In this document: positions 1-47,208 of the stretch, piece after piece
Numbering within the stretch: position 1 is the stretch's first letter
Layout: each line of letters starts with the position of its first letter
From: Actinomycetes bacterium
GTDB taxonomy: Bacteria > Actinomycetota > Thermoleophilia > Solirubrobacterales > Solirubrobacteraceae
Direction of reading: 5' to 3'
DNA length: 47,208 bases
NCBI GenBank assembly: GCA_021820105.1
Contig: JAKAED010000012.1
Location: 1-47,208, forward strand
The notes under the pieces: generated by a model
The model's database searches: none
What the model was told of the DNA's origin: nothing
Seen by the model: the letters and a program-made list of their open reading frames with translations, nothing else
Made by a program: the position numbers and the translations under genes

Positions 1-462
1 GCCGCCGTTCGCGAGGCCGGTGCCCGCGTGCGCCTGATCGTCGATGGCGACGTCTCGGCATCGCTGCTCGCCGTCTCCGACGATGCCTCAGTCGATGCGT
101 TGTGGGGGATCGGCGGGACGCCCGAGGGTGTGATCTCAGCAGCCGCTATCAAGTGCCTTGGAGGCCAGATCCTTGGGCGTCTCTGGCCACGTGACGACGA
201 GGAGCGGCGGCTTGCGGCTGCTGCCGGATACGAGTTGGACCGAGTCCTGGACAAGGATGATCTCGTGAAGGGCGAGCATGTGTTCTTCGCGGCGACCGGC
301 GTGACCGACGGTGATGTGCTGCGGGGAGTTCACTACCACGCGGAGGGGAAGGCATCGACGGAATCGCTGGTGATGAGGACCCGCTCTGGAACTGTGCGCC
401 GGATCAGCGCTCGTCACGACCGCGCGAAGTTGCGCGAGCTCAACGCCGGTTTTGACATCTGA
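1..462 (+). CDS. glpX: Fructose-1,6-bisphosphatase class II (GlpX), 3' part only
   Basis: The 5' end lies outside the window and the frame is open from base 1. The 153 visible residues are the C-terminal half of class II fructose-1,6-bisphosphatase, which hydrolyses fructose 1,6-bisphosphate to fructose 6-phosphate in gluconeogenesis. Diagnostic stretches are the DGD motif near visible residues 15-17, WGIGGTPEGV, the AAIKCLGGQ segment and the FFAATGVTDGD substrate/metal-binding block. It ends in the family-typical short tail. No neighbour in this window shares its pathway. It is tail-to-tail with the next gene, 69 bases away. Family assignment is secure; regulation is not visible. Confidence 0.96.
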   Translation, partial: AAVREAGARVRLIVDGDVSASLLAVSDDASVDALWGIGGTPEGVISAAAIKCLGGQILGRLWPRDDEERRLAAAAGYELDRVLDKDDLVKGEHVFFAATGVTDGDVLRGVHYHAEGKASTESLVMRTRSGTVRRISARHDRAKLRELNAGFDI

Positions 463-531
463 TCGGGATCGACTTGCGCCGGGCCACGTCGCTTCCAGGC
501 CCGCTCGGGTCCGTCCTGACCGCGACGCTTG

Positions 532-1209
532 TCAGTCGTGCTGCCGGAGCCTGCCGACCTTGGACTCCGCCAGCTCCAGCGTGTCCAGCGAGCGCAGGAA
601 GGCGTGAGTCAGCAGCACGTGCACAAAGGACTGGGTGGCCCTGTAGAAGTTTGTTCCCAGCCCTGAGGCGATGGCCGGATAGAAGTTGGCCACCTCCACG
701 TCCACGTCCACCTTGGCCGGCTCGCCGCGGTCAGTGTCGCGGCGCACCGTCACAGCCAGAAAGCCGCATCCCCGGCCGGACGGGGAGACCAGCAGGCCGT
801 CGCGGATCGCCCAGTTGATATTCGCGTGATCAGGCTCCAGTGTGTAGGTGGGTGCTTCGAAACGCAGCAGCCTGAGCGGTCGTGCGAGCAGCACGACCAC
901 GCGCTCATGTTCACCGTAGATCACGCGAATCGCGCCGAGCGTCGCGCGGCTGAGAAAGCGCCAGTACGTTCGCCCCAGGTTCTCCAGTTGAGCCGGCGCC
1001 CAGAGGCGGTCGAGTTCCGCTCGCGGAAGCTCGATGTGCGCCGACTGCAGCGAGTGCACGGCGCCATCGGCAGCCACGCGCGTGGAGTTACGTGGAGACA
1101 CGATGTAGGTGCGGCCACGCCGGCGGCGCTGGCGGCGGCCTCTGAAGAGCACCCAGGCGAACAGTGCAGCGATTGTGGCGGCCGCGGTTTCCATCGTCCG
1201 ATTGTGCAT
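532..1209 (-). CDS. Membrane-anchored protein of unknown function
   Basis: I do not recognise the family. From the ATG at 1209 the protein has 225 residues; another ATG lies 15 bases further in. It opens with one hydrophobic segment (ATIAALFAWVLF) followed at once by a very basic stretch (RGRRQRRRRGR), as expected of a single N-terminal anchor with a cytoplasmic domain. The rest is mixed alpha/beta without catalytic motifs that I can name. The C-terminal third is well ordered, with an aromatic/acidic block around NFYPAIASGLG. It begins 26 bases after the RlpA-like gene stops, so both probably share one transcript under the cyclic-di-AMP riboswitch. A longer reading frame to 1341 overlaps the upstream gene and is unlikely. 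Confidence 0.68.
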   Translation of the reverse strand: MHNRTMETAAATIAALFAWVLFRGRRQRRRRGRTYIVSPRNSTRVAADGAVHSLQSAHIELPRAELDRLWAPAQLENLGRTYWRFLSRATLGAIRVIYGEHERVVVLLARPLRLLRFEAPTYTLEPDHANINWAIRDGLLVSPSGRGCGFLAVTVRRDTDRGEPAKVDVDVEVANFYPAIASGLGTNFYRATQSFVHVLLTHAFLRSLDTLELAESKVGRLRQHD

Positions 1210-1235
1210 CAGCGGCGCCGCTGATGCCTGCGATT

Positions 1236-2132
1236 TCAGCTGCTGACCGAGGTTGGTGACAGTGACGCCGGGCTCAGGGTGCCGATCACCACGGTTTTTG
1301 AGATCCCGAGTGCGGTGGCAGTGGCGGCCGTCAGATCCCAACGCGCGTGGTTGGCGAACGGGCCTCTGTCAATGACCGGCACCGTCAGTTCACGGCCCCG
1401 GAAAAAGATGGTTACACGGGTCCCACATTTCAGCGTGCGGCTGGCGACCCCGAGCATCTGGGGTCGGAGGCGCTCGCCGCAGGCGGTCAGGTGTCCCCAG
1501 AAGCCAGGCCCGTAGAACGTCGCCCGCGCGTTCCGGAAGATCGGAATTTGCAGGGTCGGCGTGGTCACCAGATCGGAGGCTGTGGTCGCCGCGCCGGTGG
1601 CGGGTAGACCGCTGCCGCCGCTGGTGCTTCCGGCCGCACCTACCTCGGCCCCCAGGACGGCCCGCAGGGAGACCTCACCCTTGATAGTTGGGCTCCACAC
1701 GGTGGCGAAGCCGCCAGTTGGCGAGATCACGGCGGTGGCAACTGGGATCCAATTGCTCGCTCTCGTCGCCGGTGATGCCTCGATCAGGACTGTTACGCCC
1801 GATCTGGAACTCGGAGCTGTGCCGGCTATCGCCAATGGATGCCGCCAGACCCCCATGGCGGCGATGCGCAGTGTCATCCCGTTGCCGCTGGCCGTCACCG
1901 AGCCATGCAGTTGCTCGGGGACGGCGCGGTTGACCGCTTGAAGGGTGCCTCCGACCGTCTGAGGGGTCCCAGTTGCTGTGCCTGACGCGGCTCCGCCGCC
2001 GCTCACCCCGATCCCACCATTCGTGTGCATCGTCCTCGCCGTTGCCGCAGGTTGGCCGATCGCCAGCGCCCACAGCAACGGCGCGCAGATGATCGCCCGA
2101 CAGGTGCGGCGGGACGCGGCGGCTAAGCCCAT
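1236..2132 (-). CDS. Secreted RlpA-like double-psi beta-barrel protein
   Basis: This 298-residue exported protein starts with a signal peptide (basic start, hydrophobic AIICAPLLWALAIG, cleavage after an ATA-type site). A Gly/Thr/Ser-rich low-complexity region and an Ig-like middle part follow. The last 90 residues form the RlpA/expansin-like barrel: ATFYGPGFWG, TACGERL, GVASRTLKCGT, and VIDRGPF with the conserved Asp, then WDLTAATA. Relatives bind or cleave peptidoglycan glycan strands. I chose the ATG at 2132 because the next ATG upstream, at 2201, falls inside the riboswitch, and because 2132 places the signal peptide at the N-terminus. No strong Shine-Dalgarno is visible. Control by cyclic-di-AMP through the leader is inferred. 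It is followed by the membrane-anchored unknown gene. Confidence 0.85.
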   Translation of the reverse strand: MGLAAASRRTCRAIICAPLLWALAIGQPAATARTMHTNGGIGVSGGGAASGTATGTPQTVGGTLQAVNRAVPEQLHGSVTASGNGMTLRIAAMGVWRHPLAIAGTAPSSRSGVTVLIEASPATRASNWIPVATAVISPTGGFATVWSPTIKGEVSLRAVLGAEVGAAGSTSGGSGLPATGAATTASDLVTTPTLQIPIFRNARATFYGPGFWGHLTACGERLRPQMLGVASRTLKCGTRVTIFFRGRELTVPVIDRGPFANHARWDLTAATATALGISKTVVIGTLSPASLSPTSVSS

Positions 2133-2165
2133 GGGTTCGCTGTTTTCAAATTGGCGGCGGCTGTG

Positions 2166-2312
2166 TGGGCGCCTACGGGGTGAGCTGACGGGCTCGCGCA
2201 CAAGCGCTACCGATGCACTGTTGCATCAGATTCGCCCCCGCGGCACCCGGCAAGGTGCCGCAAACGGTTCCCCCGCCGAGCACCCGCGGACGGGTGCTCG
2301 TTCGGCGTTCGT
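2166..2312 (-). promoter_or_regulatory. ydaO/yuaA-type cyclic-di-AMP riboswitch
   Basis: Read on the minus strand, the leader of the RlpA-like gene carries the ordered conserved blocks of the ydaO class. These are an opening CGCCGAA next to a GC hairpin (GAGCACCCG/CGGGTGCTC), then CGGGGGAACC, a second GC hairpin (GCGGCACC/GGTGCCGC), GGGGGCGAATC, and a closing CCCGTCAGCTCACCCCGT followed by AGGCGCC, whose GGCG can pair with the opening CGCC. Order and spacing match actinobacterial examples, which sit in front of cell-wall hydrolase genes such as rpf, NlpC/P60 and RlpA families. The class normally turns expression off when c-di-AMP is high. I see no separate terminator before the gene, so the expression platform is unclear. 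Confidence 0.88.
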
Positions 2313-2322
2313 CAAGGAACCG

Positions 2323-2350
2323 ATTATATGGTTGCTGGAGACCTCGGCAA
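2323..2350 (-). promoter_or_regulatory. Promoter of the riboswitch-RlpA operon
   Basis: On the minus strand, TTGCCG (2350-2345), a 16-base spacer and a perfect TATAAT (2328-2323) precede the first conserved riboswitch block by about 13 bases. Transcription would therefore start just upstream of the aptamer. Confidence 0.72.
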
Positions 2351-2470
2351 TTGCGGGAAACTGCGGATTCTGAGTTGAGAATCGCGCAGTTTGGCCACTT
2401 TGTTCGTGTGCTCAGCGGGCTCTGGTGTCGTCGCGGTTCCGCCATTGCGGCGGCTCGGATACGCGACCCG

Positions 2471-2788
2471 TCAGGGGCGCGGCAACCGCCCCACGGCGCC
2501 GCGCAGCGCACGGGCAGCCGCGCTCACGCCAATCTCCGCGAGCTCCAGGCCGGCTCTCACAGTCAGCGCGAGGATCTCCTCAATTTGGGCTGTGGTGGAG
2601 GGGCTGGCGGGCTCAGGTGACGCTGCGGCTGCTGGGGCCGCTGCGGGCGCTGGGGCCGCTGCAGGCGCTGCGGGTGGAGGCTCTGCCCGGGGTTTGTCCT
2701 GGGGCGGTGCAGCGCGCTTCTCGCTGCGGCGATGGGTACGCGTGTGCGGCAGCGCCGCCATGACCGAGCGCTCCGGTTCCTCGCTCAT
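2471..2788 (-). CDS. Small Ala/Pro-rich protein of unknown function
   Basis: The 105-residue product begins with a basic N-terminus. A roughly 30-residue low-complexity Ala/Pro linker follows, then a predicted amphipathic/hydrophobic helical tail (IEEILALTVRAGLELAEIGVSAAARALRGAVGRLP). The last part looks like a conserved membrane- or partner-binding helix pair rather than random sequence, which is the main reason to call it. Start choice is uncertain: ATGs at 2788 and 2800 are both possible and neither has a clear ribosome site. It lies between the rpoD promoter region and the riboswitch promoter, on the same strand as the RlpA operon. I assign no function. Confidence 0.5.
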   Translation of the reverse strand: MSEEPERSVMAALPHTRTHRRSEKRAAPPQDKPRAEPPPAAPAAAPAPAAAPAAAASPEPASPSTTAQIEEILALTVRAGLELAEIGVSAAARALRGAVGRLPRP

Positions 2789-2935
2789 AGCGGAGATCAT
2801 CGCAGCCCGGCGGGTGCCGGCGGGTGATCCTTCGTCCAATTCTGTGGCCGCTCGTGCAATATTTCTGGGGCATCCTCTTGGTGCGTAGGACGACATCGTC
2901 CTGCTACAGGTTTGAAAGATTCGCGCCGTTAGTCC

Positions 2936-2962
2936 TTGGGAGGTGGCGGTGCGAAGTAAAAT
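2936..2962 (+). promoter_or_regulatory. Candidate promoter of rpoD
   Basis: A strong -10 box, TAAAAT (2957-2962), is preceded by TTGGGA (2936-2941) with a 15-base spacer. The -10 ends exactly six bases before the ATG of a 13-codon upstream ORF, so the transcript probably starts at or next to that ATG and carries about 100 bases before rpoD. Confidence 0.55.
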
Positions 2963-2968
2963 CGCAGC

Positions 2969-3010
2969 ATGGTTGAGTGGGTTCAGTGCGCGCTCCGCGG
3001 GCGTGCGTAA
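2969..3010 (+). CDS. Leaderless 13-residue upstream ORF in the rpoD leader
   Basis: The short frame MVEWVQCALRGRA opens at an ATG placed six bases after a TAAAAT -10 box, the geometry of leaderless genes in actinobacteria. It contains a Trp and a Cys. It ends 60 bases before the rpoD start. It may be a regulatory leader peptide or may be fortuitous; the only support is promoter geometry. Confidence 0.35.
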   Translation: MVEWVQCALRGRA

Positions 3011-3070
3011 CCACTTTTCGAGCGTCCGATGTGGATCGGATTGCTGGGAACACGACGGAAACGGAACCAG

Positions 3071-4171
3071 ATGTCAGTAGCGGAACTGCAGGAACTCGAA
3101 GAGGTCAAGGCCCTGATGAACCGCGGCCAGCAGCTCGGCGTGCTCACGTTCGCGGAGATCAGCGGCGCGGTATCCGAGCTTGACCTCGATGACACGGACC
3201 TAGAGGAGCTGCACGGCTACCTCGAGCGAGCTGAGATCGAGCTGGTGGAGGAAGTTGATCCGGCCATTGCCGAGGCTGAGGTCGAGCGCGCACCAGACAA
3301 GCGGGGACGGCGCAGGTCCAAGACCACTCTGGACCTCAAGCCGGACATGACGACCGACTCTCTGCAGTTGTTCCTCAAGGACATCGGCAAGGTTCGCCTC
3401 CTGACCGCGCAGGAAGAGGTCGACCTGGCCAAGCGGATCGAGCGCGGTGATCTCGACGCCAAGCAGAAGATGGTCGAGTCCAACCTTCGCCTCGTGGTCT
3501 CGATCGCCAAGAACTACCGTAATCAGGGTCTGCCCTTCCTCGACCTGATCCAGGAGGGGACGCTCGGTCTGGTTCGCGCTGCCGAGAAGTTCGACTATCG
3601 CAAGGGCTTCAAGTTCTCGACGTACGCCACGTGGTGGATCCGTCAGGCGATCGCTCGCGCGCTGGCCGACAAGGCACGCACGATTCGTATCCCGGTTCAC
3701 GTCGTTGAGAAGCTGAACAAGATCGGTCGCGCTGAGCGCAAGCTGGTCACCGAACTCGGTCGCGAGCCCACCGCCGAGGAGATTGCCGAGGTCACCGGCA
3801 TTGAGCCTGAGGAAGTCGAGTCGATCAAGCGCTCGGCGCAGGCGCCGGTCTCGCTTGAGAAGCCCGTCGGTGATGAGGAGGAGTCTGAGTTCGGCCAGTT
3901 CATCGCCGATGAGCGTGCCGAGTCGCCCTATGAGCGAGCGGCTGAGATCCTCACGAAGGAGGCGCTGCGCGAGGCGCTGGAGAACCTCTCATACCGCGAG
4001 CGCCGCGTACTGGAGCTGCGTTACGGCCTCGGCGGCGAGCACCCGCGCACGCTGGATGAGGTGGGCCGCACGTTCAACGTTACGCGTGAGCGGATCCGCC
4101 AGATTGAGAACCAGTCGCTGAAGAAGCTGCAGTCTCTGGCTGAGGCGCAGAAGCTGCGCGACGTGGCGTAG
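3071..4171 (+). CDS. rpoD: Principal RNA polymerase sigma factor, RpoD/SigA type
   Basis: This 366-residue sigma-70 factor directs RNA polymerase to housekeeping promoters. Order: an N-terminal acidic region 1.1-like part (about 1-85), region 1.2 ([20 protein letters not shown]), region 2 ([12 protein letters not shown] and [13 protein letters not shown], the -10 recognition and melting helices), region 3 starting [12 protein letters not shown], and region 4 with its helix-turn-helix ([19 protein letters not shown]). I prefer the ATG at 3071 (protein starting MSVAELQ), with GGAA just upstream, over the ATG at 3029, because the extra 14 residues look non-conserved. It is monocistronic: a long leader with a small ORF precedes it and a strong hairpin follows. 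The full region set and conserved region 2/4 favour the primary sigma over a group 2 paralogue. Confidence 0.94.
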
Positions 4172-4236
4172 GCCGCTGGCGCGCGTGGCTCGCGCGAAGC
4201 CGCTCTGCTCGCGCATCGCTCCCAGATTCCGTTTCC

Positions 4237-4271
4237 GTTGAGGGCGGGCTCGCCACGAGCCCGCCCTCAAC
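4237..4271 (+). terminator. Transcription terminator hairpin after rpoD
   Basis: A perfect 16-bp stem (4237-4252 with 4256-4271) closes a three-base loop. It is GC-rich and not followed by a T run, as is common in high-GC genomes. Confidence 0.8.
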
Positions 4272-4354
4272 GCGTTTGACTCGCCATCTGCGCAAAGTGC
4301 AGCCCGAGTAGGGGGTCAAGCGTCGCGCCAGGCGCTGTCTCTACGATTGGTTGC

Positions 4355-5404
4355 ATGCGCAAGCGAATCGGCTTCCTGAGCTTCGGGCACTGGCAGAACT
4401 CGCCGATGTCACGCACCCGCACCGCCGCCGAGGCGCTCACGCAGACGATCGAGCTCGCCCAGGAGGCTGAGCGGATCGGACTGGATGGCGCCTATGTGAG
4501 GGTGCACCACTTTGCACGCCAGTTGGCGTCGCCGTTTCCGCTGCTGGCGGCGATCGGAGCCACAACCAAGCGCATTGAGATCGGCACCGCCGTGATTGAC
4601 ATGCGGTATGAAAACCCGCTGTACATGGCTGAGGAGGCGGCCGCCGCCGACCTGATCGCCGGTGGCCGCCTGCAAATCGGGATCAGCAGGGGCTCGCCGG
4701 AGCCTGCTCTCAACGGCGCAAGAGCGTTCGGCTACCTGCCGCCTGAGGGGCAGAGCGATGCGGATATGGCTCGCGCCAAAGCGATCCACTTCTGCGAGGC
4801 GATCGGTGGCGCCGGTGTGGCCAGATCCGATCCGTCGATGACGGGCGGTAGCTTCGCCCTGCCGATCCAGCCCCAATCGGCGGGTCTCAACGAGCGCATC
4901 TGGTGGGGATCAGGCACACGTGATACGGCCCGCTGGGCGGCCGCGCAGGGCCTGAACCTGCAGAGTTCGACGCTGCTCTCAGAGGACACCGGGGTGCCGT
5001 TCGGGGAACTCCAGGCTGAGCAGATCGACTGCTTCCGCGACGCCTGGTTTGCCGCAGGATGGGAACGCGAGCCGCGTATCTCCGTAAGCCGCAGCGTGCT
5101 GCCGATCGTGAACGATGAGGACCGGCTCTACTTTGGAGGTCGCGACGAGGGCCGCGATCAGCTCGGACAGCTGGAGGGCGTGACCGCACGGTTCGGTCGC
5201 AGCTACGCCGGAGAGCCGGATCGAATCGCGGAGGAACTGGCCCGCGATCCTGCCGTCCAGATGGCAGACACCGTGCTGCTGACGGTCCCCAACCAGTTGG
5301 GAGTCGAGTACTGCGCGCGCATGCTGGAGATAATCGCGCTCGAGGTGGCCCCCGCCTTTGGCTGGCGGGACCCGAAAAAAGCCTTGCAACACGACGCTTC
5401 ATAG
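4355..5404 (+). CDS. Luciferase-like flavin-dependent monooxygenase (LLM class)
   Basis: This is a 349-residue TIM-barrel enzyme of the bacterial luciferase family, which uses reduced FMN (or F420 in some actinobacteria) to oxidise a small organic substrate. Typical features are the start MRKRIGFLSFGHW, the LAQEAERIGLDGAYVRVHHF block, KRIEIGTAVIDMRYENPLYMAEEAA, GGRLQIGISRGSPEP, and late LGQLEGVTARFGRSY. The substrate cannot be told from sequence. A TACGAT box lies seven bases before the ATG, so the mRNA may be leaderless. The HxlR regulator follows 31 bases downstream on the same strand and may control it; HxlR proteins often govern redox or electrophile-responsive oxidoreductases. Confidence 0.88.
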   Translation: MRKRIGFLSFGHWQNSPMSRTRTAAEALTQTIELAQEAERIGLDGAYVRVHHFARQLASPFPLLAAIGATTKRIEIGTAVIDMRYENPLYMAEEAAAADLIAGGRLQIGISRGSPEPALNGARAFGYLPPEGQSDADMARAKAIHFCEAIGGAGVARSDPSMTGGSFALPIQPQSAGLNERIWWGSGTRDTARWAAAQGLNLQSSTLLSEDTGVPFGELQAEQIDCFRDAWFAAGWEREPRISVSRSVLPIVNDEDRLYFGGRDEGRDQLGQLEGVTARFGRSYAGEPDRIAEELARDPAVQMADTVLLTVPNQLGVEYCARMLEIIALEVAPAFGWRDPKKALQHDAS

Positions 5405-5435
5405 TTTGAAGTGATCGCTAAACTGACTGAGAGAT

Positions 5436-5786
5436 ATGTCGTCACCGGAAACATGCCCCGTGTGCCGTACGGCAGAGGTTGTCTGCGGCAAGTGGACGCT
5501 GCTGCTCGTCAAGGAGTTGGCGGAGGGGCAGTCGCGCTTCTGTGAGCTTGAGCGGTCGCTTGAGGGCATTAGCCCGCGCACGCTCTCATTGCGGCTTCGC
5601 GCCCTGGAGGAGGAGGGGATCGTTGCCCGCTCCACTTTCCCGGAGGTGCCACCTCGTGTCGAGTACGCGCTGACCGAAAAGGGACGCGCGCTGGTGCCGC
5701 TGATCGAGGACATGCGCGTCTATGGGCTGGCTTGGCTCAGCGACGACTGCAGCACTGCCGTGGACGCGGCGCTCGCCTCAGTCTGA
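5436..5786 (+). CDS. HxlR-family winged-helix transcriptional regulator
   Basis: The 116-residue product matches the HxlR/MarR-like family: CPVCRTAEVVCGKWTLLLVKEL at the N-terminus, RFCELERSLEGISPRTLSLRLRALEEEGIVAR as the recognition helix region, and the wing ending RVEYALTEKGRALVPLI. Three cysteines lie in the first 17 residues (C7, C10, C17). In relatives such as YodB and HypR an N-terminal Cys senses thiol-reactive compounds; a sensing role here is inference. The region just upstream has a TAAACT box and short inverted repeats (CTTCA/TGAAG at 5397-5411), consistent with autoregulation. The neighbouring monooxygenase is the likely target. Confidence 0.9.
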   Translation: MSSPETCPVCRTAEVVCGKWTLLLVKELAEGQSRFCELERSLEGISPRTLSLRLRALEEEGIVARSTFPEVPPRVEYALTEKGRALVPLIEDMRVYGLAWLSDDCSTAVDAALASV

Positions 5787-5855
5787 GCCTCAGTTGGGGC
5801 TGCAAGGCCCCTCCCAGATGGAGGAGCCGCGCACTCTCCGCCGAACACGCAGGGC

Positions 5856-7157
5856 GTGAGGAACCTGACTCTGCACGGAGCGCTCGAGGAGTTCACTGCC
5901 GAGGCCGGCGCCCGTCTGGACCTGGCCGCATCAGCGGGCGACCAGGTTCCGTTCGAGGTGGTTGAGACCGACGGTGTGCGCTCTGCGGGACGTATCCCGC
6001 TCTACTGCTATCGCCCGCTGACGGGCGACTTCATCCGCGAGCGGCTCGGGCTGCTCGTCGCGCTTCCCACCTACGCGCCGGCTGCGCGGGCGCTTGAGGG
6101 AGTTGGCGGACTTGAGCTCTACCTCCGCGCCCGTGGACACCTCCGACTGCCTGAGGAATCGCGCTCCCTGACCGATCTTGCCCTGCGAGATTTCCTCTCC
6201 AGAGTGTTCGAGGAGCGCAGCGAGTTCGCCTTTGACACGGCTCGCTTTGAATTGGCCTATGAGGAGCTGGAGCGAGCGATCTACCAGGGGCGGTGCGTCA
6301 CCGAGGTGGTCGGCGCGCTACACGGGATCGACCTTGATGCCAAGACGGACGAGCTGGCCCTTGGCGAGGGACTGGCGATCCTCCGTGCCTCCGCCCTGGC
6401 CGAGGCCCCGCCTGCGCTGAGCGGTGGCGAGCGCCCGCCGCTGCTGCTGGTGCTCCGAGTCGCGCATGACCGGGATCAGCAACCCTCGACCGCCTTTGCG
6501 CGTGTGCGCTTCCGCCGCGTGCTGACAGCGTTGCGGCTGTTCGAGAAGGGCAGCTACGCGATCGGTGAGCTCGGCTACTCCAGGATCGACGACGGCGTCT
6601 GGTCACCGATTGCGCTCGGTTTCAGTGGTCGTACACGCCGCCTGACGCTCATCCAGCGTGACAGTGAGGACGAGCTGCGTGCCTTCTGCAACCTGATCTC
6701 ACGGCGCCTGAGCGCGGCACACTCCGGGGGTCGTCGTCCCGACAACTCCGGTGCCGGTGAGCTCGCGTGGGCGCTGGCGCGCTTTGAGATGGGCTGTGAG
6801 CGAGCTGCCGCGCACGAGCAGCTGAGTGACCACCTGCTGGCATTGAGGGCGCTGCTCGAACCTGAGGGACCTGCCAGCGCGCGCCTGGCTCAGCGGCTTT
6901 CCATGATCTGCGCGGCGCCCAAGGATCGGTCCGGGCTGGCTGAGCGCACCGCCCGCGCGATCGCCCTTGAGCGAGCGGTGATCGCCGGTCTGGCGCCGTC
7001 TGATGATGCTGTCGAGACACTCGTGGATGAGCTCGCCGAGCATCTGCGAGCGATTCTGCGTGACATCCTATGCGGACATCTTGACGCTGACTTGCGGGCG
7101 GTCGCGGATGAGCTCTTGGCCGAAGAGGTTGATGCGGCCACGGCCGCCACTGTGTGA
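5856..7157 (+). CDS. Large protein of unknown function
   Basis: I do not recognise this 433-residue protein. It has no signal peptide or membrane segment. It is rich in Leu, Ala, Glu and Arg, with long predicted helices in the C-terminal half (from about residue 290 to the end). The N-terminal half is mixed alpha/beta, with a block RIPLYCYRPLTGDFIRERLG near residue 48 and LLLVLRVAHDRDQ near 200. No nucleotide-binding, metal or nuclease motif is evident. Start is the GTG at 5856; its ribosome site is poor and an alternative start is possible. It is 32 bases from the next gene on the same strand. Codon use matches the surroundings, so it is a resident gene, probably lineage-specific. Confidence 0.72.
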   Translation: MRNLTLHGALEEFTAEAGARLDLAASAGDQVPFEVVETDGVRSAGRIPLYCYRPLTGDFIRERLGLLVALPTYAPAARALEGVGGLELYLRARGHLRLPEESRSLTDLALRDFLSRVFEERSEFAFDTARFELAYEELERAIYQGRCVTEVVGALHGIDLDAKTDELALGEGLAILRASALAEAPPALSGGERPPLLLVLRVAHDRDQQPSTAFARVRFRRVLTALRLFEKGSYAIGELGYSRIDDGVWSPIALGFSGRTRRLTLIQRDSEDELRAFCNLISRRLSAAHSGGRRPDNSGAGELAWALARFEMGCERAAAHEQLSDHLLALRALLEPEGPASARLAQRLSMICAAPKDRSGLAERTARAIALERAVIAGLAPSDDAVETLVDELAEHLRAILRDILCGHLDADLRAVADELLAEEVDAATAATV

Positions 7158-7189
7158 CGAGCAACATAAGGCTGTAGCGTCCCCAGCCT

Positions 7190-7699
7190 ATGTTCCACGT
7201 GGAGATGCGTTCCGGGATCCAACTGGTGCGCGAGTTCAACCTCAGCGAGCAGCGCCTCTGGCTCGAGTTTCTGGCGCCGCTGATGGCTGACCGGGAGTTC
7301 GTCGTGGCCGGCCACGAGTTCACACCGCGCAAGACAAGGATGAAGGTCTACGAAGGCCCGGAGCTGCGCTCGGATCAGCTCGGCCTGGGCCGCGCATGGC
7401 AGAACGTGGAGCGCACCTCACAGGACGTGACCGAGCGCGTGCTGCAGCGCGCGCGGGAGCACACCCGGCGCGCCCTTGAAGGCGCACCCGACACCAGGGC
7501 TGCGAGTGTCGATCTGCTTCGCGAGCGGCTTGCCGGCCGCCTGAGTGCCGGCCCGATCGAAGCAACCGAGCTGCTCACGACAGCCGCTGAACTCATGCCG
7601 GACGCCACCGACGGAGAGCGCCGGGACGCCGTCCTGCAAGCTGCCTGGGCGCTGCTGGAGCGCGGCCGCGCTCAGCTTTCGCCGGTCAGCGACAGGTAG
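7190..7699 (+). CDS. Small helical protein of unknown function
   Basis: The 169-residue product is soluble and unrecognised. The first 60 residues look like a compact beta-rich domain (FHVEMRSGIQLVREFNL, EFVVAGHEFTPRKTRMKVYEGP). The remainder is helical, with many charged residues (VTERVLQRAREHTRRALEG and RDAVLQAAWALLERGRAQ). A TAGCGT box sits nine bases before the ATG, so it may have its own leaderless promoter although it closely follows the large unknown gene. Its last 28 bases overlap the end of moeA on the other strand. I propose no function. Confidence 0.72.
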   Translation: MFHVEMRSGIQLVREFNLSEQRLWLEFLAPLMADREFVVAGHEFTPRKTRMKVYEGPELRSDQLGLGRAWQNVERTSQDVTERVLQRAREHTRRALEGAPDTRAASVDLLRERLAGRLSAGPIEATELLTTAAELMPDATDGERRDAVLQAAWALLERGRAQLSPVSDR

Positions 7700-8871
7700 G
7701 AGACGGCTGTGCCCGCCGGCAGCTCGCCTCGGCCCGCCGGGATACGAGCCAATCCGGATGCCAACGCCGTCAGCGCCAGCTGATGCGACTGCCTGCCGCC
7801 CAATGGTTCGATCCGCCCGTCACGAAGATCTCTTACCCGGATCATCTCGTCACGGTCATGGCTGCGCCTGACCGGCGCCGAAAGAGCGGCGAGGCGGTAG
7901 GCCGGCCGCGGATCGGAGGCGCCCTGCAGGGCGGCGAGCGCGGGCCGTACAAAGAGCTCGAAGCAGACCAGCACCGAGACAGGGTTGCCTGGAATTCCAA
8001 AGACAAGCGTCCGTTCACGCACCCCGAAGCTGAGTGGCTTGCCGGGCTTGAGCGCGATCCGCCAGAACAGCTCCCGCACACCCAGGTCACGCTCGATCTC
8101 TCGCACCAGGTCGTGCACTCCGACGGAGACGCCACCGGTGCTCACCAGGACGTCAGAATCGAGCGCCTGCGTGAGCGCATCGCGGTGCGCTGCGGCCGTG
8201 TCAGCGGCGGTTGGAACCGTGACCACCTCGGCACCGGCAGCGGTCAGCGCAGCTTGCAGCAGCGGGCCATTGGAGTTGTAGATCTGGCCTGGGCCGAGCG
8301 TCTCACCGACCGCGCGCACCTCACTTCCGGTGGTCACAACTGCCACGCGTGGCCGCCGGATGCAGCGCAGAGAAGCGGCGCCGAGCGAGGCTGCGGCGCC
8401 GATCTGAGCGGCCGTCAGGCGCAGACCCGCCGGCAACACCTCAGCACCGCTGCGGACGTCACTGCCCGCGGCCCGCACGGCCGCGCCGGGAGCCACCTGG
8501 TGACGAACCTCCAGCAGGCGTCCAGGCTCGCGCACCCAGGCGTCCTCTATGGGAACCACCGCGTCTGCGCCCTCTGGGATCACAGCGCCCGTTGAGATCG
8601 CGATCGCCTCACCGTGCCCGATGCGACCGGCGTACGGGGCTCCCGCGGCGGACTCGCCAATGACTGCAAAGTCACCCGGAGTGTCCTCGGCGCGCAGCGC
8701 GAAGCCATCCATCGCAGAGCCCGCAAACGCGGGGAGATCGCGTGTGGCGCGCAGCGCCTCCGCCAGGTAACGGCCTGGCGCAGCCGTGAGCGGGAGATCC
8801 TCGGCCTCCAGGATGCGCGCCTGCTCGAGCACGAGCTCAAGCGCCGTGTCTATGGCCAGCAGCTCACTCAT
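7672..8871 (-). CDS. moeA: Molybdopterin molybdenumtransferase MoeA
   Basis: The 399-residue product inserts molybdate into adenylylated molybdopterin, the last step of molybdenum-cofactor synthesis. Seen: the N-terminal LPLTAAPGRYLAEALRA region, AFAGSAMDGFALR (conserved substrate-site motif), ISTGAVIPEGADAVVPIE, the MPT-binding domain with VAVVTTGSEV, STGGVSVGVHDLV, and KPGKPLSFG...FGIPGNPVS, then the C-terminal beta domain. The ATG at 8871 fits the family N-terminus; a longer open frame runs back inside the ATPase gene and is spurious. It overlaps the preceding ATPase gene by eight bases and is translationally coupled to it. No other cofactor genes are in the window. Confidence 0.95.
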   Translation of the reverse strand: MSELLAIDTALELVLEQARILEAEDLPLTAAPGRYLAEALRATRDLPAFAGSAMDGFALRAEDTPGDFAVIGESAAGAPYAGRIGHGEAIAISTGAVIPEGADAVVPIEDAWVREPGRLLEVRHQVAPGAAVRAAGSDVRSGAEVLPAGLRLTAAQIGAAASLGAASLRCIRRPRVAVVTTGSEVRAVGETLGPGQIYNSNGPLLQAALTAAGAEVVTVPTAADTAAAHRDALTQALDSDVLVSTGGVSVGVHDLVREIERDLGVRELFWRIALKPGKPLSFGVRERTLVFGIPGNPVSVLVCFELFVRPALAALQGASDPRPAYRLAALSAPVRRSHDRDEMIRVRDLRDGRIEPLGGRQSHQLALTALASGLARIPAGRGELPAGTAVSYLSLTGES

Positions 8872-9937
8872 CGAACAACACCCGGTATATCGCCAGTAGG
8901 CCCGCAATGTCGTGGATGTCATCTGGCAGGTCCGGGACCTGCAGGATCGGCTCGTCCAAGAACGCGCTCTGCAGGCGCCTGATGTTGGCGGCGTCGCGCT
9001 CGGCGAGCACGGCGTGATCGCTTGTGCACTCGGCCAGGCGTGCGCGCAGGTCCTTGGGGAGGTCAAGCGGGACCTCCCCAAGGGAGACCGGCGGGTTGAC
9101 GCGGTTGACGATCGCGCCGCTGAACGGCATCCGGTCGCGGCGCAGGCTCTCACGGAACCAGACCGCCTCCTCGACCGGCCGATCCTGTGCCGAGGTCACC
9201 AGTACAAAGGCGGTCTCGGGTGCGTGCAGCAGCTGCTCGACCCGCGCGGCGCGCGCGTTGAACTGCTCGGTCATGCCGCCGAGCAGGGTGAAGAACGTGG
9301 TCACATCCGACACCAGATCAACACCCGTCACCAGCTTGAGCGCGGCCAGCACCGGCCCAGCGCCAAGCCCGAGCAACCGCATGCCGACGCCGGTCGGGCG
9401 CAGCAGAGCCTGCAGCGCGCCACCACCGAGGAAGGCGGTCAATCGGCCGGGCGCGTTGAGGAACTCAGCGGCACTGTGGGCTGGGGGAGTGTCCAGCACC
9501 AGCAGGTCAAAGTCGGCCTCGGCAAGCTCGTAGAGCTTCTCGATCGCCGTGAACTCCTGCGAGCCTGAGACGGCGGAGGAGAGCTCCCTGTAGACGCGGT
9601 TGCGCTTGATCTCCTCGGCTCGCTCGGGGCTTGGGGCGAGGCGCTCGATCAGCTCGTCAAACGTGCGCTTCGGGTCCAGCATCATCGCCCACAGCTCGCC
9701 GCGCAGCTCAACGCCCGGCAGACGGTCGGGCGAGACCAGCCGCGGGTCGTTCTCAAGCTGCTCAAGCCCGAGCGCGTTGGCCAGTCGCCGGGCGGGATCG
9801 ATCGTCACCACCGCAACCTTCTGACCCTGAGCCGCCATGCCGAGCGCGATCGCGGCGGCGGTCGTGGTCTTGCCGACGCCGCCCGCGCCCACGCAGATGC
9901 AGGTCCGTTTGCCGGCGAGCAGCTCGGCGGCGCTCAT
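8864..9937 (-). CDS. ArsA/GET3-family ATPase (second of a pair)
   Basis: This 357-residue ATPase of the SIMIBI class has the P-loop GAGGVGKTT near residues 17-25, the switch TIDPARRLANALG, FDLLVLDTPPAHSAAEFL with the Walker B Asp, and NRVNPP near the C-terminus. The arsenite-binding Cys triad of ArsA is not evident. The paired arrangement resembles mycobacterial Rv3679-Rv3680, two ArsA/GET3-like ATPases that work together; a link to that function is inference. It overlaps the partner ATPase by four bases (ATGA) and moeA by eight, forming one transcript of three genes. Confidence 0.9.
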   Translation of the reverse strand: MSAAELLAGKRTCICVGAGGVGKTTTAAAIALGMAAQGQKVAVVTIDPARRLANALGLEQLENDPRLVSPDRLPGVELRGELWAMMLDPKRTFDELIERLAPSPERAEEIKRNRVYRELSSAVSGSQEFTAIEKLYELAEADFDLLVLDTPPAHSAAEFLNAPGRLTAFLGGGALQALLRPTGVGMRLLGLGAGPVLAALKLVTGVDLVSDVTTFFTLLGGMTEQFNARAARVEQLLHAPETAFVLVTSAQDRPVEEAVWFRESLRRDRMPFSGAIVNRVNPPVSLGEVPLDLPKDLRARLAECTSDHAVLAERDAANIRRLQSAFLDEPILQVPDLPDDIHDIAGLLAIYRVLFDE

Positions 9938-10878
9938 GGAGTCTGCTCCTTGGAGGCTGAGGCCGGGTCCCCGCCCGTTCGTTCAAGCTCGCGAGCCAGG
10001 CGCTCAAGCTCGGGGAGCCTCAGGCTGCGCTCGAACAGGAACGGGAGCACCATCAGGCGGTCTCCGAAGCTCTCCCGCAGACGTCGCTCCTGCTCGCGCT
10101 GGGTTTCGGCGCGCCGGTGCTCGGCCAGCGCGAGCTGCAGGGGAGTCGCCGCTTCGGGTGCAGTGTCCGCGGCCGCGGACGCCGCGCTGTCCATGTGCGC
10201 GGCCTCAGCCGCCGTGAAGCGATCGGGGTAGCGGGCGTTGAGGATCACAGCCTGCAGTTCAAGCGGCTCGGGTCCGGCGCTCAGCCTCTCGCTGAGCTCC
10301 AGCGTCTCATTGACCGGCATCTCCTCTGGCGTTGAGACCGCCACCACGGCGGTGAAGGCAGGATCGGCGATCGTGTCGGCAATGGTGCGGGCCTGATGCG
10401 CGATCGGGCCAACGCGGGCGATCTCCGCAAACGTCCGCGGCGTGCGCAGGATCGCGGCTCCATGTCCGGATGCCGGGGCGTCCACCACGACCAGGTCAAA
10501 TGCGTCAGCGTCAGGTGTGCGCCGCTCGAACTGAGCCAACTCCCAGAGCTTGCCGATGCAGAGGAGCTCACGCATGCCCGGCGTTGCCATCGCAAAGGTG
10601 TGAAAGAGACGACTCTGACGCAGCACGTGAGCCGCAGGGCCGGGCACCTTCACGGTCAGGTACTCCTCCATGGCGCTCTGCGGGTCCACGGAGAGCCGGA
10701 ACAGGCCCGGTGCGAGCTCCGTCTCGTGCGGATCACCGTCACCCTCCAGATCCACGACGATCGTCCGCAGTCCGGCGCGGGCCCCCGCCAGACCCAGTGC
10801 GAGTGCAACCGTCGACTTACCGACGCCGCCCTTACCGGTGGCGAAGATCAGGCGGCGGCTCAGCAACGGAAGCGACAC
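9934..10878 (-). CDS. ArsA/GET3-family ATPase (first of a pair)
   Basis: The 314-residue product opens with LIFATGKGGVGKST (P-loop near residues 15-23). It carries a shortened switch region (VVDLEGDGDPHE), FDLVVVDAPASGHGA as Walker B, and a charged, Ala-rich helical tail. It is shorter and more divergent than the downstream partner, as in the Rv3679/Rv3680 pair of mycobacteria, where unequal subunits are thought to form a heteromer. No Cys metal site is seen. It is the first gene of the minus-strand operon ATPase-ATPase-moeA and is divergent from parA across 121 bases. Confidence 0.88.
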   Translation of the reverse strand: MSLPLLSRRLIFATGKGGVGKSTVALALGLAGARAGLRTIVVDLEGDGDPHETELAPGLFRLSVDPQSAMEEYLTVKVPGPAAHVLRQSRLFHTFAMATPGMRELLCIGKLWELAQFERRTPDADAFDLVVVDAPASGHGAAILRTPRTFAEIARVGPIAHQARTIADTIADPAFTAVVAVSTPEEMPVNETLELSERLSAGPEPLELQAVILNARYPDRFTAAEAAHMDSAASAAADTAPEAATPLQLALAEHRRAETQREQERRLRESFGDRLMVLPFLFERSLRLPELERLARELERTGGDPASASKEQTP

Positions 10879-10999
10879 GGCAGATGAGGAACATACCCGA
10901 GCGCCGCGATCCGCCGAGAGTTGAAGGATTCAGCGCGAGCGTTGCGAATACAGCCGCGATGCGTCTCACAGACTCAAGCCCTTTCCCGGAGGACCGCTC

Positions 11000-11767
11000 G
11001 TGACGGCCAACCTCGAGGTGATTGCGTTCGCCAACCAGAAGGGCGGCGTCGCCAAGACCACCACAACGCTGAATCTCGCCGCGGCATTTGCAGAGGAGGG
11101 CTATCGCGTCCTCTGCTGTGACATGGATCCCCAGGGGAACCTCACAATGTCGCAGGGGATCGATCCAGACAACCTGAAGGCATCGATGTATGACGTGCTG
11201 GTGCACAAGATGTCGATCAGGCAGGTGATCCATAAGCGCGAGGTGGACGTCGCCTGCGCCTCAATCGACCTTGCCGGCGCGGAGATCGCGATGTCGACCA
11301 TGATCGGTCGCGAGCGTGCGCTCGAGCGCGCTCTGAACGAGGTCGCCGATGATTACGACTACTGCTTCATTGACACTCCGCCGAGTCTTGGACTGCTGAC
11401 GATCAACGCGCTCACGGCGGCGAACAGGGTGATCGTCCCCGTCCAGTGCGAGTATTTGTCCATGCGGGGTCTGATCCAGCTGCAGAATACGCTCGCGATG
11501 ATCCGCGAGAACCTGAATCCTGACGTGGACATTCAGGGGATCCTGCCGACGATGGTCGACACCCGCACGCTGCATGCGAAGGAGGCGATCGAGTTGCTGG
11601 AGGAGAACTTTGGCGACCGGGTGTTCGCCTCCAGGATCCGCAAGACGGTTCGCTTTGCTGAGGCACCTGTGAAGGGAATGTCGGTGCTCAAGTACGATCC
11701 TGACGGAATCGCAGCGCACTCCTACCGTCAGCTTGCGAAGGAGGTCCTCTCCAATGCCCACAGCTAA
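11000..11767 (+). CDS. parA: ParA-family partition ATPase
   Basis: The 255-residue product is a ParA/MinD-type ATPase with the deviant Walker [10 protein letters not shown] (near residues 15-23), DMDPQGNL as Walker A'/switch, and [19 protein letters not shown] as Walker B. These proteins bind nucleoid DNA as ATP dimers and position cargo. GTG start at 11000 with GGAGG seven bases upstream. No parB follows. Instead the gene overlaps an ftsZ by 14 bases, so ParA and FtsZ are made from one message. That pairing suggests a role in positioning division rather than plasmid-type partition (inference). Confidence 0.93.
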
Positions 11768-13238
11768 GCGCGCGAGCATGCGCGAGGGACCACTCTCCCA
11801 GCTCTTCCGCAAGACCGCACAGGACACCGAGACTCCGGTCCAAGAGCCCGAGGCTGCGGCTCCCGCTCCCGCTGTCGCGGAGCCGGCTGAACAGCGAGCG
11901 CTGCCGCATCCATCACTGCGTCCATCCGTCCCTGCGGATGCCGAGGTTGCCGAGACCGGTGGGGTCGGAACCGGAGAGCCCCGGCTTCCGGGTGTTCCCT
12001 CCCCGCAACAGCGCCTTGAGTCCGCGTTCGCCGCCGATATCCCTGCGAGCCTGATGGATCCAGCTCCGGCGAGACCGGCTACGCCGGCTGCGCCTGCGCC
12101 CGCGCATGACGTCTACGCGCGCACCGAGGGCTTCTACGACCAGCCGGTCTCCTCGATCAGGCCGGTGGGCCGACCGGTGATCCGCGTCGTCGGCGTCGGC
12201 GGAGCCGGCGTGAACGCGGTCAACCGTATGATCGAGGCTGGGATCGAGGGCGTCGAGTTCGTCGCCATCAACACGGATCTGCAGTCGCTGCAGATCTCGG
12301 CGGCCGACACCACGGTGCATATCGGAGACGCGATCACGCGGGGCCTCGGCTCCGGTGCCAATCCCGAACTGGGCCGCCAGGCCGCGCGCGAGGAGTACGA
12401 CCAGATCAAGGCCGTGCTCCGCGGGGCGGACATGGTCTTCATCGCCGCCGGGGCAGGTGGCGGTACGGGTACGGGCGCCGCGCCGGTGGTCGCCCAGATC
12501 TCACGCGAACTGGGTGCGCTCACGGTTGGCATCGTCACCCGACCCTTCCAGTTTGAGGGTACGCGGCGACGTGATCAGGCGGAGGCCGGGATCGAGGCGT
12601 TGGCCGAGGTTGTCGACACGCTGATCGTCGTTCCGAACAACAGGTTGCTGACGGTGCTTGATCGCAATACGACGATGGTTGACGCCTTCCGGGTTGCAGA
12701 TGACGTGCTGCGCCAGGGTGTGCAGGGAATCTCGGACCTGGTGACGCTACCCGGCCTGATCAACCTCGACTTTGCGGATGTGCGCACGATCATGTCCGAT
12801 GCCGGCAGCGCCCTGCTCGGGATCGGGATGGGCACCGGTGAGCGGCGTGCGGTGGATGCCGCCGAGGCGGCCGTGGCCTCGCCACTGCTCGAGACGAGCA
12901 TGGAGGGAGCACGGTCGATCCTGCTCTCGATCACCGGCGGTTCCGACATCTCCCTGTGGGAGGTGAATGAGGCGGCCCGCGCGGTCGCCGAAGCGGCGCA
13001 CCCGGAGGCGAACATCATCTTCGGCGCGATGGTCGACGAGAAGATTGAGGGCGATCAGGTGTGGATCACCGTGGTTGCGACCGGTTACGACGATCGGCGG
13101 CAGAGCGGGCGGTTGGTCGAGCCCAGAGGCGAGCCGCGGGTGAGCCGCAGCCGCGAGCGGGAGGACTCGGCTGCGCCGCTGCGCGCACCGCGTATCGCGG
13201 ACGTGCTCGAGGTACCGGAGTTCATCCCCCGCGGTTGA
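11754..13238 (+). CDS. ftsZ: Cell division GTPase FtsZ with long N-terminal extension
   Basis: The 494-residue tubulin-like GTPase forms the division ring. The core spans about residues 141-450: [15 protein letters not shown], the tubulin signature GAGGGTGTG at 233-241, PFQFEG, and the T7 catalytic loop NLDFADV at 337-343. It ends with [12 protein letters not shown], the conserved C-terminal peptide that binds partners such as SepF. The first 140 residues are unusual: a basic peptide ([16 protein letters not shown], 5-20) and then a disordered Pro/Ala/Glu-rich linker. Typical FtsZ extensions are about 10-30 residues. Start ATG 11754 has AAGGAGG nine bases upstream, inside the end of parA. There are no dcw-cluster neighbours. 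Confidence 0.95.
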
Positions 13239-13242
13239 CGGA

Positions 13243-13268
13243 CGGTGGCGGTCAGCGGACCGCCACCG
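13243..13268. terminator. Bidirectional terminator between ftsZ and the LON-domain gene
   Basis: A perfect 10-bp GC-rich stem (13243-13252 with 13259-13268) and six-base loop fill the 36-base gap between two converging genes. Confidence 0.8.
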
Positions 13269-13274
13269 CGATGA

Positions 13275-13901
13275 TCAGCCGAATCGGACCTTGCCGTTGG
13301 ACTTGGCGCGTGCCTGCGCCAGGTCAACAAAGTCGAGTCGCTTGAGCGCGGCGCGGAACAGTCTCGTCACGAGTTGCAGGCGCGCGTTCTCTGAGCGGAG
13401 CGCTAGAAGGCCCTGTTTGGCCTCCAGTCCAAAGTCGACGGTGGCGGCCATCGCGTAGGCGTCCAGGCTGGTGATCTCGGCGGATTCGGGTGTGTGATCG
13501 GTTGCCTTGCGCACCAGGTCCGCGTAGGCGGCCTGGGCAGCCTCGAGCAGATCGGTCCGAGGCTCCTCGGGGAGGTCTGAGAGAAACTCGACGATCCCGG
13601 CGGGGTAGGCAAGGTCGCGTTGTCGCTCCACGATTCGCACCGGCCTTGTGCCGCGGGCCAAGAGGTTGATCCGACCGTCGTCGAAGCGCTCCAGAACCCG
13701 ATCGATGCGGCAGGCGCAGCCGACGTCGTGCAGGCCGTCGTCGGCCAGCCAGACGATTCCGAACTCACCGTCACGGGCCATGCAGTCGGCGACCATCGTC
13801 TTGTACCGCTCCTCGAAGATGTGCAGTGGCACCACCTCGCTCGGCAGTGCTACGAGCTGCAGGGGAAACAGGGGAAAGCCGCTGGCCAAGCCGCCGGACA
13901 T
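13275..13901 (-). CDS. LON substrate-binding-domain protein
   Basis: The 208-residue stand-alone protein resembles the N-terminal domain of Lon protease: FPLFPLQLVALPSEVVPLHIFEERYKTMVADCM at the start and GRINLLARGTRPVRIVER in the middle, then a helical half. There is no AAA or protease domain. Such single-domain proteins are common in actinobacteria and cyanobacteria; their job is not established, although substrate or adaptor binding is assumed from Lon. ATG 13901 has AAGGGA nine bases upstream; a GTG at 13907 would overlap the preceding gene's stop. It follows a methyltransferase in the same operon. Confidence 0.88.
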   Translation of the reverse strand: MSGGLASGFPLFPLQLVALPSEVVPLHIFEERYKTMVADCMARDGEFGIVWLADDGLHDVGCACRIDRVLERFDDGRINLLARGTRPVRIVERQRDLAYPAGIVEFLSDLPEEPRTDLLEAAQAAYADLVRKATDHTPESAEITSLDAYAMAATVDFGLEAKQGLLALRSENARLQLVTRLFRAALKRLDFVDLAQARAKSNGKVRFG

Positions 13902-13903
13902 GG

Positions 13904-14830
13904 TCACGAGTCCCTTGCGCTACGGGCGCTGAGGAGGAGGTTGTAGAAGACGTCGGGGGGGAGGCGTGGCTCGAGCGCGCGGCTGTCCAACCGCTGCAGC
14001 AGCAGGTATCCGTGGAAGGCGTAGCGGCGCCACCAGGTAGGGATCGTCTCGGGCTGAGCTGTGGCCTCCAGACCGCGGTTGAACCAGCCAAACCAGTTGG
14101 CCAGCAGTTCCTCGCCGCGAACGGTGACGTCATTGAAGCCGGCGGAGGCCGCGAGTCGTTCCAGATCAGCCGGCCTGAATGCGTGGATGTCGACCTCGCC
14201 CTCAAGTGCCAGGTCGCCCTCGTGGCCAGCCTCGTGCTGGTGGGGCGCGGCGGCCCGGAGCCGCAGCGCCCTGCGCCACAGCGGGGCCGCCAGCAGCGCG
14301 GCGCGTTTGGGAGCCCGGGCGATGCGGTCGCCCAGGAGTGACGGTTCCCCGGCAAACAGGATCCGACCTCCGGGGCGCAGCACGCGCTGGAACTCGCCAA
14401 AGGCGCGCTCCAGGTCGGGCAGGTGGTGGAGCACGGCGTGGCCGATGACGAGGTCGAAGCTTGCGTCAGGAAAGGGGAGCGACTCAGCGTCAGCCTGGAC
14501 GGTCGTGACCGGCTCGAGCTCGAGCCGCCGGGCGTTCCCGGCGAGAACCTCGAGCATGCCGCCGGAGACATCGGTGCAGGTGAGCTCCTCGATCAGCCCG
14601 GAGCGCATCAGGTTCAGGCTGAAGTAGCCGGTCCCGGCGCCGATCTCCAGAGCATGCTGGAAGGGGCCGGTCTGCCCCGGGGTCAGAAGTTTGCGGACCT
14701 TGCCCAGCACCTGACCCTGACCGACCTCGCCAAAGTCGATGCCCCACTTCTCGTCGTAGGTGGCGGCGGCAACATCGTGGTAGCGCGTGTTCACGTCGCG
14801 GATGTGCTGGTGAGCCTGAAGTGCCTGCAT
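13904..14830 (-). CDS. Class I SAM-dependent methyltransferase
   Basis: The 308-residue enzyme has a Rossmann methyltransferase core with motif I ALEIGAGTGYFSLNL, an acidic strand end CTDVSGGML, ADAESLPFPDASFDLVIGHAVLHHLPD and LRPGGRILFAGEPS. These are the marks of Methyltransf_11 enzymes. The substrate is unknown. The C-terminal third is family-specific (about 120 residues). ATG 14830 lies ten bases from a TAACGT box on this strand; the open frame continues further upstream but that part overlaps the divergent gene. It is cotranscribed with the LON-domain gene, whose start overlaps or abuts its stop. Confidence 0.88.
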   Translation of the reverse strand: MQALQAHQHIRDVNTRYHDVAAATYDEKWGIDFGEVGQGQVLGKVRKLLTPGQTGPFQHALEIGAGTGYFSLNLMRSGLIEELTCTDVSGGMLEVLAGNARRLELEPVTTVQADAESLPFPDASFDLVIGHAVLHHLPDLERAFGEFQRVLRPGGRILFAGEPSLLGDRIARAPKRAALLAAPLWRRALRLRAAAPHQHEAGHEGDLALEGEVDIHAFRPADLERLAASAGFNDVTVRGEELLANWFGWFNRGLEATAQPETIPTWWRRYAFHGYLLLQRLDSRALEPRLPPDVFYNLLLSARSARDS

Positions 14831-14840
14831 CGCGCGGATG

Positions 14841-14850
14841 ACGTTACCGT
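14841..14850. promoter_or_regulatory. Overlapping divergent -10 boxes
   Basis: The ten bases ACGTTACCGT hold TAACGT reading left (14846-14841) and TACCGT reading right (14845-14850). Each ends exactly ten bases from the start codon of its gene (14830 and 14861). Both transcripts would have almost no leader and would compete for polymerase. The -35 sites are not clear. Confidence 0.5.
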
Positions 14851-14860
14851 GTCGCTGGTG

Positions 14861-15631
14861 ATGGCGACCCTCTACGTGCAGCAGAACCAGCCTCCCGGGG
14901 TCCCGCCGCTCACGCTCACCGGCGAACGCACATTGCCTGATGTGCCGGCTGAGAACTACTGGTACCGCCGGCACCTTGCCGTCTATGAGTGGATCGCGGA
15001 GCGGGTCACCGGGATGCGTGTGATCGATATGGCCAGCGGTGAGGGCTACGGTGCGGCGACGCTCGCCCGCAGCGCGGCCGAGGTGATCGGCGTCGAGGCC
15101 AACCCGGAGGCCTTTGAGCATGCGCGGCTGCGGTATTCGGGCTCAGCGGTTGGCTTCGCTCGTGCGATGGTCGAACACTACGGTGAACCCGCATCGTGCG
15201 ACGCGGTCACCTTTCTGCAGACCATCGAACACGTCGCAAACCCAGAGGATGTGTTGCGGCACTTCCGAAGCCTGCTCCGCCCAGGAGGCGTCGTGTACGT
15301 GTCGACTCCGAACCTGCTGACGCTGGCGCCCGCCGGAGCGGAGAAGTCCGACAACCCGTGGCACCTCAAGGAGTATCGGGCGCATGAGTTCCGCTCACTG
15401 TGCGAGTCCGCGTTCGACCGCGTTGAGCTTTATGGGGTGTTCCATGCCGGCAGGCTGCGCTGGCATGCGGCGGCGCTGGCGCTCGGCTGGGATCGACTGC
15501 ACCGTGCCCTGGGCGTGACCGGGTTCTTCTATGACCGCTTCACGCCGAGCATCACGACCGCGGACTTTGTGCTGGCAGAGCGGCGGCCGCTGCATGAGGC
15601 GCTGGACTTCCTGGCCGTCTGCCGCCCTTAG
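14861..15631 (+). CDS. Class I SAM-dependent methyltransferase
   Basis: The 256-residue enzyme has motif I VIDMASGEGYGAATLA, VIGVEANPEAFEHA, CDAVTFLQTIEHVANPEDVLRHF and LRPGGVVYVSTPN. It resembles methyltransferases found among polysaccharide and glycolipid genes, which often begin, as here, with LTLTGERTLP...ENYWYRRHLAVYEW. The substrate is not known. Start ATG 14861 is set by the family N-terminus and by the divergent start 30 bases away; a GTG sits one codon upstream. It shares its promoter region with the divergent methyltransferase. Confidence 0.88.
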   Translation: MATLYVQQNQPPGVPPLTLTGERTLPDVPAENYWYRRHLAVYEWIAERVTGMRVIDMASGEGYGAATLARSAAEVIGVEANPEAFEHARLRYSGSAVGFARAMVEHYGEPASCDAVTFLQTIEHVANPEDVLRHFRSLLRPGGVVYVSTPNLLTLAPAGAEKSDNPWHLKEYRAHEFRSLCESAFDRVELYGVFHAGRLRWHAAALALGWDRLHRALGVTGFFYDRFTPSITTADFVLAERRPLHEALDFLAVCRP

Positions 15632-15756
15632 CGGGCACTGCGCCGCGTAGCGACGCGGACAAATTTTCGGGCAAACATGGCGAGAAATGCCTTGGACGGA
15701 CGTCTTACGTGCAAGGAGCCAGCTAATGCACGGCTCGCAAACGTCCGATTCGAGGT

Positions 15757-16584
15757 GTGGTGCAGATACCTTCCCTCATCCAACGGCTGGCGAGCCTCAG
15801 CGTCAGCGCGTGTCTGCTGGTGGCAGTCTGGACCGGAGCCAATGCTGCGGCGGCCGGTGCTGCCGGGATCCTGCCGCCTGCAAATCCGGCGGCTGATTGT
15901 GACCACGCCAACGCACAGCCTCAGGTTTGGGGGATCGCCGGAATCGACAGGTGTCGCGCCCTTGAGGGCGTCGGTCCGCTGATATTGCCGAGCAACTGGC
16001 AGCAGTTGACCCCGGTTCAGCAGGGCTTTGTGTTGATCAACCTTGAGCGCGTCAACCGCGGCCTGCCGCCGATCATCGGCTTGAGCGCGGCGCTTAACCA
16101 GCTTGCATCAGCCGGCGCGGCGCAGAACAACGATCCGTCGTTCCCGTCCGGAGGTTTCCTCGACGGTGGAGCGATCTGGGCTGGGACCCCGTCTGTGCTC
16201 GCCGCCGACTACCTGTGGATGTACGACGACGGACCAAACGGCCTGAACAGCAATCTCGCGTGCCCGTCCGCCGGAGCGAGCGGTTGCTGGGGGCACCGAG
16301 ACATCATTCTGCTGCGTGGAACGAGCTCCACGCTGGTGGCTGGGGGAGGACGTGCGACCGTGGCCGGCAACGGGTCCTACGCATACCTCGTCCTGGACGG
16401 CTACTCCACCGCTGATCTCACTTTCACATGGGCTTCAGAGCTGCGCTACTTCAGCACCGGTCCCACGCTGGAGCCGCTCGGCAAGGTCGCTAAGGCCACC
16501 AGGCCGCATCGCAGACGGCATCGGCGCCCTCGTCGGCACCACCACCGTCCGTTGGGTGGGCCGCCGACGATCACGTTCAGCTGA
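15757..16584 (+). CDS. Secreted CAP/SCP-like protein with Arg/His-rich tail
   Basis: This 275-residue exported protein has a signal peptide (hydrophobic SVSACLLVAVWTGANAAAA). An extracellular domain follows that resembles the CAP (SCP/PR1) fold: FVLINLERVNRGLPPIIGLSAALNQLA as the first helix and GCWGHRDIILL in place of the usual GHR-NIL. The usual upstream His-Glu pair is not obvious, so assignment is tentative. The end is a striking basic tail (about residues 250-266) of mostly Arg, His and Pro, which could bind metal, teichoic acids or DNA (inference). Start is one of two adjacent GTGs. It is monocistronic; about 125 bases of quiet sequence lie upstream. Confidence 0.7.
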   Translation: MVQIPSLIQRLASLSVSACLLVAVWTGANAAAAGAAGILPPANPAADCDHANAQPQVWGIAGIDRCRALEGVGPLILPSNWQQLTPVQQGFVLINLERVNRGLPPIIGLSAALNQLASAGAAQNNDPSFPSGGFLDGGAIWAGTPSVLAADYLWMYDDGPNGLNSNLACPSAGASGCWGHRDIILLRGTSSTLVAGGGRATVAGNGSYAYLVLDGYSTADLTFTWASELRYFSTGPTLEPLGKVAKATRPHRRRHRRPRRHHHRPLGGPPTITFS

Positions 16585-16608
16585 TCGCAGCCGCGCTCGC
16601 ACCATCGG

Positions 16609-16614
16609 TATTTT
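16609..16614 (+). promoter_or_regulatory. -10 box of leaderless GNAT gene
   Basis: TATTTT ends six bases before the ATG at 16621, placing the transcription start at the A of the start codon. There is no Shine-Dalgarno. Confidence 0.55.
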
Positions 16615-16620
16615 GGCTGC

Positions 16621-17151
16621 ATGGTGCGGCTCAGCCATGTGCGCGACCCAGCTCCGCTGATCCAGCAGGTGGCCGACGTCTACCGCTCGGCGTTCTCCAT
16701 CTTCCCGGACGGCCCAACCGACGAGGAGGTGCAGACGTTTGCGGACCACACGTTGTCGCTCCACGCGCGGCGGGAGGCGTTCAGGTTCATCGCAGCTCAC
16801 GATGGTGACGCGCTCGTGGGCTTCATCTACGGCTACCACGGCAGGGATGGAGAGTGGTGGGAGGATTGGCTGCGAGCTCGCGTGCCTCGGGCGGTCTATG
16901 ACGAGTGGTTCACAGATCAGTTCGACCTGACGGAGTTCTGCGTCCGCGCGGAGTTGCATGGGCGCGGGATCGGCTCGATGTTGTACGGCGAACTCCGGTC
17001 TGAGCTGTTGCAGTCGCTTCCGTACCGGCGTGCGGTCCTGACCACCCGCCGCAGAGCAAACCCGGCTCGCGACTTCTATCTCAAGCGGGGTTGGGAGGTC
17101 GTCTGGGACGCGCTGGACGACCGCTTCTCTCTGCTGGGGCTGCGTCTGTGA
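16621..17151 (+). CDS. GNAT-family N-acetyltransferase
   Basis: The 176-residue product transfers an acetyl group from acetyl-CoA to an unknown amine. Seen: an N-terminal helix-rich part, FRFIAAHDGDALVGFIYGYHG (strands 2-4), motif A CVRAELHGRGIGSMLYGELRSELL with the R-x-x-G-x-G acetyl-CoA loop, and the closing ARDFYLKRGWEVVWD. It appears leaderless. It stands between a secreted protein and an ion channel without functional link. Confidence 0.87.
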   Translation: MVRLSHVRDPAPLIQQVADVYRSAFSIFPDGPTDEEVQTFADHTLSLHARREAFRFIAAHDGDALVGFIYGYHGRDGEWWEDWLRARVPRAVYDEWFTDQFDLTEFCVRAELHGRGIGSMLYGELRSELLQSLPYRRAVLTTRRRANPARDFYLKRGWEVVWDALDDRFSLLGLRL

Positions 17152-17182
17152 CGCCTCATTGATCTGAGTTCCGGTTGCAGGA

Positions 17183-17207
17183 GCGGCCGATCGGGTAAAT
17201 CGGCCGC
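17183..17207. promoter_or_regulatory. Perfect inverted repeat at the FNT gene start
   Basis: GCGGCCGAT (17183-17191) and ATCGGCCGC (17199-17207) flank a seven-base centre and end one base before the ATG at 17209. The centre holds the likely -10 (GTAAAT, 17195-17200). It may be an operator over the promoter or the terminator of the upstream GNAT gene. Confidence 0.5.
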
Positions 17208-17208
17208 A

Positions 17209-18078
17209 ATGAACTCAGAGAGCTACCGAATCAGCCGGGAGGAGGAGCGTGCCCGGCCAGCCGAGCGTGCGCCTGCGGATCCTGGCGCCTCGGGCGCACA
17301 GGTCGCTGTTGAACAGACACCGGCCGAACTCTGGGAGCAGGGGATAGAGCAGGGTGAGCTCAGGCTCAGCCGGCGGCCAACGGCAGCGGCGGCAACCGGT
17401 CTCGTGGGTGGCTTCGACGTGATGGTCGGGGTCGCGGTGTCAAGCGTGCTGGCGGGTGCACTGTCATCTGTGATGCCGCTGACGCTCGCCTCCACGCTTG
17501 GTGCGCTCGTGTTCGGTGTTGGATTCGTGCTGATCACGCTTGGCCGCTCGGAGCTGTTCACGGAGAACTTCCTGATCCCGGTTGGTGCGGTGCTCGAGCA
17601 ACGCGGCTCCTTCTGGCGTCTGCCGACGCTCTGGATACCCACACTCGTGGCGAACGTCGTGGGGATGGTCGTGATCGCGCTGATCCTCGCCCAGAGCACG
17701 GTGCTTGACCGGAGCGCGCTGATTGCGGCCGGCCACACCGCTGACATCCTCGCTCACAGAACCACGCTTGCCGCCTTCTTCAGTGCTGTCCTGGCCGGAA
17801 TGGTCATGACGCTCTGGACCTGGTTGGGGCTGGCCGTGAGGACTGACGTCGGCCGCATCCTCGTGGCGCTTGCGATCGGGTTCACGATCGCCGCTCCCAA
17901 GATGGATCACGTCATTGTCGGCACCGGTGAGCTGCTCTTCGGCGTGCTCGGTGGTCACACGCAGGCGACCTGGGGAGAGATCGGCGAGAACTTCGTTGTC
18001 GCGCTGGCGGGGAATCTGATCGGCGGCACGCTGTTCGTGACGCTCAGCCGCTTTGTCCAGGCCCGCACCGATACCTGA
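17209..18078 (+). CDS. Formate/nitrite transporter (FNT) family channel
   Basis: The 289-residue membrane protein starts with a hydrophilic, charged extension of about 55 residues. Six helices of the FNT fold follow: ATGLVGGFDVMVGVAV, STLGALVFGVGFVLITLGRSELFTENFL (the conserved ELFTEN-type element), LWIPTLVANVVGMVVIALIL, LAAFFSAVLAGMVMTLWTWLG and VVALAGNLIGGTLFV. It is closer to the YfdC-like branch than to FocA/NirC, so the substrate may be formate, nitrite or another small anion. No formate or nitrite metabolism genes are nearby. The start is hard against an inverted repeat. Confidence 0.9.
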   Translation: MNSESYRISREEERARPAERAPADPGASGAQVAVEQTPAELWEQGIEQGELRLSRRPTAAAATGLVGGFDVMVGVAVSSVLAGALSSVMPLTLASTLGALVFGVGFVLITLGRSELFTENFLIPVGAVLEQRGSFWRLPTLWIPTLVANVVGMVVIALILAQSTVLDRSALIAAGHTADILAHRTTLAAFFSAVLAGMVMTLWTWLGLAVRTDVGRILVALAIGFTIAAPKMDHVIVGTGELLFGVLGGHTQATWGEIGENFVVALAGNLIGGTLFVTLSRFVQARTDT

Positions 18079-18093
18079 CAGGACCACGCCTCC

Positions 18094-18124
18094 TCCGTTC
18101 GCTCTCGGGTGGAGAACGAACGGA
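18094..18124. terminator. Bidirectional terminator between FNT gene and rnhA
   Basis: A 13-bp stem with one mismatch (18094-18106 with 18112-18124) and a five-base loop lies between two converging genes. Confidence 0.75.
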
Positions 18125-18167
18125 TCGATCGATTGAGGCCAGGTGATCCCGGAGCGGACTGAGCAGC

Positions 18168-18683
18168 TCAGGAGCCGGCCAGCAGTGCACTCTGCGCGGC
18201 AGCCACAGCCAGACTGTCGGCCCGTTCGTTCAGGGCATGCCCGATGTGGCCCTTCACCCAGTGCCAGCGCACATGTTCATGGCCTGAAGCGGCGGCTTCG
18301 AGCTCCAGCCAGATCTCCCTGTTCTTGACCGGATCGCCCGACGCGGTGCGCCAGCCCTTGCGCTTCCAGCCCGCCATCCAGGAGGTCATGCCGTCATGCA
18401 GGTAGCGGGAGTCGGTCACTACACAGGCGCGTGAGCCGGCTGGGATGGCACGCAGTCCCTCCAGGGCGGCGGTCATCTCCATGATGTTGTTGGTGGTCAG
18501 CGCCAGTCCACCGCTGTGCTCCTCGATGATCCCATCCTCCCAGCACACCAGTGCCGCCCACCCACCCGGACCCGGGTTGCGCTGGCAGGCGCCGTCCGTC
18601 CAGATCAGGACCTCTCCAGCAGCCGCCTCTGGAAGATTCCCGGCAAGGCGCTGAGCGTTGCGTTTTGGCGTGGGAGACACCAC
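18168..18683 (-). CDS. rnhA: Ribonuclease HI
   Basis: The 171-residue enzyme cleaves the RNA strand of RNA:DNA hybrids. The catalytic carboxylates are all visible: D30 in WTDGACQRNPGPGGWA, E69 in NNIMEMTAALEGL, D91 in VVTDSRYL, and D156 in LNERADSLA. The basic handle region (SWMAGWKRKGW) and VRWHWVKGHIGH are standard. Two adjacent GTG codons (18683, 18680) are possible starts. A short extension of about 20 residues precedes the fold. Confidence 0.96.
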   Translation of the reverse strand: MVSPTPKRNAQRLAGNLPEAAAGEVLIWTDGACQRNPGPGGWAALVCWEDGIIEEHSGGLALTTNNIMEMTAALEGLRAIPAGSRACVVTDSRYLHDGMTSWMAGWKRKGWRTASGDPVKNREIWLELEAAASGHEHVRWHWVKGHIGHALNERADSLAVAAAQSALLAGS

Positions 18684-18759
18684 GACAATTCAACCAGGGA
18701 GCCCACCCGGAACCGTGCGCCGGACCGACTCCGGGGAGTTCACCGGCGCACAGCTTTCG

Positions 18760-18787
18760 TTGCCCACCGCCCGGGCTGCTGTAGGCT
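18760..18787 (+). promoter_or_regulatory. Promoter of the VOC-family gene
   Basis: TTGCCC (18760-18765), a 16-base spacer and TAGGCT (18782-18787) lie 13 bases before the ATG at 18801. Confidence 0.5.
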
Positions 18788-18800
18788 TCGGGTGGAGGAG

Positions 18801-19202
18801 ATGACTCTCAGAACAAGTGGGATTCGTCAGCCGAGCATCTGGCCGAGCCTGGTCAGTGACGATGCCGTGGGCCTGCGGGACTGGCATATGGCGCTGGGAT
18901 TCACGGTCGATCTGGCCATACCGGGTGAGCGCCCCGGGACGCTCCACCACTGCCAGCTGGACTGGCCGGATGGAGGTCGCGTGACACTCGCCAGCACCGG
19001 GGAGCGCAGCACCCCCTGCCGCCCGGGCAGCAGCTGGCTACACGTGGTGAGCAGCGATCCTGATGCCGTCTTTGACCGTGCGCGTAGCCTCGAAGCAGCT
19101 GTGATCCACGAGCTCAGCGACCAGACGGACTATCCGTCCCGAGATTTCACGATCGCCGATCCCGATGGCAACCACTGGACGTTCGCGACCTTCGCGGGTT
19201 AG
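18801..19202 (+). CDS. VOC (glyoxalase/bleomycin-resistance) superfamily protein
   Basis: The 133-residue single-domain protein has paired beta-alpha-beta-beta-beta modules: SIWPSLVSDDAVGLRDWHMALGFTVDL, HHCQLDWPDGGRVTLAS, SWLHVVSSDPDAVFDRARSLEAAVIHEL, and the closing FTIADPDGNHWTFATF. VOC proteins include glyoxalases, extradiol dioxygenases and antibiotic-binding proteins; the closest style here is the PhnB/glyoxalase-like type of unknown substrate. The start is ambiguous: a GGAGGAG directly abuts the ATG, and an in-frame GTG lies three codons earlier. Confidence 0.85.
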   Translation: MTLRTSGIRQPSIWPSLVSDDAVGLRDWHMALGFTVDLAIPGERPGTLHHCQLDWPDGGRVTLASTGERSTPCRPGSSWLHVVSSDPDAVFDRARSLEAAVIHELSDQTDYPSRDFTIADPDGNHWTFATFAG

Positions 19203-19283
19203 GGACGCAGTTGCCGGGAGTGGCCTGGCCAGTGGAAACTGGATCGCGAATCAACCCGAACCTGCGCCAATCTGGAGATGGTC

Positions 19284-20780
19284 ATGAGCACCCAATCGAT
19301 TGATCCCCGAAACGGCGTGCCGTTCGGACCTGAGTTCGCCGACTCCGACGATGGCCAGGTACGCCTGGCGTGTGCGGAGGCTGCCAGCGCGTTCCCCCGC
19401 TGGAGCGGCCTGAGTGCGGCTGCACGAGCCGATGTGTTGACGACGATGGCCGACAAGCTCGATGCAGCGACGGATCAGTTGGTCGCGCTGGCGGACGCGG
19501 AGACGGCCCTCGGAAAGGTCAGGTTGGCGGGCGAGGTGTCCCGTACCACCTTTCAGTTGCGGATGCTTGCAGATGACATCCGAGGCGGGACGTACACCGA
19601 TCCGATTGTGGACACCGAAGTGTCCGGAGCTCCGCCCATTGGTCATCCGGAGATTCGGCGACTGCTGCTTCCCATCGGGCCCGTCGCGATCTATGCGGCC
19701 AGCAACTTCCCATTCGCGTTCTCCGTCGCGGGTGGCGACACCGCCTCTGCGTTGGCCGCGGGCTGTACGGTGGTGATCAAGGCTCACCCGGGACATCCGC
19801 AGACATCGGAGGCGGTGCACGCGATCCTGGTCAAGGCGCTCGTTGAGAGCAACCTGCCTGGGGGCGTGGTTGGAATGGTGCACGGCTTTGATGCTGGAGC
19901 TGCGTTGATCAGAGACCCGGAGATTCGTGCAGGTGCGTTCACCGGCTCTCAGCGTGGCGGCAGAGCGCTGCTTGATCTGGCGAACGCTCGCCCGGACCCG
20001 ATTCCCTTCTACGGGGAACTCGGCAGCGTCAATCCCGTGGTCGTCATGGGTTCTGCGGCACATCGACCAACGCTCGCACGTGAGTACGTGGACTCCTTGC
20101 TGCTTGGGGCCGGCCAGTTCTGTACCAATCCATCGCTGCTGTTCGTACCGGCTTCCGCGGCCACGCTGGTTGAGCAGATCAAAGCCGAGTTGACCGCGAG
20201 GGAACGGGCTCTGTTGCTCCACCCCGGAGTCGTAGAGCAGCTCGAGCGCAGCATTGATCTGGTTGCGTCGGCCTCAGGCGTCGAGGTGCTCGCCGGCGCC
20301 CTTCACCCGGCAGCGGTGGCCGGAGATCGCAGCCTCGGGAGGGAGCCGCTCCTGTTTGAGGTCGCTGCCGAGCACCTGCTGGAGGACCGAACCGCGCTTG
20401 AGGTGGAGTGCTTCGGTCCGGTTGGCGTGCTCTCCCGCTATGCGTCACAGGATGAGCTGCTCAGCGTGCTCGGGAGCCTCGAGGGTGCCTTGGTCGGGTG
20501 TGTCCACGCCGAGGTCGATGATCGGGGCGCGCGGCAGGTCGTGGCAACGCTCGCCCAGCGGGTTGGCAGGGTGGTGTGGAACGGTTGGTCGACAGGTGTC
20601 AGCGTGACCCGCGCGCAGCACCACGGAGGTCCCTGGCCTGCTACGACCAATCCCCTGCACTCCTCGGTTGGAACCACGGCTGTTCGTCGCTTTCTTAGAC
20701 CCGTCGCATTCCAAGGCATGCCCGCGACAATGGTTCCGAACGCAACGGGTTCAACCTCCGTTCCAGGTCCGCTGGATTGA
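19284..20780 (+). CDS. NADP-type aldehyde dehydrogenase (2-oxoglutarate-semialdehyde class)
   Basis: This 498-residue aldehyde dehydrogenase resembles the alpha-ketoglutaric semialdehyde/fatty-aldehyde dehydrogenase branch. Seen: GPVAIYAASNFPFAFSVAGGD and CTVVIKAHPGHP for cofactor binding, GAFTGSQRGGRALLDLA, the catalytic base segment FYGELGSVNPVVV, the nucleophile in GAGQFCTNPS, and EVECFGPVGVLSRY. These enzymes oxidise an aldehyde to an acid, often at the end of sugar-acid or aldarate catabolism. ATG 19284 has GGAG six bases upstream; the ATG two codons earlier lacks such spacing. No sugar-acid genes are adjacent, so the substrate is open. Confidence 0.9.
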   Translation: MSTQSIDPRNGVPFGPEFADSDDGQVRLACAEAASAFPRWSGLSAAARADVLTTMADKLDAATDQLVALADAETALGKVRLAGEVSRTTFQLRMLADDIRGGTYTDPIVDTEVSGAPPIGHPEIRRLLLPIGPVAIYAASNFPFAFSVAGGDTASALAAGCTVVIKAHPGHPQTSEAVHAILVKALVESNLPGGVVGMVHGFDAGAALIRDPEIRAGAFTGSQRGGRALLDLANARPDPIPFYGELGSVNPVVVMGSAAHRPTLAREYVDSLLLGAGQFCTNPSLLFVPASAATLVEQIKAELTARERALLLHPGVVEQLERSIDLVASASGVEVLAGALHPAAVAGDRSLGREPLLFEVAAEHLLEDRTALEVECFGPVGVLSRYASQDELLSVLGSLEGALVGCVHAEVDDRGARQVVATLAQRVGRVVWNGWSTGVSVTRAQHHGGPWPATTNPLHSSVGTTAVRRFLRPVAFQGMPATMVPNATGSTSVPGPLD

Positions 20781-20789
20781 GCTTGGGAG

Positions 20790-21467
20790 CTACTCGTACC
20801 GCAGCGTCATGGGACGCTCGCGCATCCGCAGGACCCGGGCCGGAGTGCCACCCACGACCGCGTCTGCAGGCACATCGTGCGTCACCACTGCGCTTGTGCC
20901 GATGATCGCGTTGTCTCCGACCGTGACGCCGCGCAGCAGACAGGCGCCATACCCGATCCAGACGTTGTGACCAACGCGCACGTCGCGCTTGTAGATCCCC
21001 TGCTCACGGATGGGACGCTCGACCTCCGTGGTGTTGTGATCAAAGTCGATCATCATCGTGCGGTCGGCGATGATGCACTCCCGGCCGACCGAAATGTGCT
21101 GGAAACACGAGAGCGTGCACTCCTGGCCCAGCACCGATTTGGCGCCGATCTCAATCACTCCCTCATGGGCGCGGACCTTGCACCCGTCGCCCAGCCACGA
21201 CCAACGACCCAGCACGACCTTCGCATCGCGGCCGATCTCGAACTTCACGCCACCACAGACGAAGCACGGCCCGTCAGTCACCAGCCTTCCGCCCCAACGC
21301 AGTTTCAACCACAGCCAGCGCAGCGCGTAAACGGCGTAACGCCAGTGCAGCATGTGGTTAGCGCGGGCAAAGCGAAATAGTTCCGCCGGCCCTCCGCGCA
21401 ACGGCCCTGGTGGGGTTCTTGCCGGAACCGGCGGCATCGGCGGTCGGGTGCTGGTGCGCGGCGGCAC
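20790..21467 (-). CDS. Left-handed beta-helix (hexapeptide) acyltransferase
   Basis: The 225-residue product has an N-terminal hydrophobic/aromatic part (HWRYAVYALRWLWLKLRWGG), then hexapeptide repeats: FEIGRDAKVVLGRWSWLGDGCKVRA, VIEIGAKSVLGQECTLSC, ISVGRECIIADRTMMIDFDH and RVGHNVWIGYGACLLRGVTVGDNAIIG, ending VVGGTPARVLRM. This is the WbbJ/maltose-O-acetyltransferase type that acetylates sugars or lipids using acetyl-CoA. The GTG at 21467 is supported by a TAGGAT box six bases upstream on this strand. It is tail-to-tail with the aldehyde dehydrogenase. Confidence 0.88.
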   Translation of the reverse strand: MPPRTSTRPPMPPVPARTPPGPLRGGPAELFRFARANHMLHWRYAVYALRWLWLKLRWGGRLVTDGPCFVCGGVKFEIGRDAKVVLGRWSWLGDGCKVRAHEGVIEIGAKSVLGQECTLSCFQHISVGRECIIADRTMMIDFDHNTTEVERPIREQGIYKRDVRVGHNVWIGYGACLLRGVTVGDNAIIGTSAVVTHDVPADAVVGGTPARVLRMRERPMTLRYE

Positions 21468-21473
21468 GGCGCA

Positions 21474-21479
21474 ATCCTA
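21474..21479 (-). promoter_or_regulatory. -10 box of leaderless acyltransferase gene
   Basis: TAGGAT on the minus strand ends six bases before the GTG at 21467, the geometry of a leaderless start. Confidence 0.5.
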
Positions 21480-21516
21480 GTCACGGACCGCGCCCCATGA
21501 GCGGCCCACCATCTGC

Positions 21517-21534
21517 ATCACGTGAGCGCGTGAT
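21517..21534. promoter_or_regulatory. Inverted repeat upstream of meaB, candidate operator
   Basis: ATCACG and CGTGAT are separated by six bases, 38 bases before the meaB start and between two divergent genes. Size and symmetry suit a dimeric repressor; no regulator gene is adjacent. Confidence 0.3.
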
Positions 21535-21572
21535 CTCTGGCACGTCGGCTCCTGCCGTCATCATCAGCTGCA

Positions 21573-22559
21573 ATGTCTGAGGCAACAGCTGTGGATGGAG
21601 CGGGCCTTGCGCGACAACTCCTGGCCGGGGACCGACGCGCGCTCGCTCGGTCGATCACGCTCGTGGAGAACGATGATCCCCATGGGTGGGAGATCGTGCG
21701 GCAGATTTACCCGCACACCGGCGCCGCGGCGATCATCGGCTTCACCGGGCCGCCTGGAGCGGGCAAGTCGACGCTGTTGGGTGAGCTGACAAGGCTTGAA
21801 CGGTCTGCCGGGCGCTCCGTGGGTGTGCTCACGGTCGATCCGACCTCGCCCTTCTCAAGCGGAGCTCTGCTGGGAGATCGCATCCGGCTCAGCGACCACT
21901 TTCTGGACCAGGGCGTGTTCATCCGCTCCATGGCCAACCGCGGTGCCCTGGGCGGCTTGAGTGAGGCGGCGCTGCAGGCGACGCTGCTGATGGATGCCGC
22001 GGGGCGTGACCTCGTGCTGCTGGAGACTGTTGGAGTGGGCCAGGCTGAGGTGGACGTGATCAACCACGCAGATAGCGTCGTGCTGGTGCTGACACCCGGG
22101 TCTGGAGACTCCATTCAGGCGCTCAAGGCGGGTGTCATGGAGATTCCCGATGTGATCGTCGTCAACAAGGCCGACCATCCGCTCGCCGATTCCATGGTGC
22201 GCGACATCAGGAGCACGCTCGCGCTCGGGCCGCCCCGCGATTGGGCGATACCGGTGCTGCGGACGATCGCCACCACCGGCGAGGGTGTCGGCGAGCTGCT
22301 TGCTTCGCTGACAGAGCATCGGGCCCACATCCAGGCAAACGGCACGCTTACTCGGCGCCGTGGAAGTCATCTGCGCGCTGAGGTGCTGTCGCTGGTGAGT
22401 AGGCGACTCCGTCGCGATCTGGAGACCGCGCTCGTCCGGGAGCCGGGATTTGTGGCTCTGCTTGAACAGGTTGTCAGCCGCCAACTGGATCCTGCGTCTG
22501 CAGCTGCTGCGATCCTGGCTGAGGTGCAGCCCAGGAACGAGCATGCCAGCAGCGATTGA
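21573..22559 (+). CDS. meaB: Methylmalonyl-CoA-mutase-associated GTPase MeaB (ArgK family)
   Basis: The 328-residue G3E GTPase protects and reloads B12-dependent acyl-CoA mutases. Seen: Walker A GFTGPPGAGKSTLLGEL, LTVDPTSPFSSGALLGDRIRL, FIRSMANRGALGGLS, VLLETVGVGQAEVDV, and VVNKADH in place of NKxD. The C-terminal dimerisation arm is present. A stand-alone B12-binding mutase subunit is encoded 2.7 kb downstream, which fits the role. An ABC transporter gene begins inside its 3' end (17-base overlap), so the cluster is probably one message. An inverted repeat upstream may be an operator. Confidence 0.94.
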   Translation: MSEATAVDGAGLARQLLAGDRRALARSITLVENDDPHGWEIVRQIYPHTGAAAIIGFTGPPGAGKSTLLGELTRLERSAGRSVGVLTVDPTSPFSSGALLGDRIRLSDHFLDQGVFIRSMANRGALGGLSEAALQATLLMDAAGRDLVLLETVGVGQAEVDVINHADSVVLVLTPGSGDSIQALKAGVMEIPDVIVVNKADHPLADSMVRDIRSTLALGPPRDWAIPVLRTIATTGEGVGELLASLTEHRAHIQANGTLTRRRGSHLRAEVLSLVSRRLRRDLETALVREPGFVALLEQVVSRQLDPASAAAAILAEVQPRNEHASSD

Positions 22560-23511
22560 GGCGGTTGATCTCCGCAAGCGCTACCCACCCTCGGTTCAGG
22601 CGCTTGCCGGGGTCAGCCTCTCCGTGGAGCCGGGAACGATCTTCGGGGTCCTGGGACCCAATGGCGCTGGCAAGTCCACGCTGACGCGCGTGCTCAGCAC
22701 GCTCACCAGGCCGGATAGCGGCAGCGCCACTGTTGCCGGAATCGACGTGCTCAAGCATCCCGTGCAGGTCCGACGCGCAATCGGTGTTGTTGGACAGAAG
22801 CACGGATCGGACCCAAACGCGACCGGTCGGGAGAACCTGGTCCTGCAAGGTGAGTTCAACGGGATTACCGGGCAAGAACTGAAGAGCCGTGTGCAGGCGG
22901 CGCTCGAGCGCTTTGAGCTGGTGGAGGCGGCCAACCGCCAGGTGCGCACCTACTCAGGCGGAATGGCGCGCAGATTGGACATCGCGATGGGTCTCCTGAA
23001 CCGCCCCGCGGTGCTGTTTCTGGACGAGCCGACAACGGGGCTGGACCCGGAGGCGCGCTCGCAGATGTGGACCTACATCGCGAGCCTTGCAGCTGACGAG
23101 AACATGACAATCTGGATCACGACCCACTACATGGATGAGGCGGACAATCTGACCGGAGAGCTGGCGATCGTCGACCGCGGTCGGATCGTCGCCCGAGGCA
23201 CGCCCGACGAGCTCAAGCGCCAGGTCTCCGGGGATGCCCTGCACGTGGAGTTGGTGGAACCAGGAGGCACCGATGCTGCCGCCGCACTGGAGCGCATCGG
23301 CGGCGTTGGTGAGGTCGAGGTGGATGGCCGCCTGCTGCGCGCTCGCGCGCACGACGGTGCTGCGGCCCTGCCGGCTGTCCTGGCGGCGCTCGACGGACGC
23401 CGGATCGGGGTCGCGTCGGTGAAGGTGTCGCGGCCCTCCCTCGACGACGTCTACCTGCGGTTCGCCGGGCGCGCCTTTGAAGACGCCGATGCGGAGCCGG
23501 TGAAGAAATGA
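22543..23511 (+). CDS. ABC transporter ATP-binding protein, DrrA-like
   Basis: The 322-residue ATPase has Walker A GPNGAGKST, the Q-loop GVVGQKHGSDPNATGREN, signature TYSGGMARRLDIAMGL, Walker B AVLFLDEPTTGLD and the H-loop TTHYMDEAD. The C-terminal extension of about 90 residues is typical of daunorubicin-resistance-type exporters (DrrA). It starts at ATG 22543 with AGGAA five bases before, inside the end of meaB. It couples to the permease by a four-base overlap. The substrate is unknown; export of a lipid or drug is the usual role. Confidence 0.94.
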   Translation: MPAAIEAVDLRKRYPPSVQALAGVSLSVEPGTIFGVLGPNGAGKSTLTRVLSTLTRPDSGSATVAGIDVLKHPVQVRRAIGVVGQKHGSDPNATGRENLVLQGEFNGITGQELKSRVQAALERFELVEAANRQVRTYSGGMARRLDIAMGLLNRPAVLFLDEPTTGLDPEARSQMWTYIASLAADENMTIWITTHYMDEADNLTGELAIVDRGRIVARGTPDELKRQVSGDALHVELVEPGGTDAAAALERIGGVGEVEVDGRLLRARAHDGAAALPAVLAALDGRRIGVASVKVSRPSLDDVYLRFAGRAFEDADAEPVKK

Positions 23512-24278
23512 CCGCGCTCCGTCAGACCTGGCAGGTCTTCATGCGCGGTATCCGGACGCTGATGCGTCAGCCGGCGTTCCTGTTGATCACAATCGTGCAG
23601 CCGGTCGTCTGGCTGCTGCTGTTCGGCGCACTGTTCAAGTCGGTCTCGAGAATCCCAGGCTTTCACGGGACATACATCGACTTCTTCACCCCTGGCGTGG
23701 TCGTGATGCTTGCGTTGTTCGGTGCCGGCTGGTCCGGCATGGCGTTCGTCGAGGACATCGCCAACGGCGTGATGGAACGGATGCTGACATCGCCGGTCTG
23801 GCGGGGCGCGCTCAACGTCGGCTGGATCGCCTACGAGGCTACCGTCGTGATGGTGCAGACCGTCCTGATCGTGCTGCTCGCGCTCATCCTCGGAGCAAAC
23901 TTCAAAGGCGGCATCGTGGGCGTGATCCTGATGTTCGTGATCGGTGCGCTGCTGTCGGCGTCCGTGGCCTCATTCTCCAACGCCGTGGGTGTGCTGGGGC
24001 GTCAGCGCGAGACCGTGATCGGTGTGGTCAGCTTCTTCCAGTTGCCGCTCACTTTCCTCTCGACCGGCATGATGCAGCAGAACCTGTTGCCCCACTGGAT
24101 GCAGACGGTGACCGCCTACAACCCCGTGAATTGGGCGGTTGTGGGTGCACGAGCCGCCGCGATGCAGAGGACCGATTGGGGCGTTGTGGGCACACACATC
24201 GCGCTCCTGGCCGGACTCGCAGTAGTTGCGGCATTCGTTGCCTCGCGAGCTTTCAGCCGCTATCAGCGTTCGCTGTGA
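23508..24278 (+). CDS. ABC-2 type transporter permease
   Basis: The 256-residue membrane protein has six predicted helices: PAFLLITIVQPVVWLLLFGALF, VVVMLALFGAGWSGM, VVMVQTVLIVLLALILG, IVGVILMFVIGALLSASVA, VIGVVSFFQLPLTFLSTGMM and THIALLAGLAVVAAFVA. It also has the family motif LTSPVWRGAL after helix 2 and PVNWAV before the last helix. It overlaps the ATPase stop by four bases (ATGA), making a two-component DrrAB-like exporter. Confidence 0.93.
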   Translation: MTALRQTWQVFMRGIRTLMRQPAFLLITIVQPVVWLLLFGALFKSVSRIPGFHGTYIDFFTPGVVVMLALFGAGWSGMAFVEDIANGVMERMLTSPVWRGALNVGWIAYEATVVMVQTVLIVLLALILGANFKGGIVGVILMFVIGALLSASVASFSNAVGVLGRQRETVIGVVSFFQLPLTFLSTGMMQQNLLPHWMQTVTAYNPVNWAVVGARAAAMQRTDWGVVGTHIALLAGLAVVAAFVASRAFSRYQRSL

Positions 24279-24357
24279 CCGCTGGCGCAATACGATCAGA
24301 TCGAGGGTCTCCCGGGCAATCAGGCCCATACAGACGGAGACCGAGTCGCAGAGGAAC

Positions 24358-24453
24358 ATGTCTCAGATGCCCAAGTACGTGATCCTGCCAGCACTCGGGC
24401 TGCCGATCGAGCAGCATGGCTGCGGCCTGTCCTTGGAGGGCGCACGTGGTTGA
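24358..24453 (+). CDS. 31-residue small ORF coupled to the HAD gene
   Basis: The frame reads MSQMPKYVILPALGLPIEQH and eleven more residues, then stops eight bases inside the HAD gene. GAGGA lies just before the ATG and the HAD gene's own ribosome site (GGAGGG) is within this small frame, so its translation could expose or couple that site. It lies in the 167-base gap after the permease. It is unrecognised and may be fortuitous. Confidence 0.3.
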   Translation: MSQMPKYVILPALGLPIEQHGCGLSLEGARG

Positions 24454-25273
24454 GGAGGTCAGCGGCGCGGACGAGGTCGCGCGCGTGATCGCGCAGCCAT
24501 CGGGACACGGGGCCGCGTTCTTCGACCTTGACAAGACGCTCATGCAGGGCTCGTCCGGATTTCAGTTCGCCCGTGCCGTGCGCGAGGCCGGGATGATGAG
24601 CCGCCGACAACTCGTGTCCGACGGTATTGCCAACCTGCGCTTCCGGCTGAGGGGGGCCACTGATGAGGAGTCCGAGGCGATCAGGATCCGCATCGCGACC
24701 TCGCTCGAGGGCGTTCGCGTGCGCGACCTGGAGCGACTCGGCGTTCGCGTCATGCAGCGGATCCTTCCCCGGCTCTACCCGCAGATGCTCACGATCGCGT
24801 ACGCCCATCAGGACGCCGGCCGCCCCGCCTACATCGTGACAGCCGCGTCGCAGGACATGGCCAGTGTGCTGGCCAAGGTCATGAGCTTTGACGGGGCGCT
24901 CGGGTCGACACTTTCGGAGGTGCAGGACGGCGTCTACACGGGGCGGCCCACCGGCGCATTCCTCTATGGCCCGGCCAAGGCGGTCGCCATCCAGGAACTG
25001 GCCCGCACCAAGGGGTTTGACCTCTCGGCCAGCTATGCGTACTCCGACTCGGTCTCCGACGCCCCGATGCTCCGTTCGGTCGGACATGCTGTGGTGGTCA
25101 ACCCGGACGCTGATCTGGAGGCGCTGGCGCGAGTTGAAGGCTGGGAGATCCTGCGACTGGATCGGCTTGGGCAGAAGCTGACGATCGCTGGCCTGATCGC
25201 GGTAGCCGTGGGTGCCAGCGCCGCAACCTCAGCCATCTTGAGAAGGGCTCCGATGTCCCGAGTGAGCAGATGA
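24446..25273 (+). CDS. HAD-IB family phosphatase
   Basis: The 275-residue haloacid-dehalogenase-type hydrolase has motif [17 protein letters not shown] (nucleophile and acid Asp), motif [11 protein letters not shown], the lysine in [13 protein letters not shown], and motif [13 protein letters not shown]. The helical cap follows motif I, as in the SerB/PSP-like subclass IB. The C-terminus has a short hydrophobic stretch ([21 protein letters not shown]) that may anchor it to the membrane, as in acyltransferase-linked HAD-IB proteins. Start GTG 24446 has GGAGGG five bases upstream. It overlaps the B12-binding subunit gene by four bases. The substrate is unknown. Confidence 0.88.
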
Positions 25274-25677
25274 ACGCCGCCGAACACCGTCCGATCCGTG
25301 TGGTGGTTGCCAAACCCGGACTTGATGGACATGACCGCGGCGCGAAGATAGTCGCCCGCGCGCTGCGAGATGCGGGCATGGAGGTCATCTACACGGGCCT
25401 CCATCAGACGCCGGAGCAGATAGTTGAGACGGTGCTCCAGGAGGACGCTGACGCGGTGGGGCTGTCGATCCTCTCCGGCGCGCACATGACGCTGGTGCCG
25501 CGAATTCTCGCGCTGCTGCGGACGGAGGGCCTGGGGCAGGTAGTTGTGACGGTGGGTGGGACGATCCCTGCCGATGACATCGCTGAACTGAAGGGTCTTG
25601 GTGTGTCCGAGGTCTTCACGCCGGGTGCGAGCACGGAAGCAGTGGTCGATTTCATTCGGTCCGCGGTCACACGTTGA
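25270..25677 (+). CDS. B12-binding subunit of a methylmalonyl-CoA-mutase-type enzyme
   Basis: The 135-residue protein is a cobalamin-binding Rossmann domain with the base-off signature D19-x-H21-x-x-G24 (GLDGHDRG), [10 protein letters not shown] and VTVGGTIP. In many actinobacteria and archaea this domain is a separate small subunit that joins a catalytic TIM-barrel subunit to isomerise methylmalonyl-CoA to succinyl-CoA, or isobutyryl-CoA to butyryl-CoA. The large subunit is not in this window. The chaperone GTPase gene meaB lies 2.7 kb upstream on the same strand. It starts inside the HAD stop codon (ATGA). Confidence 0.93.
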
Positions 25678-25719
25678 GGACCGGGCGGAGCGCTGGTCGC
25701 CAGGGTGACTGAGGGGCAG

Positions 25720-25746
25720 TTGACTGACCAGTCAATCGGGTAAGCT
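25720..25746 (+). promoter_or_regulatory. etf operon promoter with palindromic operator
   Basis: TTGACTGACCAGTCAA (25720-25735) is a near-perfect 16-bp palindrome. Its left end doubles as a -35 (TTGACT), followed 15 bases later by TAAGCT (25741-25746). TetR-type fatty-acid regulators (for example FadR of Bacillus, which controls etfBA there) bind palindromes of this general TGA-N-TCA kind, so repression of the etf operon by such a protein is plausible. The regulator is not in the window. Confidence 0.5.
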
Positions 25747-25779
25747 TTCTGCATTCTTGCTGATGCTGAGGAGGCACCT

Positions 25780-26571
25780 TTGAAGATTTGCGTCCTGGTG
25801 AAAGAGGTTCCGGACGCCGCTGTCGAGAAGCGCATCGATCCGTCCACGGGGCGGATGGATCGGTCGGGGGAGAGGAATCTGAACCCCTACGACACGCATG
25901 CGATCGAAGCGGCAATGCAGTTGCGGGAGGGCGGCGCGCTGCAGGTGGATGAGATTGTCGCGGTGACGATGGGCCCGGAGTCTGCGGTGCGCGCGCTGCA
26001 CAAGGCGGTGTCGCTCGGCGCGGATCGCTCGCTGCATCTGAGCGATGGTTCGTTGGCCGGCTCGGATGTGGCGGCCACGGGATACGCGCTGGCCAAGGCG
26101 CTGGAGCGCGAGTCACCCGATCTTGTGCTGCTCGGGCAGCAGTCTGACGATGGTGAGTGCTACACGATTGGTGCTGTTGTCGCTGACCACCTGCGCATGC
26201 CGTCGCTGACCCAGGTGGTCAAGCTCGAGGTTGACGGAGACGCGCTGCGCTTGGAGCGCCAGGCGGAGTACGGCTACGACACGGTGCGCGTGAAGCTTCC
26301 GGCCGTGATCTCAGTCGGCGACGCGATCAATGAGCCGCGCTACCCGTCACTGAAGGCGATCATGGGCGCGAAGAAGAAGCCGCTTGAGATGGTCTCCGCT
26401 GTCGATGTCGGCATCGATGCGTCGCTGGTGGGCGCCGACGGTTCCCGGGTGCACTGCGGTGAGTTCAAGGAGCCGCCCGCAAAGGCCGCTGGACAGGTCT
26501 TTGAGGACGAGAACACCGATGAGACGGTCGCCAAGATCGTGGACTGGCTCGTGGAAAGGAAGCTGATCTGA
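25780..26571 (+). CDS. etfB: Electron transfer flavoprotein, beta subunit
   Basis: The 263-residue subunit binds AMP and forms the ETF heterodimer that takes electrons from acyl-CoA dehydrogenases. Seen: KICVLVKEVPD at the start, NPYDTHAIEAAMQLRE, VTMGPESAVRALHKAVSLGADRSLHLSD, DLVLLGQQSDDGE and the recognition-loop region RQAEYGYDTVRVKLPAVISV. The TTG start at 25780 is supported by GAGGAGG five bases upstream. It overlaps etfA (TGATG). The upstream palindrome probably controls the whole operon. Confidence 0.95.
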   Translation: MKICVLVKEVPDAAVEKRIDPSTGRMDRSGERNLNPYDTHAIEAAMQLREGGALQVDEIVAVTMGPESAVRALHKAVSLGADRSLHLSDGSLAGSDVAATGYALAKALERESPDLVLLGQQSDDGECYTIGAVVADHLRMPSLTQVVKLEVDGDALRLERQAEYGYDTVRVKLPAVISVGDAINEPRYPSLKAIMGAKKKPLEMVSAVDVGIDASLVGADGSRVHCGEFKEPPAKAAGQVFEDENTDETVAKIVDWLVERKLI

Positions 26572-27557
26572 TGTCAGATGTGCTGGTCTACGTCCTCCAT
26601 TACGACGGGGCGTTCAACAAGAACTCGCTTGGCGCGATCTCTGAGGGCGCGGCCCGTGCGGCTGAGGTCGGCGGCGCGTGCGACGCGGTCGTCGTCGGTG
26701 CTGGAGCCTCGCTCGGTGACGACCTGTGCCGCAGCCTTGGACGCTATGGGGCGCGGCGGGTGTTCCGGGCCGAAGGACCGGAGGGGCTCGCGCAGCCGGT
26801 CGTTGACGTGATGGATCGGGTCATCTCAGAGCATGGACACCGTTACGCGATCTTCGGCGGTGGTCTGCTCGGCTTTGAGATCGGCGCTGGTCTGGCGGCG
26901 CGGCGGCGGGCGGGCGTGACAATGGAGGTCACGGCTGTTCGTGCGCAGGACGGAGAGCTGGTTGCCGACCGTCCGATCCTTGGCGACACAAAGATCTCCG
27001 TCTCGCGCTACCGGGGCGAACTGGGGATCATCATCGGCCGGATCAACGCCTTTGAGGTGCGCGAGGTCGGGGGCGATCAAGCAGAGGTGGTGGACCTTTC
27101 GGTGGAGTATTCGCCGTGGTCCATGCAGGCGGAGATGGTCACCCGCGGCGAGCAGCGAGGCGCTGACATCGACATTGAGGGAGCCGACGTGCTTGTCGCC
27201 GGCGGACGTGGCCTCGGCAACGCCGAGGGATTCCAAATGGCCGAGCAGCTGGCTGGGGCGTTTGGAGGAAATGCCGCGGTGGCGGCCACGCGTGCGGTTG
27301 TGGACGCTGGGTGGTATCCATATGCAGCGCAGATCGGCCAGACGGGCAAGACGGTTTCCCCGAAGCTGTATCTGGCCGCCGGGATCTCAGGGGCGATCCA
27401 GCACAAGGTCGGGATGCAGTCCTCGGAGAACATCGTTGCGATCAACAAGGATCCCAACGCACCGATCTTCGAGTTCTCGGATCTGGGCGTCGTTGGTGAC
27501 CTGAACAAGATCCTGCCGAAGCTCACAGAGGCCATCAGGACCCGGAAGGCCGGTTAG
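26571..27557 (+). CDS. etfA: Electron transfer flavoprotein, alpha subunit
   Basis: The 328-residue subunit carries the redox FAD. The C-terminal FAD domain is textbook: ADVLVAGGRGLG, DAGWYPYAAQIGQTGKTVSPKLYLAAGISGAIQH, MQSSENIVAINKDPNAPIFEFSDLGVVGDLNKILP. The N-terminal domain is more divergent, as usual. The gene begins at the etfB stop and is followed 10 bases later by the ETF dehydrogenase gene, so all three redox partners are made together. Confidence 0.96.
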   Translation: MSDVLVYVLHYDGAFNKNSLGAISEGAARAAEVGGACDAVVVGAGASLGDDLCRSLGRYGARRVFRAEGPEGLAQPVVDVMDRVISEHGHRYAIFGGGLLGFEIGAGLAARRRAGVTMEVTAVRAQDGELVADRPILGDTKISVSRYRGELGIIIGRINAFEVREVGGDQAEVVDLSVEYSPWSMQAEMVTRGEQRGADIDIEGADVLVAGGRGLGNAEGFQMAEQLAGAFGGNAAVAATRAVVDAGWYPYAAQIGQTGKTVSPKLYLAAGISGAIQHKVGMQSSENIVAINKDPNAPIFEFSDLGVVGDLNKILPKLTEAIRTRKAG

Positions 27558-27567
27558 TCGAGCCGCC

Positions 27568-29283
27568 ATGTCCGCTCCCAGCGAGTTCCCTCCGCAGGTC
27601 GACCCCCAGACGGAGTTCATCAAGCGCAGCCTTGACGACGAGGATGAGCTGATCGATGTCGGTGTCGCCATTGTCGGTGGCGGCACAGCCGGGTTGTCAA
27701 CCGCCAACAGACTGCTGCAGCTGCTGGCCGACGATCCGGAACTGCTTGAGTCGCTGGGGGAGGTCCCGGTGGCGGTGATCGAGAAGGCCAAGACCTGCGG
27801 TGGGCATGTCATGTCCGGAGCGGTGATGCGGCCCGGACCGCTGCAGGAGCTGTTCCCTGAGCTATCGCGGGAGGCGTGGCGGCGGGAGCGGTTCGCGTTC
27901 GGCGAGGTCACCAAGGAGGCCGTGTACCTGGTCCCGAACGAGCGGCGGGCGATCAAGATTCCAACCCCGCCGAACTTCAGAAACCATGGCAACGAGGTCG
28001 TCTCGGTCTCGGCGCTGGCCCGTTATCAGCAGCGGATGGCGGAGGAGGGCGGCGCCTATGTGCTGACCGAGACGGCGGCGAGCCAGCTGATCGTCGCCGA
28101 CGGTGGCGTGGTCGGCGTCCGCTCCGGTGACAAGGGCCGTGGCAAGGACGGCGAGCCGCTATCCAACTTCGAACCTGGCAGCGACATCCGGGCGCGCGTG
28201 ACCGTGCTCGCGGAGGGGAACTGGGGCCATCTGACGGGCGCGGCGATCCGCGAGTTCGACCTGGCCGAGAATCGCGAGCCGCAGGTCTGGGAGCTTGGGG
28301 TCAAGGAGATCTGGAAGGTCGCCAAACCGCTTGACCGCGTGATCCACACGCTCGGGCCGTGGCCGCTCAACCTACGGGCCCGTTACGGGCAGATCGGGGG
28401 CACCTGGCTGTATCCGATGAAGGACGAGACAACCGGCGAGGATCTTGTCTCGATCGGGTTCGTGGTCGACCTTGAATACCGGGACGCGACGACCTCAGCG
28501 CACGATCTGCTGCAGCTGTTCAAGACCCATCCGCTGGTGCGGGACGTGCTCCAAGGCGGTGAGCGTGTGTCCTGGAGTGCCAAGGCACTGCCGGGTGGTG
28601 GTTACTGGTCGATGCCGAAGCTCTCCATGCCCGGCGCGGTGATCGTCGGAGACGCGGGCGGGATGGTCGATACGGTTGCGCTGAAGGGGGTACACCATGC
28701 CATCAAGGCCGGCAAGCTCGCCGCCGAGGCCATCCACCAGCACCTCAAGCGCGGAGCATCACTCGACGGCTATGAGACGGCCATAGCCCGGTCATCGGTG
28801 GGCAAGGAGCTGTGGGAGGTGCGCAACGTCCGTCAACCGTTCCAGAAGGGCTTCCTGCGTGGCGGTCCGGAGGTCAACCTCGGTCTGCTGACCAAGGGAC
28901 TGCTGCCCGGCGGGCGGCTCAAATGGCACCGCAATGACGAGCAGGACATGTTCATCGGGGACACGGCCAAGCGTTATCCGAAGCCGGACGGGAAGTACAC
29001 GTTCGACAAGCTCTCCTCGGTCTACATCTCCGGCAATGCCACACGCGACGATGCCCCCAACCACATCCGGGTGCAGACCCGGGTTCCGAGAGAAATCGCG
29101 GAGACCTGGAGATGGATGTGCCCGGCCGGCGTCTACGAGATCCCGGACGACGCACCTGCCCAGGGCGAGGTCGAGGTCATCGTCAACTACACCAACTGCG
29201 TGCAGTGCGGAGCGATCACCGCCAAAGGCGGCCGGCTGACTGTGCCTGAGGGCGGCGACGGTCCCCTCTACACGCTCGCCTGA
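27568..29283 (+). CDS. ETF dehydrogenase (ETF-quinone oxidoreductase)
   Basis: The 571-residue flavoprotein passes electrons from ETF to the quinone pool at the membrane. Seen: the FAD dinucleotide motif [18 protein letters not shown] (about 33-50), [65 protein letters not shown], and the ferredoxin-like C-terminus. That C-terminus should hold four cysteine ligands for a 4Fe-4S cluster. C518 (CPAGVYE), C544 and C547 (NCVQC) are present, but the fourth position, residue 550, is Ile and the segment is shorter than usual. Cluster type is therefore uncertain. A 3' hairpin closes the operon. Confidence 0.93.
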
Positions 29284-29319
29284 GCCCGCATCCGGGTCTG
29301 GCGCCGGTCGTCTGCGGGC
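29284..29319 (+). terminator. Hairpin after the etf operon
   Basis: GCCCGCA (29284-29290) directly after the stop pairs with TGCGGGC (29313-29319). Shorter complementary GC blocks in the loop can add a second stem. Confidence 0.5.
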
Positions 29320-29341
29320 CCCGGCTATCCTTGCCCTGACC

Positions 29342-29572
29342 ATGAAGAGCGACATTCATCCCAATTACGTTGAGGCGCACGTTACCTGCACGTGCGGCAA
29401 CAACTTCACCACCCGCTCGACCAAGCCTGAGATCCACGTAGAGATCTGCGCTGAGTGCCACCCGTTCTATACGGGCAAGCAGAAGCTCGTCGATACCGGT
29501 GGTCGCGTGGAGCGCTTCCAGCGCCGCGCGGCGAAGGGGCGTGCCGCGGCGCGCCAGGCCGCGAACGCCTGA
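29342..29572 (+). CDS. rpmE: Ribosomal protein bL31, zinc-binding type
   Basis: The 76-residue protein starts [20 protein letters not shown] and has the zinc ligands C16, C18, C37 and C40 (CTC ... CAEC), followed by [20 protein letters not shown], which defines the zinc-containing L31 form. A basic Ala-rich tail of about 15 residues extends beyond the E. coli length. A TATCCT box ten bases before the ATG suggests a near-leaderless transcript. It is followed by DUF1385, prfA and prmC, an order conserved in many Gram-positive bacteria. Confidence 0.97.
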
Positions 29573-29594
29573 GGGCGTTCCGATCTCTGCCGAA

Positions 29595-30578
29595 ATGAGT
29601 GAAGCGGCGGTCAGGGAGCCAAGCCTGACCGCCTCTCGCGACGCACCCGTCGGCGGCCAGGCCGTGCTCGAGGGTGTGATGATGCGCGGTGTCAAGCACT
29701 GGGCTGTTGCTGTGCGCAAGCCTGCTCCTGAGGGCGCGCCCCTGGGCACGCACGGGGAGATCGCGGTTGAGGAGTTCCAGTTCGGAGCACATCCGCGCCT
29801 GCGGGCGATCGCGAGGGTGCCGATCCTGCGCGGTGTGATCGCGCTGTTCGAGTCCCTCGGAATCGGCTTCAAGGCGCTCTCGATCGCAGCCTCCGCACAA
29901 CTCGGTGATGAGGAGACGGAGGAGGTCTCTGGGTTCCTCTGGGTCGCGATCCTGGTGGTCGCGTTTGCATTCGCAATTGGGCTTTTCTTCGTAGTCCCGG
30001 TGACGCTGGTGAGCCTGATCCGCCACCAGTTGCACTCCTCGATCCTGTTCTGGCTGATCGAAGGGCTCCTGCGGACGGCGATCTTCCTCGCCTACCTGAC
30101 CCTGCTCTCCAAGATGGGGGATCTGCGTCGCACATTCGAATATCACGGGGCCGAGCACAAGACGATCTCCTGCTACGAGGCCGGAGACGAGCTGACGCCT
30201 GAGCGCGCGGCGCAGTACTCACGGCTGCATCCGCGGTGCGGTACCAGCTTCCTCCTCGTGGTGATGATCGTGTCCATCTTCGTGTTTGCGATCGCTGGTC
30301 TGCACGCCTGGTGGATCCTGGTTCTCACCCGAATCGTCGGCATCCCCCTCATCGTCGGAGTCTCGTTTGAGCTGATCAAGTGGGCCGGCCGCAACCGCAG
30401 CCGGCGCTGGGTGCAGTTGGTGATGTTCCCCGGACTGCAGCTCCAGCGGCTCACCACACGGGAGCCATCGCTCGATCAACTGGAGGTCGCAATCGCCGGT
30501 CTGAATGCGGTCCTGGCGCATGAGACTCCCGGCTCGTTCGATCCTCACGAGCTCGTTGGCATGGAGGTCGTGGCCTAG
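29595..30578 (+). CDS. DUF1385 (YqhQ-like) membrane protein
   Basis: The 327-residue protein has the family opening GGQAVLEGVMMRGVKHWAVAVR, four or more membrane segments (FLWVAILVVAFAFAIGLFFVVPV, SILFWLIEGLLRTAIFLAYLTLL, SFLLVVMIVSIFVFAIAGLHAW, ILVLTRIVGIPLIVGVSFELI) and the conserved loop RRTFEYHGAEHKTISCYEAGDELT, RLHPRCGTSF. The conserved His, Glu and Cys residues suggest a metal-dependent activity, but the function is unknown in any species to my knowledge. It keeps the usual place between rpmE and prfA. Confidence 0.93.
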   Translation: MSEAAVREPSLTASRDAPVGGQAVLEGVMMRGVKHWAVAVRKPAPEGAPLGTHGEIAVEEFQFGAHPRLRAIARVPILRGVIALFESLGIGFKALSIAASAQLGDEETEEVSGFLWVAILVVAFAFAIGLFFVVPVTLVSLIRHQLHSSILFWLIEGLLRTAIFLAYLTLLSKMGDLRRTFEYHGAEHKTISCYEAGDELTPERAAQYSRLHPRCGTSFLLVVMIVSIFVFAIAGLHAWWILVLTRIVGIPLIVGVSFELIKWAGRNRSRRWVQLVMFPGLQLQRLTTREPSLDQLEVAIAGLNAVLAHETPGSFDPHELVGMEVVA

Positions 30579-30640
30579 CTGGGGGGCTCGCAGCGCCTCC
30601 TCCGTCAGGCTTGACCGCAGCGACATAAACTCGGTCCCAC

Positions 30641-31690
30641 ATGCTTGACCAACTTGTGGATCAGATCGACACACGCTTCCGTGATCTGGAAGCTGAATTG
30701 GCGGACCCGGTGGTAATTGGCGACCGTGCCCGTTTCACCGCAGCGTCCCGCGCGTACCGGGAGCTCGAGCCCGCCGCCAAGCTCGCGGCTGAGTACCGCC
30801 GTGCGGCTGATGACGCCGCCGGGGCTCGTGAGCTGATGGCGGAGGATGGAGACGACCCGGAGCTCAAAGAGCTGCTGCGGTCCGCGACCGAGCGCCTGGA
30901 CCAGCTTGAGGAGGAGATCCGCCTTGCCATGGTCGAACGTGATCCCAACGATGACAAGAACGTGATCATTGAGATCCGTCCCGGTGCCGGAGGAGACGAG
31001 GCCGGGCTGTGGGCGGGCGACCTGTACCGGATGCTCACCCGCTATGCGGAGCGGCGCGGTTTCAAGACTGAACCCCTTGATATCGGTGAGGGAACCTACA
31101 CCTTCGCGATCAAGGGTGACGGCGCCTACTCCGTGTTCAAGTTCGAGGGCGGCACGCACCGTGTTCAGCGTGTCCCAGAGACGGAGTCTCAGGGACGTAT
31201 CCACACCTCCACAGCGACGGTCGCGGTGCTGCCCGAGGCTGATGACGTGGAGGTGGAGATCGACCAGAACGACCTGCAGATCGATGTTTACCGGTCTTCC
31301 GGGCCGGGTGGACAGTCGGTCAACACGACCGACTCGGCGGTCCGGATCACACATCGGCCTTCAGGGATCGTGGTCTCGATGCAGGACGAGAAGTCACAGC
31401 TGCAGAACCGTGAGAAGGCGATGCGCGTGCTGCGCGCCCGTCTTTACGAGCGGGCTCTCGCTGAGCAGCAGGCGGAACTATCGGCATCGCGCTCGGCTCA
31501 GGTCGGCAGCGGTGACCGCGCCGAGAAGATCCGCACCTACAACTACGGCGAGCGTCGGGTCAAGGACCACAGGATCAACCTGTTGCTCCACAACCTGGAC
31601 GCGATCCTGATGGGGGAGCTGGACGAGTTCACTGACGCGCTGCAGGACGATGAGAAACGCAGGCGCCTGGCCGAGCGCGCTGCGGCGTGA
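30641..31690 (+). CDS. prfA: Peptide chain release factor 1
   Basis: The 349-residue factor reads UAA and UAG stop codons. The codon-recognition tripeptide P-x-T is PET at 179-181 (RVPETESQG) and the catalytic GGQ is at 223-225 ([20 protein letters not shown]). The PrmC substrate glutamine is Q225. The N-terminal coiled region and the [23 protein letters not shown] block are standard. A TAAACT box nine bases before the ATG suggests its own promoter. The stop overlaps prmC (GTGA), matching the modification partnership. Confidence 0.97.
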
Positions 31691-32499
31691 CCACGCTGCG
31701 TCAGGAGATTGCGGGCGCCGCCGCCTCGCTGGAGGAGGTGGGGTGCGAAAGCCCCCGCTTGGACGCTGAGCTGCTGCTCGGATACGTGCTCGGCGTGGAC
31801 CGGGCCCAACTGGTGATGCGGGGTCAGGAGGAGGCGGCGCCGGACGACCGCACCCGCTACCTGGCGTTGCTCAGCCGTCGGGCCAAGCGCGAGCCGATTG
31901 CCTACATCCTCGGGAAGCGAGATTTTCGGCACCTGACGCTGGTCGTGGATCCACGCGTGCTGATCCCGCGCCCGGAGACGGAGCTCCTGGTTGAGGTCGG
32001 ACTGACGCTCCCCGCAGGCTCGCGGGTCGCCGACATCGGTACGGGCAGCGGGGCGGTTGCGCTCGCGCTCAAGCATGAGCGCCCGGACCTGGATGTCATC
32101 GGTGCTGATGTGAGCAGCGGCGCTCTCTCGGTGGCGCGCATGAACGCCCAACGTCTGGGTCTACAGGTCGAGTGGAGGCAGGGCGATCTCCTTGACGACA
32201 TCGACTGCACGGCGGTGCTTGCGAACCTTCCATACGTCGCCGACGATGAGCTGCTTCCACCGGAGGTGGCGCTCTACGAGCCACGCGGTGCGCTGCTGGG
32301 AGGAGTCGACGGTCTGGAGATCGTCAGGCGGTTGATCGAACAGGCGCGCACGCGGCCAGAGATCGTTCTGGTTGCCCTGGAGATCGGATCCACTCAGGCA
32401 GACGCAACCGCCAAGCTCCTTGAGCAGGCAGGCTTTCACGAGGTCGAGCGGCTCCGTGACCTGGCCGGACACGAGCGCGTCGTTGTCGGACGGCGCTAG
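31687..32499 (+). CDS. prmC: Release factor glutamine methyltransferase PrmC
   Basis: The 270-residue enzyme methylates the GGQ glutamine of release factors. Seen: the N-terminal helical domain, [28 protein letters not shown], motif [17 protein letters not shown] (115-129), GADVSSGAL, and the catalytic-site motif at 180-183. That motif is usually NPPY and here reads NLPY. The start is a GTG overlapping the prfA stop. It is followed within six bases by the Sua5-type fusion gene, as prmC-tsaC neighbours often are. Confidence 0.95.
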
Positions 32500-32504
32500 A
32501 GAAG

Positions 32505-33707
32505 ATGCAGCGCGGCAGCTCAGCTGAGTTTGAGCGCGTGATCGGCAACGGAGGCGTTGTCCTGTTCCCCTCCGACACCGTGTATGGGCTCGCCTGTGAC
32601 CCTGAGAACAGCGACGCGATTGAGCGGTTGTACGCACTCAAGCGACGCCCGGCCGATAAGGCCGCCGCCGTGATGTTCTTTGACCTGCACGCCGGCCTGC
32701 GAGCGCTCCCGGAGATCGGGACGCGCACGCACGGGGTGCTCCACAGCCTCATGCCCGGCCCGATCACCGCACTGCTGAACAACCCGCGGGGTCGCTTCCC
32801 GCTCACATGTAGGGCGGATCCAGCCACGCTCGGGCTGAGGATCATCTCCGTGCCACAGCTTGAAGCTGTCCGCGTCCCGGTTCTGCAATCCAGTGCCAAC
32901 CTCTCAGGGGGCGCAGACGCGCGGCGCCTCGCCGACATCGCACCGGAGCTCAGGCGGGCCGTTGACCTGGTGATCGACGGCGGCGAGCTGCCCGGGGTCC
33001 CGTCGACCATCGTTGATCTCAGGCGCTACGAGGATGCTGGCGAGTGGTCGATCGTGCGCCTCGGTGCGGTGGACGAGCCGACGGTGGCGGCGAACCTTGA
33101 CTTGGCGTGGGAGTTCGACCCCGCGACCTATGCGGAGAGCGTGCGAGCAGACATCCGCGGATACGACGACTTCCAGGCGCGCGTCGCCGGAGCCGCGGCG
33201 ACGATGCTGACCGCCGCGGATGCTGACCGCGGTCGTGCACGGGTCCTGGAGCTTGGCGTGGGCACGGGGGAGACGACCACACGTCTGCTCGCTGCAATCC
33301 CTGACATTGAACTGGTCTGTCTCGACGCCAGCTCTGAGATGCTCGCCGAGGCACGCCGGGTGTTGCCCGAAGCACCCGTTGAGTTCGTGCATGGGCGACT
33401 TCAGGAGCCGCTGCCTGCCGGCAGCTTCGACCTGGTGGTGAGTTCCCTGACCATCCATCACCTCGACGATCGGGAGAAGTCGGAGCTTTTCAGGCGCATC
33501 CGCACGGCGCTTGCGACCGGCGGCCGCTTTGTGCTGGCGGATGTGATCGTGCCCGACGATCCGGCTGACGCCGCAATCCCGCTGACTCCCGGCTTTGACC
33601 GACCGAGCAGGCTTTCCGACCTGCTGAGATGGTTGAGTGCCGCCGGGTTTGGATCGGTTGAGGTGGTCCATCAGCGCGACGACCTTGCCATCGTCGTCGC
33701 CGCGTGA
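32505..33707 (+). CDS. Sua5/YrdC threonylcarbamoyl-AMP synthase fused to a methyltransferase
   Basis: Residues 1-190 are a complete YrdC/Sua5 domain: [12 protein letters not shown] (21-32), LKRRPADKA (45-53, binding the nucleotide phosphates), [19 protein letters not shown] (129-136) and PSTIVDLRR. It would make threonylcarbamoyl-AMP for the t6A base at position 37 of ANN-decoding tRNAs. Residues 200-400 are a class I methyltransferase: [16 protein letters not shown] (247-262), [23 protein letters not shown] and [14 protein letters not shown], most like CmoA/Methyltransf_12 enzymes. No stop or frame break separates them. Ordinary TsaC-type proteins are about 190-210 residues and Sua5 about 340 with a different C-terminal domain. 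Confidence 0.88.
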
Positions 33708-33709
33708 GG

Positions 33710-33758
33710 GCGCCCGAAGCAGCGGCGAGGGCGCCCCAGCATCGACCGCTTCGGGCGC
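33710..33758 (+). terminator. Long inverted repeat between the fusion gene and glyA
   Basis: GCGCCCGAAGC (33710-33720) pairs perfectly with GCTTCGGGCGC (33748-33758) around a 27-base loop. It could end the translation-gene transcript; the glyA -10 box (TAGCCT, 33762-33767) follows directly. Confidence 0.45.
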
Positions 33759-33775
33759 TGGTAGCCTCGGAATCC

Positions 33776-35068
33776 ATGACCCAGCTCCCCGCCGACTACT
33801 TCAACGCCCCGCTGGCCGAGGTCGATCCCGAGATCGCAGAGATCCTGTCCAAGGAACTAGACCGCCAGCAGCAGACGCTCGAGATGATCGCGTCCGAGAA
33901 CTTCGTACCCGTGTCGATCCTGGAAGCTCAGGGATCCGTGTTGACCAACAAGTACGCGGAGGGCTACCCGGGCCGGCGGTACTACGGCGGCTGCGAGTTC
34001 GTGGACATGTCCGAGCAGCTCGCCATAGACCGCGCCAAGGCGCTGTTCGGAGCCGAGCACGCCAACGTGCAGCCGCATGCCGGCGCGCAGGCGAACATCG
34101 CCGTCTATCACGCCCTGCTGCAGCCGGGGGACAAGCTCATGGGTCTGGAGCTTGCCCACGGGGGGCACCTCACGCACGGCATGAAACTGAACGCCTCTGG
34201 GCGGTTGTATGAGATCGTCACATACGGAGTCGACCGAGAGACCAGCAGGATCGACATGGACGAGGTTGCGCGGATCGCCCATGAGCAGCGCCCGAAGATG
34301 ATCGTGGCCGGCTGGTCGGCCTATCCGCGCCAGCTCGACTTCGCGCGGTTCCGGGAGATCGCGGATGAGGTCGGCGCCCTCCTGTTCGTCGACATGGCTC
34401 ACTTCGCCGGGCTCGTCGCCACCGGTCTGCACCCCTCACCGGTCCCGTACGCGGATGTGATCGCCACGACCATTCACAAGACGCTCGGCGGTCCTCGCTC
34501 CGGGATGATCCTCTGCCGCGAGGAGTACGCCAAGAAGATCGACTCGGCCGTGTTCCCCGGCCAGCAGGGCGGCCCGCTCGAGCATGTGATCGCTGCCAAG
34601 GCGGTGGCGCTGCGGATCGCGGCGTCCGAGGCTTTCAAGGAGCGCCAGGTTCGGACGCTGGCGGGTGCTAAGTCCCTGGCGGAGACGATGCTCGGGGCGG
34701 GGCATGGAATCTCCGTGCTGACGGGCGGCACGGACGTGCACCTGATCCTGGCGGATCTGCGCGAGTCAGAGCTCGACGGCAGCCAGGCGCAGGATCGGCT
34801 GCACTCGATCGGGATCACCGTCAACCGCAACGCCGTGCCGTTTGATCCGCGCCCACCGATGGTCACCTCAGGACTGCGAATCGGGACGCCCGCGCTGGCC
34901 ACGCGCGGACTCCAGGCGGCTGACTTCACCGAGATCGGCGAGCTGATCGTGGCCGCGCTCTCCCCGGGCGATTTTGAGGCTCGCCGGGCCGAACTCGCGG
35001 AGCGGGTGGCTGCGATCGCCGAGCGCTACCCCCTGTACGCGGGGCTTGCGCCTTACGCCGCGGTCTGA
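33776..35068 (+). CDS. glyA: Serine hydroxymethyltransferase
   Basis: The 430-residue PLP enzyme interconverts serine and glycine and loads tetrahydrofolate with one-carbon units. Seen: [80 protein letters not shown], the PLP lysine in [15 protein letters not shown], and [25 protein letters not shown] 33776 gives the normal N-terminus, and a TAGCCT box ends eight bases before it. The last seven codons and the stop lie inside the first copy of a 46-bp tandem repeat that continues past the gene. Confidence 0.97.
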
Positions 35069-35168
35069 GGGGCCTGGTCGGTAGGGGTCTGAGGCGCCTT
35101 ACGCCGCGGTCTGAGGGGCCTGGTCGGTGGGGGTCTGAGGGGCCTGGTCGGTAGGGGTCTGAGGCGCC
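35048..35168. repeat. 46-bp tandem repeat containing the glyA stop codon
   Basis: Copy one (35048-35093) and copy two (35094-35139) differ at one base. A third, partial copy (35140-35163) repeats the last 24 bases and runs into the first five of the next. The first 21 bases of the unit encode the glyA ending APYAAV-stop, so copy two duplicates that coding tail in untranslated DNA. The GGCCTGGTCGGT core occurs three times. Confidence 0.9.
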
Positions 35169-35202
35169 AGCTCCGTGGCCCATCTTGCCGAAGGGCAGTC
35201 GA

Positions 35203-35236
35203 ATCTGTGCCGAATCGCTGTCCGATCTGTGCCGAA
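35203..35236. promoter_or_regulatory. Pair of 12-bp direct repeats upstream of the AbiEi-type gene
   Basis: ATCTGTGCCGAA occurs at 35203-35214 and 35225-35236, 22 bases apart (about two helical turns), 59 bases before the next gene. This could be the binding site of that gene's own winged-helix domain, since AbiEi-type antitoxins repress their promoters through repeats. Confidence 0.35.
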
Positions 35237-35294
35237 AGTGTGAAAAGGAGGCCGTCCGAGGCCGCTGCTGGCTCCAAGGGTGGATATTCGGGGC

Positions 35295-36323
35295 ATGTCA
35301 CGCCGCCGCGAACCGCCCCGAGCCGCCAAACCTTCGACAGAGGCGCCGATTTGGCGGATCGGGGCGGCTGAGCCGCCCGGGAACGACAAGCCTCTGATTC
35401 CCGAGGAGGTGTGGCGGCTCGAGGCGGTTCGTGGACGAGGCGACGCGGAGGTGGCGCGGATCGCCGAGCTCCAACGGGGCATCATCGCCCGAGCGCAGCT
35501 GCTAGCCGCCGGCATCAGCGCCGCCGGCATCAAACACCGCCTCCAGGGCCGTCGGTTGCACGTGGTGCATCCGGGTGTCTACGTTGTCGGCCGACCACGA
35601 CTGGAGCCGCTGGCGGGCTGCACCGCGGCCGTCATCCATCTGCGGGGGCAGGGCGTTCTGAGCCACGTCTCCGCGGCACGCATCTGGCAGCTGACAGAGG
35701 CGCCGGAGCTTCCGGTCGAGGTCATCACGCGCGCCACCGGCGCCAAGACGCGGCCCGGCATCGTGGTCCATCGCAGCAGAACCCTGGGGGAGATCGACAT
35801 CCAAAGATGCGATCGGCTGCCGGTCACGAGCCCCGCACGAACGCTCGTTGATCTGGCCAGCACCCTCGACCCTGACGAGTTGGAGGCCGCATACGCCATC
35901 GCTTGCAGGCGCGGGCTGGTCGACCGCAGCCAAGTCGTGTCGGCGATCGCGCGGGCAAGCCTGTCTCGCGGGGTGGCAACGCTGCGGGCGCTTCTGGACC
36001 GGGATGGTTCGCCGATGCTCAGCCGCTCAGGCTATGAGCACAAACTGATCGCGCTGCTCAGACGAGCCGAGCTGCCGGCACCGGAGGTGAACGCCAGCGT
36101 GCTGGGGATGGAGGTTGACCTGCTCTGGCGTGAGCAGCAGCTGGTCGTCGAGTTTGATGGGTTCGGCTTTCACGCGAGCCGGGCGGCATTTGAGCGGGAT
36201 CGGCTCAGAGATCAGCGCCTGGTGGCAGCGGGCTTCAGGGTGATAAGGATCACCGCGCGACAGCTGGACCAGCATCCGGAGGCGGTGCTGGCGCGCATCG
36301 CAGCGGCGCTCGCGCGGTGTTGA
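35295..36323 (+). CDS. AbiEi-type antitoxin-like / DUF559 protein
   Basis: The 342-residue protein combines three parts. The N-terminal winged-helix domain of AbiEi type spans roughly 45-105 (AELQRGIIARAQLLAAGISAAGIKHRLQGRRLHVVHPGVYVVG). A middle part is typical of this family (GVLSHVSAARIWQL, VVHRSRTL, LPVTSPARTLVDLAS). The C-terminal DUF559/Vsr-like nuclease fold reads VDLLWREQQLVVEFDGFGFHASRAAFERDRLRDQRLVAAGFRVIRIT, with Asp, Glu and Lys/Arg/Gln positions of the PD-(D/E)XK kind. No AbiEii toxin partner is adjacent. ATG 35295 follows a GATATT box by six bases. Such genes are multicopy in actinobacteria and their biological role is unproven. Confidence 0.85.
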   Translation: MSRRREPPRAAKPSTEAPIWRIGAAEPPGNDKPLIPEEVWRLEAVRGRGDAEVARIAELQRGIIARAQLLAAGISAAGIKHRLQGRRLHVVHPGVYVVGRPRLEPLAGCTAAVIHLRGQGVLSHVSAARIWQLTEAPELPVEVITRATGAKTRPGIVVHRSRTLGEIDIQRCDRLPVTSPARTLVDLASTLDPDELEAAYAIACRRGLVDRSQVVSAIARASLSRGVATLRALLDRDGSPMLSRSGYEHKLIALLRRAELPAPEVNASVLGMEVDLLWREQQLVVEFDGFGFHASRAAFERDRLRDQRLVAAGFRVIRITARQLDQHPEAVLARIAAALARC

Positions 36324-36386
36324 AAGCTGGTCTCCGGGGCGCTCAAATCATCCAGTCGCCAGCTGCTGGCATGCTTATGGCGCCAG

Positions 36387-37619
36387 ATGCGTTACTGGGA
36401 TGCCGTCTACGCCTTCCTCGTCGCGACGGCCGTCGCCGCGCTGCTGACGCCTTTGGCGGGGCGGCTGGCACGGCGTGTCGGCGCCATTGCCCACCCGTCT
36501 GACCGCGGGCTGGCGCGCAAGCCGACGCCTGAGCTGGGCGGGTTGGCGATTCTCGCCGGAGTCATCATCGCGGCCGCGATCTGGATGCCGGCGATCATCC
36601 CGCTGCAGCGATCACCGGGTGAGCTGCGTCCGTCCGTAGTGCACACCTGGCCGGTCCTGATGGGCGCCGTGCTGATCGCGCTGATCGGCGCAGTCGACGA
36701 TGCGGTTGACCTCAAACCGCTCCTGAAACTGCTGGGTCAGATCGCCGCTGCGGTCGCGGCCACGGCTGCCGGTGCGGTGATCAAGGGGCTCACGGTTCCG
36801 TTCATCGGCTACCTCGCCTTCCCGGACAGCGGCCGGGAGCTGACCGTCGTTTGGCTGGTCGCACTGATGAACATCGTCAACTTCTCAGACGGCGTGGACG
36901 GCCTGGCGGCCGGCGTCTGCGCGATTGATGGCGCCGCCTTCTCAGTGATCGCCTTCAGGATCCAGGGGGGCACAAGCGCCGCCGCTGTGCTGGCGGCGGT
37001 CACCGCCGGCGCCTCAATCGGGTTCCTGTTCCACAACAGCTACCCGGCCAAGATCTTCATGGGTGATACGGGATCGAACCTGCTCGGCTACCTGCTCGGG
37101 GTGGTGGCCGTGATCGGATCGCTCAAGACCAATGCCGCGATCGCCCTGGCGGTACCGCTGCTGGTCCTTGCCGTCCCGTTCATGGACACCGGCTTCGTCG
37201 TTGCCAAGCGGCTGAAGTACAAGCGCAAGCCCTGGGACGCCGACAACTGGCACTTCCATCACCGCATGGCGAACATCGGCTTCAGCCAGCGCAAGACGGT
37301 CGCGTACCTGTACGCGTGGACGCTGATGCTCGCCGGGGTCGCCGTGGCGCTGCAGTTCGTGCCATACAAGTACCACCATGCCCCCGGCCACTACCACCTC
37401 GGCTGGAGCATCGTGATGGCGGCGATCCTGGTGCTGGCAGCGGCCGCCAGCGTCTACCTCGTCTACGTGCTGGAGATCTTCAAGTTCAAGAACCTGCGGG
37501 CGACCCAGCTGCGCAGAGCCGATCCTGAGACGACTGAGCACGAGATCGTCGCGAGCGTGCAGCGCGACATCGAGACGGGCGAGTTTGACGCGATCAGGCA
37601 ACCGGAGCCGCAGGGGTGA
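36387..37619 (+). CDS. wecA: WecA-type undecaprenyl-phosphate GlcNAc-1-phosphate transferase
   Basis: The 410-residue enzyme has about eleven membrane helices and starts cell-wall polymer synthesis by joining GlcNAc-1-P to the lipid carrier. Seen: PTPELGGLAI, IGAVDDAVDLKPLLKLLGQ (the catalytic DD), NIVNFSDGVDGLAAG, FMGDTGSNLLGYLLG and the HxHHR-type loop WHFHHRMANIGFSQRKTV. In mycobacteria (rfe, Rv1302) it initiates arabinogalactan linkage synthesis and lies next to the atp operon; here atpB is about 6 kb further on. The C-terminal 60 residues are cytoplasmic and acidic. It couples to the antiporter by GTGA. A 13-bp palindrome lies just upstream. Confidence 0.92.
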   Translation: MRYWDAVYAFLVATAVAALLTPLAGRLARRVGAIAHPSDRGLARKPTPELGGLAILAGVIIAAAIWMPAIIPLQRSPGELRPSVVHTWPVLMGAVLIALIGAVDDAVDLKPLLKLLGQIAAAVAATAAGAVIKGLTVPFIGYLAFPDSGRELTVVWLVALMNIVNFSDGVDGLAAGVCAIDGAAFSVIAFRIQGGTSAAAVLAAVTAGASIGFLFHNSYPAKIFMGDTGSNLLGYLLGVVAVIGSLKTNAAIALAVPLLVLAVPFMDTGFVVAKRLKYKRKPWDADNWHFHHRMANIGFSQRKTVAYLYAWTLMLAGVAVALQFVPYKYHHAPGHYHLGWSIVMAAILVLAAAASVYLVYVLEIFKFKNLRATQLRRADPETTEHEIVASVQRDIETGEFDAIRQPEPQG

Positions 37620-38674
37620 CCCGGTTCGAGCGGGGGCTCGTCGCCCTGGTGTTGCTGCTCACCGGGTTGGCCGCGGCCGGTCGGTATCTCAGCGGCTTTC
37701 CAGATGTGGTGGCCTTCATCCTGGCCGCGCTCGCGCTCGCGGGCCAGGCCTGGGCAGTATCGCTGGCAACCGAGCAGGTCGGGATGCGCTTCAGTCCTGC
37801 CGCGACCGGCGTGCTGCAGTCCACGATCGGCAACCTTCCGGAGTTCTTCGTGGTGCTGTTCGCGCTCGAGGCGAGGCTGACGACCGTTGCAGAGACGGCC
37901 CTGATCGGATCGATCCTCGTCAACGCGCTGCTGGTTCTCGGTCTCGTGCTGCTGACCGGCTCCGCTCGGGAAAGTGGCGGCGTGATGCGCTTCCACGCTG
38001 GGCTGCCGAACGACACGGCGACACTGCTGCTGGTCGCCTCGCTGGTGATCGTGTTGCTCGGATTGCTGGCGGGCTCGCACGGGAGCGCCGGTGTGCATGC
38101 GGAGACCATCAGCATCGTCGGGGCGGCTGCACTGCTGATCATCTACGCGGTCTGGATGCGGCAGTACCTGCGAGCCGGCTCCACAACACAACAGAATGGA
38201 ACCGAAGCGCCGCGCCTCAACCTCGCCACCGCCCTGACGCTGCTCGTCGGTGCCGGCCTGGGCTCCGCCTTCGTGTCGGATTGGTTCGTGCATGCGCTTG
38301 AGCCGACCATCCATCAGGTCCACTTGACGCAGACCTTTGCGGGGATCGTGATCGTCGCGATTGCCGGCAACGCCGTGGAGAACGCCGCCGGCATCTACCT
38401 TGCCTACCGAGGCAGGCACGACCTGGCAATCAGCGTCGTCAAGAACTCCGTGGCGCAGATTGCCGCGTTTCTCTACCCGCTGATGGTGCTGGTGTCGCTG
38501 CTGACCGCCTCGCGACTCACGTTCGCGATGCAGCCGGTCTGGATCGGCGCGTTGATCGGAACAGCGATCCTGATCTGGCAGATCACCGGAGACGGCGAGG
38601 CGACCCCGTTCGAGGGAACCGCGCTGATCGCCGTGTACGTGGTGTTGGCTACGGTCGCCGCCTTCCAACCCTAG
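37616..38674 (+). CDS. Ca2+/H+ antiporter, CaCA family (ChaA/CAX-like)
   Basis: The 352-residue protein has eleven or so helices and two inverted alpha-repeats: ATGVLQSTIGNLPEFFVVLFALEA in the first half and FAGIVIVAIAGNAVENAAGIYLAYRGRHDLAISVVKNSVAQIAAFLYPLMV in the second. The paired acidic residues (NLPE and NAVEN) form the cation site. It exports calcium, or another cation, in exchange for protons. The GTG start overlaps the wecA stop, so both are cotranscribed, and a perfect GC hairpin ends the pair. Confidence 0.92.
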   Translation: MTRFERGLVALVLLLTGLAAAGRYLSGFPDVVAFILAALALAGQAWAVSLATEQVGMRFSPAATGVLQSTIGNLPEFFVVLFALEARLTTVAETALIGSILVNALLVLGLVLLTGSARESGGVMRFHAGLPNDTATLLLVASLVIVLLGLLAGSHGSAGVHAETISIVGAAALLIIYAVWMRQYLRAGSTTQQNGTEAPRLNLATALTLLVGAGLGSAFVSDWFVHALEPTIHQVHLTQTFAGIVIVAIAGNAVENAAGIYLAYRGRHDLAISVVKNSVAQIAAFLYPLMVLVSLLTASRLTFAMQPVWIGALIGTAILIWQITGDGEATPFEGTALIAVYVVLATVAAFQP

Positions 38675-38683
38675 AGCGCTTCC

Positions 38684-38716
38684 CGGGGGTGCCGGCTTGC
38701 TTGCTCGGCACCCCCG
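38684..38716 (+). terminator. Terminator after the Ca2+/H+ antiporter
   Basis: An 11-bp perfect stem (38684-38694 with 38706-38716) encloses an 11-base loop. Confidence 0.8.
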
Positions 38717-38745
38717 ACCTGAGCCGTTTCGGCAGCACCTCCTGC

Positions 38746-38772
38746 TAAGCTGACGTTTACGTAAGAAAACGT
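38746..38772 (+). promoter_or_regulatory. Promoter and MerR-type operator of the MFS-merR operon
   Basis: CTGACGTTTACGTAAG (38750-38765) is a seven-two-seven palindrome with one mismatch, the shape of MerR-family sites. A second symmetry, ACGTTT with AAACGT (38753-38758, 38767-38772), overlaps it. A -10-like TAAGCT (38746-38751) overlaps its left edge. The MerR protein encoded two genes downstream is the likely binder; no -35 is clear. Confidence 0.5.
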
Positions 38773-38789
38773 TTCGAGCCGAGGACAAG

Positions 38790-40322
38790 ATGTCGAGCTC
38801 CACAACCGCCAGCGGACCGGCGCGCCGTTTCGGCGTGGATGCAGGGCACGACCACTACAAGTGGTGGGCGCTCTCCTGCACCAGCATGGGCATGCTGCTT
38901 GCGACGATCAATTCAGGCACCCTGATCATCGCGCTGCCCGACCTTGAGCGTCACCTCCACACCAGCCTGCTGACGCTCGTCTGGGTGATCCTCGTGTACA
39001 TGATCGCCTCGACCGTACTTGTGTTGAGCGCCGGTCGCCTGTCGGACCAATTCGGGCGCAAGAACGCCTACATCGCCGGCTTTGTGTTGTTTGCCGCCGC
39101 CTCGCTAGGTGCCGGTTTCTCGACCGGGGGGACCGAGCTGATCCTGTGGCGGATCGCGCAGGGCGTGGGCGGCTCGTTCCTGTTCGCCAATGCCGGCGCG
39201 ATTGTGACCGACGCGTTTCCGCGCGAGCAGCTTGGCGTTGCGATGGGAACCAACACGATGGTTGCTGCGGTGGGATTGGTCATCGGCCCCGTGCTCGGAG
39301 GCGCGTTGGTCGACATCTCATGGCACTGGGTGTTCTGGTTCAACGTGCCGTTCGGGCTGCTCGGGAGTCTGTGGGCGTTTGCGATTCTGCGCGAGATCAC
39401 CGGCCGCAGTGAGGACACGAGCTTTGACGCCCTCGGCACCGCGACCTTCCTCGTGGGTCTGACGGGGCTGGTGCTCGGGATCTCCAAGGGAGGGATCGAG
39501 GGCTGGCACGGACCTGTCGTGTTTGGCGGCCTTGCCGCAGCGGTGGTCTTCATCCCCCTGTTCGTCCTGATCGAGCGCCACCACCGAGCGCCGATGCTCG
39601 ATCTCACGATTTTCAACAACCGTCTCTTCAGTGCCGCGTCGGCCGCCGCCTTCCTGAACGGGCTGGCGCGCTTTGCGCTGATGTTCGTGTTCGTCTTCTA
39701 CTTCCAGGGGGTGCAGGGCGACTCGCCGATCCTCGCCGGGTTGAAGCTCGCGCCGCTGGCTGTTGGGATGCTGATCGCCTCGCCGATCGCCGGCATCTAC
39801 GCCGACCGGAAGGGCTCCCGTGGGCTCGCTTCGCTCGGGATGCTCGTCACCGCCGCCGGCCTGCTCTTGATGACCACGCTCCAGCAGAACACCAGCTACT
39901 GGTGGCCGGGCCTGTTCCAGCTGATCGTCGGCGTCGGCTCGGGCATGTTCAACTCACCCAACACGGCGGCGATGATGGGCGTGGTGGCTCCGCACCGCAG
40001 AGGCATTGCGTCCGGAGCGCGCATCCTGGTGCAGAACACCGGGGCGGTGCTATCAATCGCGTTTGTGATGGCGGTTGTCACCTCCGGCATTCCACCGAAG
40101 GTCCTGTTCAGCATCTTCTCCGGACTTGGAACGCGCATCAGTTCGACTCAGATGGCTCCGTTCCTGGCCAACATGCACCTGGCGCTCTGGTGCATGACGG
40201 CGCTCTCCGTGATCGGGGCGGTGGTCGCATTTGCGCGACCCAAATATTTCGGTGATCAGGCGGAGGCCAGCGGATCGGTGGTGCCCGCCGCTGGAGAGAA
40301 ACCCAGGGCGGCGGCGGTCTGA
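38790..40322 (+). CDS. MFS drug-efflux transporter, DHA2 family (14 helices)
   Basis: The 510-residue protein is a proton-driven exporter of the EmrB/QacA type. Motifs: the first helix region with TINSGTLIIALPDLERHL, LSAGRLSDQFGRKNAYIAGF (motif A), RIAQGVGGSFLFANAGAIVTDAFPREQLGVAMG (motifs B and C neighbourhood), and VIGPVLGGALVDISWHWVFWFNVPFGLLG. Fourteen hydrophobic segments can be counted. GAGGA lies four bases before the ATG. The overlapping merR gene suggests drug-inducible expression; the substrate is unknown. Confidence 0.94.
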   Translation: MSSSTTASGPARRFGVDAGHDHYKWWALSCTSMGMLLATINSGTLIIALPDLERHLHTSLLTLVWVILVYMIASTVLVLSAGRLSDQFGRKNAYIAGFVLFAAASLGAGFSTGGTELILWRIAQGVGGSFLFANAGAIVTDAFPREQLGVAMGTNTMVAAVGLVIGPVLGGALVDISWHWVFWFNVPFGLLGSLWAFAILREITGRSEDTSFDALGTATFLVGLTGLVLGISKGGIEGWHGPVVFGGLAAAVVFIPLFVLIERHHRAPMLDLTIFNNRLFSAASAAAFLNGLARFALMFVFVFYFQGVQGDSPILAGLKLAPLAVGMLIASPIAGIYADRKGSRGLASLGMLVTAAGLLLMTTLQQNTSYWWPGLFQLIVGVGSGMFNSPNTAAMMGVVAPHRRGIASGARILVQNTGAVLSIAFVMAVVTSGIPPKVLFSIFSGLGTRISSTQMAPFLANMHLALWCMTALSVIGAVVAFARPKYFGDQAEASGSVVPAAGEKPRAAAV

Positions 40323-40816
40323 TGACGGCCACAGCAGAGCCCTCCGACGGATCGCGGCCGACCGGCCAGCGGGCCATGCGGATTGGCGAGGTGGCTGAGC
40401 TGACTGGCACGACCCCCCGCACTATCCGCTACTACGAGGAGATCGGCCTGCTCGCCGGCGGCTCGGGACGCGAGCTCGGCAGGCACCGCTGCTACACCAG
40501 CGCGGACGTGGACCGGATCATGGAGATCGTGCGCCTGCGTGACCTCCTCGGGCTGAGCTTGGAAGAGCTCTCCCGGCTGTTGGATGCGGAGAGCGCCCGG
40601 GCCGATATCAGGCGCGAGTTCTATGAGACGGAGGATCCCGAGCGGCGCCACGCTCTGGGCCTGCAGTCGCTCGATCATATCCGCACGCAGCTTGAGCTGG
40701 TCCGCAGCCGGATCGCGGAGCTAACCCGTCTGGAAGACGATCTGGCCGATAAGGAGCAGCTCGTGGTCGACAAGCTCGCCTCGCTCGAGCAGGCGCTGGA
40801 GCGTGAGCGGGCCTAG
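40322..40816 (+). CDS. MerR-family transcriptional regulator
   Basis: The 164-residue protein has an N-terminal tail of 18 residues and then the MerR helix-turn-helix and wing (MRIGEVAELTGTTPRTIRYYEEIGLL, RCYTSADVDRIMEIVRLRDLLGLSLEELSRLL). A long C-terminal coiled coil follows (HIRTQLELVRSRIAELTRLEDDLADKEQLVVDKLASLEQAL) with no separate effector domain or Cys metal site. It overlaps the exporter stop (TGATG), so it is coexpressed with its presumed target. Starting at the internal ATG (40376) is possible. Confidence 0.92.
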   Translation: MTATAEPSDGSRPTGQRAMRIGEVAELTGTTPRTIRYYEEIGLLAGGSGRELGRHRCYTSADVDRIMEIVRLRDLLGLSLEELSRLLDAESARADIRREFYETEDPERRHALGLQSLDHIRTQLELVRSRIAELTRLEDDLADKEQLVVDKLASLEQALERERA

Positions 40817-41958
40817 GCGGGAGGTGCCCACTCCGGCGCGTAGGCCAGGAACCGCTGCGCCGCGAGCCGCGAGCGCAGCACCGCTGCGCTCGCGGGGTCA
40901 TGGGTCAGCCAGAACGCAGGTGACGCGTCGTTGTAGATCAGCATCTGGGCGCGAGGGTGTGAGCTGAGCCAGTTGAAAAGCGCACTGGTCCAGCTCGGAT
41001 CGTCCGGCCCCCAGATCGCGTACTCACCAATCGCAAACGGCGCGAGGTGCTGGTAGGTCGCGTAGAAGCTGTCCAGTCCGCTCCAGTTCGGATAGCGGCT
41101 GTAGAAGTCGGTGCCGACCCAGTCGACCCATGCCCGTCCTGGAAAGTAGGCGGCGGCTGACAGCGCTGGGATGTCGGGCTTGCCGGCCACCATCGGCACC
41201 CACACCATCGCCACCGGTGGCGTCGGCAGATAGGCCAGCGTGGTGCGCAGCTGCGGCAGATGCAGCGCGGCCAGCCGCGCATCAATCAGCGAAACGGACC
41301 CGCCTCGCATGATCAGTGCGACCCGCCGCCACGCCTGTTTGAAGGCCTCCGCTGAATACTGCGGTCCACGCGAACTGCCGTCGCAGTTGTAGGCGGCGTA
41401 GGGGTTCTCGCAGTTGTTCATCTCGGCCATCAGCCGCAGGTACGTGACGTTGCCGGAAGCATGGATCTGCTGGGCCAGCGCGATCAGCCACTGATCGCCG
41501 GCGCCATCCGCGATCCCTGCTGGGGAGATCATGTTGCGTGAGCCGTAGGCGGTTGTGACCATCATCATCAGGCGAGCTCGGTTCCGCTTTGCATCCCTGG
41601 TGATGGTCGGCAGCCACTGCCCCCAGGCCACGAACTCCTGGTAGACGGCCGGGTGCTTACCGACGGGTCCGCTGTAATCAGCCACCGGCTTGTCCGCGAC
41701 CCCGGGAAATACGTGGCCGGGGGGCGGCTGGTAGCCGTGTCCCCCAGGCAGTGCATTGGGCAGCGGTGAGGGTGGCTGGGTCGTGGTCAGCGTGAGGCCG
41801 GCCACGGATCTGCCGGCGGCGGCGACCTGCGCGCGACCCTGGGCGTGGGCAGCTGGGGACGCTGCCGTTGCCGCCAGCAGAGCCATAAGGGCGGCGGCCA
41901 GGCGCCGGGGTCCGGCGCAGTACAGTGATGTCTGAAACAGGGTCCTCAGGAAGCTCAT
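40813..41958 (-). CDS. Secreted GH26-like glycoside hydrolase
   Basis: The 381-residue protein has a signal peptide ending near SPAAHA and a Pro-rich spacer. A TIM-barrel follows that resembles beta-mannanase family 26: GVADKPVADYSGPVGKHPAVYQEFVAWGQ, ARLMMMVTTAYGSRNMISPAGIADGAGD, VTYLRLMAEMNNCENPYAAYNCDG (acid/base Glu position), VDWVGTDFYSRYPNW and FAIGEYAIWGPDDPSW (nucleophile Glu position). The two Glu residues fit the family's catalytic pair. The true substrate, an extracellular or capsular polysaccharide, is not known. ATG 41958 is preferred; a GTG lies four codons earlier. It overlaps the merR end by four bases, tail to tail. Confidence 0.75.
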   Translation of the reverse strand: MSFLRTLFQTSLYCAGPRRLAAALMALLAATAASPAAHAQGRAQVAAAGRSVAGLTLTTTQPPSPLPNALPGGHGYQPPPGHVFPGVADKPVADYSGPVGKHPAVYQEFVAWGQWLPTITRDAKRNRARLMMMVTTAYGSRNMISPAGIADGAGDQWLIALAQQIHASGNVTYLRLMAEMNNCENPYAAYNCDGSSRGPQYSAEAFKQAWRRVALIMRGGSVSLIDARLAALHLPQLRTTLAYLPTPPVAMVWVPMVAGKPDIPALSAAAYFPGRAWVDWVGTDFYSRYPNWSGLDSFYATYQHLAPFAIGEYAIWGPDDPSWTSALFNWLSSHPRAQMLIYNDASPAFWLTHDPASAAVLRSRLAAQRFLAYAPEWAPPA

Positions 41959-42018
41959 CTGCAGTGGCACCGGCCGCTGGGCGCTACCTCATGACTCGGC
42001 TTCAGAACGTAGAAACCT

Positions 42019-43614
42019 TTGCGCACGAAGATTCAATTGGACCAAGGTTGGCTGCCGCGCGCGGCAGGACTGACGACGGCGCTTGTGGGTCTGGTCAACA
42101 TCGCCTCAGCGCTCACCCCCAACATACGCTGGCGCGGTCACCTGCTGCTCCAGTTGGAGGGCGTCAGCGCGATGCAGGTGTTTCACGCGCTGGCGCTGCC
42201 CGCGGGTGCGCTGCTGTTGCTGGTCTCTCCCTACCTGCTCCGGCGCAGGCGCCGAGCGATGCAGCTCGGGATCGTGCTGTTGCTGGCGATCGGGTTGCTG
42301 AACCTGCTGAAGGGCCTTGACTTTGAGGAGTCGACGGTCGGATGGTTGCTGGCGTTGGCGCTCTACCTGGGACGCGCGCAGTTCAACGTGGTGCACGCGC
42401 CCGTCACCCTGAGGTCAACCGCCTGGCGGCTGCCGATGATCGGAGCCGGGGCAATCGCGCTGGTGAGCCTCGGCCGCCTGATGCCACTGGCGGTCCACCT
42501 CGTTGACGCTGTGACGCTGCTGGGCGTCGCCTACATCGTGTTCAGGCCGCTCGCAGCGCCACGGACCTGGCCCAGCGCGACCGTCAGGCGGTGGGCGGCA
42601 CAGCTGGTGCGCCAGCACGGCCATGACACGCTGAGCTTCTTCAAGCTACGTCCAGACAAGCACTACTTCTTCAACGAGGACAGGACGGCGTTTGTGGGTT
42701 ACCGGGTTGAGGCGGGGACGCTGCTGCTGTCCGGGGACCCCGTTGGGCCGGCGGAGGCACTCGCCTCGCTGCTGATCGAGGTGCGTCGGTTCGCGCACGC
42801 TCGCGGGCTCAGATTGGCCGCGCTTGGGTCAAGTCGGACGTTGGTCGAGCTCCACCGGCTGCTCGGGCTGCGGTCCTTCTACCTGGGGGACGAGGCGATT
42901 GTCGACACCACCACTTTCTCATTGGAGGGACGGCCGATCCGCAAGGTCCGTCAATCCGTCAGCCGACTGCGGAAAGCCGGCTACAGCGCCGAGCTATGTG
43001 GAGTGGACGGGCTTGACGCGCAGACCAGACAGCAGCTGTCGGCGGTGATGGAGGCGGGCAGGATCGGCAGGTCGGAACGTGGCTTCTCAATGGCGATGGA
43101 CGGCGTGCGGTGCCCCCTGCAACAGGACACGCTGCTGGTGCTCGCACGTGACGCCCAGGGTGCTCTGCGCGGCGTCCTGCACTTCGTCCCCTGCTACGGC
43201 CGCAAGGCGATGTCACTCTCCATCATGCGCCGTGATCCGTCCACGCCCAACGGTCTGATGGAGTTCCTCGTTGTAGCCGCCATCGAGGGGTTGCGCGAGC
43301 GCGGTGTCAAGGAGGTGTCGCTCAACTTCGCCACCGTCGCCCGGTGGATACGAGAGCCGGCCAACCGACTGGAGTCTGTGCTCGGACGTGTCGCCGGGGC
43401 GCTTGATAGACACTTCCAAGTGGAGAGCCTGTACCGCTTCAACCTCAAGTTCCAGCCGCGCTGGGAACCCCGCTACCTGGTGTATGAGGGGCGGTCCGGG
43501 ATGCTGAGCGCTGCGGCGGCCGCGATGTGGGCGGAGGGCCAGATGCCACGACCGAAATTGCCCCACATGAAGACTCGTCTCAGGCGGCGTCCTTTAACGA
43601 CGCTAAATCGCTAG
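42019..43614 (+). CDS. DUF2156 protein, lysylphosphatidylglycerol-synthase-like
   Basis: The 531-residue protein has about six membrane helices in the first 190 residues, then a soluble acyltransferase-type domain of the MprF/LysX C-terminal family: TLSFFKLRPDKHYFFNEDRTAFVGYRVEAGTLLLSGDPVG, RLAALGSSRTLVELHRLLGLRSFYLGDEAIVDTTTFSLEGRPIRKVRQSVSRLRKAGY, and SLNFATVARWI with YRFNLKFQPRWEPRYLVYEG. Relatives transfer an amino acid from aminoacyl-tRNA to phosphatidylglycerol, making the membrane less anionic; the specificity here is unknown. The start is uncertain: a TTG at 42019 with TAGAAA just upstream is the best candidate. It is divergent from the GH26-like gene. Confidence 0.85.
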   Translation: MRTKIQLDQGWLPRAAGLTTALVGLVNIASALTPNIRWRGHLLLQLEGVSAMQVFHALALPAGALLLLVSPYLLRRRRRAMQLGIVLLLAIGLLNLLKGLDFEESTVGWLLALALYLGRAQFNVVHAPVTLRSTAWRLPMIGAGAIALVSLGRLMPLAVHLVDAVTLLGVAYIVFRPLAAPRTWPSATVRRWAAQLVRQHGHDTLSFFKLRPDKHYFFNEDRTAFVGYRVEAGTLLLSGDPVGPAEALASLLIEVRRFAHARGLRLAALGSSRTLVELHRLLGLRSFYLGDEAIVDTTTFSLEGRPIRKVRQSVSRLRKAGYSAELCGVDGLDAQTRQQLSAVMEAGRIGRSERGFSMAMDGVRCPLQQDTLLVLARDAQGALRGVLHFVPCYGRKAMSLSIMRRDPSTPNGLMEFLVVAAIEGLRERGVKEVSLNFATVARWIREPANRLESVLGRVAGALDRHFQVESLYRFNLKFQPRWEPRYLVYEGRSGMLSAAAAAMWAEGQMPRPKLPHMKTRLRRRPLTTLNR

Positions 43615-43631
43615 CATGCAGCGCCTCAGCC

Positions 43632-43653
43632 TTTGGGCAGGGCACCGCCCAAA
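43632..43653 (+). terminator. Hairpin before the ATP synthase operon
   Basis: TTTGGGC (43632-43638) pairs with GCCCAAA (43647-43653) over an eight-base loop. It lies between the DUF2156 gene and the first atp gene. Confidence 0.5.
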
Positions 43654-43659
43654 AGGGAT

Positions 43660-44070
43660 ATGACCACTTTGTATCAAAACACGCATTCGCCTGAGCGGGT
43701 AACCGTGAGCGCGCTGAAATTCCTTGATATTCCGTTCGTCCTGATCGCCGCCATCATCGCGCTTGCGGTCGGTGCTCCCACTCTGGGAGTGATCGTCGGT
43801 GCCGCCGGCTGGATACTGCAGCGGGCCGTCCAGCTGGTAGACCGGCGCCTGACCAACAAGCTCGAGGACCCGATCAGACGGGCGGGGATCAACGTGACCG
43901 AGTCATTTGGGCGGATCTGGCTGCTGGCCGGGGCGATCATCGTCGCTGGCGTCGCCGGTGGACGCAAAGATGGCCTTGCCGCGGCGGTGTTGATCTTCGC
44001 CGCTTACTCGGTTGCTTTTGCCATTCGCCTTGCTAGTGGGAAACCCCCGGAAAGAGAACCTAGTAGATGA
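43660..44070 (+). CDS. AtpI-like membrane protein at the head of the atp operon
   Basis: The 136-residue protein has four hydrophobic segments (FLDIPFVLIAAIIALAVG, LGVIVGAAGWILQRAVQLV, IWLLAGAIIVAGVAGG, GLAAAVLIFAAYSVAFAIRLA). It resembles ATP synthase protein I, which helps c-ring assembly or Mg2+ uptake; sequence similarity is weak and position is the main argument. The ATG at 43660 is likely; a GTG at 43705 would give a shorter form. Its stop overlaps atpB (ATGA). Confidence 0.65.
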   Translation: MTTLYQNTHSPERVTVSALKFLDIPFVLIAAIIALAVGAPTLGVIVGAAGWILQRAVQLVDRRLTNKLEDPIRRAGINVTESFGRIWLLAGAIIVAGVAGGRKDGLAAAVLIFAAYSVAFAIRLASGKPPEREPSR

Positions 44071-45053
44071 GCGCACTCGCCGCCCCCGCCCCGGCCTCGA
44101 CGCCGGGTGGGTCGCCGCCACCTGGTGACGTCCAGCCGAAGCCAACCGCCAACAGCAGGCGGAGGATCATCCTTGGCCTGACCGGTTTCTGGTTGGTGGG
44201 TCTGATCTTCTTCATCGGCGTTCTGGGTTTTGGCTCGCACAAGGCGCTGGACGTCCGCAACGGGACCTTCACGCCCACCAATGAGTTCAAGCTCGACACG
44301 TGGTTCAGCGTCGGTCCCGTGAACTTCAACAAGGGCGTGCTCTACGTCATCCTCGCGGCCGTCATCACGCTCTGGCTGATGATCTACGCGGCCCGCCGCC
44401 TCAAGCAGCGCCCGGGCAGGCTGCAGGCGGCGATTGAGATGTTCTACGGAATGACCAGCGGCATGGCGCGGGAGAACCTCGACACGACGCTGTCGCGCAA
44501 GTACTTCCCGCTGATCGCGACGCTGTTCATCTTCATCCTCGTCTCGAACCTGATCGGCTACATCCCGCTGCCGGTCAACACGCTTGACAAGTTCAGCCTC
44601 TTCGGCGCCCGCCTGCCGTCCTTCCAGATCTATGCGGCCGACACCAACCTCGCGTTTCCGCTGATCCTGTCGCTGCTCGTTTTCTTCCTCTTCAGCTGGG
44701 AGCGGCTGAAGGCGCACCACGGGCCGATCGGCTTCCTCAAGAGCCTGCTTCCGTCAGGGATCGAGGGTCCGATCAAACCGATGATCTTCGTGATCGAGGT
44801 GCTCTCCTACTTCCTGCGCCTGATCTCGCTCACCGTCCGGCTCTGGGCCAACCTGCTGGCGGGCCATATGCTCATTGCGTTCATGGGCGGCGAGCTGGGG
44901 GTGCTGGTCGGATCCGCCTGGGTGCAGTGGTTGCTGTTCCCGGCCGGAATCATCATCTACCTGTTTGAGGCGGTTCTGATCGCCGCCCTGCAGGCTTTCA
45001 TCTTCGCCATCCTGACCGCGATCTACCTCGGTGACGCGGTCGCGAGTCACTAG
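44067..45053 (+). CDS. atpB: ATP synthase F0 subunit a
   Basis: The 328-residue protein is the stator half of the proton channel. The conserved helix with the essential Arg is LRLISLTVRLWANLLAGHML, followed by LFEAVLIAALQAFIFAILTAIYLGDAV. The N-terminus has a hydrophilic Pro-rich extension of about 30 residues and a periplasmic domain between the first helices. It overlaps the atpI-like gene and is followed 26 bases later by atpE. Confidence 0.97.
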   Translation: MSALAAPAPASTPGGSPPPGDVQPKPTANSRRRIILGLTGFWLVGLIFFIGVLGFGSHKALDVRNGTFTPTNEFKLDTWFSVGPVNFNKGVLYVILAAVITLWLMIYAARRLKQRPGRLQAAIEMFYGMTSGMARENLDTTLSRKYFPLIATLFIFILVSNLIGYIPLPVNTLDKFSLFGARLPSFQIYAADTNLAFPLILSLLVFFLFSWERLKAHHGPIGFLKSLLPSGIEGPIKPMIFVIEVLSYFLRLISLTVRLWANLLAGHMLIAFMGGELGVLVGSAWVQWLLFPAGIIIYLFEAVLIAALQAFIFAILTAIYLGDAVASH

Positions 45054-45079
45054 CCAATCAAGAAGGAGCTATCCCAACA

Positions 45080-45370
45080 ATGTTTCTCCACCTGCTGTCG
45101 ATCTTCCACCCGCTGATCGGCGCAGCCAGCAGCCTTGCCTCCGACGTCAAGAGCGCCGGCGGATCGATCGGTCTGGGTGTCGGGGCCGGCGGCGGTGCAG
45201 CCGGTGCAGGTGCCGGCATTGGCATGGTCTTCAACGCGTCGATCCAGGCCAAGACCCGCCAGCCGGAGTTGCGCCAGGACATCGAGCGTGACCAGTGGCT
45301 CGGCTTCGCCCTCACCGAGGCGACCTTCTTCTACGGCCTCGTCGGCGGCTTCATCGCCTTCTTCCTGTAG
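45080..45370 (+). CDS. atpE: ATP synthase F0 subunit c
   Basis: The 96-residue hairpin protein forms the rotor ring. The first helix carries a Gly/Ala-rich packing motif (IGLGVGAGGGAAGAGAGIGM). The polar loop is KTRQPEL, and the second helix holds the proton-carrying Glu in GFALTEATFFYGLVGG. The N-terminal extension of about 28 residues is longer than in E. coli and possibly cleaved or periplasmic. AAGGAG lies upstream at moderate distance. Confidence 0.97.
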   Translation: MFLHLLSIFHPLIGAASSLASDVKSAGGSIGLGVGAGGGAAGAGAGIGMVFNASIQAKTRQPELRQDIERDQWLGFALTEATFFYGLVGGFIAFFL

Positions 45371-45376
45371 GCCGAG

Positions 45377-45934
45377 ATGGCGCCCGCAGCTGCACATATT
45401 CCGGTCGCCGCGGCGTCTGGCTCCTTCCTGATCCTCCCCAACATCGGGCTGATGGTCTGGGTGCTGGTCATCTTCGGCATCGTGATGTACGTGCTGAGCC
45501 GGTCAGTGTTTCCGCAGATCAACGCGATGCTCGACCGCCGCGCGCAGATGATCTCCAACGAGATTGACTCCGCCGAGAGCCTGCGCAAGGAGGCTCAGGA
45601 GGTGCTGGATGAGTACCGCCAGCGCCTGGCGGAGGCACGCACTCAGGCGGATGAGATCGTCACACGTGCACGCCAGGCCGGGGAGGCACACCAGAAGGAG
45701 GCGGTAGAGAGCGCCCGCGCCGAGCGCGAGCGTCTACTCCAGCAGACACGCCGCGATGTGGAGGCCGAGACTCGCCGCGCGATCGACGAGATTCGCCGTG
45801 AGGTCGCCGACCTGACCGTGTTGGCAACTGAGAAGGTCACCCGCAAGACCCTCACCGACGCGGACCAGCGCCGGCTCGTGGAGGAGGCACTCAGTGACCT
45901 CGACTTCAGCGTCCTCGGTGGAGGCGAGGGCTAG
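45377..45934 (+). CDS. atpF: ATP synthase F0 subunit b
   Basis: The 185-residue peripheral-stalk subunit has a single membrane helix (LPNIGLMVWVLVIFGIVMYVLS), then a long charged coiled coil from residue 45 to 165 (AEARTQADEIVTRARQAGEAHQ and on). The C-terminus binds delta. The stop codon lies within a perfect 10-bp inverted repeat. Confidence 0.96.
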   Translation: MAPAAAHIPVAAASGSFLILPNIGLMVWVLVIFGIVMYVLSRSVFPQINAMLDRRAQMISNEIDSAESLRKEAQEVLDEYRQRLAEARTQADEIVTRARQAGEAHQKEAVESARAERERLLQQTRRDVEAETRRAIDEIRREVADLTVLATEKVTRKTLTDADQRRLVEEALSDLDFSVLGGGEG

Positions 45935-45959
45935 CGGCGGCAAAGCGCGCCGCCGCTAG
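45931..45959 (+). repeat. Inverted repeat in the atpF-atpH gap
   Basis: CTAGCGGCGG (45931-45940, containing the atpF stop) pairs perfectly with CCGCCGCTAG (45950-45959) over a nine-base loop. It lies inside the operon, so it is more likely an mRNA-stability or partial attenuation element than a terminator. Confidence 0.6.
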
Positions 45960-45976
45960 CACCAGAAGGCTCATCC

Positions 45977-46507
45977 ATGGAAGAGATCGCCCAGGTATAC
46001 GCACGTTCCCTCTTCGAGGTCGCCTCGGAGCAGGGCAAGTTGGAGTCCGTCAAGCAGCAGCTTGACGAGTTCGCCCAGGCCCTGCACGAGAACCGTCAGC
46101 TGGCCGTGTTCTTCTTCTCGCCGTACTTCTCGGCAGAGGAGAAGAAGAGCGGCCTGCACCGGACCGTGGAGGGCGCTGAGCCCGTTTTCATGAACTTCCT
46201 GGAGGCACTCATCGAGCGCCACCGGATGCCCGTGATCTTCCGGATCCGGACGGACTTTGAGCTGCTCTACGACAAGACCAACAAGCTCCTGCCCGTTCAG
46301 GTCACAAGCGCCGTCGAACTCGATCCGGAGACGATTGAAAGTCTCGGCCGTCGCATCGGCGAGCAGACGGGTAATGAGATCTCGCTGTCGAGCAACGTCG
46401 ACCCGGACATCCTCGGCGGGATCGTCCTGCGGGTCGGCAACTTCATCATGGACGCGTCGATTCGCACGCGTCTGGAACAACTTCGCCGGGAAGTGGCCCA
46501 GGCCTAG
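45977..46507 (+). CDS. atpH: ATP synthase F1 subunit delta
   Basis: The 176-residue protein joins the peripheral stalk to the F1 head. Seen: AQVYARSLFEVASEQGKLESVKQQLDEFAQAL at the N-terminus (helical domain that binds subunit alpha), FLEALIERHRMPVIFRI in the middle, and the conserved ending DPDILGGIVLRVGNFIMDASIRTRLEQLRREV. It has the standard length for the family. Confidence 0.96.
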   Translation: MEEIAQVYARSLFEVASEQGKLESVKQQLDEFAQALHENRQLAVFFFSPYFSAEEKKSGLHRTVEGAEPVFMNFLEALIERHRMPVIFRIRTDFELLYDKTNKLLPVQVTSAVELDPETIESLGRRIGEQTGNEISLSSNVDPDILGGIVLRVGNFIMDASIRTRLEQLRREVAQA

Positions 46508-46575
46508 CGCCGGTCCAGCACACCCACGTCCAAGCTTTCCCAGAACCAGGATTGGCCAAGGAGCCGTAACGAACA

Positions 46576-47007
46576 ATGCAGATCAAGCCAGACGAGATCA
46601 CCTCAATTCTCAAGAGCCGCATCGAGGGCCTCGACACGACCAGCGCCGATCTGGCCGAGGTCGGCACCGTGCTGTCGGTCGCCGACGGCATCGCCCGCGT
46701 GCACGGCCTCGAGAACTGCATGTCATTTGAGATGCTGGAGCTGCCGCACGGCGTCACTGGCCTGGCGCTGAACCTTGAGTCAGACAACGTCGGCGCGGTG
46801 CTGTTCGGCAACTGGGAGAAGATCTCTGAGGGCGACACGGTGCGGCGCACCGGCCGTCTGCTGGAGATCCCGGTCGGCGACGCGCTGCTGGGCAGGATCG
46901 TCGATCCGCTCGGCAATCCGCTTGACGGCAAGGGACCGATCCACACCACCGCCACGCGCCCGATCGAGCACAAGGCACCGGGCGTCGTTCAGCGCCAGCC
47001 GGTGAAG
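46576..47007 (+). CDS. atpA: ATP synthase F1 subunit alpha, truncated by a chimeric join
   Basis: The first 144 codons are a normal AtpA N-terminus: IKPDEITSILKSRIEGLD, VGTVLSVADGIARVHGLENCM, ALNLESDNVGAVLFGNW, and GRIVDPLGNPLDGKGPI through GVVQRQPVK. The next residues should be EPLQTGIKAIDSMIPIG and then the P-loop. Instead the frame reads AYQELRKSIPDF and never returns to AtpA. The start codon has AAGGAG 13 bases upstream. The true gene should continue for about 360 more codons, so this is a fragment. Confidence 0.93.
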
Positions 47008-47208
47008 GCCTATCAGGAACTGAGAAAGTCGATACCCGATTTCCCGTCGGACGCGCTGAACGAATGGGGTGTCTTGAGCGATTTCTTTTTCTCCGCTCCC
47101 ACCCTGCTGAACCCCGATAAACTCGAAAGCTTCAATCTCGATGCCAATGACATAATCGCCGCCGTGCAGGCGCAAAACACGGAGGTGCCGGTGGGCCAGC
47201 TCGGGGCG
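47008..47208 (+). other. Foreign-looking tail, in frame with atpA; 3' half resembles an AcrB-type RND transporter
   Basis: The 67 codons after AtpA residue 144 stay open but are unrelated to AtpA. From about 47107, LLNPDKLESFNLDANDIIAA and VQAQNTEVPVGQLGA match the porter-domain segment of hydrophobe/amphiphile efflux RND pumps. The preceding 33 codons (AYQELRKSIPDFPSDALNEW and on) are unrecognised. Codon choice changes here, with AAA, AAT, ATA, TTT and GAA appearing, whereas the operon strongly prefers G/C-ending codons. Most likely an assembly chimera or an edge artefact. Confidence 0.75.

What the first reader, a model, noticed from the sequence alone, without database searches (positions are those of the whole stretch)
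11000..13238. ParA coupled to an FtsZ with a 140-residue N-terminal extension carrying a basic peptide
parA has no parB partner. Instead its 3' end contains the ribosome site and start of ftsZ. The FtsZ begins with a basic peptide ([16 protein letters not shown]) and a long disordered linker before the GTPase core. ParA partners usually activate it through a short, basic, flexible N-terminal peptide. The arrangement suggests that FtsZ itself may be the ParA cargo or activator, so that nucleoid-bound ParA positions or restrains the Z ring. This would be a division-site system without Min, MipZ or ParB. Role inferred; architecture seen.
Basis: partly seen in the sequence, partly recalled or inferred. 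Interest (0 to 1): 0.72.

Follow-up and report, generated by a model that had tools for sequence, protein, structure and literature searches.

The report
Second FtsZ wired to its ParA
In one class of bacteria (Thermoleophilia), a second copy of the cell-division protein FtsZ is made from a gene that overlaps the gene of a ParA-type positioning ATPase, and it begins with a short conserved tag of the kind that partners of such ATPases carry, which suggests that the ATPase positions this FtsZ directly.

Summary
ParA (11000-11767) overlaps an FtsZ gene (11754-13238) by 14 nt; FtsZ has a ~140-residue N-terminal extension that begins with [17 protein letters not shown]. It is not the cell's only FtsZ or ParA: the genome also has a dcw-type FtsZ and a ParA-ParB pair. 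The window FtsZ is a second paralog (FtsZ2) found across the class. The peptide was detected in 353 of 399 class genomes (205 of 215 good ones; about 10 hits weak) and, weakly, in 3 of 358 others of the phylum. All 136 distinct peptide-bearing FtsZ2 loci have ParA overlapping or adjacent upstream; none of 23 class FtsZ1 or 14 outgroup FtsZ has. One FtsZ2 (G077) lacks both. The linker varies from 20 to 163 residues. These ParAs form one clade, apart from ParB-linked ones, beside actinobacterial orphan ParAs; published orphans PldP/Rv1708 affect division. In three outgroup genomes the gene overlapping such a ParA starts with a similar peptide (RASLPGADELFR). Best reading: FtsZ2 is ParA's direct partner through its N-terminal peptide, so ParA positions or restrains FtsZ2 filaments. 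Contact and direction are inferred. Resemblance to the ParB motif is not significant.

The parts
11000..11767 (+). ParA (255 aa), orphan-clade P-loop ATPase; gene partner of ftsZ2
   Evidence: (PF13614 E 1.1e-60)
11039..11062 (+). deviant Walker A KGGVAKTT with both lysines (K14, K19)
   Evidence: invariant in the 22-row alignment
11738..11744 (+). AAGGAGG, likely ribosome site of ftsZ2, inside parA
   Evidence: sequence
11754..11767 (+). 14-nt parA/ftsZ2 overlap
11754..13238 (+). FtsZ2 (494 aa), second FtsZ of the genome
   Evidence: (TIGR00065 418 bits)
11766..11816 (+). conserved N-terminal peptide [17 protein letters not shown] (residues 5-21), proposed ParA contact
11817..12173 (+). Ala/Pro-rich linker (residues 22-140), predicted mostly disordered
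   Evidence: pLDDT under 50 at 26-77 and 93-138
11991..12059 (+). second short motif in the linker, [22 protein letters not shown], seen in several families of the order, not in the Gaiellales rows printed
   Evidence: low-confidence helix 84-91
12174..13091 (+). FtsZ GTPase and C-terminal domains; GGGTGTG and T7 loop NLDFAD intact
13206..13235 (+). FtsZ C-terminal peptide [10 protein letters not shown]
   Evidence: sequence

Best explanation
FtsZ2 is the dedicated partner (cargo, and probably ATPase activator) of the adjacent ParA. Shown: two overlapping genes kept together across the class; a conserved peptide at the very N-terminus of an FtsZ with intact catalytic motifs, joined by a linker of 20-163 residues that is predicted disordered in the window protein; a ParA clade of its own, with ATP-site lysines and two arginines like Soj's DNA-binding pair, that groups with actinobacterial orphan ParAs. 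Inferred: ATP-bound ParA dimers coat the nucleoid, bind the N-terminal peptides of FtsZ2 and hydrolyse ATP on contact. Because FtsZ2 filaments would carry many tags, ParA binds the filament multivalently and either holds FtsZ2 over or away from the nucleoid or moves FtsZ2-containing clusters until the Z ring, perhaps a co-polymer with FtsZ1, sits between segregated nucleoids. Overlapping translation would keep the two in a steady ratio.
For: Co-occurrence: 136 of 136 distinct peptide-bearing FtsZ2 loci have ParA overlapping or adjacent upstream, against 0 of 23 class FtsZ1 and 0 of 14 outgroup FtsZ; 46 of the 136 were found by the FtsZ core alone, 75 through the peptide, 15 were picked by hand. 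Peptide in 353 of 399 class genomes, 205 of 215 good ones, at E up to 0.1 (I count 10 of these hits between E 0.02 and 0.08, which chance could give); outside the class 3 weak hits (E 1e-3 to 5e-3) in 358 genomes. The one FtsZ2 seen without the peptide (G077, L224) also lacks ParA upstream. Flanking genes differ in the three loci examined. Purifying selection at protein level: T three residues after LF, not demanded by the search pattern and outside the ParA overlap, is invariant in 120 of 120 rows with 4 codons in use. In 132 of 136 loci ParA's stop reaches at most 8 nt into the motif, so dual coding does not explain GPLxxLFRxT there. ParA tree: 36 FtsZ2-linked ParAs 100/100, apart from 29 ParB-linked ParAs of the class, grouped 97/92 with outgroup orphan ParAs, one of them followed by scpA. 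In 3 outgroup genomes the overlapping gene downstream of such a ParA starts RASLPGADELFR[RSP]T; two of the three are the two best of 2785 outgroup ORFs for an HMM of FtsZ2 peptides. Literature: short basic N-terminal peptides are the usual ParA/MinD activators (PMC13170346, PMC10241942; passages); deletion of the orphan ParA gene pldP gives minicells and PldP sits at the division site (PMC3989709, passages); Rv1708/MSMEG_3743 affect division (PMC10482377, passages). MinC absent in 32 of 32.
Against: No contact was shown; no multimer model could be run. The FtsZ2-peptide HMM gives the outgroup partner ORFs only E 0.23 and 0.78; the third (L242) is not in the part of the list printed. Similarity to the ParB motif LGRGLxALI is not significant (shuffle fractions 0.09-0.63; 0.13-0.20 with one deletion). 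In the four f9 loci ParA's frame runs 41-44 nt past the start of the matched motif, so there the peptide is dual-coded and its resemblance counts little. AlphaFold gives the peptide helix low confidence, and ParA residues 217-228, which include one of the two arginines, are below pLDDT 50. For the relative MSMEG_3743, PMC10482377 (passages) reports a membrane/cell-wall fraction and reads it as MinD-like, not as a nucleoid binder. Control could equally run from FtsZ2 to ParA.
Confidence: 0.55

Rival explanations
1. The contact is real but the direction is reversed: the FtsZ2 ring recruits ParA to the septum through the peptide, so that ParA clears or moves chromosome ends (with SMC/ScpA) during closure; Z-ring placement does not depend on ParA.
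For: An orphan ParA of the group lies beside scpA (L243); Rv1708 binds ScpA and ParB (PMC10482377, passages). The anatomical evidence fits equally.
Against: PldP loss gives minicells without a significant segregation defect (PMC3989709, passage), for a related, not identical system.
Confidence: 0.22
2. The peptide is a membrane or divisome anchor (amphipathic helix or SepF/FtsA-like docking site), and the ParA gene is merely co-expressed.
For: Short basic stretch plus L..LF with a predicted helix at residues 13-24; FtsZ needs tethers (general knowledge).
Against: In most families specific residues (R, S, G, P, L, LF, T), not just character, are kept; none of the 136 peptide-bearing loci examined lacks this ParA; a similar peptide heads a small unrelated protein beside related ParAs; 34 of 37 sampled FtsZ2 also keep a recognisable C-terminal anchor-like peptide (my reading).
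Confidence: 0.13
3. Ordinary operon: ParA and FtsZ2 are coupled for expression only and act in separate pathways; the peptide binds an unknown third protein.
For: Gene overlap alone implies co-translation, not contact.
Against: Class-wide linkage in 136 of 136 loci, with no shared third gene in the three loci whose neighbours were read.
Confidence: 0.1

Closest known systems
PldP (C. glutamicum cg1610) / Rv1708-MSMEG_3743 orphan ParAs
   Same: Window ParA groups with actinobacterial orphan ParAs (97/92), one of them followed by scpA as Rv1708-type genes are (recalled), and its best PDB sequence hits are the M. smegmatis entries 4pfs/5ihp/5if9. No ParB gene beside it.
   Different: In the passages read, PldP's divisome contact is unidentified and Rv1708 binds ScpA and ParB; here the overlapping gene is an FtsZ paralog with an N-terminal tag. 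PldP and Rv1708 were not in my tree, and identity of 4pfs with MSMEG_3743 was not verified (one search found no mention).
PomX/PomY/PomZ of Myxococcus
   Same: DNA-binding ParA/MinD ATPase, basic N-terminal activating peptide (PomX NPEP), output is Z-ring position (PMC13170346, passages).
   Different: Pom puts the peptide on an adaptor that recruits FtsZ; here the peptide would be on an FtsZ itself.
MipZ-ParB (Caulobacter) and MinCDE
   Same: P-loop ATPase acting on FtsZ.
   Different: MipZ is itself an FtsZ inhibitor tied to ParB, and MinD acts via MinC (recalled); MinC absent here, no ParB at the locus.
Bacterial second FtsZ copies outside dcw
   Same: PMC9871819 (passages) notes a few bacteria with an extra ftsZ outside the cluster, some in conserved loci.
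   Different: The passage names Bipolaricaulota; words beginning 'Thermoleophil' or 'Actinobact' do not occur in its main text.

Membership tests
FtsZ | Tubulin/FtsZ GTPase plus FtsZ_C domains above curated cut-offs | tested here: met
   TIGR00065 418 bits (cut-off 295), PF00091, PF12327
FtsZ | GGGTGTG signature and T7 loop NxDxxD | tested here: met
   window met; across 37 sampled FtsZ2: T7 in 37, GGGTG in 36 (L230 has GGGMG)
FtsZ | C-terminal anchor peptide | tested here: met
   window [10 protein letters not shown]; not recognisable in the three f5 rows L074, L223, L230
FtsZ | GTP-dependent polymerisation, Z ring | not testable with these tools
   needs protein
ParA (DNA-binding P-loop partition-type ATPase) | deviant Walker A with both lysines, ParA fold | tested here: met
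   model matches Soj structures at TM 0.84-0.90
ParA (DNA-binding P-loop partition-type ATPase) | two DNA-binding arginines (Soj R189/R218, numbers recalled) | tested here: inconclusive
   R189 and R218 of the window ParA invariant in 22 of 22 rows; equivalence judged from the motif only, DNA binding not assayed
ParABS partition system | parB next to parA | tested here: not met
   downstream gene is ftsZ2; the genome's only ParB_N match is on C264
PldP/Rv1708 orphan ParA | orthology and scpA neighbourhood | tested here: inconclusive
   groups with a scpA-adjacent ParA; no ScpA among the five window neighbours scanned; PldP and Rv1708 themselves were not in the tree
MinCDE | MinC present | tested here: not met
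   PF03775 in 0 of 32 class genomes; control found it in 6 of 14
ParA-partner N-terminal activating peptide | short, basic, flexible N-terminus | tested here: met
   5 K/R vs 2 D/E in residues 1-24; followed by predicted disorder
ParA-partner N-terminal activating peptide | ParB-type motif LGRGLxALI | tested here: not met
   shuffle fractions 0.09-0.63; 0.13-0.20 with one deletion allowed
ParA-partner N-terminal activating peptide | binds and stimulates its ParA | not testable with these tools
   no multimer prediction or assay available

The most novel reading that the evidence does not exclude
A minimal two-protein division-site system: an FtsZ that is at once cytoskeletal filament, cargo and ATPase activator of its own nucleoid-bound ParA, with no adaptor in between (no MinC, MipZ, PomX/Y or ParB), fixed since before the divergence of the class. 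It would have arisen when a duplicated ftsZ acquired the partner peptide of an orphan ParA in place of a small partner protein.
Probability: 0.45. Interest if true: 0.87.

Novelty: new variant of a known kind. Interest (0 to 1): 0.73.

Why it matters
How actinobacteria without MinC place the septum is an open question, and in the passages I read the divisome contact of the orphan ParA PldP is unidentified. A whole class appears to have hard-wired such a ParA to an FtsZ paralog. If true, one short peptide makes the question testable: delete it, swap it, or move it to another FtsZ and see where the ring goes.

Tried and rejected
1. ParB-peptide homology: attractive by eye (f8 SGLSALFR against ParB KGLSALI), but a PSSM from the ParB N-termini gives no significance; dropped as evidence. 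2. ParA-FtsZ gene fusion: very long open frames in some genomes (860-1191 codons) were read in four of them; ParA is in another frame, so no fusion there. 3. Dual coding as the cause of peptide conservation: in 132 of 136 loci the parA stop lies before the motif or at most 8 nt into it; in the four f9 loci it runs 41-44 nt past its start, so f9 is not used as evidence. 4. Unique or recent oddity: rejected. 5. Only FtsZ of the cell: rejected. 6. Plasmid origin: the small partner protein has no plasmid match; in the 5000 best plasmid records (a cap) ParA identity is under 60%. 7. The small partner proteins have no Pfam, NCBIfam or PDB match (two proteins; one in 59); 'ribbon-helix-helix', the tag used for them in my notes and tree labels, is an impression only. 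8. Ten literature searches listed nothing on a ParA-coupled FtsZ in Thermoleophilia; the library lacks most subscription journals. 9. My first reading that the FtsZ2 of G077 is cut by a contig end was wrong: its contig goes on for 690 nt upstream, with the end of another gene there and neither peptide nor ParA; assembly error or joint loss cannot be told apart.

Full report
What is there. The window holds parA (11000-11767, 255 aa) and, overlapping it by 14 nt with AAGGAGG inside parA, an ftsZ gene (11754-13238, 494 aa). The FtsZ fold begins near residue 140-143; before it lie the peptide [17 protein letters not shown] and an Ala/Pro-rich linker. AlphaFold2 on 33 sequences (mean pLDDT 65, pTM 0.59) gives a moderate to good core, a disordered linker and a low-confidence helix at residues 13-24.

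It is an extra FtsZ. The same genome carries a second ftsZ in a dcw-type cluster (MurE, MurF, MraY, FtsW, MurG, MurC, MurB, FtsQ, FtsZ, named by eye from the ORFs), cut by contig ends, and a ParA-ParB pair on C264. In 19 of 19 genomes of other families of the class two FtsZ matches were found, as in four of four further genomes of the order; 15 of 15 genomes of the phylum outside the class have one. In the wider class draw some rows list a single match, among them fairly complete genomes (G054, G091, G168, where only three candidates a genome were scored); these were not followed up. Two of the 80 titles say Acidobacteriota and Burkholderiales (MAG names, not checked).

Conservation. An HMM of 17 N-terminal peptides found the peptide in 353 of 399 class genomes at E up to 0.1 (205 of 215 good genomes). 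I count 10 of these best hits between E 0.02 and 0.08, five of them in good genomes; E is per genome, so chance could give such hits. In a draw of 396 genomes of the phylum it hit 34 of the 38 class genomes listed and, at E 1e-3 to 5e-3, 3 of 358 others. Of the four class misses, G004 and G006 have the pair with a diverged peptide, G077 has FtsZ2 without peptide and without ParA upstream, and G016 was not examined. Families differ: REGPLAALFR-like in most, DGLNELFRR in f6, SGLSALFR in f8, GALANLF in f9. The common core is G-(P/A/V/none)-L-x-x-L-F. Linker length in 134 distinct FtsZ2 runs from 20 to 163, median 106.5.

Linkage. In 136 of 136 distinct peptide-bearing FtsZ2 loci a ParA stop lies within 120 nt of the peptide: 8 nt inside the motif in 74, 10 nt before it in 37, elsewhere in 25. 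None of 23 FtsZ1 of the class or 14 outgroup FtsZ has a ParA near. Rows set aside: L109 and L110 (second frames of FtsZ2 loci), L224 (G077, the FtsZ2 without peptide and ParA), L212 and L219 (too little upstream). Of the 136, 46 were found by the FtsZ core alone (L018-L050, L067-L070, L072, L074-L077, L195-L198), 75 through the peptide, and 15 are hand-picked stretches; the peptide route biases the peptide count, not the ParA count. In G077 the end of another gene lies where ParA should be, with no N in the sequence: peptide and ParA are missing together, by loss or by misassembly. Flanking genes differ between the three loci looked at (ArsA-like pair and LON domain; cupin and gamma-glutamyltranspeptidase; MFS).

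Selection. In 120 rows that match a strict motif, R(-3) and T(+3), which the search pattern did not demand, are invariant with 6 and 4 codons in use; R(-3) lies in or next to the ParA overlap, T(+3) outside it. The motif positions themselves were demanded by the pattern and prove nothing. In the four f9 loci (L226, L229, L233, L234) ParA's frame runs through the motif, so the peptide there is dual-coded and its start codon was not established.

Phylogeny. FtsZ: 37 FtsZ2 are separated from 22 FtsZ1 plus 15 outgroup rows by a 100/99 branch of the unrooted tree, consistent with one old duplication or acquisition before the class diverged. ParA: 36 FtsZ2-linked ParAs are one clade (100/100), apart from 29 ParB-linked ParAs of the class (100/98), and group (97/92) with seven outgroup orphan ParAs and one long-branched ParA of the own genome (L008). 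L067 (short) and L189 (no ParA hit) were left out; three own-genome ParAs have very long branches and their places are unsure.

Independent hint for the peptide. In the outgroup loci L241, L242 and L255, ParAs of this group overlap a small downstream ORF (119-123 aa) that starts with RASLPGADELFR[RSP]T. Scoring 2785 ORFs of the outgroup loci with an HMM of 22 FtsZ2 peptides put two of these three ORFs first and second, but with E 0.23 and 0.78. Three other ParAs of the group overlap a small Cys-rich ORF (L240, L245, L256), and one is followed by scpA (L243). So in these outgroup loci this ParA group tends to have a small overlapping gene downstream; in Thermoleophilia that gene is ftsZ2.

What failed. 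The eye sees ParB's LGRGLxALI in the peptide; statistics do not. No direct ParA-FtsZ2 contact could be modelled.

Mechanism. ParA/MinD partners generally use a short, basic, flexible N-terminal peptide to bind and stimulate the ATPase (PMC10241942, PMC13170346; passages). Window ParA keeps both Walker lysines and two arginines that by motif match the DNA-binding pair of Soj (Soj numbers recalled); its model matches Soj and M. smegmatis structures, though residues 217-228 are of low confidence. FtsZ2 keeps the GTPase signature in 36 of 37 and the T7 loop in 37 of 37 sampled rows, and a C-terminal anchor-like peptide in all but the three f5 rows as I read them. The simplest reading is that FtsZ2 filaments are ParA cargo and activator. 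Orphan ParA relatives affect division: deletion of pldP gives minicells (PMC3989709, passage); Rv1708/MSMEG_3743 complement an E. coli minDE mutant, and MSMEG_3743 causes filamentation when overexpressed (PMC10482377, passages). The same paper reports a membrane/cell-wall fraction and a MinD-like reading, which does not favour a nucleoid-based mechanism. MinC is missing from 32 of 32 class genomes tested. Whether ParA places FtsZ2 or FtsZ2 recruits ParA is undecided.

Novelty. None of the ten paper searches (listed in Tried and rejected) listed a ParA-coupled FtsZ in this class. It is a new variant of ParA/MinD-based positioning, not a new kind of machine.

Noticed in passing
L241 2252-2611 (+), L255 2249-2608 (+), L242 (minus strand, overlapping its ParA): Small ORF (119-123 aa) overlapping the 3' end of an orphan ParA in three outgroup genomes, N-terminus RASLPGADELFR[RSP]T plus a conserved C-terminal part. 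The two tested have no Pfam or NCBIfam match, the one tested further no PDB or plasmid match. Possible unnamed ParA partner family.
   Followed up: partly
L240 2250-2486 (+), L245, L256: Another small overlapping ORF type downstream of orphan ParAs, Cys-rich (zinc-ribbon-like hits below Pfam cut-offs for the two tested), with ALYSAS / ALFSAA / PLFSAA in its N-terminal part: perhaps another partner type with an LF-like tag.
   Followed up: no
L224 (G077:C19): FtsZ2 without N-terminal peptide and without ParA upstream; the end of another gene lies there instead. Joint loss or misassembly.
   Followed up: partly
window 11991-12059: Second conserved short motif in the FtsZ2 linker of several families of the order (PSPQERLRxAFSSDIPxxxxE-like), not in the Gaiellales rows printed; another docking site?
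   Followed up: no
L074, L223, L230 (family f5): FtsZ2 of this family shows no usual C-terminal anchor peptide; L230 also has GGGMGSG in place of GGGTG.
   Followed up: no
L067, L068 (family f6): FtsZ2 with almost no linker (about 20 residues) but the peptide kept, a natural linker deletion.
   Followed up: partly
L226, L229, L233, L234 (family f9): parA reading frame runs through the FtsZ2 peptide-coding stretch (stop 41-44 nt past the motif start): a longer overlap with dual coding.
   Followed up: partly
window 8864-9937 and 9934-10878, minus strand: Pair of ArsA/GET3-like ATPases divergent from parA; NCBIfam has models for a mycobacterial ATPase pair (BagA/BagB), which were not run on these two proteins.
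   Followed up: no
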